From assembly GCA_013002995.1 (NCBI GenBank), contig JABDLO010000224.1, positions 1 through 39,035 on the forward strand: DNA of 39,035 bases, in the 5' to 3' direction. Under the pieces are notes generated by a model that was not told the origin of the DNA, searched no databases, and was given only the letters and a program-made list of their open reading frames with translations. A program made the position numbers and the translations under genes. Within the stretch, counting starts at the first letter, position 1; each line of letters opens with the position of its first letter. The DNA comes from Saprospiraceae bacterium (GTDB lineage Bacteria > Bacteroidota > Bacteroidia > Chitinophagales > Saprospiraceae). Below, piece after piece: positions 1 to 39,035 of this stretch.

Positions 1-1141
1 CCCTGGAAGTGACTGTCTCTGATATTCCATTGATATCAAAAGTCCACAAATAAGATTGGATGTTTTCTTCATCATAACTTTCATTTACAAACTCAATGGT
101 GTTAACCCCACAGGAATTTATGAGGAAGTCTCTATCCCCTATTACTCCATCAGATTGTATCTGGGCAACTACAGATTGTTCACATTCAGCAACATTAAAC
201 TGAAAGTCTCTACTCAATTCTCCCATCAATTGACCATTTCTATACTCTTTCACACACACACCTACTACAAATTGTCCCAATTGTGTAGGGATTCCTGTTA
301 TTCTTCCTGTTTCCGGATCTATCGTAATCTGAGGATCTCCACCAAGTGGATTTACAGCACTGTAGGTGGGAAGTCTAAAGGTTACTTCATCATATAAAGG
401 CCTGCAACGAGCAGGATCTGGTCTTACTCCGGTACAACTACTTGGATCTCCTCCATTTACACCATCCTGTCCTCCTGAAGTTAATGGAGCACAAAACTCA
501 TATACCAATTGGTCGCCTTCTACATCAATGGCACTGTGATCAAAATTTACACGCTCTCCAAGACAGATTACAATAGGAGGAAAGTTTTTAAACTTCGGAC
601 TGTTATTACAGGTTTCCTGTGCCAGAGGAGAGATTTCTACTGTGAATGCCGCTCCTGTTTCATCAGGCCGCACAATATTGTTGATGGTAACATTTCTACA
701 ACACCTCTGGTAAGCAATTAAATAAGTTTCATTACTAATAGGAAGGGTCACAGTAAACCTATATACTCCTTTTTCAACCCTGATATTGGGAGGAATGATT
801 AGGCATGGATTAGCATCAATATTGTTAACCAATTCGATCTCCGTTGCAGGCTGATTAGCAATAGTTCTCACATAACTCCATCTATTCCCATCTCCTTTGT
901 ATACCCCAAAAGAGGCATCAAAGTCAAAATCTGCTCCTCCTCCAGCTGCATCACGATACATAGTGAATATGACTTCATATCTTATGGTGTTGCTTGTCGT
1001 GTCAACTCCCATACAATTATAAACCACATCACCACCTACAATATGCCTGCTTGATGCAGACCCCATCACAAATATGATCCCACTAATAATTAATAGGATT
1101 CTGAGGTATCTGTAGTTCAACTCTTGAAAGTTAAATATCAT
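1..1141 (-). CDS. Large secreted PKD-type surface protein, N-terminal part (3' end outside window)
   Basis: The minus frame is open from the left edge to an ATG at 1141, giving about 380 residues with no stop. It starts with a basic and hydrophobic signal peptide (residues about 1-31), then the mature-start motif HIVGGDVVYNC and later FTMYRDAAGGG, LIAYQRCCRN and FDHSAIDVEGD. These are hallmarks of a family of giant Bacteroidota surface proteins that usually carry PKD repeats and a gliding-motility/type IX secretion C-terminal domain. The last visible residues (FVNESYD, then SYLWTFDING) look like the start of a PKD domain. The C-terminus lies outside, so the secretion signal cannot be checked. 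An in-frame ATG at 1180 is a possible longer start. I prefer 1141 because an exact -7 promoter element ends only 14 bases upstream of 1180. Function beyond surface display or adhesion is inference. Confidence 0.8.
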   Translation of the reverse strand, partial: MIFNFQELNYRYLRILLIISGIIFVMGSASSRHIVGGDVVYNCMGVDTTSNTIRYEVIFTMYRDAAGGGADFDFDASFGVYKGDGNRWSYVRTIANQPATEIELVNNIDANPCLIIPPNIRVEKGVYRFTVTLPISNETYLIAYQRCCRNVTINNIVRPDETGAAFTVEISPLAQETCNNSPKFKNFPPIVICLGERVNFDHSAIDVEGDQLVYEFCAPLTSGGQDGVNGGDPSSCTGVRPDPARCRPLYDEVTFRLPTYSAVNPLGGDPQITIDPETGRITGIPTQLGQFVVGVCVKEYRNGQLMGELSRDFQFNVAECEQSVVAQIQSDGVIGDRDFLINSCGVNTIEFVNESYDEENIQSYLWTFDINGISETVTSR

Positions 1142-1194
1142 ATTCCTTTTATAACCAATGTTTTTAACGGTTTCAATCATTATTTTGGTATGGA

Positions 1195-1202
1195 CAAATT
1201 TA
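1195..1202 (-). promoter_or_regulatory. Bacteroidota -7 promoter element (TAAATTTG)
   Basis: The minus strand reads TAAATTTG, an exact match to TAnnTTTG, 53 bases upstream of the ATG at 1141. No convincing -33 TTG was found at the expected distance. Transcription would start near 1188, leaving a leader of about 47 bases for the 1141 start. Confidence 0.5.
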
Positions 1203-1230
1203 ATCACCTAAACTTGAAGATATTATGTAA

Positions 1231-1258
1231 TAGACGACATTACCGTATAAGGCGTCTA
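1231..1258. repeat. Inverted repeat in divergent intergenic region
   Basis: TAGACG (1231-1236) is mirrored exactly by CGTCTA (1253-1258) around a 16-base centre that also pairs in part. It lies in the 301-base gap between the surface protein and tsaC, upstream of the minus-strand -7 element. It could be a regulator site or chance. Nothing else was recognised in the gap 1203-1442. Confidence 0.35.
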
Positions 1259-1442
1259 TGATATAAAGACATAAAACAAGCAAGTTTTGTTGCCCGGACA
1301 TGATTAGAAAAAATTAAGTATAAAAATTACACTTCCTTAAAATGTTTTATTCCCTTGATTCGTTTTTATGGCTTTAGAGCGGAAGATAACAACTTAAATT
1401 TATTTTTCCAGCTATTATATTTTTCATAGATACGTAGAGGAA

Positions 1443-2012
1443 ATGGTATTTGCAGATAAGATGCATGATGTAATAAGAGTGCTAGAAAATAATGGAGTAA
1501 TTGTATATCCCACTGACACCGTATGGAGTATCGGTTGTAGCGTATTCTGTCAATCTGCTCTGGATAGGATCCACAAATTGAAAGGAAGGTCACAGGAAGA
1601 TCCGTTTGTCTTATTATGTAGTGATCTTGAAATGCTTAAAAAATACGTGAATCGTATTCATCCTAGAGTGGAGACATTATTATCTTATCATGAACGGCCT
1701 CTAACCATTGTCTACCCACAAGCAAGAAATCTACCTCAATATGCCTTAGCCGCTAATGGCAGTGTAGCCATCAGAATTACAACGGAACCTTTTTCCAGAA
1801 CAATCATTGAGCTTTTGGGCTGTCCCCTGGTTTCCACATCTGCCAGCATATCAGATGATAGGTTCGCTTCTTCATTTGAAGATATCGATACTATAATATT
1901 ACAAGAAGCCGATTATGTATGTTACCACAACAGACATCTGAAGTCAGACAAGGAGCCTTCGATCATTGCCAGCTATGATAAAAAAGGGGAATTGATTTTT
2001 ATAAGGACTTAA
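1443..2012 (+). CDS. tsaC: L-threonylcarbamoyladenylate synthase (Sua5/YrdC/YciO family)
   Basis: This 189-residue cytosolic protein should make threonylcarbamoyl-AMP from threonine, bicarbonate and ATP, the first step of the tRNA t6A37 modification. The single YrdC domain fills the chain. PTDTVWSIG near residue 23 matches the family motif PTDTVYGLG with Trp for Tyr. KLKGRSQEDPF corresponds to the nucleotide-binding KxR...PF segment, and VSTSAS near the C-terminus to the STSAN motif. It lacks the extra C-terminal Sua5 domain, so it is the short YrdC/YciO type; a YciO-like paralogue of unknown function is the alternative. The ATG at 1443 follows AGAGGAA. Its TAA overlaps the convergent ctpA stop by four bases. 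Confidence 0.85.
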   Translation: MVFADKMHDVIRVLENNGVIVYPTDTVWSIGCSVFCQSALDRIHKLKGRSQEDPFVLLCSDLEMLKKYVNRIHPRVETLLSYHERPLTIVYPQARNLPQYALAANGSVAIRITTEPFSRTIIELLGCPLVSTSASISDDRFASSFEDIDTIILQEADYVCYHNRHLKSDKEPSIIASYDKKGELIFIRT

Positions 2013-3607
2013 TTCAGGTATTTCTTCAAATCAGTATCGGACCTAAAGTAATTTATTGCTTCATCAATGAATGGATCTCCAATGTTCATAACACTGTCTC
2101 TTGCTTGTTCTCCCTGTAGTTGATATTTTAATTCTGACTGAATCTTCTTTAAAAGGAATGATTCATTTATTGTAAGGTTGTTGATATCCTGGCCTTCTTT
2201 TTCATCACTCAGAAAAGACCTAAATCCACTTACAGAAAGTTCCTGTGATTGTTTCCTTTCTCTAGTTAAATAAACATATTCAGGAATATAAGAAAAAATT
2301 GCCTCCGAGTGAGCCAAACTCATTGTGCTATCAGCAGGAATAAAAACATCAGGTATGATCCCTCCACCACCATAGACAGGACGTCTCAGGAGATTGGTAT
2401 AATATACCATGGAGTCATTAACGGCTGTGCTTTCCTCACTTCCATACACCTCTCCATTGGAATATCTATCATATATATCATTATCATAATCCTTGAGGTC
2501 ATCATATGGCTTCTGGATTGACCTTCCTGTAGGGGTATAATACCTAGAAATCGTCAACCTGATGGCACCTCCATTCCTTAGTGAATATTGTTCCTGAACT
2601 AAGCCCTTACCAAATGAACGCCTTCCAATTATTAATCCCCGATCCCAATCCTGGATCGCACCGGCAATAATCTCAGAACCTGAAGCCGACCCTTCGTCAA
2701 TAAGCACTGCAATCTGATCAACAGGAAAAAAGTTTTTGCCTGTCGTCTTGTATTCAACTTTACTTTCATTTTTACCTTGAGTATATACAAGCAGCCTTCC
2801 TTTTTCATTAAATAACTGACTTAGTATATTGACTGTTTCAGGTAGATATCCTCCTGGGTTATCTCTCAAGTCAATGATCAGATGTCTAGTCTGATGGTCT
2901 TCAATCATCCTTTCTAGGGCATCCATAAATTCTTTGTAAGTATTGGAAGAAAATCTATCGATCTTGATGTAGGCGATATCATCATCGATTTCGTACGCAA
3001 CTTTACTAGATTGGATGTTTATATCATCCGGAAGTATAATAGATTCAATAATATCTTCCTGACCAGGCCTTTTAATTGTTACTTTGAGTTGCTCTACCTG
3101 ATCTGCCCTCAGAAATTCTCTGATCTCACTGTATTCTTTATTAACTCCCGCCACCACACTATCACCTATGGCGATGATCTTGTCAAAAGGTTGAATACCT
3201 GTCTTATCAGCCGGAGATCCTTTAATTACACGTGAAATCCTCAGGGTATCATTGATATAAAACGATTCAACTCCAATACCACGGTAGAAACCATTCATCT
3301 GCTCACTTATTCCTTTAAGTTGAGCTTCTGAGAGATAAATGGAATGAGGATCTAAGTCATCCATTATATCTCTAATGGCAGATTCCAGGATGGCATCACT
3401 ATCCAGTGAATCAACGTATTTTGATTCTATAAACCTGACAATTTCCTCTACTCTTCCTACCGGTCCAGCAAGGTTTCCCTCCACATCAACTGCCTCAATA
3501 AAGTCCAGATCACCGTCATTCATTTTCACACCTACAAGCATTCCTACCACTACCATAGCAGCTAGAAGAAAAGGTTGCCATATTTCATACCTGGTATTAG
3601 TTTTCAT
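2009..3607 (-). CDS. ctpA: C-terminal processing serine protease (S41 family) with PDZ domain
   Basis: This is a 532-residue periplasmic, membrane-anchored protease. A single hydrophobic segment at residues 11-28 is the anchor. A PDZ domain spans roughly 105-185 (FYRGIGV, ISRVIKGSPADKTGI, FDKIIAIGDS), followed by the S41 catalytic core (LRDNPGGYL at 247-255; DEGSASGSE at 304-312; RRSFGKG at 329-335). Ser309 and Lys334 have the 25-residue spacing of the Ser/Lys dyad of tail-specific proteases. The family trims C-termini of envelope proteins; the substrate here is unknown. The gene is divergent from the Lrp gene and converges on tsaC with stop codons sharing TTAA at 2009-2012, so no room is left for a separate terminator. 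Confidence 0.9.
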   Translation of the reverse strand: MKTNTRYEIWQPFLLAAMVVVGMLVGVKMNDGDLDFIEAVDVEGNLAGPVGRVEEIVRFIESKYVDSLDSDAILESAIRDIMDDLDPHSIYLSEAQLKGISEQMNGFYRGIGVESFYINDTLRISRVIKGSPADKTGIQPFDKIIAIGDSVVAGVNKEYSEIREFLRADQVEQLKVTIKRPGQEDIIESIILPDDINIQSSKVAYEIDDDIAYIKIDRFSSNTYKEFMDALERMIEDHQTRHLIIDLRDNPGGYLPETVNILSQLFNEKGRLLVYTQGKNESKVEYKTTGKNFFPVDQIAVLIDEGSASGSEIIAGAIQDWDRGLIIGRRSFGKGLVQEQYSLRNGGAIRLTISRYYTPTGRSIQKPYDDLKDYDNDIYDRYSNGEVYGSEESTAVNDSMVYYTNLLRRPVYGGGGIIPDVFIPADSTMSLAHSEAIFSYIPEYVYLTRERKQSQELSVSGFRSFLSDEKEGQDINNLTINESFLLKKIQSELKYQLQGEQARDSVMNIGDPFIDEAINYFRSDTDLKKYLN

Positions 3608-3784
3608 CCACGGTTTGCAATCTGAATTCTATTATGCATAATCCTTGCCATATTGAACTCCCAATATAGATAGTTATCTGATTTCTCCCTTAACTACTTC
3701 ATTATTAACCTAAGTTTAATAATTTCAGAAGGTTGAGAACACTTGCTGAATATCTTCATATCTTGGAATCAAAATAACAACATC

Positions 3785-4276
3785 ATGCCTAGAAAACACA
3801 AAAGTCATGAAATTGATCAGACTGACCTTGATATCATTTCAGTTCTGACTTACGACGCCAAGACTCCTTACGCTGAAGTGGCGGAACAAGTGGGAGTTTC
3901 TGTAGGTACTGTTCATGGACGTGTAAAGAAAATGATTGACCTGGGTGTGATCCACGGTTCAAAACTATCGGTTGATTATGACAAATTGGGATTTGATATC
4001 TGTGCCTTTTTAGGAATTTATCTCCGAGAAAGCAGTCTTTATGATGCTGCAAGTAAAGCTTTAAAGAAAATACCTGAAGTTGTTGAAGCTCATTATACCA
4101 CAGGCGTTTATAGCATCTTTGTAAAAATACTTTGCAAAGATACGGATCATCTTAGAAAAGTCCTATCCAATGAAATCCAAAAAATTGAAGGGATACAAAG
4201 GACTGAAACCTTTATATCCCTTCATGAAAGCATCAACAGACATCTGATGATGGATGCTCTCAGCCTGGATGATTAA
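3785..4276 (+). CDS. Lrp/AsnC-family transcriptional regulator
   Basis: From the ATG at 3785 the protein is 163 residues, the usual size for Lrp/AsnC regulators. An N-terminal winged helix-turn-helix ([11 protein letters not shown], then [22 protein letters not shown]) precedes an RAM/AsnC ligand domain ([40 protein letters not shown]). Such proteins form dimers to octamers and respond to amino acids. The ligand cannot be told from sequence. A longer frame opens at a TTG at 3743, but its extra 14 residues (LNIFISW and so on) are not typical of the family. The gene is divergent from ctpA and its stop overlaps the rpoD stop by four bases (TTAA). Confidence 0.9.
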
Positions 4277-5142
4277 ATACCCAGGTAATGTTTTAACAGC
4301 TTACTTCTTGAAGCTGATCTTAATTTATTTATTGCTTTATCTTTAATCTGTCTTACTCTTTCCCTGGTCAAGCCAAATTTTTCTCCTATATCTTCCAATG
4401 ACATCGGATGTTCTACCCCAATTCCAAAGTACAACTTGATGACATCCATTTGTCTTTCTGTAAGTGTCGATAAAGACCTTTCAATTTCTTTCCTTAAAGA
4501 TTCACCATACTCCAATTTCTTATCTGTATCTGGAGTAGCACTATTTTCTAACACATCAAGTAAGGAGTTGTCCTCTCCATCAACGAATGGAGCATCCATT
4601 GATACGTGTCTTGCTGCAACTCCCAGAGTAGTCTCTACTTCTTCAGTAGGAATCTCTAACAAGTCAGCCAATTCTTCTGAAGATGGCTCTCTTTCAAATT
4701 CCTGTTCTAATTCTGAAAATGCCCTGTTGATTTTGTTTAATGACCCTACTTTATTCAATGGAAGCCTAACGATTCGAGATTGCTCGGCTAATGCCTGCAG
4801 GATCGATTGTCTAATCCACCATACGGCATATGAGATAAATTTAAACCCTCTTGTTTCATCAAATCTTTGGGCGGCTTTTATTAAACCAAGATTTCCTTCA
4901 TTGATTAGATCACTTAGGGAAAGTCCTTGATTCTGGTACTGTTTGGCCACGGACACTACAAACCTCAAATTTGCCTTTGTCAATTTTTCTAATGCTTCCT
5001 GGTCTCCTTCCTTAATTCTTTTGGCGAGGTCTACTTCTTCTTCCGGGGTGAGAAGATCGACCTTTCCGATTTCCTGTAAATATTTTTCTAAAGATTGGCT
5101 TTCCCTATTGGTAATGGATTTTGTAATCTTAAGTTGTCTCAT
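4273..5142 (-). CDS. rpoD: Primary RNA polymerase sigma factor (sigma-70/RpoD, short Bacteroidota type)
   Basis: This 289-residue sigma factor is of the Bacteroidota housekeeping kind, which lacks the long region 1.1 of E. coli RpoD. Region 1.2 is [19 protein letters not shown]. Region 2 contains [36 protein letters not shown] and [15 protein letters not shown]. Region 3 follows ([12 protein letters not shown]). Region 4 ends with the helix-turn-helix [19 protein letters not shown]. The start MRQLKITKS is the standard one; the TTG codon at 5145 just before the ATG is probably not used. A textbook promoter, TTG-N20-TATCTTTG, lies 60-90 bases upstream, suggesting recognition by this same sigma factor (autoregulation, inferred). 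It should direct transcription from the TAnnTTTG promoters found across the window. Confidence 0.97.
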
Positions 5143-5201
5143 CAATCAAGAATTTAAGTGCTGTTAAGGTGGTTATCAATACTGTGTACTCAAAAAGTGT
5201 G

Positions 5202-5232
5202 CAAAGATATAATTTCTTCATCAAAATGTCAA
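5202..5232 (-). promoter_or_regulatory. rpoD promoter: TTG-N20-TATCTTTG
   Basis: On the minus strand a -33 TTG (5230-5232) is followed after exactly 20 bases by TATCTTTG (5202-5209), a full match to the Bacteroidota TAnnTTTG -7 element at its usual spacing. The leader to the rpoD ATG would be about 50 bases. This is the clearest promoter in the window. Confidence 0.8.
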
Positions 5233-5405
5233 TGGTGCACAATCCAGAGAGGACATTTCATCCCGGAACAATTGAATTACGATTATTTAGTAAAAAAAGT
5301 TCATTTCTTTTGAAAAATCAAAAAATTATTATTATTTGCAGCAATTCACTTGAAATCCAACTGGATTCATTACAAATCAATTGATTATATAAATATAATT
5401 TTATA

Positions 5406-5786
5406 ATGCAACGAGTTAAATATGAGATGGAATTTATCTTCAGGGCTTCACCGACCATCCTGTATCAATTTATCACAACACCATCATGTCTTGTCAGGTG
5501 GTTTTGCGATGAGGTAGATATAAATGATGACGTTTATTCCTTTAGTTGGGATGGTGCTGAGGAGGAAGCTGAGATGATGGATGACATTGAAGATGAAAGA
5601 GTTAGGTTCAGGTGGGAAGATGCTGATGACCCCGATGAATACCTGGAATTCAGAATGTATAAATCTGATGTAACCAATGAGACTGTACTTGAAATCACAG
5701 ACTTTTGTGATGACGATGAAGTGGATGCACAGCGTGATTTATGGGATAGCCAGATTAAGGAAATGAGGAAAGAATGTGGAGGATAA
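5406..5786 (+). CDS. START-like (SRPBCC fold) domain protein
   Basis: This small acidic cytosolic protein of 126 residues has no signal peptide. It begins with the helix-grip pattern of SRPBCC/AHA1-like proteins (YEMEFIFRASPTILYQFITTPS, then LVRWFCDEVDI), followed by beta strands (VYSFSWDG, RVRFRWEDADD, YLEFRM, TVLEITDF) and a C-terminal helix (LWDSQIKEM). The size and acidic character match the START-like proteins common in Bacteroidota, whose ligand is unknown. It is divergent from rpoD across a 263-base gap holding the rpoD promoter. No exact TAnnTTTG was found for this gene; TAATTTTA close to the ATG is only a partial match. An intrinsic terminator begins inside its last two codons. Confidence 0.75.
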   Translation: MQRVKYEMEFIFRASPTILYQFITTPSCLVRWFCDEVDINDDVYSFSWDGAEEEAEMMDDIEDERVRFRWEDADDPDEYLEFRMYKSDVTNETVLEITDFCDDDEVDAQRDLWDSQIKEMRKECGG

Positions 5787-5797
5787 CCTCCTTTTTT
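5778..5797 (+). terminator. Intrinsic terminator overlapping the stop codon
   Basis: GGAGG (5778-5782), loop ATAA (5783-5786), CCTCC (5787-5791), then six T. The 5' arm encodes the last two glycines of the START-like protein, and the TAA stop codon makes up three of the four loop bases. The GC stem with a tetraloop and U-tract is a strong rho-independent terminator on the plus strand. Confidence 0.8.
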
Positions 5798-5833
5798 CTA
5801 TTTTATTTTATACTTAGGAACCAAATTAAACTT

Positions 5834-6613
5834 TTACTTTCCCTTAAACACAGGCCTTCTTTTTTCAATAAAAGCAGCGGCACCTTCCCTGCCATCTTCA
5901 GAATCTATTGATTTGCCAAATTCTACCTGCTCTTTTTCAAAGGCATGAATTTGAGAATCGAAATGAGCATTAACGGTTTCAATGACCTTGGCAACTGCTA
6001 TCGGTCCTTTGGTACCAATCTTTTTCAATATTGACTCTGCCATCTGGACTTCCATTCCTGATGGGACAACATGATTGGCGAGTCCCAGTCGATGAGCTTC
6101 CTTGGCATCAATCATATCTGCTGTAAGTAATAATTCTATGGCTTTCCCCTTGCCTATCAACTGCACCAACCTTTGCGTACCACCATAACCCGGAATTACT
6201 CCAAGATTCACTTCAGGCTGACCAAAACGGGCATGCTCTCCTGCAATCCTCATGTGACACGCCATGGCCAATTCACAACCTCCTCCAAGTGCAAATCCAT
6301 TGACTGCTGCAATCACCGGCACATGGAACCGCTCAATCAGAAAGTAGGTGTTATGACCATAAGTTGACAATTTAGTTGCCTCTTCCCTATTGTGATTAGA
6401 AAATTCTTTAATATCTGCACCAGCGACAAAAGCTTTTCTTCCAGATCCGGTGATGATCACTCCAGTCAGCTTTTCATATTTTTTATACCCCTCAAAAAAG
6501 AAGTGATTAAATCCTTGCATTACTTCTCGATTGATGGCATTCAATGCTTTCGGCCTTTCAATGGTCAGGATAACGATCCCTGAATCATTATACGTTTCAC
6601 TAATTATACCCAT
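5834..6613 (-). CDS. Enoyl-CoA hydratase/isomerase (crotonase family)
   Basis: This 259-residue cytosolic crotonase-fold enzyme most likely hydrates 2-enoyl-CoA in fatty-acid beta-oxidation or a related acyl-CoA pathway. The first oxyanion-hole segment is FVAGADIKEF (62-71) and the second is ALGGGCELAMA (108-118). The two catalytic glutamates expected of true hydratases are Glu114 and Glu134 (GQPEVNLGVIPGYGGTQRL), with the 20-residue spacing of mitochondrial enoyl-CoA hydratase. The length is standard. It overlaps the end of the upstream flippase gene by ten bases on the same strand, so the two are likely co-transcribed, although a metabolic link to polysaccharide export is not obvious. Exact substrate is not determinable; 3-hydroxybutyryl-CoA dehydratase is a close alternative. 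Confidence 0.9.
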   Translation of the reverse strand: MGIISETYNDSGIVILTIERPKALNAINREVMQGFNHFFFEGYKKYEKLTGVIITGSGRKAFVAGADIKEFSNHNREEATKLSTYGHNTYFLIERFHVPVIAAVNGFALGGGCELAMACHMRIAGEHARFGQPEVNLGVIPGYGGTQRLVQLIGKGKAIELLLTADMIDAKEAHRLGLANHVVPSGMEVQMAESILKKIGTKGPIAVAKVIETVNAHFDSQIHAFEKEQVEFGKSIDSEDGREGAAAFIEKRRPVFKGK

Positions 6614-8076
6614 GATCTTATTTTATTTATGATGGATTGTATCAATCCATTGATGTCTTCTGAAACTTTAAAAGCAAATATAAGCAACCCAAAAATCAAA
6701 CCTACTACCATCGTCCTGACAATGATGGATAGAATGGTATTATCAAAAGAAATATCAAAAGCCATAGCCGCAATAAATACTACTCCGAAGATCAGGATCG
6801 CTTTGACAGAGTTCAATGTAAAGGGCTGCATATCAAATTTCTTCTTGACATAAAGGAATTTAACGAGATTAAAAAGCGTCAAGGCTGAAAGTGTAGCAAT
6901 AGCAGCTCCATTGATCCCCATCGTATTAATAAAGAAATAATTGGCAAAAATATTTAACACTCCCAGGAGGAGTATGGCATAAAGATTAAATCTAAAAAAT
7001 TTAGAATGGGCTATTATTGCTCCATTTACACTTGTGGCCATATCAATGACCTTGGCCGTTGAAAGAAATAGTACGACATATTTGCCTTGAGCATATACGT
7101 CTCCTTTACTCATCAGGCTGAAGATGTCATCGATATTAATCCATATCAGTATCAACCCCAGCAAGCCAATAATTAATAGATTGATAGAGCTCTTAGAGTA
7201 GATCTTCCTGATATTATCGGTATCTCCCTTATCAGATGAATCACTGATGATGGGATTAGCTATCGAAAAAATACTCAAAAGGGGAATATTGAAAAGTGAT
7301 CCGAAATACACAGCCATCGTATAAATTCCGTTATCCTCATAATCCATGATCTCGGTAACCATGAACTGATCTAGTTGTGTCATGAGTACAGCTCCCATGG
7401 GCCCAAGAGTACTATAAAGAGCATATGCTTTGATGTCCGATTTCAATTCTGGAGTCAGAAAACTCAGATTGGGCTTCAGGAACAACTGGCCCATGAATTT
7501 GATATATAGAAGAAGGCCAATGGTTGCTACACCATAGACGGTGATCAGATTCCATTCTAATTCATGGAATGAAATGATATCAAAATGGTAAAGTACAACC
7601 AATATGGGAACCCCAATTTTTATCCATAGATTATTGAAAATGGAGGGGATAACTATCCTCTTAAGGCTTGCCAGGTAGGATCCTTGCAGCGTCATTATCA
7701 CACCAAATAGCAGAATTCCACTTATAAGCATGTAATTATCCTGAAACTTAGCTGGAAGAAAATCGAAACAGATCAGTGTGACGAGTAAATATAATATATA
7801 TCCAGTCAGAGTATAAAAGATGCCAAAACCAAGGATTCCATGATGTTTCTTCTCCTTGTCTTCAAATCTGGGAAAGAATCTCAGCATGGTCTGAGAGATT
7901 CCAAGCATTACAAATGGAACCAAAAGAAAAGCTGTAGATGTTAGGTACTTAAATTTTCCAAGTTGTTCGGGTTCAAGAAGGATTTCATAGATCAATAACA
8001 TATTGATAGCCCCTACCAAGGCAGCAACCAGGCTTACAATTGTATTTTTGATGCTTTGGCGTCTAATAATTCCCAT
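6604..8076 (-). CDS. Polysaccharide flippase (Wzx-like, MOP superfamily)
   Basis: This 490-residue polytopic inner-membrane protein shows about 12-14 hydrophobic segments from residue 10 to the C-terminus. The opening IRRQSIKNTIVSLVAALVG, the LGKFKYLTSTAFLLVP pattern and the later MTQLDQFMVTEIM segment are typical of the oligosaccharide flippase/polysaccharide biosynthesis branch of the MOP superfamily. These proteins move undecaprenyl-linked sugar units across the inner membrane. The surrounding LicD-like proteins, glycosyltransferases and sugar epimerase support a role in a cell-surface glycan. It lies downstream of a LicD-like gene on the same strand (110-base gap) and overlaps the enoyl-CoA hydratase gene by ten bases. 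Confidence 0.88.
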   Translation of the reverse strand: MGIIRRQSIKNTIVSLVAALVGAINMLLIYEILLEPEQLGKFKYLTSTAFLLVPFVMLGISQTMLRFFPRFEDKEKKHHGILGFGIFYTLTGYILYLLVTLICFDFLPAKFQDNYMLISGILLFGVIMTLQGSYLASLKRIVIPSIFNNLWIKIGVPILVVLYHFDIISFHELEWNLITVYGVATIGLLLYIKFMGQLFLKPNLSFLTPELKSDIKAYALYSTLGPMGAVLMTQLDQFMVTEIMDYEDNGIYTMAVYFGSLFNIPLLSIFSIANPIISDSSDKGDTDNIRKIYSKSSINLLIIGLLGLILIWINIDDIFSLMSKGDVYAQGKYVVLFLSTAKVIDMATSVNGAIIAHSKFFRFNLYAILLLGVLNIFANYFFINTMGINGAAIATLSALTLFNLVKFLYVKKKFDMQPFTLNSVKAILIFGVVFIAAMAFDISFDNTILSIIVRTMVVGLIFGLLIFAFKVSEDINGLIQSIINKIRSWV

Positions 8077-8186
8077 CGATGATATTGAAAATAACCAGTA
8101 AATTATTGGATCTACAATGATATATATTTAATCTCTTATATATGCACCAAAGTAAGTTTAATCAAATTCAAATCATCATTGATAGA

Positions 8187-8915
8187 TCAAAAAGATCTAT
8201 AAGGCTCTATCCTTAAATATTGTCCAATATGAGGATTAACTCTTTGTTCTTTAGGAGGTAGTTGCATATAATCACCATATATTGAAGTAAGTATTTTAGC
8301 AGCATTGCTCGGTATCGGAAATCTATAATTTTCAAAGGGAACCTTTACACCAGGGAACCAGTCACCCTTATCGCTGGAGAGGATTTTAAAATTATGTACA
8401 TTCCTAAAATACATTTGTTGTTTCTTCTCTCTTAAAATAAATATATCGATTGCAACTCCTCTTTTCCCATCTTTGGAAATAATTGAAAAAGGATCCATTA
8501 CTTTGAAGAAGTCATATCCCATATTAAATATTTTAAAACAATCAGGAAGGTTTACGCTAGCCTGAAGAAATCTATTGAATTGATCTTCCGACATAAATAT
8601 ATCTATATCATCATCCCATGGAATGAATCCTTTATGTCTTACAGCTCCAATTAATGTCCCATACGCCAGAAAATATTTAAAATCATATTTAAGTGATAAA
8701 TGGTCGATACATTGCAACATTCTGATGGCAATTTGCTTTACCTGTTCAATAGGTTCATTGTATACCTCTCTTCTATCTGGTATGATTTCATCAAGATCAA
8801 TCTCTTTTCTTTTTCCTGATCTAAGACTATCTATTTTTCTGTTTTTAATGTATCTGTAATAAGGATAATATAATTTCCTAACCTGCTTCCATATACCTGT
8901 AAAAACATTATCCAT
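8187..8915 (-). CDS. LicD/fukutin-family phosphotransferase
   Basis: This 242-residue protein has the LicD nucleotidyltransferase-like core: YFLAYGTLIGAVRHKGFIPWDDDIDIFMS near residues 83-112, with the GTLxGAxRHxGxIPWDDDxD signature that supplies metal-binding aspartates. LicD proteins transfer phosphocholine or other phospho-groups to surface glycans. The donor and acceptor here are unknown. The basic N-terminus (KLYYPYYRYIKNRK) has no clear signal or membrane segment, so a cytosolic or peripheral location is expected. It heads the leftward arm of the glycan locus and is divergent, across 146 bases, from a second LicD-like gene. A short hairpin (8182-8200) overlaps its stop codon. Confidence 0.88.
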   Translation of the reverse strand: MDNVFTGIWKQVRKLYYPYYRYIKNRKIDSLRSGKRKEIDLDEIIPDRREVYNEPIEQVKQIAIRMLQCIDHLSLKYDFKYFLAYGTLIGAVRHKGFIPWDDDIDIFMSEDQFNRFLQASVNLPDCFKIFNMGYDFFKVMDPFSIISKDGKRGVAIDIFILREKKQQMYFRNVHNFKILSSDKGDWFPGVKVPFENYRFPIPSNAAKILTSIYGDYMQLPPKEQRVNPHIGQYLRIEPYRSF

Positions 8916-9009
8916 GGGCTTGAATTAAATAATTTTAATGGGATGTAATTGTAATTTGTTTAAATGATATAACTTATTAAAATTATCACTCATATTAAAA
9001 AAAATATTC

Positions 9010-9017
9010 TAAATTTG
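9010..9017 (+). promoter_or_regulatory. Bacteroidota -7 promoter element (TAAATTTG)
   Basis: This is an exact TAnnTTTG match 45 bases upstream of the TTG start at 9062, and it would drive the rightward arm of the glycan locus. No TTG lies at the expected -33 distance. Its position supports a start near 9062 despite the absence of an ATG. Confidence 0.5.
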
Positions 9018-9061
9018 CCCGTTCATTTGAACAACTCTTCTATTCAAAATATTTCCAAGCT

Positions 9062-9703
9062 TTGTCTATTAAATCAATACTTAGGCCTTATTATCTTCCG
9101 ACCTTGCACAAGTTAAAGTATTGGATTGAAAATAAAAGATTTACTAAAAACAGTATTCATGTTTTTAACAAGGCACATAATGCATTGGCACGAGAAGGGA
9201 TTTTTTATTGGCCGGAATTTGGAACCTTGCTGGGTATCCACAGGGATGGAAAATTGATTGGTCATGACACAGATCTTGATTTTGGAATATTTTTATCAGA
9301 TTTTAATGAAAGAATTGAATCTGCACTACTTGAGGAGGGATTCACTAAAGAGAGAGAATTCGTTATTGAAGGTGGAGCATATGGAAGAGAAGAAAGCTAC
9401 ATACTTAAGGGGGTGACTGTCGATCTTTTTTATTTCACTAAAACAGATTCTGGAATGTATGCCCATTTGTTTCCAATAAATGAAAACAGAGAACACATCA
9501 TACGGGAACTCTGGACCAGTGCCAATGAGTTTAAGCAGATTGAGTGGGAAGGAATGAAGTTAAATATACCTAAGGAGACAGATCAAAGATTAATTGACAC
9601 ATATGGTGAAGATTATAGAATACCGGTGAAAGACTGGTATACTCCAGATGATGCCCTTAATTCAAAAATAATTATTAAAAAAATAAAACATACCATCTTC
9701 TAA
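9062..9703 (+). CDS. Second LicD-like nucleotidyltransferase-fold protein
   Basis: This 213-residue protein carries the segment WPEFGTLLGIHRDG followed by GHDTDLDFGIF (about residues 51-78). It matches the LicD/fukutin core pattern GTLLGxxRxGxxIxxDxDxDxG with the metal-binding acidic triad. No ATG exists in this frame before residue 144. The frame upstream is open with no ATG, so translation most likely begins at the TTG at 9062, about 40 bases downstream of a TAAATTTG element. It is shorter than and diverged from the neighbouring LicD gene, so it probably acts on a different acceptor. Its TAA overlaps the next gene's ATG by one base (TAATG), implying translational coupling with the methyltransferase. 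Confidence 0.78.
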   Translation: MSIKSILRPYYLPTLHKLKYWIENKRFTKNSIHVFNKAHNALAREGIFYWPEFGTLLGIHRDGKLIGHDTDLDFGIFLSDFNERIESALLEEGFTKEREFVIEGGAYGREESYILKGVTVDLFYFTKTDSGMYAHLFPINENREHIIRELWTSANEFKQIEWEGMKLNIPKETDQRLIDTYGEDYRIPVKDWYTPDDALNSKIIIKKIKHTIF

Positions 9704-10329
9704 TGAGTGAATCAAAAGCATATTGGGAAGCTTATTATGCCAATCATAAAGAACCGAAAAACGAGTCAATGTTTGCAAGGTTTGTTAAGCCATTTCTTCA
9801 TTCTCAAAAATCTTTGTACGAATTGGGCTGTGGAAATGGTCGGGATAGTATCTTCTTTGCCAAGGAGGGCGTAAATGTTACAGGGTTTGATCAGTGTAAC
9901 AATGAAATCGATTATCTCAATACCAAATTTGAGGATTTTGAAAACATTAGTTTTGAAGAGGGTGATTTTACATCTCTTGGATCGAAACCCAAAGCACAAT
10001 ATATTTATTCAAGATTTACGCTTCATTCTATAAATCTCGAAAGTGAAATTAGAACTTTAAACTGGGTCACTAACCATTTGTTACCCTCAGGATTGTTCTT
10101 TATCGAGGTTAGAAGTATAAAAGATGAGTTGTATGGTATTGGAAATGAAGTTGAAAAGGATGCATTTGTAACTGATCATTACCGGAGGTTTCTTGAATTA
10201 AACTCATTTATTGAAAGGATTAAAGACGCAGGATTAAATGTTCTTTACAAAATTCAAAGTAGAGGGTTGGCTCCTTTTAAAACAGAAGATCCTGAAGTCA
10301 TCAGAATAATTGCTCAATACAATTCATAA
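9703..10329 (+). CDS. Class I SAM-dependent methyltransferase
   Basis: This 208-residue cytosolic Rossmann-fold methyltransferase shows motif I as YELGCGNGRDSIFFAKEG (about 39-56). An acidic ribose-binding strand (VTGFDQCNNEI) follows, then the GDFTSL segment and a strand-4 region (YIYSRFTLHSI). The fold and size resemble the Methyltransf_11/25 and TehB-like groups. The acceptor is not identifiable; methylation of a surface sugar or lipid carrier is inferred from the locus. It starts inside the stop of the LicD-like gene (TAATG at 9701-9705) and is followed after 31 bases by a glycosyltransferase. Confidence 0.85.
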   Translation: MSESKAYWEAYYANHKEPKNESMFARFVKPFLHSQKSLYELGCGNGRDSIFFAKEGVNVTGFDQCNNEIDYLNTKFEDFENISFEEGDFTSLGSKPKAQYIYSRFTLHSINLESEIRTLNWVTNHLLPSGLFFIEVRSIKDELYGIGNEVEKDAFVTDHYRRFLELNSFIERIKDAGLNVLYKIQSRGLAPFKTEDPEVIRIIAQYNS

Positions 10330-10360
10330 TTTTCAAGTATGAATTAATCTCATTTCAATA

Positions 10361-11425
10361 TTGACCAAAGGCAAAGAAATATCTAAATTAGAGGAGAAAG
10401 GAATTTCAATTATCATTTGTTGTTATAACAGTGAGAAGAGGTTATCTCCTACACTCGAGCATCTTTCCAATGTCATTATTCCTGAAGAATATCAGTGTGA
10501 GTTAATTATTGTAGACAATAATTCAAAAGACAAGACATCATCAACAGCTAAAAATCTATGGTCTCAATTTGGGAATCCTTTTACGATTAAAATATTAAAG
10601 GAATTGAATCAAGGATTAATTTATGCAAGACAGCTTGGAATAAAAAGTTCGAAATTTAATTTCATTTTATTTGCTGATGATGATAATTGGTTAGACCGTA
10701 GATATCTAGTTGAGGCTGTTGGTATTCTGGAAAAACATCCTAAAATTGGAATACTTGGAGGATGGGGAGAAGGTGTTTTTGAAGTAGAACCGCCCGTTTA
10801 CTTTTATGGATATTACCCATTCAAATCACTTCATAATAATCTTGCGATATCTAAACCTGGAGACAACATAGGTTTTCTTGATAATCCAGAAGAAATCATC
10901 TTTGGAGCAGGAACTTTTTTCAGGCGTCAAGTATTTATAGACCTCTCTCGCTGTGGGTTTAAATCTCTACTTACAGGTAGAAAAGGTAACCAGGTGATTT
11001 CGGGAGAAGATGCTGAATTATGTTTTGCTACCAAGATGCTTGGATATAAACTTTATCGGACTGACAAGCTTAAATTCGAGCATTACATTCCTGAAGGCAG
11101 GTTAAGCAACGAATATTTAAAGAAGTTGTTTTTTGGGTTTGGATTTACAGAGCCTATACAATCAATTTACACTTATCTATTAAAAAATCGTGGTGAACTC
11201 GCGAATATTTCACAATCGGTTTTAAAGATAAAATTAAGGATATTTCTCCTCGCTCTGGCCGTCTTCATGATAAAACTCAGCAGGTTTAAAAAGCTTGAAA
11301 AAGTAACTCTTCTGCTTGAGATGGAAAAAGGAAAATTAAAATACCTTTCAGAAAATCAAAACGACTATAAGAAAAGTGTAGCAACAATTACTTCCTTTTA
11401 TGAAAAAGCTTCTTTATCAAAGTGA
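10361..11425 (+). CDS. Family 2 glycosyltransferase
   Basis: This 354-residue GT-A fold enzyme has the typical N-terminal strand and nucleotide pocket (GISIIICCYNSEKRL, 14-28), ELIIVDNNSKDKTSS, and the metal-binding DxD-like LFADDDNWL (103-111). A region near 215 (ISGEDAELCFATKMLGY) supplies the ED acceptor/base motif of GT2 enzymes. The C-terminal 100 residues include an amphipathic or hydrophobic stretch (LRIFLLALAVFMIKL) that could attach it to the membrane. The frame has no ATG near the start: the TGA at 10340-10342 closes it upstream, and the nearby ATG at 10339 is in another frame and stops at once. TTG at 10361 is therefore the likely initiator. Sugar donor and acceptor are unknown. 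Confidence 0.87.
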   Translation: MTKGKEISKLEEKGISIIICCYNSEKRLSPTLEHLSNVIIPEEYQCELIIVDNNSKDKTSSTAKNLWSQFGNPFTIKILKELNQGLIYARQLGIKSSKFNFILFADDDNWLDRRYLVEAVGILEKHPKIGILGGWGEGVFEVEPPVYFYGYYPFKSLHNNLAISKPGDNIGFLDNPEEIIFGAGTFFRRQVFIDLSRCGFKSLLTGRKGNQVISGEDAELCFATKMLGYKLYRTDKLKFEHYIPEGRLSNEYLKKLFFGFGFTEPIQSIYTYLLKNRGELANISQSVLKIKLRIFLLALAVFMIKLSRFKKLEKVTLLLEMEKGKLKYLSENQNDYKKSVATITSFYEKASLSK

Positions 11426-11470
11426 TAAAATGGATCATTATTCCTTTATCCAACTATTTAAACACGACAT

Positions 11471-11490
11471 AAGATGATAATTCTCATCTT
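11471..11490. repeat. Inverted repeat overlapping the epimerase promoter
   Basis: AAGATGA (11471-11477), six-base centre TAATTC, TCATCTT (11484-11490): a perfect 7+7 inverted repeat. Its right arm ends inside the -33 TTG of the promoter that follows, a position suited to an operator. It could instead fold as a weak terminator hairpin for the upstream GT2 gene, but it has no U-tract. Confidence 0.4.
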
Positions 11491-11518
11491 GTATAGATAT
11501 AAACAATATATATATTTG
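11489..11518 (+). promoter_or_regulatory. Promoter TTG-N19-TATATTTG upstream of the sugar epimerase
   Basis: The -33 TTG is at 11489-11491 and the exact -7 element TATATTTG at 11511-11518, 19 bases apart. The ATG at 11537 would have a leader of only about 13 bases. It gives the last two rightward genes of the glycan locus their own start of transcription. Confidence 0.7.
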
Positions 11519-11536
11519 CACGCAAAATACTGATAG

Positions 11537-12598
11537 ATGTCTTTATGTATTATTACAGGCTCAGCAGGTCTGATCGGCAGTGAATCTGTTGCTTTCTTTC
11601 ACGATAAATTTGACCAGATAATTGGTATTGATAATGATCTGAGAGCATACTTTTTCGGTAAGGAAGCATCAACAGGATGGAATACACAACGCCTTGAAAA
11701 CCAATACTCCAACTATTCCCATCACAATATTGACATCAGAGATTATAAATCTCTTGAAAAGATATTCAACAAGTTTTCTTCTGATATATCATTAATAGTG
11801 CACACCGCTGCTCAACCTTCTCATGACTGGGCAGCTAAAGAACCCATTACAGATTTCACAGTCAATGCCAATGGTACTTTGAATCTACTTGAACTTACCA
11901 GGAATTACTGTCCTGAGGCAACCTTTATTTTTACTTCTACAAATAAAGTGTATGGTGACAATCCCAATAATCTGCCTTTGATAGAATTAGAAAATAGATG
12001 GGAATTAGATGAGTCCCATAAATACTTTGAAAAAGGAATTGATGAATATATGAGCCTTGATCATACGACTCATTCTGTGTTTGGAGCCTCTAAAGTTGCA
12101 GCTGATTTAATGGTTCAGGAATACGGAAGATATTTTGGATTAAATACTGGCACATTTAGAGGAGGTTGCCTCACAGGCCCTAATCATTCAGGTGCTCAAC
12201 TACACGGTTTTCTTTCCTATCTGATGAAGTGCAACATCACTGGTCAACATTACACAATCTTTGGATATAAAGGGAAGCAGGTACGAGACAATATCCATAG
12301 TTACGACCTTGTCAACATGTTTTATCATTTCCACAAGGATCCTAAGCCAGGAGAAGCTTACAACGCAGGAGGAAGTAGATTTTCAAATTGCAGCATGAAA
12401 GAAGCTATAGTGAAAATTGAAAACATTACTGGAAATAAGATGAATTATTCTTATGCAGAGGAGAACCGAATAGGTGACCACATATGGTATATCAGCGATG
12501 TTTCAAAATTTCAAAATGACTTTCCACAATGGAGTTATAATTATGATTTAGAAGCCATTTTAGAGGAGATGTTTAATTCAATGAAAGAAAGGTATTAA
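11537..12598 (+). CDS. NAD-dependent sugar epimerase (CDP-paratose/tyvelose 2-epimerase-like, extended SDR)
   Basis: This 353-residue extended short-chain dehydrogenase has the NAD-binding glycine motif [11 protein letters not shown] (6-16), the acidic strand-2 end [27 protein letters not shown] (89-103) and [12 protein letters not shown] (132-143). These match best the CDP-tyvelose (paratose 2-) epimerase branch. It probably inverts a hydroxyl of a nucleotide sugar feeding the surrounding glycosyltransferases. The catalytic YxxxK motif is read here as FGASK, with Phe182 in place of Tyr and Lys186 kept. Some relatives may share this, so it is odd but not proof of inactivity. The following GT4 start overlaps its stop by one base. 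Confidence 0.85.
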
Positions 12599-13740
12599 TG
12601 GATTCATCTACTCCTATTGTATTTTTAACAAGGCATTATCCTCCTAACCCTAATATCAATGGAGAGTCAATCTTGGACCTGGTTGCTTATCTTCAAAACC
12701 ATCACAAAATTACTTCAACCATCATTACTACAAAAGCCGATTTTACTGGAGGTAATGTCAGTCAGAAAGCAGTTGGGAATGTGATAAGTTTTAATCAGGT
12801 ATTTAAAGGCAATAATAAGCTAACAAGGCTTTTAAATATGCTAATCGAAGGGTATCGACTGGTGTCAAAAGCAAAAAAATTTAAGAATTCTTTGATTATA
12901 GTTACAAGTAGCCCTCCCCTTTTGTTAATGTGGGCATCATTACGCTTAAAGAAAAATTACAGATGGGCTTTTTGGGCTTTTGATTTGTTTCCGGAAGGTT
13001 TTTATGTTGAAAAGAATAAACGAAAGAAAAGTTTTTTATATAGAATTCTGTTTAAGTTTACCTATAAGTATATTCCCGAATTTCTAATTACTCTCGGACC
13101 AAAGCAAGCCGAATACCTGAAAATACAATATGGTAGCGAGATTGAACATTTAAATCTACCTTGCGGAATTTTTAAAGATCAAATCAAGGACAGCAATGTC
13201 CCTAACTGGCACAGGAATGGAAGGCTAATATTTGGATATTGTGGCAGACTAGGAGAAGCTCATAATCCAGAATTCCTTAAACAGGTAATCGATCATATCA
13301 ATCCCAATAAACACCTCCTTATACTCGTGCTGTATGGAACTCATAGTGAAGAAATACTAAAATATGCCAATGGCAGGAAGGGTATTACAATAATTGATCG
13401 TGTACCAAGAAATCAATTACATTTTATTGATGTACATCTCGCAAGCTTAAGAGAAGAATGGACCCATATTGCAGTCCCATCTAAAGCTGTAAGTGCAATC
13501 TCCATAGGATCAACATTTTTATTTTGTGGTTCAAAATCCAGTGATAATTGGCATCTTCTCAAGAAATGTGGTTGGATAATAGAAGAAAATAGATCCATTC
13601 ATAATCAAGTAAAAGAGTTTTTTGAAACCATCAACATGGAGGAAATCAAATCCAAAAGATCAAACTCTCAATCAGTAGTATCGATTCTTGAAGGCATGGT
13701 AAGCCATACTTACGAATCCGTCGCAATAAAAGTCAAATAA
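12598..13740 (+). CDS. Family 4 glycosyltransferase (GT-B fold)
   Basis: This 380-residue protein follows the GT4 layout. The N-terminal Rossmann half opens with IVFLTRHYPPNPNINGES (7-24), where the glycine loop binds the acceptor. The C-terminal half starts at LIFGYCGRLGEAHNPE (about 203-218) and includes VLYGTHSEEI, IDRVPRNQL and the donor-site segment SLREEWTHIAVPSK, comparable to the EPFG-like region. The overall pattern resembles WbuB-type colanic acid or O-antigen transferases. No signal peptide is present; it should work at the cytosolic face. It is translationally coupled (TAATG) to the epimerase and ends four bases before the convergent yfhO-like gene. Confidence 0.87.
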   Translation: MDSSTPIVFLTRHYPPNPNINGESILDLVAYLQNHHKITSTIITTKADFTGGNVSQKAVGNVISFNQVFKGNNKLTRLLNMLIEGYRLVSKAKKFKNSLIIVTSSPPLLLMWASLRLKKNYRWAFWAFDLFPEGFYVEKNKRKKSFLYRILFKFTYKYIPEFLITLGPKQAEYLKIQYGSEIEHLNLPCGIFKDQIKDSNVPNWHRNGRLIFGYCGRLGEAHNPEFLKQVIDHINPNKHLLILVLYGTHSEEILKYANGRKGITIIDRVPRNQLHFIDVHLASLREEWTHIAVPSKAVSAISIGSTFLFCGSKSSDNWHLLKKCGWIIEENRSIHNQVKEFFETINMEEIKSKRSNSQSVVSILEGMVSHTYESVAIKVK

Positions 13741-13744
13741 GACC

Positions 13745-16150
13745 TTAACTATCTTTTGCAAAGGTTATCAATCCTTTTTCTTTCAATATCAAATAAAAGA
13801 AGAACAAAAGACCAAAAATGATAACACCTGAACAAATCAAGCTTATGCGTTCTCCAGCCAGGTAAGAACCTGGCTCAAATCTAAAGATGATCTCATGCTG
13901 GCCCGCAGGTACTTTTAAACCTCTTAATATGTAATTAACTCTAACATGATTGACTTCATTACCGTCAATGTATACTTTCCATCCCGGATTATACCATATT
14001 TCTGAAAACACTGCAAATTGATCCTCATTGCTATTCGATTGATACTTTAGTTCATTGAGACCATATTGAGAGAGTTGAATATTTCCAGTTCCGCTAAAAG
14101 AAGAAACCCCACCTATATAGTCACTAAATTCTGTATGAATAACAGCCTCGTTCCTTGTATCCAGCGATTCAAGCATGCTAATTTCTTCATCTGCTGAACT
14201 TACCTTGGAAAGTGATTTAACAAACCATGCATTACCAAGAGCATCAGGATTCTGTTGAGCTTGAAATTGACCTCCTTCAGAAGGAAAAATAACATATTTC
14301 GTATTCAACATATTTAATACCCCTTGATTGTTTTTCGATATATGAAAATCAATTATATCTTGATATCTCTGCAATTTAGCCGGATGGTAACCTCCTATTG
14401 TTTTGTGGTGATATGATGGATTTGCTGAGGCAAAATTCTGAATATCTAGTACTCGATAATGAGGATCTGAATCAGATAAAATTTGTGTATCCACCGGTCT
14501 TGGAGTGAACTCTTGCTGCAATTTGCGACTGCTGACAAAATCATCATTATTTAGGTATCTTTTATCAATGATCCACAAGTCCAGTAACGCTATAATCCCT
14601 ATTGCAGAGATCATAGTCAAATTATTTAATTTATCCTTGAAGTAAAAATACAGTATTCCAGAAGCAGCAAGGATAAATCCGATAGATCTCAGTGAAGAAG
14701 AAATCATTAAATTCTCTCTTTCATCTTTCACAAGATCTATTATGCTTTCAAAGCTGCTGTCATATGCGCCATTAAATGAAAAGACAGAAGGACCACCTAA
14801 GATGAAAAATAAAGCCAATCCTGAAAGAGTTCCTGCTGATATCAGGAGGGGCTTCACAAATTTTGATTTGTCTTTAGTTTTAATAATCTCATTTAATCCT
14901 AAACCAGTTAATAAAAACAAAAATGTACCCGTAACAGTCAATACTGAATTTGGTGTTCTGAATTTATTATAGAGAGGAAGATAATCAAACAATAACCGAT
15001 TAAATACTTCAAAATGTTTTCCCAAAGAAATCAGAAAAGTAAACAAAACACCTAAAATCAACCACCATTTGAGTCTGCCTTTAACAACTATCCCTCCCAT
15101 GACAAATAACAGAAACACAACAGCCCCAAAGTAATAGGGTCCTGAGGTTGAGCTTAATGACCCCCAATACAGTGGCAAGGGTTGATTGCGAAGTTGAGGA
15201 ACCTTTCTCGCAAGTTCCGAATCACTGTCCACAATTTCCTGGGTGCTACCTCCCACAAACAATGGCACATAGCTAGCCATAAGATCCTCTCCACCATTAC
15301 TCCAATTCATTGCATATTGCCATTCAAGGCCATCAGTCATAGAACTGGTTTGAGACATCCCCGCATTACTTGAAAGTATTTGCTTTCCTCTCATCGTCTT
15401 ATTCCCATACTCATATGTAGTCCACAACTTAGAAGCAGAAGCACCTAACCCAAGAATTGTCCCTATTAGTAGGATGCCCAACTTTTTAGATAAGCCGACA
15501 AACTCCTTTTCCTTTATATGTTTAATTATTTCATAGAGTACATACAGGGAAATCACCATACCCAGATAATAAATCATTTGAGGGTGATTTAAGACAACAC
15601 ACATACTGAAGAAAAGAGAAAACAATATTCCACCCTTTAACAATTGATTTCTGAAAACAAGTATTATACCCGACACCATTGGTGGTGAATAGAGAACAGC
15701 TTGTAATTTTGTAACATGGCCTGTATCCATCAAAATTATATTGCCTGTTGTCATCGCAAATAGAATACCTCCAATAATTCCGATGTAATGAGGTAATCCC
15801 AAAACGATAATCGCTATATAAAATGAAAGCATACCTGCGATGAAGTACCCAATCGGTTTAGAAAACCCTAACCTCATTGCCCTTACTACATACTTGACCA
15901 GGTTGTTCTTTTGAGGAGCAGTTAATTGAAATGTAGGCATGCCTCCAAACATAGATGTTGTCCATAATGCAACATCGCTAGTTGCTTTCTCATAATCTCT
16001 CACCTCCTTCGCCATTGCGGTAAATTGGTTGAAATCTGAGGCAGAAACTACCTTACCCTGCAACTGAGGATAAAAATATGCCATCGATACAACAAGAAAA
16101 ACAACTACAGCAACGACATGTGGAATTAAACTTTTAAAATCAAATTTCAT
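13745..16150 (-). CDS. YfhO-family multi-spanning membrane protein
   Basis: This 801-residue inner-membrane protein starts with a transmembrane helix at 9-29 and has about 12 further hydrophobic helices, including FLLFVMGGIVV and FLFLLTGLGL. A soluble domain with beta-strand character sits near the end (NPGWKVYIDGNEV, YILRGLKVPAGQHEIIFRFEP) before the last helix. This is the pattern of YfhO proteins, GT-C-like membrane enzymes; in Firmicutes YfhO is linked to glycosylation of lipoteichoic acid. In Bacteroidota the role is undefined. Placement between the GT4 and FkbM genes suggests a role in surface glycan decoration. It is the only leftward gene in this stretch and converges on the GT4 gene. 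Confidence 0.85.
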   Translation of the reverse strand: MKFDFKSLIPHVVAVVVFLVVSMAYFYPQLQGKVVSASDFNQFTAMAKEVRDYEKATSDVALWTTSMFGGMPTFQLTAPQKNNLVKYVVRAMRLGFSKPIGYFIAGMLSFYIAIIVLGLPHYIGIIGGILFAMTTGNIILMDTGHVTKLQAVLYSPPMVSGIILVFRNQLLKGGILFSLFFSMCVVLNHPQMIYYLGMVISLYVLYEIIKHIKEKEFVGLSKKLGILLIGTILGLGASASKLWTTYEYGNKTMRGKQILSSNAGMSQTSSMTDGLEWQYAMNWSNGGEDLMASYVPLFVGGSTQEIVDSDSELARKVPQLRNQPLPLYWGSLSSTSGPYYFGAVVFLLFVMGGIVVKGRLKWWLILGVLFTFLISLGKHFEVFNRLLFDYLPLYNKFRTPNSVLTVTGTFLFLLTGLGLNEIIKTKDKSKFVKPLLISAGTLSGLALFFILGGPSVFSFNGAYDSSFESIIDLVKDERENLMISSSLRSIGFILAASGILYFYFKDKLNNLTMISAIGIIALLDLWIIDKRYLNNDDFVSSRKLQQEFTPRPVDTQILSDSDPHYRVLDIQNFASANPSYHHKTIGGYHPAKLQRYQDIIDFHISKNNQGVLNMLNTKYVIFPSEGGQFQAQQNPDALGNAWFVKSLSKVSSADEEISMLESLDTRNEAVIHTEFSDYIGGVSSFSGTGNIQLSQYGLNELKYQSNSNEDQFAVFSEIWYNPGWKVYIDGNEVNHVRVNYILRGLKVPAGQHEIIFRFEPGSYLAGERISLICSGVIIFGLLFFFYLILKEKGLITFAKDS

Positions 16151-16266
16151 ATTAAGTGAGTTCAGGGTGCCTGATTATTCAATAATTCGTGATTTTCTTC
16201 TGATGTATTAAAGAAATAACAAATATCAAATTATTATTGCAGATAATCGTACATCACTTAAAAAGA

Positions 16267-17010
16267 ATGGGTTTTACATTAAAAAAAATACTCTACAGGT
16301 TATTGTCATTTGAAAATTACCTTTTAGTGCTCAGTAAGGGATACTTCCTCTCTTATGATTTAGGCTTATTAAAATCCAACCCTTCATACGATTATCATTA
16401 TTACTTGAAGCAAATCATCAGAAAAGGCGATACAGTGGTCGACATCGGAGCTAACCTGGGATATTATTCGAGAAATTTTGCCATCTGGACAGGTAAAGTA
16501 GGTCAGGTTCATGCTTATGAACCTGTACCCCCTATTTATCGTGTGTTAAGTAAGAATTTAAAGAAACACTCTAATGTTTCCATCCATCCTTATGCCTTGG
16601 GAGAGGAAGAAAAAAAAATCAGTTTGGGCAACAACACTTTATCCAATAGAGGGTATGTGGCCAGTGGATCTAATTTTGTTTTAGATTCTGAAAGCAAAGA
16701 CCAGGCAGAAACCACCTTTGATGCTGTCATGAAAAATGCCTCAATTGAGCTTGGACGATTGGGGAAAATTGATTTCATAAAATGTGATGTTGAAGGGCAT
16801 GAATATTACATCCTTTCACAGATCAAGGAAGTTTTAAATCGTTGGAAACCAACAGTTCTGGTTGAATCACATGGCAACAATAGGGATAAGGTAATCGATC
16901 TATTCACAAGTATTGGATACAAAGGGTACTTACTAATAAAAGGAGAATTAGTGGATCTTGATAAAACCAATGACCGCCAGAAAGACATTCTTTTTGTTTC
17001 AATAGATTGA
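16267..17010 (+). CDS. FkbM-family SAM-dependent methyltransferase
   Basis: This 247-residue methyltransferase reads motif I as DTVVDIGANLGYYSRNFA. It then has VHAYEPVPPIYRVLSKNL and the FkbM signature segment IDFIKCDVEGHEYYIL, followed by PTVLVESHG. FkbM enzymes O-methylate hydroxyls on sugars or polyketides, so a methyl decoration of the local glycan is a fair inference. The frame can open at a TTG at 16237, but the ATG at 16267 gives the usual N-terminus. It is divergent from the yfhO-like gene and converges on the small thiamine-binding-type gene, with a terminator between them. Confidence 0.87.
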   Translation: MGFTLKKILYRLLSFENYLLVLSKGYFLSYDLGLLKSNPSYDYHYYLKQIIRKGDTVVDIGANLGYYSRNFAIWTGKVGQVHAYEPVPPIYRVLSKNLKKHSNVSIHPYALGEEEKKISLGNNTLSNRGYVASGSNFVLDSESKDQAETTFDAVMKNASIELGRLGKIDFIKCDVEGHEYYILSQIKEVLNRWKPTVLVESHGNNRDKVIDLFTSIGYKGYLLIKGELVDLDKTNDRQKDILFVSID

Positions 17011-17020
17011 TAAATTGATA

Positions 17021-17051
17021 AACAAAAAGGAGAGAACATAGGCCCTCTCCT
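17021..17051 (-). terminator. Intrinsic terminator for the leftward esterase/thiamine-binding pair
   Basis: Read on the minus strand: AGGAGAG (17051-17045), a ten-base loop, CTCTCCT (17034-17028), then TTTTGTT. A perfect 7-bp stem followed by a U-rich tract ends transcription about 90 bases after the stop of the 17137 gene. On the plus strand there is no U-tract. Confidence 0.7.
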
Positions 17052-17136
17052 CATTCAGTTTAGCACACTTCAATATTGATTCCCTAATAATAGGAAATTA
17101 TCTATTGTTTACTCAACCATTTTAAATCTTATTGGT

Positions 17137-17406
17137 TCAAAGCCTGAAAAATCCGGTTTCTACCGGCAAGTCTCTAGGTATGATTTTCATTACTGTAGAG
17201 CTGGTTCCTCCTTTGGACCACAGTGATTCTAAAGCTGTCGACATAACATTATTAACAACTTCCCAATCTCCTTTGACATAAGTGCTCATCGCATTGGTAT
17301 AAACTTGTATTTCAGAGTTAGAATTTAATGATTGTATAAATGGGATAATGTCCGATTCATATTCATCCTTTAAAGGGTAGAGGCTAATCTCTAAGGTTAC
17401 AGTCAT
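17137..17406 (-). CDS. Thiamine-binding-type protein (YkoF/MTH1187-like)
   Basis: This small cytosolic protein of 89 residues has the ferredoxin-like pattern of the YkoF/MTH1187 thiamine-binding family: LEISLYPLKDE, IIPFIQSLN, IQVYTNAMSTYVKGDW and a final helix (VVNNVMSTALESLW). TNxMST with a following G is a recognisable family feature. Proteins of this family bind thiamine or its pyrimidine part, or are of unknown role. No thiamine genes are nearby, so the ligand is not supported by context. Its ATG overlaps the TGA of the upstream hydrolase (ATGA), so the two are translated together and share the downstream terminator. Confidence 0.75.
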   Translation of the reverse strand: MTVTLEISLYPLKDEYESDIIPFIQSLNSNSEIQVYTNAMSTYVKGDWEVVNNVMSTALESLWSKGGTSSTVMKIIPRDLPVETGFFRL

Positions 17407-18074
17407 CTGATATAAGTATTAATAATTTCTGAAAGTTTTATTTTGTTGACTTCATGTTTACCATTGAAGGTTTCTACAGGTGGATTCATCAATGCCCTAT
17501 GAAGGTGGAGGTTCATTGCTTTTGTTCTCTCCTCAGTTAAGTATGGATCTTCGTTACCGTAAACCAGAAGATGTCTGTTGTCAAATAATGGAGATAAATC
17601 ATTCATATTGATGTCTTCCGGGAACCAGCCGGCCCAATTAATAAAAAAGTCAAACGGTCTTTTACTTTTATGGACCCAGCGATACAAAGTTGTTGCACCT
17701 TGAGAGAATCCCATCAAAATAACTTTGCAGGATGGATATGGTTCTACACATTGATCATAGACAGCATCGAGATAATTACAGAAATCGTCAATTTCATCGA
17801 GCCTGTTTCTGGATGTCATCCATGAAGCGGCATGAGGCCCTTGTACTCCTCCCCAGTAAAATAAGGATAGCCCTTCCGGGCAAATGACACTGTGGATTTT
17901 AGAATCTACCTGATTGAATTTTGACAATATCCTCGAACCTGTCTGACCATAACCATGAGCGGCTATCCAAATATATCTGGTAGAAGCCTGAACTTTTTCA
18001 TTGATATAGATATGAGCTTTCCTTGTAACTTCAATTGTCTTTAATGTGAATTCTGTTTGTGTCTTTTTCAACAA
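17403..18074 (-). CDS. Alpha/beta hydrolase (carboxylesterase/phospholipase type)
   Basis: This 223-residue cytosolic alpha/beta hydrolase has the nucleophile elbow GFSQGA with Ser124, a likely Asp176 in VYGNEDPYL and His207 in GKHEV, together forming a Ser-Asp-His triad. The oxyanion strand is IAAHGYGQTG (38-47). GFSQGA and the NEDP acid segment are typical of the Abhydrolase_2/YpfH esterases. Substrate is not known. No ATG occurs in frame before residue 86; the frame is closed upstream by TGA, so translation must start at TTG (18074 or the next codon, also TTG). The plus-strand promoter of the cytochrome oxidase gene reaches into its 5' end. Confidence 0.82.
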   Translation of the reverse strand: MLKKTQTEFTLKTIEVTRKAHIYINEKVQASTRYIWIAAHGYGQTGSRILSKFNQVDSKIHSVICPEGLSLFYWGGVQGPHAASWMTSRNRLDEIDDFCNYLDAVYDQCVEPYPSCKVILMGFSQGATTLYRWVHKSKRPFDFFINWAGWFPEDINMNDLSPLFDNRHLLVYGNEDPYLTEERTKAMNLHLHRALMNPPVETFNGKHEVNKIKLSEIINTYIR

Positions 18075-18084
18075 TGTATTTTTG
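18056..18084 (+). promoter_or_regulatory. Promoter of the cytochrome oxidase III gene (TTTG-N17-TATTTTTG)
   Basis: An exact -7 element TATTTTTG lies at 18077-18084, with TTTG at 18056-18059 as a candidate -33, slightly closer than ideal. The leader to the ATG at 18116 would be about 25 bases. The -33 region lies within the first codons of the divergent hydrolase gene. Confidence 0.55.
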
Positions 18085-18115
18085 ACTATGTTATGTATTC
18101 AAATCTATTGTAAAG

Positions 18116-18712
18116 ATGCAACAAGAAAGGAATTTTTTAATTCATCCAGGTTATATCGTGATGTTTTTGGTATTAGCTGGAATAACAGCTTTATTTCTGG
18201 GTTTTTCAGGAGCTTACTTATATAATCGTGTTCAGCAGGGTGTACCTCCAGTAAAGTTACCCTCTCTATTTTATTGGAACACACTGATACTCGTTGCAAG
18301 TAGCGGAACATTGATCTGGGCAAAAAATAGCTACAAAAATGATCATACTTCTAATTATAAGATAGCTCTGGGTATAACCCTGGCATTAACGATATTATTT
18401 TTGGTGGCTCAGGTCTTTGCCTGGTTTCAACTTCAGGACCAGGACATTTTTATAAACCATAATACAATGGCATCCTACTTGTATGTCATATCGGGATTAC
18501 ACTTTGCACATGTTATTGCCGGCATACCCTTTCTGGCATATTTCCTCTTTATTGCCGTTAAAAAAATGAAGTCTCCCGTAAGCGTTCTCATCTATTTCAG
18601 TGATAAAGCTAAAAAGCGCAAGCTAGATCTGTTGAATCTGTATTGGCACTTTCTGGACGCTTTATGGATCTATCTGGTCTTGTTTTTCCTGATCAATTAT
18701 CTCATCCAATAA
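18116..18712 (+). CDS. Cytochrome c oxidase subunit III (short five-helix form)
   Basis: This 198-residue integral membrane protein shows five transmembrane helices, roughly at 12-35, 48-65, 78-102, 118-145 and 175-196. The family signature residues are in ASYLYVISGLHFAHVIAG and LYWHFLDALWIYLVLFF; the YWHFxDxxW segment is diagnostic for subunit III of haem-copper oxidases. The five-helix form lacks the first two helices of mitochondrial subunit III and is common in bacterial caa3/cbo-type enzymes. Subunits I and II are not in the window, so this copy stands alone, possibly as an accessory third subunit for an oxidase encoded elsewhere. A TAnnTTTG promoter lies directly upstream. Confidence 0.88.
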   Translation: MQQERNFLIHPGYIVMFLVLAGITALFLGFSGAYLYNRVQQGVPPVKLPSLFYWNTLILVASSGTLIWAKNSYKNDHTSNYKIALGITLALTILFLVAQVFAWFQLQDQDIFINHNTMASYLYVISGLHFAHVIAGIPFLAYFLFIAVKKMKSPVSVLIYFSDKAKKRKLDLLNLYWHFLDALWIYLVLFFLINYLIQ

Positions 18713-18767
18713 TGTTATCAAAGACTTAATAGTCCACATGACATTTATATATAAGCAAATATTCATA

Positions 18768-18775
18768 TATATTTG
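18768..18775 (+). promoter_or_regulatory. Bacteroidota -7 promoter element (TATATTTG)
   Basis: This is an exact TAnnTTTG match 55 bases upstream of the ATG at 18831. The -33 region near 18744 reads TTTA, one base from TTTG. The position supports 18831 as the true start rather than the longer upstream frame. Confidence 0.55.
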
Positions 18776-18830
18776 CCGCATCATAAAACATTTTATTATC
18801 CGTTATTCCATAAATCGCAACCTTGTAATC

Positions 18831-19928
18831 ATGAAAAGAGCATTTTATTTACTATTTGTGATGGTACTGATCTTTAGTGCTTGTTCCGAACCTAAAGGAA
18901 CCACTATATCAGGAAATATCTCTGATGGACCCAATATGACCATCTTTCTTGACAAAGTTGAAGTCAGAAATTCTGAGCCTTTATTTAAAACAACTGTTGA
19001 CGGAAACGGAAATTATCTATTTGATCTTCCTGAAGGGTTGGAAGAAGGATTATACCGTGTAAGGACAGGAGCTAAATCGGCACATCTTGTTCTCAAGAGT
19101 AGCGAAAAGCGGGTAAAAGTGAATGGAAATATGAAAGATATGGGTAGTGACATATATGAAGTAGAAGGTTCACCACAATCTGCTGAATACGTCAATGTTA
19201 TGCAAAAATTCAGAAACAAAGAATTAGATGTTTCCGGTATCATGAATTACATTGAGCAAAGCACACCTTTGTTAGGTACATTATTAACATTAAGAACACT
19301 TGGATTTAGGCCAGATTTTATTGATGTCCACAAAAGCAATGTTACCAAGTTACAATCTGAATATCCTAATCTTACGTTCACTACTGATTATAATAATATA
19401 GTTACCCAACTCGAGAAGCAAGCTAAAATGCAGGAGGCCAAATTAAAAATTAAGGTTGGGGAAATCGCTCCTGATATTGCTCTTGAAGACCCTAACGGTC
19501 AGGTCAGAAAACTCAGCGACCTAAAAGGTCAGGTAGTATTGCTGGATTTTTGGGCAAGTTGGTGCGGACCGTGTAGAAAAGAAAACCCTAAAGTAGTAAG
19601 AACCTATAAAAAATATAAGGATCAAGGATTCACTGTTTTCAGTGTATCTCTTGACGGAATTGACAGCAAAGGTGCTAAAAGGTATAAAGATCAGGAACAA
19701 TTGGAGTCCAACAGACAAAGATTAAAGCAAAGATGGTTGGCCGCAATTGAAAAGGACCAGCTGGAGTGGGACAGCCATGTAAGTGATCTTAAAAAATGGG
19801 ATTCTGTAGCTGCTGCTGAGTATGGAGTGAGTTCTATACCAAAGACTTTCCTGATTGATAGAGATGGAAAAATCGCTGCACTCAATCCAAGATACAACTT
19901 AGAACAAGAATTGCTAAAACTCCTGTAG
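18831..19928 (+). CDS. TlpA-like thioredoxin-fold lipoprotein with DUF4369-type N-terminal domain
   Basis: From the ATG at 18831 this is a 365-residue lipoprotein. The signal MKRAFYLLFVMVLIFSAC ends in a lipobox with Cys18. Residues about 22-120 form a beta-rich DUF4369-like domain (TISGNISDGPNMTIFLDKV). A helical linker leads to a thioredoxin domain (PDIALEDPNGQVRKLSDLKGQ; VLLDFWASWCGPCRKENP with the WCGPC redox site; cis-proline in SSIPKTFLID). An insertion of about 40 charged residues sits after VSLDGID. Such proteins reduce disulfides in the periplasm, often for cytochrome maturation. The longer frame from 18738 adds residues that would hide the signal peptide. It ends with TAG, showing that TAG is a real stop in this genome. 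Confidence 0.9.
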   Translation: MKRAFYLLFVMVLIFSACSEPKGTTISGNISDGPNMTIFLDKVEVRNSEPLFKTTVDGNGNYLFDLPEGLEEGLYRVRTGAKSAHLVLKSSEKRVKVNGNMKDMGSDIYEVEGSPQSAEYVNVMQKFRNKELDVSGIMNYIEQSTPLLGTLLTLRTLGFRPDFIDVHKSNVTKLQSEYPNLTFTTDYNNIVTQLEKQAKMQEAKLKIKVGEIAPDIALEDPNGQVRKLSDLKGQVVLLDFWASWCGPCRKENPKVVRTYKKYKDQGFTVFSVSLDGIDSKGAKRYKDQEQLESNRQRLKQRWLAAIEKDQLEWDSHVSDLKKWDSVAAAEYGVSSIPKTFLIDRDGKIAALNPRYNLEQELLKLL

Positions 19929-19938
19929 TTTAAAAGCT

Positions 19939-20691
19939 TCAATTCTTCTGTACATCATACGCAAGTATTGAAGCAGCACTTGCTACATTCAATGATTCAG
20001 CAATCTTCTGATTGGCACCTGAAATCAGCACCTTATCATCCAATAAAGGTTGAATGGAGTCTGAGATGCCTTTTCCTTCATTTCCAAGTATTATCAGACT
20101 CCCGGGAGACCAATGGTATGTCTTAAGAGGAATTCCATGCAAGTCAGTTCCGATAATCTTACATGACAATAGACTTTTAAGCCTTGCGAGGTCATTCCTT
20201 ATAATTGATACATTGCATATTGATCCCCTGGTTGCTTGAATCACCTTAGGATTATATTCATCAACGGTTTCAGGTGACAGATAAAGGTTAATCATTCCAA
20301 ACCAGTCACATATTCTGATGATGGTACCCAAATTACCCGGATCCTGAATATCATCTAAGTAAAATGCGAAGCTTGTCTCTTTTAACGGAAGCTTAACCTC
20401 TAATTCCGGTTTTTTACAAACCAACAGAACATCTGAAGGCGTTGTCAATAGTGATATTCGTGCCATTTCCTTTTCTGAAATGGTGTTTAAGAGGTCTGAT
20501 CTCTTTCCCAGAATATCATAATATCGATCAGACCAAGACTCAAGTGCAAAAATATTTTCGATCTGGAATGTACCTGACTTTATAAATTCAATAGATGTTT
20601 TATGACCCTCCACTACGAATTTATCATACTTTTGTCTGAATTTTTTTTGCTTAAGCGATCTGATTTCTTTTATTTGATTACGACTGAGCAC
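19939..20691 (-). CDS. TrmH/SpoU-family RNA 2'-O-methyltransferase
   Basis: This 250-residue SPOUT methyltransferase starts at a GTG (20691) that gives the standard opening MLSRNQIKEIRSLKQKK. An N-terminal substrate-binding domain (KFVVEGHKTSIEFI) is followed by the knot domain. Motif 1 is DDIQDPGNLGTIIRICDWFG (113-132), motif 2 ILGNEGKGIS near 205 and motif 3 IAESLNVASAASIL near 230. The enzyme should 2'-O-methylate rRNA or tRNA, but the exact site is unknown. It is divergent from the tamL-like gene, with only 20 bases between start codons, filled by a perfect palindrome. It converges on the TlpA gene with a ten-base gap. Confidence 0.9.
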   Translation of the reverse strand: MLSRNQIKEIRSLKQKKFRQKYDKFVVEGHKTSIEFIKSGTFQIENIFALESWSDRYYDILGKRSDLLNTISEKEMARISLLTTPSDVLLVCKKPELEVKLPLKETSFAFYLDDIQDPGNLGTIIRICDWFGMINLYLSPETVDEYNPKVIQATRGSICNVSIIRNDLARLKSLLSCKIIGTDLHGIPLKTYHWSPGSLIILGNEGKGISDSIQPLLDDKVLISGANQKIAESLNVASAASILAYDVQKN

Positions 20692-20692
20692 A

Positions 20693-20705
20693 GTAAACAG
20701 TTTAC
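20693..20705. promoter_or_regulatory. Perfect 13-bp palindrome between divergent trmH-like and tamL-like starts
   Basis: GTAAAC-A-GTTTAC is a perfect inverted repeat occupying most of the 20-base gap between GTG (20691) and TTG (20712). Its symmetry and place suggest a dimeric regulator site controlling both genes, or a stem at the 5' end of both messages. Confidence 0.45.
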
Positions 20706-20711
20706 GTTCAT

Positions 20712-23072
20712 TTGATATTGAGAATCAAAAATATAAATATTGTTCTTTTCTTTACTATCATCTTGATAATCACCTCTTGTGGTACCGCTAATTATGTTGG
20801 AGAAAACAGGAGCCTTCTGGATGGTAATGACATATCTTTTGTTGATGAGGATAATATTAATGAAAAGAATAATCTTCAATTTGAACTCAACTCCTTCATC
20901 ACTCAAGAACCCAATAGCAACTTTTTTTGGTTGATCCCACGAGAGTGGTTTTACTATAAAAACGCTGATCCAGGTGACACTTCGTGGTTTAATAATTGGG
21001 TACGTAATTCTCTGGGCGAAAGACCTGTATATTTTGATGCCAATAGAGCAAGCGAAACAGCCGATGCCATGGAGCAATTCCTCCAAAATAGAAAAGGTTA
21101 CTATAATGCAGATGTAAACTATGTAGAAAATAAAAAGCGCCACAAGACCAAGGTTACTTATGCAATCACTGCTGGAAAACAGTATAAAATCAATTCCATC
21201 AATTACATAGGAGAAGATCCAAACGTTGTAAAAATCATTGATGATATTTCTGGTGAATCACTCATTGACGTTGGTGACCCATTGAATGCCGCTAATTTTG
21301 ACCTTGAAAAGACCCGGATCGTTAATGAACTACAAAACCGGGGATTTGCCAACTTCCTTCCTAATTATCTGGACATAAAAGGTGATAGTACCAATAACAA
21401 TCATACCGTGGATGTATTCTTTCAGGTGTATGCCCCCCTACCCGACAGTATACACAAGCAGTACACCATTGGTGATATCAACATATTTACAGACTTTTAT
21501 GCCAACCAGGATTCAAGTACATTGATATCAGAAGAGATCGGAGAGAACGGGTTCTTAAGACAGAGTAAAGATTACATTGTAAGGCCCTCATTGATCAATA
21601 GTAAAATATTCCTTAATGAGGGTGATCTTTTGGCCAGAGATAATCATATTAAAACATTCCGAAAATTATCCAATTTAGGGACTTATAGGTTTGTTCAGAT
21701 GGAATCTAATGTTGATAGTGAAGTAGACTCTATCATAAATTACAATATCTATTTAACACCCCATGAACATGCATGGATCACCGATGTGGGATTTGAAGTC
21801 AACTTTTCATCAGTAGCATCACAGACACAGCGGCAGTTATTCGGACTTGCAGCAAGCGGCCTGTTAACCAATCGAAACTTTCTTGGAGGTTCTGAACAGA
21901 ATACTTTTTCATTGTCGAATGGATATGAGCTTAATCTTGATTCATTAAGCTTGAGCACGTTCAGCATCAATGCCAATAACAACCTTACGATCCCAAAACA
22001 CATTGACTTTCTTGGAGTTACAAAAGGACTTAAGTCATTGGGCATGCTATCCGATTCAAGGTATGACAATTTTAAGACGGAAACCACTACCAATTTCAAT
22101 CTGGGATATAACCTTACAGATATCCTGGATTTCTATAAGATCAACCAATTCAATGCATCAGTATCCTATAATTATCAGCCTACACAGACAACTAGGTTTA
22201 TCATTCGGCAGACAGCATTTGTTTTAAACTCCTACGATCTTGAATCCAGGTTTCTTCAAACCTTTGGCGATAATCAATTGATCATCAATAGTTTTGAAGA
22301 CAATCTTTCAACTGGATATCTTTTTAATGAATTCAATTTTATCTACAACAGCATTCCTAAACGAAACGGGTTTTCATATTCTCTGCTGGGGTCCTTTGAG
22401 GCCAGTGGCTGGGAAACATATTTTGCCAATAAGTTATACAATGGTCTGAGTGGGAATGATTCCGTTTGGAAATTTTCTGATAGAATTGCTTTCGCCAAAT
22501 ATCTCAGGAGTGAAGTAGATCTAAGATTATATAAATCCTATGGGAAGGAGCAATCACTGGCTTTCCGATTTAATGCAGGAATTGCTACACCATTTTCAGA
22601 TCAGCAGGTAGTACCATTTATCAAGCAGTTCAGTGTAGGGGGCCCTACCAGCATGCGTGCGTGGGACCAGAAGGAATTAGGACCGGGAAGCTATCTTGAA
22701 TTGAGTCAACCCGAAAATGGATTGTTCTTTCAACAAGGTGACATTAAGTTGGAGATCAATGCAGAATATCGATTCGATATCCTCTGGTTGATGGAAGGTG
22801 CGTTGTTTACGGATATAGGTAATGTATGGACGCTTGAAAAAGATGAACTTAGACCGGGGTCAAACTTCACATCTAGATTCTATGAGCAACTAGCTGTTGG
22901 TGCTGGATGGGGAATCCGGTGGGATTTTACTTATTTCCATTTAAGATTTGACTTTGGTTACAGAATCAGAGACCCGTACCCTGACGAAGAAGGTGGTCAC
23001 TGGTACTCCTGGAAAGACATCAGAAGCCAGGGTTTTGGCAACTTCCAGGCAGCTATTAATTATCCGTTTTGA
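20712..23072 (+). CDS. TamL/TamA-like outer-membrane Omp85 protein (lipidated)
   Basis: This 786-residue Omp85-family protein has a lipoprotein signal ending ILIITSCG (Cys about 23), then POTRA-like domains (YKINSINYIGEDPNVVKI; GDINIFTDFY; TYRFVQMES). The C-terminal 16-strand barrel is of surface-antigen type. The conserved L6 loop is read SVGGPTSMRAWDQKELGPGS, the position of the RGF/Y motif. N-terminal lipidation is the feature described for TamL, the Bacteroidota counterpart of TamA that works with TamB in envelope assembly. BamA itself normally has no lipobox. No ATG is available: the frame is closed by TAA at 20694, so TTG at 20712 or 20718 must start it. Confidence 0.88.
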   Translation: MILRIKNINIVLFFTIILIITSCGTANYVGENRSLLDGNDISFVDEDNINEKNNLQFELNSFITQEPNSNFFWLIPREWFYYKNADPGDTSWFNNWVRNSLGERPVYFDANRASETADAMEQFLQNRKGYYNADVNYVENKKRHKTKVTYAITAGKQYKINSINYIGEDPNVVKIIDDISGESLIDVGDPLNAANFDLEKTRIVNELQNRGFANFLPNYLDIKGDSTNNNHTVDVFFQVYAPLPDSIHKQYTIGDINIFTDFYANQDSSTLISEEIGENGFLRQSKDYIVRPSLINSKIFLNEGDLLARDNHIKTFRKLSNLGTYRFVQMESNVDSEVDSIINYNIYLTPHEHAWITDVGFEVNFSSVASQTQRQLFGLAASGLLTNRNFLGGSEQNTFSLSNGYELNLDSLSLSTFSINANNNLTIPKHIDFLGVTKGLKSLGMLSDSRYDNFKTETTTNFNLGYNLTDILDFYKINQFNASVSYNYQPTQTTRFIIRQTAFVLNSYDLESRFLQTFGDNQLIINSFEDNLSTGYLFNEFNFIYNSIPKRNGFSYSLLGSFEASGWETYFANKLYNGLSGNDSVWKFSDRIAFAKYLRSEVDLRLYKSYGKEQSLAFRFNAGIATPFSDQQVVPFIKQFSVGGPTSMRAWDQKELGPGSYLELSQPENGLFFQQGDIKLEINAEYRFDILWLMEGALFTDIGNVWTLEKDELRPGSNFTSRFYEQLAVGAGWGIRWDFTYFHLRFDFGYRIRDPYPDEEGGHWYSWKDIRSQGFGNFQAAINYPF

Positions 23073-23077
23073 GAGAT

Positions 23078-23149
23078 TGTAAATTGTTGATTGTTGGTTG
23101 TTGATTTAATCTGCGAGAATCCCCTAAATCCGCATCATCTGTGTTCTAT
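23078..23149. repeat. Short-period repeats after the tamL-like gene
   Basis: A TTGTTGATT-rich run (23078-23106) is followed by four related units at about ten-base spacing: AATCTGCG, AATCCCCT, AATCCGCA and CATCTGTG (23108-23143). They lie between tamL and the end of the convergent nth gene. Similar AATCTGYG-type strings occur between genes in many Bacteroidota as I recall them, but no copy number can be given here. Confidence 0.4.
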
Positions 23150-23217
23150 ATAATTTTTTAATGCCCACCATTACAATCATTACAATGCAAGGGTAAAGTC
23201 TCTCTCTTCCTGTAACA

Positions 23218-23853
23218 TCATTTAAACAATGTCCTTCGACCATACTTACTACAGATGGGACATGCATGTGGGTCATGACCTCTTGCGGGGCAATATTCTC
23301 GTCCAAAAAAGATAATCTGGAGATGCAGTTTATTCCATATTTCTTCCGGAAACAATCTTTTAAGATCCTTTTCAGTTTTGTCTACATTTTTCCCAGTGCT
23401 TAATTTCCATCTGTAGGCCAATCTATGGATATGGGTGTCTACCGGAAAAGCAGGAACGCCAAATGCCTGAGACATTACTACTGATGCTGTTTTATGCCCC
23501 ACTCCCGGAAGTGCCTCCTAGGACTGCCAATCAGCAGGTACTTCACCATTATGTTCATCTATAAGAATGTGTGATAAATTATAAATGGCTTTAGACTTGG
23601 AAGGTGATAATCCGCAAGGTCGGATGATACTCTTAATTTCTTCAACTTCCATCTTGATCATATCGTATGGATTGTCTGCTTCTGCAAATAAAAAGGGAGT
23701 CACCTTGTTTACACGCTCATCTGTACATTGAGCAGAAAGCAATACTGCAATCAACAAGGTGTATGGATCTGCATGATTCAATGGAATAGGTGTCGTAGGA
23801 TATAACTCTTCTAATATCTGGGCAATCTCTAAAGCTCTTTCTATTTGATTCAT
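23218..23853 (-). pseudogene. nth: Endonuclease III interrupted by one in-frame amber codon
   Basis: Read through a TAG at 23518-23520, the frame encodes a complete 211-residue endonuclease III, the length of E. coli Nth. It starts at the ATG at 23853 (MNQIERALEIAQ). The helix-hairpin-helix EALPGVGHKTASVV follows the stop, with the catalytic Lys in GHKT and the catalytic Asp in PVDTHIHR. The TAG sits where relatives have Leu just before EALPGVG, so a single TTG-to-TAG change explains it. The reading frame is otherwise intact on both sides, implying a recent lesion or a sequencing error. The Fe-S loop has only three cysteines (C-X9-C-X2-C). The gene follows the LuxC-like gene by one base. The separate pieces (23518-23853 and 23218-23502) would not be active glycosylases. 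Confidence 0.85.
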
Positions 23854-23854
23854 A

Positions 23855-24877
23855 TTATATCGATAACAAAAATTGAATGGTATCAACCCCATCTGCATAA
23901 TCCATCAATGATGGCTGCTGAGCTTTTCCAAATGGAACACAGTCATAACCCTTAATGCTTTTATTAGAAACAACACATTGAATACTATCCTTGTTGTGAT
24001 CAAGGTAATGAATAAGATCAACATCAGAATGATACCTCTGATAATGAAGGCAGGCTATCCTGCTCGCAATCTGTTCATCTTCTTTAAGCAGAAGGCAACC
24101 GTTATTCAGGAAGGTTTCCTTATTAAGTAGAAAGAGAGCCATATTGTAATCAAAGTTATTCCTGTACTTATGATGATTGCTCAAATCATCGAATGCCTCC
24201 ATCACGCTTAACAACCTCGGCAATTCATAATCTCGTGGTACCAAAACCTGAGAAACATTACGACATCCCAATCCGAAATAGGATGTAATGTCATCACCTA
24301 GGTTCATCAAATCAGAATCTGTCTCATTTCCACCCAACACCGCTATCGAAGAGCGACTTTTCCTGATGATGTGCTTTACATTCCTGAAATAATATTCAAA
24401 GTACTTACTGGTGTTGTTTCCCCCGGTAGCAATGACAGCATCAAAGTCAACTAACTTTTCCACCTTTTCAAAATATGGTGCTGCTGCCTGATTAATATCC
24501 ACAAGCTTTTCCAACAATGTTGGAATTAAAACATCGTCTTTGCTGCTGTACTTAATTATTGAAATATGATTGCACAGAAAGGCACACAGGATGTCATGCA
24601 ATCCTACTGCAGGAATATTTCCAGCAAGGACAAGCCCTACCCTTTTACTTTTTGTTCCATTCAATGAATACTGGTCAGCTAAATCTGAAAGGTGGTCTCT
24701 ATTCAGAAATTCCCGGGCTATTGATTTTAATGCTTTTTGAATATTGTCAAGCGTAAACCATGGGTTTTTATTAGAAGCAAGAACCATGGTATCAGTAATA
24801 GCCCCGGATTGCAGATCTTCGGTCAACTGAGCACCTAAGTGAGAGAGGCAATCAATTTTGTCAGATATATTCATCAT
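23855..24877 (-). CDS. Acyl-CoA reductase (LuxC family)
   Basis: This 340-residue protein belongs to the LuxC acyl-CoA reductase group, a branch of the aldehyde dehydrogenase superfamily. The nucleotide-binding region contains VGLVLAGNIPAVGLHDIL (80-97), and ATGGNNTSKYFEYYF (150-164) is a family landmark. The likely catalytic Cys205 lies in YFGLGCRNVSQVLVP. It should reduce an activated acyl group to an aldehyde, but no luciferase or LuxD/E partners are present, so this is not a light-producing system. It overlaps the upstream rluD stop (ATGATGA at 24871-24877) and is followed by nth after one base, forming a three-gene operon. Confidence 0.85.
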   Translation of the reverse strand: MMNISDKIDCLSHLGAQLTEDLQSGAITDTMVLASNKNPWFTLDNIQKALKSIAREFLNRDHLSDLADQYSLNGTKSKRVGLVLAGNIPAVGLHDILCAFLCNHISIIKYSSKDDVLIPTLLEKLVDINQAAAPYFEKVEKLVDFDAVIATGGNNTSKYFEYYFRNVKHIIRKSRSSIAVLGGNETDSDLMNLGDDITSYFGLGCRNVSQVLVPRDYELPRLLSVMEAFDDLSNHHKYRNNFDYNMALFLLNKETFLNNGCLLLKEDEQIASRIACLHYQRYHSDVDLIHYLDHNKDSIQCVVSNKSIKGYDCVPFGKAQQPSLMDYADGVDTIQFLLSI

Positions 24878-25911
24878 CCTTCCTGTTTCCGGTTATTGAT
24901 ATATGTCCGCCATTTTTCAAGGACTTGTTCAAATTCCTCCGGTAGTGGTTCTTCAAAATACATATACTCTTTGGTAACGGGATGTATAAATCCAAGTGAA
25001 AAGGCATGCAAGGCTTGTCTTGGCAATATTTCGAAGCAATTATCAACGAATCTCTTGTACTTGGAATACACCGTTCCCTTCCATATCCTGTTGCCGTTGT
25101 ACCGCCAGTCATTGAATAATGGATGGCCCTTCCAATACATATGTACCCTAATCTGGTGTGTTCTGCCAGTTTCGAGGTTACATTTTAATAGACTTACATA
25201 ATATAAGTCCTCGACAACTTCATAATGTGTAACAGAAGGTTTTCCTTTATCCTCTTCCTCAAATACATGCATCTGCAATCTCGCTGTGGGATGCCTTCCA
25301 ATATTACCAACAATGGTACCCTTAGCTTCATCGAAGTTTCCCCATACCAGGGCCAGGTAAGTCCTTTCAATGGTCTTCTTTTCGAATTGGTATGACAAGC
25401 CAGTCATAGCTTCAGGGCTCTTGGCAATAACCATTATACCAGTTGTATCTTTATCTATACGGTGTACAATTCCAGGTCTGTCCCCATCATTACCTTCTTT
25501 AATAGGGAGATCCGGGTTGTTTAAATGGAACATTAGTGCATTCACAAGCGTTCCATTGTGATTTCCAATCCCCGGATGAACCACCAGTCCTGCTTGTTTA
25601 TTGATGACCAATACGTGATCATCTTCATATTTAATATCTAATGGAATGTCTTCTGCCTCAATATGATCGCTGGCTCTTTTCTCGAAGGGCAGCTGTAGTA
25701 CTATTACATCTCCTGGTTGCACCTTATAATTAGGCTTGACTGGTACATCATTTACATAGATAAAGTCAGACTTGGCCGCATTCTGAATGCGATTCCTGGA
25801 AGTCTTTAACATTTTATCCATAAGAAACTTATCAATCCTTATAGGAGATTGTTTCTTATCGACAACAATGCGAAAGTGCTCAAATAACTCTTTGTCTTGC
25901 TTTATGTCCAT
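24874..25911 (-). CDS. rluD: Ribosomal large subunit pseudouridine synthase (RluD family)
   Basis: From the ATG at 25911 this is a 345-residue protein. An N-terminal S4 RNA-binding domain (IRIDKFLMDKMLKTSRNRIQ to NYKVQPGDVIVL) precedes the RluA/RluD catalytic domain (YEDDHVLVINKQAGLVVHPG; HRIDKDTTGIMVIAK with catalytic Asp153; LETGRTHQIRVHM). The enzyme converts uridines to pseudouridine in 23S rRNA; the RluD subgroup, active on helix 69, fits the S4 domain and HPG motif. The longer frame from 25932 adds MWRFKIK and is less likely. It is the first gene of the rluD-luxC-nth operon, with a four-base overlap to the next gene. Confidence 0.92.
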   Translation of the reverse strand: MDIKQDKELFEHFRIVVDKKQSPIRIDKFLMDKMLKTSRNRIQNAAKSDFIYVNDVPVKPNYKVQPGDVIVLQLPFEKRASDHIEAEDIPLDIKYEDDHVLVINKQAGLVVHPGIGNHNGTLVNALMFHLNNPDLPIKEGNDGDRPGIVHRIDKDTTGIMVIAKSPEAMTGLSYQFEKKTIERTYLALVWGNFDEAKGTIVGNIGRHPTARLQMHVFEEEDKGKPSVTHYEVVEDLYYVSLLKCNLETGRTHQIRVHMYWKGHPLFNDWRYNGNRIWKGTVYSKYKRFVDNCFEILPRQALHAFSLGFIHPVTKEYMYFEEPLPEEFEQVLEKWRTYINNRKQEG

Positions 25912-25972
25912 TTTTATTTTGAATCGCCACAAAGGTAATCCCTTAGGCCTATTTGCAAAAATTACTTAATAA

Positions 25973-26701
25973 TTACAAGAAAAATGAAACACCGATTCCA
26001 TAACGCATCATCGGTGTTGTTGTATTAATGCGCCTGAAGGCATCAATGGCAAAATCTGAGTTTGGAATCTCATCTTCAGGAAGCTTTCCATAGACTGGAG
26101 CGGAAACTCCAGGGGTGATTCCTATCCTGGCATTTAAAAACACAAAGGATCCTAAATCTATATTCACACCGATAGTACCACCGTAAGACCATGAAACAGA
26201 TGAATCCTGAATATCATATTCACTTACTTCAGCACCTCCGCCAGATATATCATATAGGTGTGTGTCAGTAAAGAAAATCTTAGCTCCAAGTGAAGCCTGG
26301 AAATATGGTTTTAATTTGCCAAGTTGCCAATTGGGGTACAACCTGACAGAGGGAAGTAAACTGATCATATGTGTATTGGCTCTTTCTCTCAGATCAAAAG
26401 TAACACCATCAATAATTTCAGGAAACTCGACACTATGTCCACCAACATAGTTATAAGTAAAGTCAATTCCCACAGCGTATGGCTGGTCCGCTTCCAATTG
26501 AAAATAAAATCCCAACTCCCCACCTGCCATCAATTCAGGAGCTGCCCTGTCAAAAGGAAACAAAGCATTTCCCAGGTTAAATCCCAAATCAATTATTACA
26601 ATCCGATCAAGGTCTTCCACCTCTTCTTCTTGCTGGGCTTGAATGAAAAAGCCGGGCAGAAATAGCAGAAGAACCAAAATCCATCTTAATTGCATGCTCA
26701 T
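25973..26701 (-). CDS. Outer-membrane beta-barrel protein
   Basis: This 242-residue exported protein has a signal peptide at about 1-22 (RWILVLLLFLPGFFIQAQ) followed by an acidic linker. It then shows alternating strands typical of an eight-stranded porin-like barrel (IIDLGFNLGNAL, GGELGFYFQLEADQ, VGIDFTYNYVGG, MISLLPSVRLYP, KPYFQASLGAKIFF, WSYGGTIGVNIDLG, FVFLNARIGITPG), ending in an aromatic residue (GIGVSFFL) as barrel assembly requires. It resembles the broad OMP_b-brl/PorT-like group, but no specific type IX secretion signature is visible, so I do not name it PorT. It is divergent from the PLP-enzyme gene. Confidence 0.8.
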   Translation of the reverse strand: MSMQLRWILVLLLFLPGFFIQAQQEEEVEDLDRIVIIDLGFNLGNALFPFDRAAPELMAGGELGFYFQLEADQPYAVGIDFTYNYVGGHSVEFPEIIDGVTFDLRERANTHMISLLPSVRLYPNWQLGKLKPYFQASLGAKIFFTDTHLYDISGGGAEVSEYDIQDSSVSWSYGGTIGVNIDLGSFVFLNARIGITPGVSAPVYGKLPEDEIPNSDFAIDAFRRINTTTPMMRYGIGVSFFL

Positions 26702-26804
26702 ATTCTAAAATACTGCATCTACCTCTAAATAATTCCATTTTAAGAGAATGGTAACACATGATTTTGCATTTATTTTTTCATCGAGAAAAATCTGAGCTTT
26801 CTCC

Positions 26805-26812
26805 TATCTTTG
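26805..26812 (+). promoter_or_regulatory. Bacteroidota -7 promoter element (TATCTTTG)
   Basis: This is an exact TAnnTTTG match identical to the rpoD promoter core, 20 bases before the ATG at 26833. The leader would be about 14 bases, too short for a riboswitch. No clear -33 TTG lies at 19-21 bases upstream. Confidence 0.55.
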
Positions 26813-26832
26813 ACATTCCAAAAAATATTGAA

Positions 26833-28029
26833 ATGAGTAAGCAAAAATTGGGATTAGGATCCATCTGTGTGAAGGAAGCAAAAGAAAACAAATCCACCAA
26901 ACCACATCAACTCCCGTTGTATGCTACTTCTTCATTTGCATTTGACAAGATCGAAGACAGCATAGATATTTTTACCGGCAAGAAAACCGGACATGTATAT
27001 TCCAGGTACGGAAATCCTACCGTTGACACAGTTGCACAAAAGTTGGCAACTTTAGAGTCTTATGGAACGGACAAGGATGCTTATGCTTTTCTTACCAGTT
27101 CCGGAATGTCGGCCATTTCAAGTGTAGGGATGGCTATCCTCTCTCATGGAGATAAGATCCTGACTCAAGGCAATCTTTACGGTGGTACTACAGAGTTATT
27201 TAAAAAGCTATTTTCCAATATGGGCGTCGAAACCATCTTCACCGATCTTAATGACCTGGAAGGTGTAGAATCTATTCTTGCTGAAGACGAAAGCATTAAG
27301 ATGGTATATTTTGAAACACCTGCCAATCCAACACTGGCTTGTGTTAACCTCCGGGCTTTAAGTGACCTCGCCAGGAAATATAATGCTACGTCGGTAATTG
27401 ACAATACCTTCCCCACTCCATACCTTCAGCAGCCTTTCAAGTACGATATTGACTTTGTTATTCACTCTACAACCAAATTTTTGAATGGCCATGGTAATTC
27501 CATCGCAGGAGTTGTTATCGGATGGCAAGAATCTATGAAGAAAAAAGTCTGGGAAGTCATCAAACTTGCAGGCACCAATTGTAATCCCTGGGACGCCTGG
27601 TTGATTAACAACGGACTCAAAACATTGGCAGTGAGAATGGAAAGACATTGTGACAATGCAATGAAACTGGCTTCATTTCTGGAAAGTCATCCTTCGGTAA
27701 ACTATGTCAATTACATAGGATTAGAATCTCATCCACATCATGATCTGGCCTCGAGTCAGATGAGCGGTTATGGTGGAATGTTGAGTTTTGAAATGAAGGG
27801 AGGCATGGAAAAAGCACTACAATGCATAAATAGCCTGAAACTTGCCACAATGGCTCCTACCCTGGGGGATGTGGATACATTGGTGTTACATCCCGCAACC
27901 AGTTCTCATCTCAATGTGGATAGAGCAATGCGTGAAGCCAACGGTATCACCGATGGTCTAATCAGGGTTTCTGTAGGAATCGAGGACATCAATGACATCA
28001 TTGCTGACTTTGATCAAGCAATGACTTAA
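26833..28029 (+). CDS. Cys/Met-metabolism PLP-dependent lyase (methionine gamma-lyase/cystathionine gamma-synthase type)
   Basis: From the ATG at 26833 this is a 398-residue fold-type I PLP enzyme. SRYGNPTVDTVAQKLATLE (57-75), the PLP-phosphate-binding SSGMSAISSV (89-98), FETPANPTL (160-168) and the Schiff-base lysine in VIHSTTKFLNGHG (Lys215) are family signatures. Methionine gamma-lyase, cystathionine gamma-synthase and O-acetylhomoserine sulfhydrylase share them, so the reaction is not fixed by sequence. The local order HLNVDRAMREANGITDGLIRVSVG is the usual C-terminal substrate region. The longer frame from 26758 starts upstream of the promoter element and is unlikely. A decayed copy of its last ~50 codons lies at 31530-31678. 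Confidence 0.9.
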   Translation: MSKQKLGLGSICVKEAKENKSTKPHQLPLYATSSFAFDKIEDSIDIFTGKKTGHVYSRYGNPTVDTVAQKLATLESYGTDKDAYAFLTSSGMSAISSVGMAILSHGDKILTQGNLYGGTTELFKKLFSNMGVETIFTDLNDLEGVESILAEDESIKMVYFETPANPTLACVNLRALSDLARKYNATSVIDNTFPTPYLQQPFKYDIDFVIHSTTKFLNGHGNSIAGVVIGWQESMKKKVWEVIKLAGTNCNPWDAWLINNGLKTLAVRMERHCDNAMKLASFLESHPSVNYVNYIGLESHPHHDLASSQMSGYGGMLSFEMKGGMEKALQCINSLKLATMAPTLGDVDTLVLHPATSSHLNVDRAMREANGITDGLIRVSVGIEDINDIIADFDQAMT

Positions 28030-28116
28030 TCGTTGCAATTGGATTATTTGCTACACTTGCAGTCGTAGTAGTTTTTGATAAAATTCACATTTGATTTCCC
28101 GACAGATTCTTATATT

Positions 28117-31017
28117 TTATTTTTTGTTAAAAATATAAACGCTACCATAATTTTGAAAAACCCCACCGTTATCAAAATCTGGGGAGCCAACAGCAACAGT
28201 ATTTTCATAAATGGTTACACTTGTGCCGAAATGATCCAGTGTCTTACCATTAGAAGGTCTGATATGGATAGTTCCATGATTATAGAAGATATATGCCGAT
28301 CCTAATTCAAACTCTCCATCCAGAGTAGCGTATTTTTCCCCCACTACAATTCCCTTGTTACCAATATCGACACTATTACCAAATTGCACCCCTGTTTGTG
28401 GGTCCAGTGAATTGATTTTATCTGTTTGAGCCCAACCCAATGAATTTCCAAATGTGTAGGCCGCTCCTGATTCAACTGTTGTACCGACTGTGTTCAAGGG
28501 AGATCCAACAATTACGCTTTCATTATAAATCGCAACGCTTGTTCCAAATTGATCTCCCGGATTCCCATCAGCAGCAATAATACGAGCTTGTTGTGACCAT
28601 GTGGATCCATTATAAAAAAATATATATGCTGATCCAGCATCTACTTTTGTATCAAAATCATCTTTTGGTGAACCAACGACTATAAAATTATCATAAATGG
28701 CCACACAATGACCAAAATTATCTTCAGCTTCCCCATCACTTGCTGTCAGGATTGCAAAATGGTTCCAGGTGCTTCCATTGAAATGATATACATAAGCAAC
28801 ACCTTGTTCTGTAGCTGTCAAAACATCCTTTTTAGGGCATCCAACAACTGCGAAGTTACCATAGATCGCAACAGAAGATCCATAAGAATCATCAGTTTCG
28901 CCGTCTATCGCTGTTAACTTTATGCTTTCGTCCCAACCTGAGCTTTGATTCTTGAATATATATGCAGCTCCCTGGTCATCATTAGTAGAAATATCTGCAC
29001 CAGGTGACCCAACAATGGCAACATCACCATAAACATCTACACTAGAACCGAAACGATCAAAAGCAGCAAGATCCGCAGGCAACAACACGTTTCCAAAAGA
29101 CCACGTACTTCCCAGGTTCTCCTTCACAAAAGCTGATCCCGCACTTGCCATACCAGAAAATTCACGATTTGGCGCACCTATTATCATAAATTCTCCCTGT
29201 ATAGAAACATCCTCACCGTAGTTTGATCCAAAATCGTTAAAATACAATCTTTCATTTTCACTCATTGATGGACTATATGGGGTTCCCCATGTATCTGAGT
29301 ATGACCTGGTAAACGATAGCCAGACAGAACCATTATATCCTTCAAATTCTTTAGTTTCTTCATTGTAACGGACTGCTCCCGGCAAAGGTGCATCTTCATC
29401 ATCTCCAAGTTTGAGCTTTCCATTGACTTCAAGTGTCGAACCAGGAGAATCTGTTCCAATTCCTATATACCCGTTTTTCAATATTGTGATAGCATTACGG
29501 CGATTAAACATTGATGTACCATTTCCCACAGAAAACAATCTATCCATTTCATTCCATCCAGTTGTATTTAATGGGGAATATTCTGAATTGTAAGATCCTA
29601 TGACTGTTTCATAAGCTGAAGGAGCAGAAGTTCCCAAACCTATTGCTGTGGATACTAATCCCGAGGCTCTCGTATTCTCACCAAAGGCGAAGGAAATATT
29701 TCCAATATATTCAGGGGACCAATCTTCTGAGCTGGTTAATCTTCCTCCACGGAAAGCCATTTTTTGAATATCAACAAACATTAAGTCACCATTGAATAAT
29801 TCCAGAGGATCTGGTTTATCATCCAAACCAATTAAGAAATCTCCATCGCCCACGAATGTCTTTCCGGAAAAATAACCGGCAAAACCTACAGATCCTGCAT
29901 TGGTGCCATACACTCCATAATTTAAATGGTCAGTTCCTAACCCAATGCCATAGACTCCATACCCATTTTCTCCAGAGGTGGCCCCATAGACACCATGGCC
30001 TAATTGTGATGCAGACTCAAACCTTCCGCCTGAGGCAAATGCAAAACCAGTTTTAGTAGCGGCACCGTATACTGCTGCTCCATCTTCTCCCGCCGATTCA
30101 AAATATCCACCATAATTAGAAACACCATATTCATTGTTGGTAGCAGAACCGTATATTGCCCTACCATTGGGCTTATCATTATAAATTGTAACGGTCCAAT
30201 CAGTTGCTCCGTCTCCATTGATGCTTAATTGAGATTGGGGAGTGTCCGTTCCCAAACCAATCTCTCCACCCTTCAACATAGTCAAAGCATTGGAAGGTGT
30301 TATAACTGATCCATTTCCTATAGAAAAAAGACGATCAGAATCATTCCATCCCGTATTCGTTACAGGTGAATATCGTGAATTAAATCTACCAATGGCTGTT
30401 TCATATCCTGAAGAAGTTATAATCCCTCGCCCCAATGCAACTGAATAGTCTCCATTTGCAAAACTTGAATTTCCCAAGGCTATTGAATTTTCTCCTTGTG
30501 CATTCACCGTATTACCATAAGCAAAAGAACCAATCCCAATTAAATCAGGTGACCAATCACTTGAATTCGTCATCATTCCACCCCTGAAAGCACCTACTTC
30601 CTGGTTAAAAAAGAAAAGCGTGTCCCACAATAACTCTCCGGTTTCAGGTAATGAAGACTTACCAAAAATAAAGTTTGTTGCATTTATATCAGAAACCTGT
30701 CTTACCAAATTCCCACTTTGTTCAAATGCCCCATTGATTGTACTTAAGTTTATCCAGTATGCACCATTAAAGTAGTAAAACAAATTGTCAGAGCTCTGAT
30801 AGATTATCAAACCCGTTGCAGGTGTTCCAATACCATTAACCAAAGCAGTATCAGAACGAGGCATTAGAAATCCACGATCTACTGAGAAGACTTCTAGTGC
30901 TGCACTTTCATCCGGATCTGTAGTATTGATACCGACACTTTGAGCTGACAGCTCAATGGAAGTAATTATTAATAACAGGCCAATTAAAATTACAAAGGGA
31001 GTGTGATTCTTCATCAT
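28117..31017 (-). CDS. Secreted chimeric repeat protein: YadA-like head modules plus seven FG-GAP blades
   Basis: This 966-residue exported protein has a signal peptide ending SIELSAQ at about 26. The opening SVGINTTDPDESAALEVFS is typical of Bacteroidota tail-fibre-like surface proteins. Residues 141-265 and 418-535 are two copies of one module: FRGG, SSDWSPDLIG, then GENSIALGNSSFANGDYSVALG head-type hepta/tetradecapeptide repeats, TGWNDSDRLFSIGNG and a GTDTP closing. Between them lies a VYG/YGVYG-rich stretch (285-385). Residues about 596-966 hold seven FG-GAP-like units starting near 596, 655, 711, 767, 823, 878 and 929, each with FGxSVxIYGNxxxVGSP and GSAYIF, enough for one seven-bladed propeller. 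No S74 chaperone or type IX C-terminal domain is seen. A surface or adhesion role is inferred. Confidence 0.8.
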   Translation of the reverse strand: MMKNHTPFVILIGLLLIITSIELSAQSVGINTTDPDESAALEVFSVDRGFLMPRSDTALVNGIGTPATGLIIYQSSDNLFYYFNGAYWINLSTINGAFEQSGNLVRQVSDINATNFIFGKSSLPETGELLWDTLFFFNQEVGAFRGGMMTNSSDWSPDLIGIGSFAYGNTVNAQGENSIALGNSSFANGDYSVALGRGIITSSGYETAIGRFNSRYSPVTNTGWNDSDRLFSIGNGSVITPSNALTMLKGGEIGLGTDTPQSQLSINGDGATDWTVTIYNDKPNGRAIYGSATNNEYGVSNYGGYFESAGEDGAAVYGAATKTGFAFASGGRFESASQLGHGVYGATSGENGYGVYGIGLGTDHLNYGVYGTNAGSVGFAGYFSGKTFVGDGDFLIGLDDKPDPLELFNGDLMFVDIQKMAFRGGRLTSSEDWSPEYIGNISFAFGENTRASGLVSTAIGLGTSAPSAYETVIGSYNSEYSPLNTTGWNEMDRLFSVGNGTSMFNRRNAITILKNGYIGIGTDSPGSTLEVNGKLKLGDDEDAPLPGAVRYNEETKEFEGYNGSVWLSFTRSYSDTWGTPYSPSMSENERLYFNDFGSNYGEDVSIQGEFMIIGAPNREFSGMASAGSAFVKENLGSTWSFGNVLLPADLAAFDRFGSSVDVYGDVAIVGSPGADISTNDDQGAAYIFKNQSSGWDESIKLTAIDGETDDSYGSSVAIYGNFAVVGCPKKDVLTATEQGVAYVYHFNGSTWNHFAILTASDGEAEDNFGHCVAIYDNFIVVGSPKDDFDTKVDAGSAYIFFYNGSTWSQQARIIAADGNPGDQFGTSVAIYNESVIVGSPLNTVGTTVESGAAYTFGNSLGWAQTDKINSLDPQTGVQFGNSVDIGNKGIVVGEKYATLDGEFELGSAYIFYNHGTIHIRPSNGKTLDHFGTSVTIYENTVAVGSPDFDNGGVFQNYGSVYIFNKK

Positions 31018-31529
31018 TTAGTGATTATAGTTAAGAGTTCAGAATCCTTTATCTGTAGGAATAGAGACTTTCAATAGCTGTTGTGAATTGATTTCAACTT
31101 CATCATGCTTGAAAATTTCACTATTAAAACAAGCAACACAGTCTAATGACACAAATGAACTTGATGATTTTTCTACATCACCATCGATAGTTGTTCATTG
31201 AATCTTACTTTGAGATTTTTATAATTATTTAATTCATGCTTCAATTCCAAGCTTGATTCTGGTTTAAGAAACAATTAAAACTCAAACAAATCATTATAAT
31301 TTTTTTTCTCTTCTCAAATGATGAGTGTCAACTCACAAATTGATTCTTATCTATGATCTTTATCGCAATCATTTTGATCATCGGAGCTTCAAGAAAAGTG
31401 ATTGATTTTACTTTAAAGGAGCATTATTCCTCCTCTACCTTTATAAACCGGAAGAATAAACCTGAAAATGCAAGACTAAATTAAGGAAACAGGATTTCTA
31501 ATAATGGAATGCACAAGGACAGAAAATTG
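31018..31529. other. AT-rich non-coding stretch, with one short open frame
   Basis: No convincing gene was found in these 512 bases. A 43-codon plus-strand frame at 31353-31484 would give a hydrophobic N-terminus (MIFIAIILIIGASRK) and a polar tail (STFINRKNKPENARLN). It might be a single-span peptide or the remnant of a lost gene. A small inverted repeat TGAGT-GTCA-ACTCA lies at about 31322-31335. The stretch ends at the PLP-enzyme remnant, which suggests it is the scar of a deletion or insertion. Confidence 0.4.
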
Positions 31530-31678
31530 CCATTGGTTACTGTAAATTCCATCTCAATGAGGCTAAGAACTTATGTGAGGTCAATGGTATATATTATGGA
31601 TTAATCAATGTATCCGTAGGAATCGAAGACATCATTGACATCATCGCCGACATTGATCAGGCACTAGGATCTCTTTAA
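31530..31678 (+). pseudogene. C-terminal remnant of a Cys/Met PLP-dependent enzyme
   Basis: The plus frame ending at TAA 31676-31678 reads EVNGIYYGLINVSVGIEDI, then IDIIADIDQALGSL. This matches the C-terminus of the intact enzyme at 26833-28029 (EANGITDGLIRVSVGIEDI, then NDIIADFDQA) almost residue for residue, and many differences are silent at the DNA level (for example GTAGGAATCGA is shared). Homology extends upstream through CATCTCAATG and CATTGGT but fades near 31530, with small deletions. The rest of the gene is missing. It is therefore a decayed paralogue or duplicate of the gene 3.6 kb to the left, separated from it by the inverted 966-residue gene. Confidence 0.8.
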
Positions 31679-31796
31679 TAAGTTAAGTTGAAGATATACT
31701 TAGAAGGTTAATCAGCTCTATAACAAACCTTGTTATTGGACAAACACCTGATGGCCCAAAATAAGTGAGATGTTAATTTATATGTTAGAAAAGCCC

Positions 31797-32616
31797 TTAG
31801 ATAGTAGCTGTGATAATTTTTCTATTCCTATAACCCCACTTCATTGCACAAACCGATACAATAAATAATAACAAGGTCATTGTGATTAACCCCCATTCTG
31901 ATAAGGTTGGAATGGCAGCTCCTATCACAAATGTTACATTATCGTAGTATACTCCAGTTGGGGCATATTGAGTGGATGCAGCTAGAAATTCAAATTGCAA
32001 AATGTAACCTTCCCACGCCCCATCAATTGTACCCGTAATGCTTGATCCTTCAGTCCACATATTATCATTGGCAGTGTTAAAAGTATTAAAGTGAACTAAA
32101 GCTAATGTGTTAGGATCCACCACCTTTACGCATACTGCAGTTTCTTTGAAATTAGGGTCCGTTGGATTGGGGGCAAATTGTGGTAGAGCTGTAACATGAT
32201 CAAAGGTAAAACTGTAAAACCTCCCTATATCTGCAGCAGTGAGTATACGCTCCTGGAATACATTCGCTTCTACAAAATTCCCAAATATATGTTCTGGATT
32301 GTTATAATCACTGTATACATTTAGATATTGAGCACCACCATTAGGACCGGGAATAACATTATCCAAACTTGAAAATCCAGGGCCTCCATTGGGAGCCGGG
32401 AATGGACCATAACCCCCTAAGTATCCTCCCCCCTGAATCAAATAAATTACCAAACACCAACCATCCACTACCACTCAATGCTGCTCCATCTCCAAAAGTC
32501 AATGATTCGAAATTTTCGGTGTAGCTTATTTGAGAATGAACTGAATTGGAAAAGCTTAAAAAGAATATTGAAGCTATAATAAAGTTTTATTTCAACAAGA
32601 AATTGATTGTTTTCAT
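31797..32616 (-). pseudogene. Secreted IPTL-CTERM protein with a nonsense codon and a frameshift
   Basis: The gene starts at the ATG at 32616 (MKTINFLLK) and codon 10 is TAA (32587-32589). The same frame then continues with a hydrophobic signal core (FIIASIFFLSFSNSVHSQ) and a mature part (ISYTENFESLTFGDGAALS). At a run of six G (32428-32433 on the complement) the frame must slip by one base to continue as GGGYLGGYGPFPAPNGG and onward to the end. The C-terminus carries an IPTL-CTERM sorting tag: IPTLSEWGL, a hydrophobic helix and a basic end (KWGYRNRK). The intact form would have been a secreted, membrane-sorted protein of about 270 residues with a lectin-like beta-sandwich (inferred). An open piece at 31797-32474 alone lacks a signal peptide. 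Confidence 0.8.
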
Positions 32617-32752
32617 TCTTGAATTGACATTGTTCATGTTGTTGGGATTGTAGTTTTATTAATTATCAATAAAATTAGCATTTATTTGTAAACAGATTTT
32701 TGTAAAGATATTTTAATGTCTTTTTACATAGTTTAATACCATAGTTTGTTGA

Positions 32753-32772
32753 TGTCTGTTTAGCTACAGACA
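32753..32772. repeat. Perfect 7+7 inverted repeat upstream of the DUF3472-like gene
   Basis: TGTCTGT (32753-32759), six-base centre TTAGCT, ACAGACA (32766-32772), ending 27 bases before the ATG at 32800. It could be an operator or a hairpin in the leader. The remaining gap 32617-32799 is AT-rich and shows two direct TTTGTAAA-like copies near 32686-32706. No exact TAnnTTTG was seen. Confidence 0.4.
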
Positions 32773-32799
32773 CAATAGTGCTGACACCAAATTATTCAA

Positions 32800-34116
32800 A
32801 TGAAAATCACTACAATCGTTTTAACCTTCATCAATGTTATCTTCCTTTATTCCTGTTTCACCAATGTCAATTCTGAAATTGAAAATAAAAGAGCTCCGGC
32901 ATCTTCCTTTGTTGTTTCCATACCTACGGCAGGGAATTCATGGGTGATGAATAATGACAAATTTATTTCTTCTGATATTATTACCCGTGATGGCATTAGA
33001 AATTGGAATGATCCTAATCATACCATACGCACCTATTTCTACCTGGAACAACCCGGAACGATATCACTTAGTATAAGATCAAGGGTTCACATAGGAGCAT
33101 CAAAAATTAAAATTGCGTTTAATGATAAATCTAAATTCATCACCTTAAGTAAAAATGAGAACCAAGAGACTTTTATAGCAGATTTCAAAATAGATGAACC
33201 AGGCTATTACTATTTAGATATAAAAGGAATTGAAAAAGATGGTGAAGTCTATGCCGATGTCGATGGAGTCTTAATCAATGGAATGAGTCCCGGCAATATA
33301 AAATATGTAAAAGATGACTTTTACTTTGGTCGCAGAGGCCCTTCTGTTCACTTGCGATTTGAGGTGCCGGAAGACATTGATCAGGTAGAATGGTTTTATA
33401 GTGAATTAACCATACCTAAAAACCAGGATGTCATTGGTTCCTATTTTATGGCCAATGGGTTTGGTGAAGGATATTTCGGAATCCAGGTCAATTCCCCCTC
33501 AGAAAGGAGAATCCTTTTTTCCATCTGGAGTCCATTTAAGACTGACAATCCGAACGAAGTGCCTGAAGACCACAGAATTAAACTTTTGAAAAAAGGTGAA
33601 GGTGTTACTTCTGGGAAGTTTGGAAACGAAGGATCAGGTGGACAAAGTTATAAAGTCTTCAACTGGAAAAGTGATGTTACTTATGGTTTCCTGGTAGGTG
33701 CAAAACCAACTGGTGATAATCATACTGATTATATTGCCTATTTCCATGATCCAGAATTGAATGAATGGAACTTAATCGCACAATTCAGACGCCCCAAAAC
33801 ATCTACGCACCTCACCAGGCTTTACTCATTTTTAGAAAATTTCATTCCGGATCAGGGTGTGCATGAAAGGAGAGGATTGTATCACAACCAATGGGTGTAT
33901 AGCAATGAAACTTGGCATGAACTAAATGATATCACTTTCACAGTAGACAACACTGCAAAGAAAGAATATAGACTGGACTATTCTGGTGGATTGGAAAAGG
34001 ACGGCTTTTATTTAAAGAACTGCGGATTTACTAATGATCTGGTAACCATGAATTCGAAATTCAAAAGAGAAAATTTAGGAGTTAAACCAGATATAGACTT
34101 TTCATTATTGAAGTAA
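32800..34116 (+). CDS. DUF3472-type lipoprotein with DUF5077-like N-terminal domain
   Basis: This 438-residue lipoprotein has the signal KITTIVLTFINVIFLYSC with a lipobox Cys at about 19. Residues about 35-160 form a beta-rich domain (SFVVSIPTAGNSWVM, TYFYLEQPGTISLSI, YYYLDIKGIEKDGEV) that fits DUF5077. Residues about 170-435 fit DUF3472 (PSVHLRFEVPEDIDQVEWFY, GYFGIQVNSPSERRILFSIW, GGQSYKVFNWKSDVTYGFLV, FIPDQGVHERRGLYHNQW). Both occur together in Bacteroidota proteins often found near glycan-degradation genes. No enzymatic activity is established. It is the first of two rightward genes but is separated from the next by 89 bases. Confidence 0.82.
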   Translation: MKITTIVLTFINVIFLYSCFTNVNSEIENKRAPASSFVVSIPTAGNSWVMNNDKFISSDIITRDGIRNWNDPNHTIRTYFYLEQPGTISLSIRSRVHIGASKIKIAFNDKSKFITLSKNENQETFIADFKIDEPGYYYLDIKGIEKDGEVYADVDGVLINGMSPGNIKYVKDDFYFGRRGPSVHLRFEVPEDIDQVEWFYSELTIPKNQDVIGSYFMANGFGEGYFGIQVNSPSERRILFSIWSPFKTDNPNEVPEDHRIKLLKKGEGVTSGKFGNEGSGGQSYKVFNWKSDVTYGFLVGAKPTGDNHTDYIAYFHDPELNEWNLIAQFRRPKTSTHLTRLYSFLENFIPDQGVHERRGLYHNQWVYSNETWHELNDITFTVDNTAKKEYRLDYSGGLEKDGFYLKNCGFTNDLVTMNSKFKRENLGVKPDIDFSLLK

Positions 34117-34205
34117 TAAGTTCTCGACAGTAAGTTGTGTTTTGTGAATACGTCTTATACATGGCTGTAATTCCTTTTATATTTGGATCTTCAAGTAAAA
34201 GCAAT

Positions 34206-35084
34206 ATGAAATTTTCAGCTCAAAATGAATACGGAAAGGTAGAAGAGGTTTACATAAAGTCGATTGAAGACGGATTTAGAAACCAGTCTGAGCTTGATAA
34301 TCACTGGAAAGACTTAGGATACTTGTTCCAACCGGATTTCGATAAAGCATGTAAGGAGTATGATAATTTTAAAAACATCATTAAAACATATGCGACTACT
34401 GTTCAATCATTCCCGGAAGATGATTTAACAGGTATCGATTCCATCTATTGCCGGGACGCCAGCATCGTTACCGATCATGGTGTAATCCTCTGCAACATGG
34501 GCAAGAATCAAAGGAATACAGAACCTGAATCTCAAGCCCGGTTTTTTCAGTCTCAAGGAGTATCCATACTAGGAAGGGTAAATACACCAGGTCTTATAGA
34601 AGGAGGAGACACGGCATGGTTAGATCAAGAAACATTGATAGTAGGAAAAGGATACCGCTCCAATGCTGAGGGCGTGGCTCAATTAAAAGCGCTTCTGAAT
34701 CCATACGGAATAAAAGTCCTTTCTTACGACCTCCCACATTTCCAAGGTCCTCAGGATGTATTTCATCTGATGTCCATTTTCAGTCCCGTTGATAAAGATC
34801 TGGCAGTGGTTTATTCACCTTTGATGCCTGTAGCCTTTCGGCAAATGTTACTGCAAAATGGATACAAACTCATTGAGGTTCCAAAAGAAGAATTCTACTC
34901 AATGGGATGTAATGTCCTTGCTTTGGCTCCACGAATATGTATGATGACAAAAGGAAGTCCTAAGACGGAAAAGCTTTTAACTGATGCCGGATGTGAAGTC
35001 ATTTCATACGAAGGAAAACATATTAGTGTAGCAGGAGGAGGAGGCCCAACTTGCCTCACCCGACCTTTTAAAAGAGCTGTTTGA
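34206..35084 (+). CDS. Dimethylarginine dimethylaminohydrolase/arginine-deiminase-related hydrolase
   Basis: This 292-residue protein has the pentein fold of guanidino-modifying enzymes. Visible features are SIYCRDASIVTD (79-90), the GGD turn in LIEGGDTAW (130-138), a likely catalytic His187 in PQDVFHLMSIFSP, and catalytic Cys283 in the C-terminal GGGGPTCLTRP. This set fits the DDAH/amidinotransferase group, which hydrolyses methylated arginines or arginine to citrulline-type products. Substrate is not fixed. A longer frame from a GTG at 34137 exists, but the ATG at 34206 gives the usual N-terminus (MKFSAQNEYGKVEEVYI). Confidence 0.85.
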   Translation: MKFSAQNEYGKVEEVYIKSIEDGFRNQSELDNHWKDLGYLFQPDFDKACKEYDNFKNIIKTYATTVQSFPEDDLTGIDSIYCRDASIVTDHGVILCNMGKNQRNTEPESQARFFQSQGVSILGRVNTPGLIEGGDTAWLDQETLIVGKGYRSNAEGVAQLKALLNPYGIKVLSYDLPHFQGPQDVFHLMSIFSPVDKDLAVVYSPLMPVAFRQMLLQNGYKLIEVPKEEFYSMGCNVLALAPRICMMTKGSPKTEKLLTDAGCEVISYEGKHISVAGGGGPTCLTRPFKRAV

Positions 35085-35159
35085 AATAAGAGTCAAAGCT
35101 GAGGTAAAATCCATGATGCTTGATAATCTTTGATTTTCTTTATTTTGGGTAAGGAAGAA

Positions 35160-35561
35160 ATGAACCCGAAAGTAGATACATATTTAATAGATGGATGTGG
35201 ACGCTGTAAGCTTTACAAAACACCACAATGCAAGGTCCATAACTGGACAGAAGAGCTGAAACTCCTCAGGAGCATCGTCATTGAATCAGGCCTTAATGAA
35301 ACCTATAAATGGTCTCAACCTTGCTATACTTATAACAATAACAATGTGCTTATTGTAACTGCATTTAAGGACTATGCTTGCATTTCATTTTTTTAAGGTG
35401 CTTTGCTTAATGATCCTCATGACATACTCATTGATCCTGGCAAAAACTCTCAAGCTGCCCGACAACTGATATTCGAATCTGTACAAGATATTTTAGATAT
35501 CGAAGTACAGATTAAAGCCTGCATACCAAATATTCATTCAGCTTTTTTAGCATTGAAGTGA
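35160..35561 (+). pseudogene. YdeI/DUF1801-family gene with nonsense codon and deletion
   Basis: The gene starts at the ATG at 35160 (MNPKVDTYL) and reads the family's Cys-rich insert (DGCGRCKLYKTPQCKVHNW), then WSQPCYTYNNNNVLIV and FKDYACISFF. A TAA at 35394-35396 falls where relatives have Lys (FFKGALL); AAA to TAA explains it. The same frame continues correctly: GALLNDPHDILIDPGKNSQAARQL and onward through VQIKAC. It then jumps to IPNIHSAFLALK and stops. That final piece resembles a downstream region of full-length proteins, so about 30-40 codons appear deleted and the C-terminus is lost. Full-length relatives are near 190 residues. No function is expected. Confidence 0.8.
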
Positions 35562-35716
35562 CCTTATATTTGATTTAAAATCACGTTATTGAGATGGCCC
35601 CATTCATCAAAGTGGTTCCTGGGGCATGATCACAATAAACAACGGGGATAAAATTCCTGTAATCAAGAATAAAAAAAGGAATTGCTCCTAGGAATATTAT
35701 AATGCATTGCATTCAT

Positions 35717-38700
35717 CTACATTCCTGGCAGATATTTAGCTATAAATTCCTTGATCTCAATGATACATCCCATCCTTTCTTTCATATCTGAAAATTTACC
35801 CAGTATGTGTTTTAGAAATAACATGTGCTCATATTCTCCAACCAGTACTTTGATGTTCATTGTTTTTTCAATCTGTTTGTGATACATAGATAAGAGTTCT
35901 TTGCACATAGCCTGGTGTGATGAAACAGAATCGGAAGGACTTGTGAGTAATGAGGTCACCTTCAATTGCATTTCTGAAAGTTGCAACCATAAATCTGTGC
36001 GATCAACTCTTCGATACTGCAGTTTCTTAATCCATTGATCCAGGTAAGCATCATATTCCATACCCATCTCTTCATTGATATCTATACGAGGAGTTTTCAA
36101 TCCAAGGTTGCACAATGTTGCAAGTGTAATAAAGGATGTGAAATGGTAAATCGAATTTTTAGATTCAATACCGATCTTCTTTCCTGCTTCCATGTACTTA
36201 TATGCCGAGTCTTCAAGATATCTTCTGCAATCAGGTTTTGATTCTGCCAGCAATGCGGCCCTTTTCAGGATCGAGCCATGAGATGAAAGACTTTCTGCAT
36301 AATCATTGAAACTGATATGGCTTCTGAAGGAGTCCAGGATTTCTTCCATTGTAAATGGACACCCTTCTTTAGACCCTTTCTTATCATACAATCGGGCAAG
36401 GAATTTTGATTTGATATTGTAATAGGTATCGATGTATGCATAAAGGTATTTGCCCTCCCCTGTGCGGAACAATTCTTCAAACTTTTCAATAGCAGCTTCA
36501 TATCGACCCAGGAGGTGATAGATGATGGCTTCCTTTTCAATGATCTCGCTGGACAAAGGCCCAAGCGATTCAGCCTTTTCAACCAATTCTTGCGTTTTCT
36601 TAAAGATCGCGAGTCCTACCTTCTCCTCCCCTTTTGAAATCTCCACACTTTCAGACTTAGAAATGATGTTATCCAACTCCAGTACAATTTCAATATCAAG
36701 GGTCTGCTCATTCCTATCCTGACGACTACTCTGGTAAGGAGACAATTTATAGAATTGATCACCGTAACATTGATAAGCACCCCAGGTATTATTGCTCTTG
36801 TTATCCAGGTAACATGCTCTTCTTGCTCGTGTTACAGCATCACCAAAGTGTGCTCCGCTCAACAAAGCATCATAAAGATGTTCTGCAAAGACTCTTGCAG
36901 AATGATCGTTAACCTTCCATCCTGCTATGACAACTGCCTTCACTCCTATATCTATCAATTGTGTACCCACATTGGCTGCCAACTTGTGGCGATGTCTTAC
37001 ATAATTTTCCATCCTGTCATCCACCTTGCCACTGTAACAGCAATTGATAAATACGAATTCAGGAATGGCTGTTAATTGCTTAATGGTACCAGGAGTCAGC
37101 AGTTGATCACCTCCAATGGCAATTCCGATCCGATTATTCTTCAGATCATATAACCCATGTGAGGCAATATGCAGCACACGGTATTCTCTTGCAAAAAGTG
37201 CCTTGGTTATTTCCAGTGGATTTTTTGCAATCTTTTCTTCAACTGCATAACCCTTAGCTTTCAGTTTAACGATGACACTCTGTGCCTCCGCCTTGGCTCC
37301 GGGAAGTTGAGGCAGAAAACTCTGATCAAATATTGGGTCACCTATAACCAGCGCTCTCTTGGCAGTAACTAAGGCTGGTTGTAAGATTGCTTCTTCATTG
37401 TATAATTGCCGGATCAATCCAGACTCAATGAAAGTTGGTTTCTCACCATAATTGGTATCGTGAAACATCTCCCATGGAAATTGTGCAGAAAATGAATCCA
37501 TCCTCCACTGTATATTGCGATGGTTTCTAACAAAGTCTTTATATTGATTGGGGAGCAGCAACTCGAATATCACCTTTGAAGATTCTTTGTCCCACACATC
37601 TGATGTTGACAACTCATCAGCAAGGTACATAGCCAATTGAAGATCAGATCGGACGTTATCTTTAGACGCGCTGGATAATCCATTGTAAGTGGTAAAAGCC
37701 AGATGTCTTGATTTACGCCCCTTATCATCTTTTTCTTCTACGACTTCAGTGGTGAAAGATTGCCACCAACTTCTGCTTTGATCCCTTAAGAACCTTTTCC
37801 TTCTTCCGTATCCTTTCTCGATATCATTGGTGACTTTAATTTTCAAGTGGTTTTCTTCCTCCTCAAGCCGTTTCAATATCTTGTAACACTCATAAGCATT
37901 GTCTTCATAATAATCGACAAATTCGACCTTTTGAATGGGTGGAAGATCAGTTGCCTCTCCATCGAATCCAAGTAAAATCTTGTTTGCATTCTGGACACCC
38001 AGGATAATGCTTCGGATGCTTTCTTCTCTTGGTAATCGACCATATGCACTGCCTATCATCAATGTTGAAACTGAAGTTCTCACATCCCGATATTCATTGC
38101 CAGGAAAGTTATCCCTAAAGAAAAGAGCATATTTAAGCATCGCCTTCTCTACAGATCTTGCCATACGGTAGCCGGTAAGTTCATCTTTAGACCCCAGCCC
38201 TATTATCACTGCACCTGTAGGAATATCGTGCTTATCATACATGATGGCTTGCTCTCCGATGCGACCAGGGTAAAACCCCATTCTATGCCTTTCGGTGAGT
38301 TTTCCGTTTAGATATCCGTCCAGTGCATCCTCAGCACTTACTACTCCATCTCCCATAAAATGTCCGATCATAACCGGGTAATTGGACCATTTTAGGTCGC
38401 CATTGAATATTTCAACCTGGAGTGGTGCTGCTTTTACTTCCTCCATGGATACTTCTTCTTCGATACCCATGATTCGATCCATTGCTTTCTCGAGGTTATA
38501 ATAATCAAGACTTTCTGGCCTCTGAATTAAAGGAGTCTTCCTTTGGCCTGATCTTGCAGCTCTTCTCACCGGCTTATCTTTAAATGCCGGACTCCTGGTA
38601 TCACCATGGTCAACCAAATCCAATATGCCATTAAATAGCTCTTCTTCACAAGCAAGGTTACCATGTTCAACACTCGTGTAATAGAGATTGGATCGAAGGA

Positions 38701-39035
38701 TATTAGATGGAATTCCGGATGACCAAGTTACACTGCCATCCCCATTTTCTGTTGAGGTATATTTGATCTTTTTTCCAAAGAAGAATCGGTCTACAACCTT
38801 AAATCCATTGATCGTTTCATCCGCTTTTCCTGCAACATAGTAAATGTTTTTCCGATCCGATTCTTTCAGTAGATAATTAGAAAAAGTATTACTGAATTGG
38901 TTAAAATGAGAAAGGGAATCAGTTGATATTGGTGCCATCTTATGCTTTCCTACTATTTCACGATAATGCTCCCAGTTCTTTTTATTATAAATTCTCCTGT
39001 CATTGGTCGGAAGGAGCTCGAAGACCCCCTTATAC
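35717..39035 (-). CDS. CHAT-domain cysteine protease with N-terminal alpha/beta-hydrolase-like part and helical C-terminus (5' end outside window)
   Basis: The minus frame is open from the stop at 35717 to the right edge, at least 1105 residues; the internal ATG at 38938 is probably not the start. Numbering from that Met: residues 66-96 (NGDGSVTWSSGIP ... SVEHGNLA) look like the Asp/His end of a PGAP1/DUF7379-type alpha/beta hydrolase whose nucleophile lies off-window. Residues about 175-300 (YPVMIGHFMGDGVVSAEDAL, ERHRMGFYPGRIG, GAVIIGLG) form a second conserved domain of unknown role. The CHAT protease spans about 520-735 with catalytic His594 (HIASHGL) and Cys634 (NCCYSG). The C-terminal 330 residues are helical with TPR-like repeats (YHLLGRYEAAIEKFEELF). 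CHAT proteases are caspase-like, and some act in immunity or cell death. No signal peptide is seen in the visible part. Confidence 0.8.
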   Translation of the reverse strand, partial: YKGVFELLPTNDRRIYNKKNWEHYREIVGKHKMAPISTDSLSHFNQFSNTFSNYLLKESDRKNIYYVAGKADETINGFKVVDRFFFGKKIKYTSTENGDGSVTWSSGIPSNILRSNLYYTSVEHGNLACEEELFNGILDLVDHGDTRSPAFKDKPVRRAARSGQRKTPLIQRPESLDYYNLEKAMDRIMGIEEEVSMEEVKAAPLQVEIFNGDLKWSNYPVMIGHFMGDGVVSAEDALDGYLNGKLTERHRMGFYPGRIGEQAIMYDKHDIPTGAVIIGLGSKDELTGYRMARSVEKAMLKYALFFRDNFPGNEYRDVRTSVSTLMIGSAYGRLPREESIRSIILGVQNANKILLGFDGEATDLPPIQKVEFVDYYEDNAYECYKILKRLEEEENHLKIKVTNDIEKGYGRRKRFLRDQSRSWWQSFTTEVVEEKDDKGRKSRHLAFTTYNGLSSASKDNVRSDLQLAMYLADELSTSDVWDKESSKVIFELLLPNQYKDFVRNHRNIQWRMDSFSAQFPWEMFHDTNYGEKPTFIESGLIRQLYNEEAILQPALVTAKRALVIGDPIFDQSFLPQLPGAKAEAQSVIVKLKAKGYAVEEKIAKNPLEITKALFAREYRVLHIASHGLYDLKNNRIGIAIGGDQLLTPGTIKQLTAIPEFVFINCCYSGKVDDRMENYVRHRHKLAANVGTQLIDIGVKAVVIAGWKVNDHSARVFAEHLYDALLSGAHFGDAVTRARRACYLDNKSNNTWGAYQCYGDQFYKLSPYQSSRQDRNEQTLDIEIVLELDNIISKSESVEISKGEEKVGLAIFKKTQELVEKAESLGPLSSEIIEKEAIIYHLLGRYEAAIEKFEELFRTGEGKYLYAYIDTYYNIKSKFLARLYDKKGSKEGCPFTMEEILDSFRSHISFNDYAESLSSHGSILKRAALLAESKPDCRRYLEDSAYKYMEAGKKIGIESKNSIYHFTSFITLATLCNLGLKTPRIDINEEMGMEYDAYLDQWIKKLQYRRVDRTDLWLQLSEMQLKVTSLLTSPSDSVSSHQAMCKELLSMYHKQIEKTMNIKVLVGEYEHMLFLKHILGKFSDMKERMGCIIEIKEFIAKYLPGM

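Follow-up and report, generated by a model that had tools for sequence, protein, structure and literature searches.

The putative fibre gene and its surroundings

We analysed a window (the whole stretch of DNA examined here) of 39,035 nucleotides from a Saprospiraceae bacterium, in which a minus-strand ORF with an ATG start encodes a mosaic protein of 966 amino acids, referred to below as the fibre protein. Its parts are listed in Table 1. Four of them, namely the Q-type signal peptide, the conserved N-terminal module (NMOD), the G-rich middle stretch and the LINK module, were absent from an earlier sequence-only reading, which had described duplicated heads joined to a propeller. The Q-rule for the signal peptide cut follows two published papers (PMC5837995, PMC10653852).

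Table 1. Parts of the fibre protein, with positions in the window
Feature	Residues	Position	Strand	Basis
Whole ORF, putative mosaic fibre protein	1-966	28117..31017	-	ORF reading
Signal peptide, predicted cut between ELSA and QSVGIN (Q-rule type)	1-25	30943..31017	-	By eye from sequence
NMOD, conserved N-terminal module, 15 copies in genome	26-98	30724..30942	-	Profile search
Head module A, YadA-type coils and DRLF-IGNG cap	139-272	30202..30603	-	Pfam YadA_head; AF2 model, fold match
Middle G-rich stretch, GVYG-like motifs	273-413	29779..30201	-	Sequence
Head module B, one 14-residue coil less than A	414-540	29398..29778	-	Alignment with A
LINK module, overlaps end of head B	533-573	29299..29421	-	HMM
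Short tether, low model confidence	574-584	29266..29298	-	AF2 model
Predicted seven-bladed FG-GAP_2 propeller, forms protein C-terminus	585-966	28120..29265	-	Pfam, profile search, AF2, fold comparison
FG-GAP_2 unit 1		29125..29226	-	Whole-genome profile search
FG-GAP_2 unit 2		28954..29103	-	Whole-genome profile search
FG-GAP_2 unit 3		28786..28935	-	Whole-genome profile search
FG-GAP_2 unit 4		28618..28767	-	Whole-genome profile search
FG-GAP_2 unit 5		28450..28599	-	Whole-genome profile search
FG-GAP_2 unit 6		28285..28434	-	Whole-genome profile search
FG-GAP_2 unit 7		28129..28266	-	Whole-genome profile search

Ten other ORFs of the window were scanned against Pfam, and all matches were of cellular or unknown type, with no phage structural gene among them. 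The neighbours include a Cys/Met PLP enzyme, an outer-membrane beta-barrel protein, a pseudouridine synthase and a LuxC-type reductase, and further genes of DUF3472, arginine deiminase, CHAT and Omp85 type. The fibre gene has a G+C content of 0.40, and the window as a whole one of 0.37. When the full protein was searched against the PDB with phmmer, nothing significant was returned (best E 0.41), and a PHROGs search gave two weak matches, both to families of unknown function. An HMM of the GVYG stretch had no match in any other ORF of the searched set.

The predicted C-terminal propeller

The C-terminal part of the protein matches the Pfam family FG-GAP_2 (PF14312) in 7 stretches (E 7e-78, 257 bits where the cut-off is 23). 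FG/YG anchors lie at residues 600, 656, 712, 768, 824, 879 and 930, seven in all, with spacings of 51-56 residues. A profile search of the whole genome recovered the same seven units, of which unit 1 is the weakest (24.8 bits, the cut-off being 23, with the first 15 profile positions missing), and the chain ends one residue past the last unit. Both searches thus bear out the count of exactly seven made in the sequence-only reading. No tandem DNA repeat was detected in the window by TRF, so the units have drifted apart in their DNA; chance repeats were ruled out by the Pfam scores and by the alignment of the two heads described below.

The propeller of the integrin alpha subunit also has seven blades. 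AlphaFold2, given 34 aligned viral propellers as input, produced a model of the region with 28 strands, a pLDDT of 90.5 and a pTM of 0.90. In a Foldseek comparison of this model with the PDB, the best 50 matches listed were all integrin alpha propellers (best E 3.3e-17), and VIA-align placed model residues 24-407 on residues 1-431 of the integrin chain 3v4v_C, in order and over the full domain, with a Z of 41.3 and an rmsd of 2.7 over 348 residues at about 17% identity. The number of repeats, the predicted structure and the fold comparison all agree with the earlier proposal of blades closing as in integrins, and we are confident in the predicted closed seven-bladed propeller at the C-terminus. 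We infer that, again as in integrins, the last blade is completed by the first strand (585-592).

DxDxDG calcium motifs in the blades are an integrin feature. A search for DxDxDG and DxDG, a check that the sequence-only reading had named, found neither motif anywhere in the 966 residues. Calcium-binding blades were rejected on this ground and, by this feature, the propeller has an integrin-like fold without being an integrin relative. The two also differ in placement, in that the integrin propeller forms the N-terminus of the alpha chain, whereas the propeller described here forms the C-terminus of a bacterial protein.

Seven is the rule for the FG-GAP_2 repeat. We counted units in two sets of complete ORFs. 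One comprised 43 ORFs with three or more units, taken from genomes of the order and from L001 (the fibre ORF included), and the other 46 distinct ORFs of viral contigs; exact duplicates alone were removed, and ORFs running off a locus were excluded. Seven units were found in 27 of the 43 genome ORFs and 14 units in one, while the remaining 15 had other counts, mostly five or six, where the profile may miss weak units. Among the viral ORFs, 32 had 7 units, six had 14, one had 21 and seven had other counts. Multiples of seven (7, 14 or 21) thus account for 28/43 genome ORFs, which were chosen by resemblance to the fibre protein and supplied the HMMs themselves, and for 39/46 viral ORFs. The counts of 14 or 21 on the viral contigs L219, L174 and L193 would give two or three consecutive propellers.

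The head modules and probable trimerisation

Pfam YadA_head matches a single stretch of the protein, residues 173-198 in copy A (E 2.9e-10, 40.7 bits against a cut-off of 25). Copy B, which gave no Pfam match, was recognised by its 50% identity to A (E 9e-42), and this alignment bears out the duplication of a YadA-like head claimed earlier. The gap between the copies consists of one residue and one block of 14, the length of one YadA-type coil.

The AlphaFold2 model of head A is of moderate quality (pLDDT 81.2, pTM 0.73). Its Foldseek matches were weak (best E 0.15, none at E <= 0.001), and the top three were heads of trimeric autotransporters. The first entries in the VIA comparison were BoaA (Z 10.6), BpaC (10.5), EibD (9.9), AtaA (9.8), UspA1 (9.5) and CbpF (8.8), and all matches better than the grass ice-binding beta-roll 3ult, which follows just below the bacterial adhesin heads at Z 8.7, were adhesin heads of the trimeric kind. 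We have fair confidence that head A, as modelled, has the beta-roll fold of trimeric adhesin heads; given the score of 3ult, the head fold alone is no proof of a trimer.

Collagen is a trimeric stalk, and it is one of several trimer-associated domains that stand beside the same modules in other proteins: Peptidase_S74 occurs with the head module (HEAD) in L048 and L050 of the same genome, TNF with HEAD in L237, and Collagen with LINK in L149. Together with the fold matches, these neighbours support the assumption of the sequence-only reading that the heads are of a trimeric kind, and they make it likely that the fibre protein trimerises.

The NMOD and LINK family

The genome has 15 copies of NMOD, four of them in ORFs cut by contig ends. 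It is combined with a Peptidase_S74 C-terminus in L054, in one of the two L057 ORFs and in L060; with an unusual tip of eight Kazal stretches in L056 (1789-3786, plus strand); and with a seven-unit propeller in the fibre ORF and in L046, which follows the same plan with another class of G-rich repeat replacing the YadA heads. The C-terminal tips, whether S74, Kazal or propeller, are swappable among the NMOD paralogues. HEAD was also found ahead of Peptidase_S74 where no NMOD was detected, in L048, L050 and the second L057 ORF, two of these ORFs being cut at the 5' end.

LINK is likewise combined in several ways. A short paralogue, L049, has LINK and the propeller with almost no stalk, and LINK is present in L055, L145 and L149 where propeller units were not detected. 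In the L149 ORF (1180-3234, plus strand), from a related genome, collagen repeats are followed by the LINK module. The ORF at L147 (2471-5020, minus strand) carries five HEAD matches and LINK, then a second set of repeats and a C-terminal tip, and no propeller units were found in it.

The propeller itself is used in two designs. All seven of the seven-unit genome ORFs with LINK or NMOD end no more than 15 residues past the last unit, whereas 18 of the 20 without these modules continue for 85-743 residues, so that the propeller is C-terminal in the one design and N-terminal with a long extension in the other. In nine further LINK/NMOD ORFs, between three and six units were detected, with tails of 0-194 residues. 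The C-terminal design was found in 27 of 32 viral seven-unit ORFs.

A YadA head and FG-GAP_2 units in one ORF were seen only in the fibre ORF, among 43 genome ORFs and 46 viral ORFs, none of the latter having a HEAD match above the threshold of 20 bits (L232 has an 11-bit match). A query consisting of head B, LINK and blades 1-2 was searched at class level against 395 genomes (matches listed to E <= 1e-12); no match spanned all three parts except the fibre ORF itself, and the partial matches covered the head, or LINK and blades, or blades. Matches on plasmids came from 17 records, none covering 80% of the query. The parts and general plan of the fibre protein recur widely, and the pairing of head and propeller was seen only here among the ORFs examined.

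Propellers in viruses

Searches of BFVD identified the same propeller in a cyanophage S-TIM5 protein annotated as virion structural and in collagen-named proteins of Mimivirus LCMiAC01 (E 9.5e-25 and 2.2e-31), and viral proteins also carry HEAD and LINK modules. The sequence-only reading had called a head-and-propeller trimer an unusual adhesin. Within the sets examined, that description stands for the pairing, but C-terminal propellers are frequent on viral proteins and a giant virus has collagen-named propeller proteins, so that a fibre with a propeller tip is less exotic than it had seemed.

We built a tree of 66 propellers (7 of NMOD/LINK type, 25 other cellular and 34 viral), from which equal-length rows more than 95% alike had been dropped. 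The fibre protein was not placed in it, as no starred set contains its row and its branch length is 2.4; by path, the nearest rows are viral. Grouping the NMOD/LINK rows needs 5 changes, and several long branches meet, including that of the fibre protein with L080.

Export signals

An NCBIfam scan at E <= 1 found no sorting tail (TIGR04183, TIGR04131) in the fibre ORF, consistent with the earlier remark that no known export tail is visible at the C-terminus. Trimeric autotransporter adhesins (YadA, BoaA, UspA1) share the head coils and the fold with the fibre protein, but the latter has a propeller and, in a Pfam scan at E <= 1, no C-terminal membrane anchor, its C-terminus being the last blade; a type Vc autotransporter was rejected for this reason. 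No surface anchor, outer-membrane export signal or ligand site was identified in the protein.

The same genome encodes SprA and contains 133 matches to type A tails; SprA, type IX tails and Q-type signal peptides point to Bacteroidota. By eye, none of the tail matches falls in the ORFs at the 15 NMOD places, although four of these ORFs are cut by contig ends. In relatives, type IX tails (A or B) were found in four of five N-terminal-propeller proteins tested (L068, L070, L071, L080) and in none of three LINK/NMOD propeller proteins.

A proposed fibre and its alternatives

We propose, with a probability of roughly 0.6, that the protein is a Sec-exported and probably trimeric mosaic fibre with integrin-like propeller tips that are exchangeable among paralogues. 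Trimerisation, surface display, the role of NMOD, the export route and ligand binding are what we infer for it, as follows. The protein would be exported via Sec, and NMOD, then at the mature N-terminus, probably holds or assembles the fibre on the cell surface. Next, YadA-type heads and the G-rich modules related to them would form a trimerising stalk, followed in each chain by LINK, a short flexible tether and one closed integrin-type propeller, so that a trimer would present three propellers at its far end as a multivalent binding tip. Because the propeller is one of several exchangeable C-termini in the genome, the fibre set may work like phage tail fibres or like the mosaic adhesive trimer (MAT) fibres of Bdellovibrio bacteriovorus.

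As described in the MAT report (PMC10769870), those fibres have a signal peptide, a conserved domain directly after it, a stalk and diversified C-terminal tips, and they occur as many paralogues per genome, in S74 and non-S74 classes and with TNF tips. The fibre protein, with NMOD directly behind its signal peptide, has the same arrangement, and its family likewise has one conserved and one diversified end, with TNF beside HEAD in L237. The likeness is one of arrangement: the MAT N-domain has about 130 residues and NMOD about 73, and MAT stalks are trimeric beta-prisms or beta-helices where the fibre protein has YadA-type heads. In the MAT report, the terms propeller, YadA and Bacteroid- have 0 occurrences. 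A fuller version of the proposal extends it to bacteria of this group: NMOD would display MAT-like trimers without type IX tails, their swappable tips would include integrin-like propellers in threes, and passage through the outer membrane would follow a route not yet recognised. We hold this version tentatively and consider it on the doubtful side.

The protein could instead be a monomer, periplasmic or secreted, in which single-chain beta-roll heads carry a generic protein-binding propeller. The match of head A to 3ult would fit such a protein, as would the nearly stalkless L049 and the failure of the Pfam and NCBIfam scans to find a surface anchor or sorting tail; we nevertheless think it unlikely, since HEAD occurs in one chain with Peptidase_S74 or TNF, and LINK with Collagen, and since only adhesin heads of trimeric kind score above 3ult. 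Even less probable is a type IX cargo whose signal escapes recognition. SprA and many type A tails are present in the genome, and N-terminal-propeller proteins of relatives mostly carry tails, but the fibre chain stops one residue past its last unit, the LINK/NMOD relatives tested have none, and none of the 133 tail places falls, by eye, in an ORF with NMOD (four being contig-cut).

The propeller, HEAD and LINK are all found on viral proteins, mostly with the propeller at the C-terminus and in S-TIM5 on a protein annotated as virion structural, and the nearest tree rows by path are viral. These observations would suit a tail fibre of a prophage, tailocin or injection device, or a phage fibre that the cell has domesticated. 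The ten other window ORFs scanned, however, include no phage structural gene, a signal peptide was recognised by eye, and no starred tree set holds the long fibre branch, so that we give this origin very little weight.

In the literature searched, we found nothing joining FG-GAP, YadA and Bacteroidetes, nothing joining FG-GAP, trimeric autotransporter and propeller, and nothing joining FG-GAP, tail fiber and phage. Judged by title and the start of the abstract, papers naming FG-GAP and YadA included none on this subject, and none treated viral collagen and propeller proteins. This combination of parts, and the surface route of such a fibre, appear little studied. If our proposal is true, a cell-encoded fibre bears the ligand-binding seven-bladed propeller of integrins, three per fibre, within a fibre set that has swappable tips and no recognised outer-membrane route. 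It then becomes testable whether NMOD serves as an anchor or in export, and whether, as in tail fibres, the tips determine binding specificity.

Two minor features lie near the fibre gene. A 115-column stretch at 31550-31663 aligns at 76% identity (E 4e-17) with the 3' terminus of the gene for the Cys/Met PLP enzyme (26758-28029); it lies on the far side of the fibre gene and is the relic of a partial duplication flanking that gene. At 31797-32474, on the minus strand, lies what looks like a decaying gene, an ORF with an IPTL-CTERM motif (E 3.6e-07) whose 5' part, as judged by eye, is broken by an early stop and an upstream change of frame.

What the first reader, a model, noticed from the sequence alone, without database searches (positions are those of the whole stretch)
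35717..39035. CHAT protease fused to an alpha/beta-hydrolase-like domain and TPR-like tail: candidate conflict or defence effector
Seen: His594/Cys634 CHAT dyad, an N-terminal segment resembling the Asp/His end of an alpha/beta hydrolase, an extra conserved middle domain, and a helical tail. Known: CHAT proteases activate gasdermins and act in Craspase-type and other prokaryotic immune systems. Inference: a hydrolase and protease in one chain, beside a stretch of decayed and accessory genes, could be a self-contained effector whose protease controls the lipase-like part. No gasdermin or nuclease partner is seen inside the window; partners may lie to the right of 39035.
Basis: partly seen in the sequence, partly recalled or inferred. 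Interest (0 to 1): 0.65.

Follow-up and report, generated by a model that had tools for sequence, protein, structure and literature searches.

The report
CHAT protease fused to two lipases
The window ends inside the gene for a rare, giant bacterial protein that joins two lipase-type enzymes, a macro-type domain and a caspase-like (CHAT) protease in one chain; relatives repeatedly sit beside known immune genes (TIR, STAND, patatin), so it is probably a self-contained cell-suicide or anti-invader device not described in the papers searched.

Summary
Confirmed and extended. Window 35717-39034(-) encodes the C-terminal 1105 residues of a protein of about 1790 aa; the contig stops at 39035 and the missing N-terminal half is on another small contig of the same genome (C175). 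The whole protein, read from 65 full-length relatives, is: N-terminal beta-rich domain - alpha/beta-hydrolase 1 (DUF7379) - alpha/beta-hydrolase 2 (LCAT/lysosomal phospholipase A2 fold, Z 27) - macro-type domain - CHAT protease - TPR tail. All three catalytic centres are invariant in all 65. The flexible linker between phospholipase and macro domain is poorly conserved except for an Arg in a P..(S)R[G/S/A] motif (61 of 65): a candidate self-cleavage site. The gene is patchy (17 of 150 genomes of the family, 7 of 296 across the phylum), partly on plasmids. Neighbours are not generally conserved, but TIR genes lie directly beside it in several lineages, more often than beside other CHAT genes of the same genomes (5/16 against at most 2 of about 134); nSTAND-WD40, SIR2, EAD11, caspase, patatin, nuclease and endolysin genes occur elsewhere. 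The window's own copy stands alone in a TIR-free genome. Best reading: a protease-gated phospholipase conflict effector; defence function inferred, not shown.

The parts
35717..39034 (-). C-terminal 1105 codons plus stop of the lipase-lipase-macro-CHAT-TPR gene; 5' end beyond the contig edge (continued on G000:C175, bases 2-2056, minus strand)
38585..39034 (-). C-terminal part of alpha/beta-hydrolase 2 (LCAT/LPLA2 type), residues 1-150
   Evidence: LCAT Pfam match in relatives; fold match of relative L004 to LPLA2 Z 27.0, 299 residues, rmsd 2.9
38738..38740 (-). catalytic Asp99 codon of hydrolase 2 (GDGSVTW)
   Evidence: invariant in 65 of 65
38663..38665 (-). catalytic His124 codon of hydrolase 2 (EHGNLA)
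   Evidence: invariant in 65 of 65
38423..38584 (-). flexible linker (residues 151-204) between hydrolase 2 and macro-type domain
   Evidence: pLDDT 31-54 over most of it; mean pairwise identity 21%
38561..38563 (-). Arg158, candidate P1 residue of self-cleavage (KPVRR-A); Arg in 61 of 65 relatives
   Evidence: cleavage itself is inference
37841..38431 (-). macro-type domain (residues 202-398), nearest to macroH2A and M17 aminopeptidase N-terminal domain
   Evidence: VIA Z 15.9 over 169 residues, rmsd 2.9; weak profile hit to 3jru E 0.022
36758..37576 (-). CHAT protease domain (residues 487-759)
   Evidence: PF12770 E 2.9e-27; separase Z 21.3, Csx29 Z 20.4
   Evidence: invariant
   Evidence: invariant
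36905..36907 (-). Asp710 of GWKVND, invariant; candidate S1-pocket acid by analogy with separase
   Evidence: 65 of 65; analogy from general knowledge
35738..36697 (-). TPR tail (residues 780-1099), poorly conserved
   Evidence: TPR profile hits, fold match to the TPR region of ASK1 Z 17.3; mean pairwise identity 23.5%

Best explanation
A cytosolic, self-contained conflict effector in which a CHAT protease gates two lipase-type enzymes. At rest the protein is inert. On a trigger sensed by the TPR tail and/or the macro-type domain (in some lineages probably fed by a TIR or STAND neighbour), the CHAT protease becomes active and cuts the flexible linker after the conserved Arg, releasing or unlocking the tandem DUF7379/LCAT-type hydrolases, which attack membrane phospholipids and arrest or kill the cell before an invader can multiply. 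Shown here: the domain order, the three complete invariant catalytic centres, the near-obligate fusion, the conserved Arg in a disordered linker, patchy and plasmid-borne distribution, and enriched TIR neighbours. Inferred: lipid substrates, self-cleavage, trigger, and the defence outcome.
For: Domain order by Pfam in five relatives and by models. Ser/Asp/His of both hydrolases and His/Cys of CHAT invariant in 65 of 65. Hydrolase 2 is closest to phospholipases: lysosomal PLA2 Z 27, LCAT Z 24, T6SS Tle4 Z 21. The lipase half was found in 15 of 150 family genomes, never without the CHAT half except where a contig ends. Linker pLDDT 31-54 and 21% identity, yet Arg at one column in 61 of 65; the same P..SR motif is kept in shorter, about 30%-identical ABH2-macro-CHAT proteins of another family of the phylum. 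TIR adjacent in L014, L058/60/61, L077, L081, Rhizobium plasmid L101, G007, G042, G148, G080; in the 16 family genomes other than the window's own that carry the gene, 5 copies lie within 5 kb of a TIR_2 gene against at most 2 of about 134 other CHAT genes, Fisher p about 1e-4. The tree needs at least five changes of the TIR-neighbour state. Other neighbours: nSTAND-WD40, SIR2, EAD11, caspase C14, patatin of CBASS-effector type, Endonuclease_NS, FRG, GH19/GH108. Patchy: 17 of 150 and 7 of 296.
Against: Most copies, including the window's own and its two nearest relatives L004 and L005, have no recognised immune neighbour, and the window genome has no TIR_2 gene at all. PADLOC and NCBIfam do not know the protein. 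No phage-resistance data exist. In the Leeuwenhoekiella clade the locus is syntenic, as for an ordinary resident gene. Four relatives lack the linker Arg in the alignment. CHAT and lipase folds also serve housekeeping roles. The Fisher comparison was made by reading output tables, and about 30 CHAT places were not listed.
Confidence: 0.5

Rival explanations
1. TIR-coupled, Thoeris-like signalling: a TIR neighbour makes an ADP-ribose-type messenger that the macro-type domain binds, switching on CHAT and the phospholipases. Solo copies would then use other triggers or a TIR encoded elsewhere.
For: TIR genes recur directly beside the gene, some of ThsB type; type II Thoeris uses a macro-domain effector and type IV a caspase-like protease, both activated by TIR products (PMC12847820).
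Against: The window genome has no TIR; most copies have none nearby; Pfam's Macro family was not hit and the sequence is nearer to the M17 aminopeptidase N-terminal domain; where ADP-ribose-binding macro domains have a conserved Asp, this family appears to have none (by eye); other neighbours (nuclease, FRG, endolysin) do not make such messengers.
Confidence: 0.2
2. A regulated lipid-remodelling or programmed-lysis enzyme in normal physiology (for example envelope turnover or social lysis in gliding Bacteroidota), with no role against invaders.
For: Most copies are solo, locally syntenic in Leeuwenhoekiella, and FAD-oxidase or peptidoglycan-binding neighbours recur in Flavobacteriaceae.
Against: Rare and patchy even inside one family, on plasmids and in four phyla, with TIR, STAND, SIR2 and EAD11 neighbours.
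Confidence: 0.22
3. Part of a larger inter-bacterial toxin locus (a secreted or injected lipase effector processed by its own CHAT domain).
For: Hydrolase 2 resembles the T6SS lipase effector Tle4 (Z 21.4).
Against: No membrane segment or signal peptide suggested by hydropathy, no secretion or immunity gene conserved beside it, and LPLA2/LCAT fit better than Tle4.
Confidence: 0.06

Closest known systems
Csx29 (TPR-CHAT) of type III-E CRISPR, Craspase
   Same: CHAT protease with TPR repeats; CHAT fold match Z 20.4
   Different: TPR lies N-terminal in Csx29 and C-terminal here; Csx29 is switched by the gRAMP RNA complex and cuts a separate protein; here lipases and a macro-type domain are fused
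Separase and other clan CD proteases (gingipain)
   Same: His/Cys dyad, fold Z 21.3, invariant Asp in the GWxVxD motif consistent with a basic P1 residue
   Different: eukaryotic cohesin cleavage or secreted protease; no fused lipase
Lysosomal phospholipase A2 / LCAT family (PF02450)
   Same: hydrolase 2: same fold and Ser/Asp/His order, Z 27
   Different: those are secreted or lysosomal eukaryotic enzymes acting alone
Alpha/beta-hydrolase plus caspase pairing of vWA-MoxR (VMAP) conflict systems, Kaur et al. 2020 (PMC7159879)
   Same: a caspase-superfamily protease regularly paired with an alpha/beta hydrolase in a predicted conflict system
   Different: encoded as neighbouring genes in a ternary system with MoxR and vWA; here both are in one chain with two hydrolases and no vWA/MoxR genes among the neighbour families listed
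Thoeris types II and IV (PMC12847820)
   Same: TIR gene next to an effector with a macro domain (II) or a caspase-like protease (IV); here both are in one chain, with a TIR neighbour in a minority of relatives
   Different: fused phospholipases, no TIR in the window genome, macro-type domain not shown to bind a messenger
CBASS CapV-type patatin phospholipases
   Same: membrane-phospholipid attack as the suicide step; a patatin matching CBASS phospholipase-effector models lies near the gene in L103 and L077
   Different: unrelated lipase fold and nucleotide-based activation

Membership tests
CHAT proteases (PF12770) | CHAT domain above curated score with His/Cys dyad | tested here: met
   96.3 bits against cut-off 24; dyad invariant in 65
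LCAT/LPLA2-type lipases (PF02450) | profile match, fold and Ser-Asp-His triad | tested here: met
   56.7 bits against 21 in L004; Z 27; triad invariant; window genome carries AHSMGG on C175
DUF7379 (PF24096) | profile match in hydrolase 1 | tested here: met
   113.9 bits against 33 in L004; triad invariant
Macro domains | macro fold | tested here: met
   macroH2A1.1 Z 15.9, rmsd 2.9, 169 residues
Macro domains | ADP-ribose-binding residues or ligand binding | tested here: inconclusive
   no Pfam Macro hit; M17_N-like by sequence; no binding test possible
Craspase (type III-E CRISPR) | gRAMP/Cas7-11 partner | not tested
   no such gene seen near the gene in the window or on the 3.4-kb C175 contig; genome not searched for it
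Bacterial gasdermin systems | gasdermin gene beside the protease | not tested
   none recognised among the neighbour families listed, but not searched by profile or fold
Thoeris | TIR gene in operon with the effector | tested here: not met
   no TIR_2 match anywhere in the window genome; met only in a minority of relatives
Known or candidate defence protein in PADLOC 2.0.0 | specific model match | tested here: not met
   no match for four relatives, a marginal CHAT-region match for one
VMAP/vWA-MoxR ternary systems | vWA and MoxR neighbours | tested here: inconclusive
   absent from the 25 commonest neighbour families listed

The most novel reading that the evidence does not exclude
A new single-chain immune executioner: nucleotide-type signals (from TIR or STAND neighbours where present) are sensed by a macro-type domain and TPR tail, the CHAT protease cuts itself free after a conserved Arg, and the released tandem phospholipases dissolve the membrane, joining in one protein what Thoeris II (macro), Thoeris IV (caspase-like) and CBASS (phospholipase) do separately.
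Probability: 0.2. Interest if true: 0.85.

Novelty: new variant of a known kind. Interest (0 to 1): 0.6.

Why it matters
CHAT and caspase-like proteases are known to switch on bacterial death effectors, usually a separate protein. Here protease and would-be executioner lipases are fused, with a conserved linker Arg that gives a directly testable cleavage site. If right, it is a pyroptosis-like zymogen that needs no gasdermin, and it would link TIR, macro, caspase-like and phospholipase immunity in one molecule.

Tried and rejected
Extending C1 to the right: impossible, the contig ends at 39035. Sequence overlap between the ends of C1 and C175: none found, so contiguity rests on homology (both halves broken at contig ends, aligning to L004 residues 10-698 and 703 onward); the halves were not joined and were analysed apart. 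A universally conserved operon partner: rejected, only clade-specific synteny. Phage or viral relatives: none in annotated phages or viral contigs. Literature for DUF7379, TPR-S, or a CHAT-phospholipase-macro protein: nothing relevant in the open-access library.

Full report
What is in the window. The minus-strand frame 35717-39034 is open to the right edge and gives 1105 residues. It is the only full match in its own genome (a second, weak hit is an ordinary CHAT protein on C176). The contig ends at 39035. A search of the same genome with the N-terminal half of relative L004 finds the missing part at the end of contig C175, minus strand, with an ATG start (MSNDIKLKF...) and both hydrolase nucleophile motifs (SHSRGG, AHSMGG). 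The two contig ends do not overlap, so their adjacency rests on homology: the two halves align to L004 residues 10-698 and 703 onward.

Anatomy. 79 related loci were collected; 65 carry an uninterrupted frame of at least 1700 residues, most of 1760-1850, that could be aligned. Pfam on five of them gives DUF7379, LCAT and CHAT above the curated cut-offs, with sub-threshold or borderline TPR-S/TPR matches in the tail. Two models (mean pLDDT 86 and 82) were compared with solved structures. Hydrolase 2 matches lysosomal phospholipase A2 (Z 27.0, 299 residues, rmsd 2.9) and LCAT (Z about 24); hydrolase 1 matches bacterial lipases (Z 15-16); residues 202-398 of the window protein match macro domains (macroH2A1.1 Z 15.9) and the N-terminal domain of M17 aminopeptidases (Z about 15); CHAT matches separase (Z 21.3) and Csx29 (Z 20.4); the tail matches the TPR region of ASK1 (Z 17.3). 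A profile of the middle domain also finds the M17 aminopeptidase 3jru, weakly (E 0.022). Where ADP-ribose-binding macro domains carry a conserved Asp, this family appears not to (by eye), so ligand binding is open.

Catalytic residues. In L004 numbering hydrolase 1 has Ser248, Asp433, His463; hydrolase 2 Ser629, Asp802, His827; CHAT His1324, Cys1364. All eight are identical in 65 of 65 relatives. In the window protein this gives Asp99, His124, His626 and Cys666.

A candidate switch. Mean pairwise identity is 45% in CHAT, 38-41% in the hydrolases and macro domain, but 21% in the linker between hydrolase 2 and macro domain and 23.5% in the tail. The linker is predicted disordered. One column in it is Arg in 61 of 65, with a Pro a few residues before it in 53; typical forms are KPVSR-AG, QPKSR-SG and PPGAR-GE, in the window KPVRR-AA. 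The same motif is kept in 30%-identical proteins of another family of the phylum that have hydrolase 2, macro and CHAT but neither hydrolase 1 nor tail. Separase-like proteases with an Asp in the S1 pocket cut after Arg (general knowledge), and Asp710 is invariant. I infer self-cleavage at this Arg; it is not shown. The tandem-lipase half was never found without the CHAT half in 150 family genomes other than at contig ends, while the macro-CHAT-TPR part occurs alone in two of them and on a Rhizobium plasmid.

Distribution. 17 of 150 genomes of the window's family, in 15 of 112 genera, and 7 of 296 across the phylum have the gene or its core. Relatives occur in Bacteroidota, Pseudomonadota, Verrucomicrobiota and Thermodesulfobacteriota and on plasmids of Azotobacter, Paracoccus, Ensifer and Rhizobium. 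The tree mixes phyla inside the proteobacterial clade, with the usual caution for metagenome bins. No relatives were found in phages or viral contigs.

Neighbours. There is no universal partner: 26 of 76 loci have a co-directional gene within 150 bp downstream. Those genes are unusual: among 49 such proteins seven have TIR, three EAD11, two Endonuclease_NS, two M19 peptidase, with single CHAT and FRG proteins found as well, and PADLOC tags several as ThsB or TIR effectors. Further loci show TIR plus patatin-TIR plus caspase (L077), SIR2-EAD11 plus TIR and an NTPase-like protein (L078), SIR2 plus nSTAND (Ensifer plasmid), and TIR-nSTAND-WD40 on both sides with a GH108 endolysin-like gene (Rhizobium plasmid). 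In the window's family TIR genes lie beside the gene in G004, G007 (the only TIR of that genome), G042 (with a patatin of CBASS-effector type), G148 and G080. Five of 16 copies lie within 5 kb of a TIR_2 gene, against at most two of about 134 other CHAT genes listed for the same genomes (Fisher p about 1e-4; counted by eye from the tables). The tree needs at least five changes of this state, so the association arose or was lost repeatedly.

The window copy itself has none of this: no TIR_2 in the whole genome, a divergent unrelated gene upstream on C175, and to the left a DDAH-like gene, a DUF1801 fragment and a DUF3472 protein.

Judgement. The protein is more elaborate than described: two lipases, a macro-type domain, CHAT and TPR. 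The best-supported role is a conflict effector whose CHAT protease gates membrane-attacking lipases. Architecture, conservation, fusion, linker Arg, patchiness and TIR enrichment are shown; substrate, cleavage, trigger and defence are inferred. Nearest published ideas are the caspase plus alpha/beta-hydrolase gene pairs of VMAP systems (PMC7159879) and Thoeris types II and IV (PMC12847820). No description of this architecture was found in the open-access library, which does not prove that none exists.

Noticed in passing
window 28117-31017 (-): 966-aa protein with a YadA-head repeat and seven FG-GAP_2 repeats, a large secreted surface-type protein.
   Followed up: no
window 31797-32474 (-): ORF ending in an IPTL-CTERM sorting motif; the GTG start looks doubtful and the gene may be truncated.
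   Followed up: no
window 35130-35396 (+): 88-aa DUF1801 fragment, matching only positions 1-41 of 85: probably a decayed gene.
   Followed up: no
window 34137-35084 (+): DDAH/arginine-deiminase-like protein next to the CHAT gene; no sign of a functional link.
   Followed up: no
L057, L064, L075 (Niabella): In three Niabella genomes the gene is split over several frames: pseudogenes or sequencing errors.
   Followed up: no
L017, L024, L025, L028, L103, L105: FAD-linked oxidases of the FAD_binding_4/ALO type recur beside the gene (L024, L025 and L103 by sequence likeness only); role unknown.
   Followed up: partly
L098 2420-5704, L099 2515-5760: Paracoccus plasmid copies follow directly on a protein of about 1090 aa; one has an SBP_bac_3 domain: possibly a sensor partner.
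   Followed up: partly
L111 4565-7756, L112 1497-4145: Shorter relatives in another family of the phylum: one LCAT-like hydrolase plus macro plus CHAT, without hydrolase 1 and TPR.
   Followed up: partly
L101 7986-10811, L108 9278-12055, L095 1188-3986: Lipase-less macro-CHAT-TPR proteins that start at the linker.
   Followed up: partly
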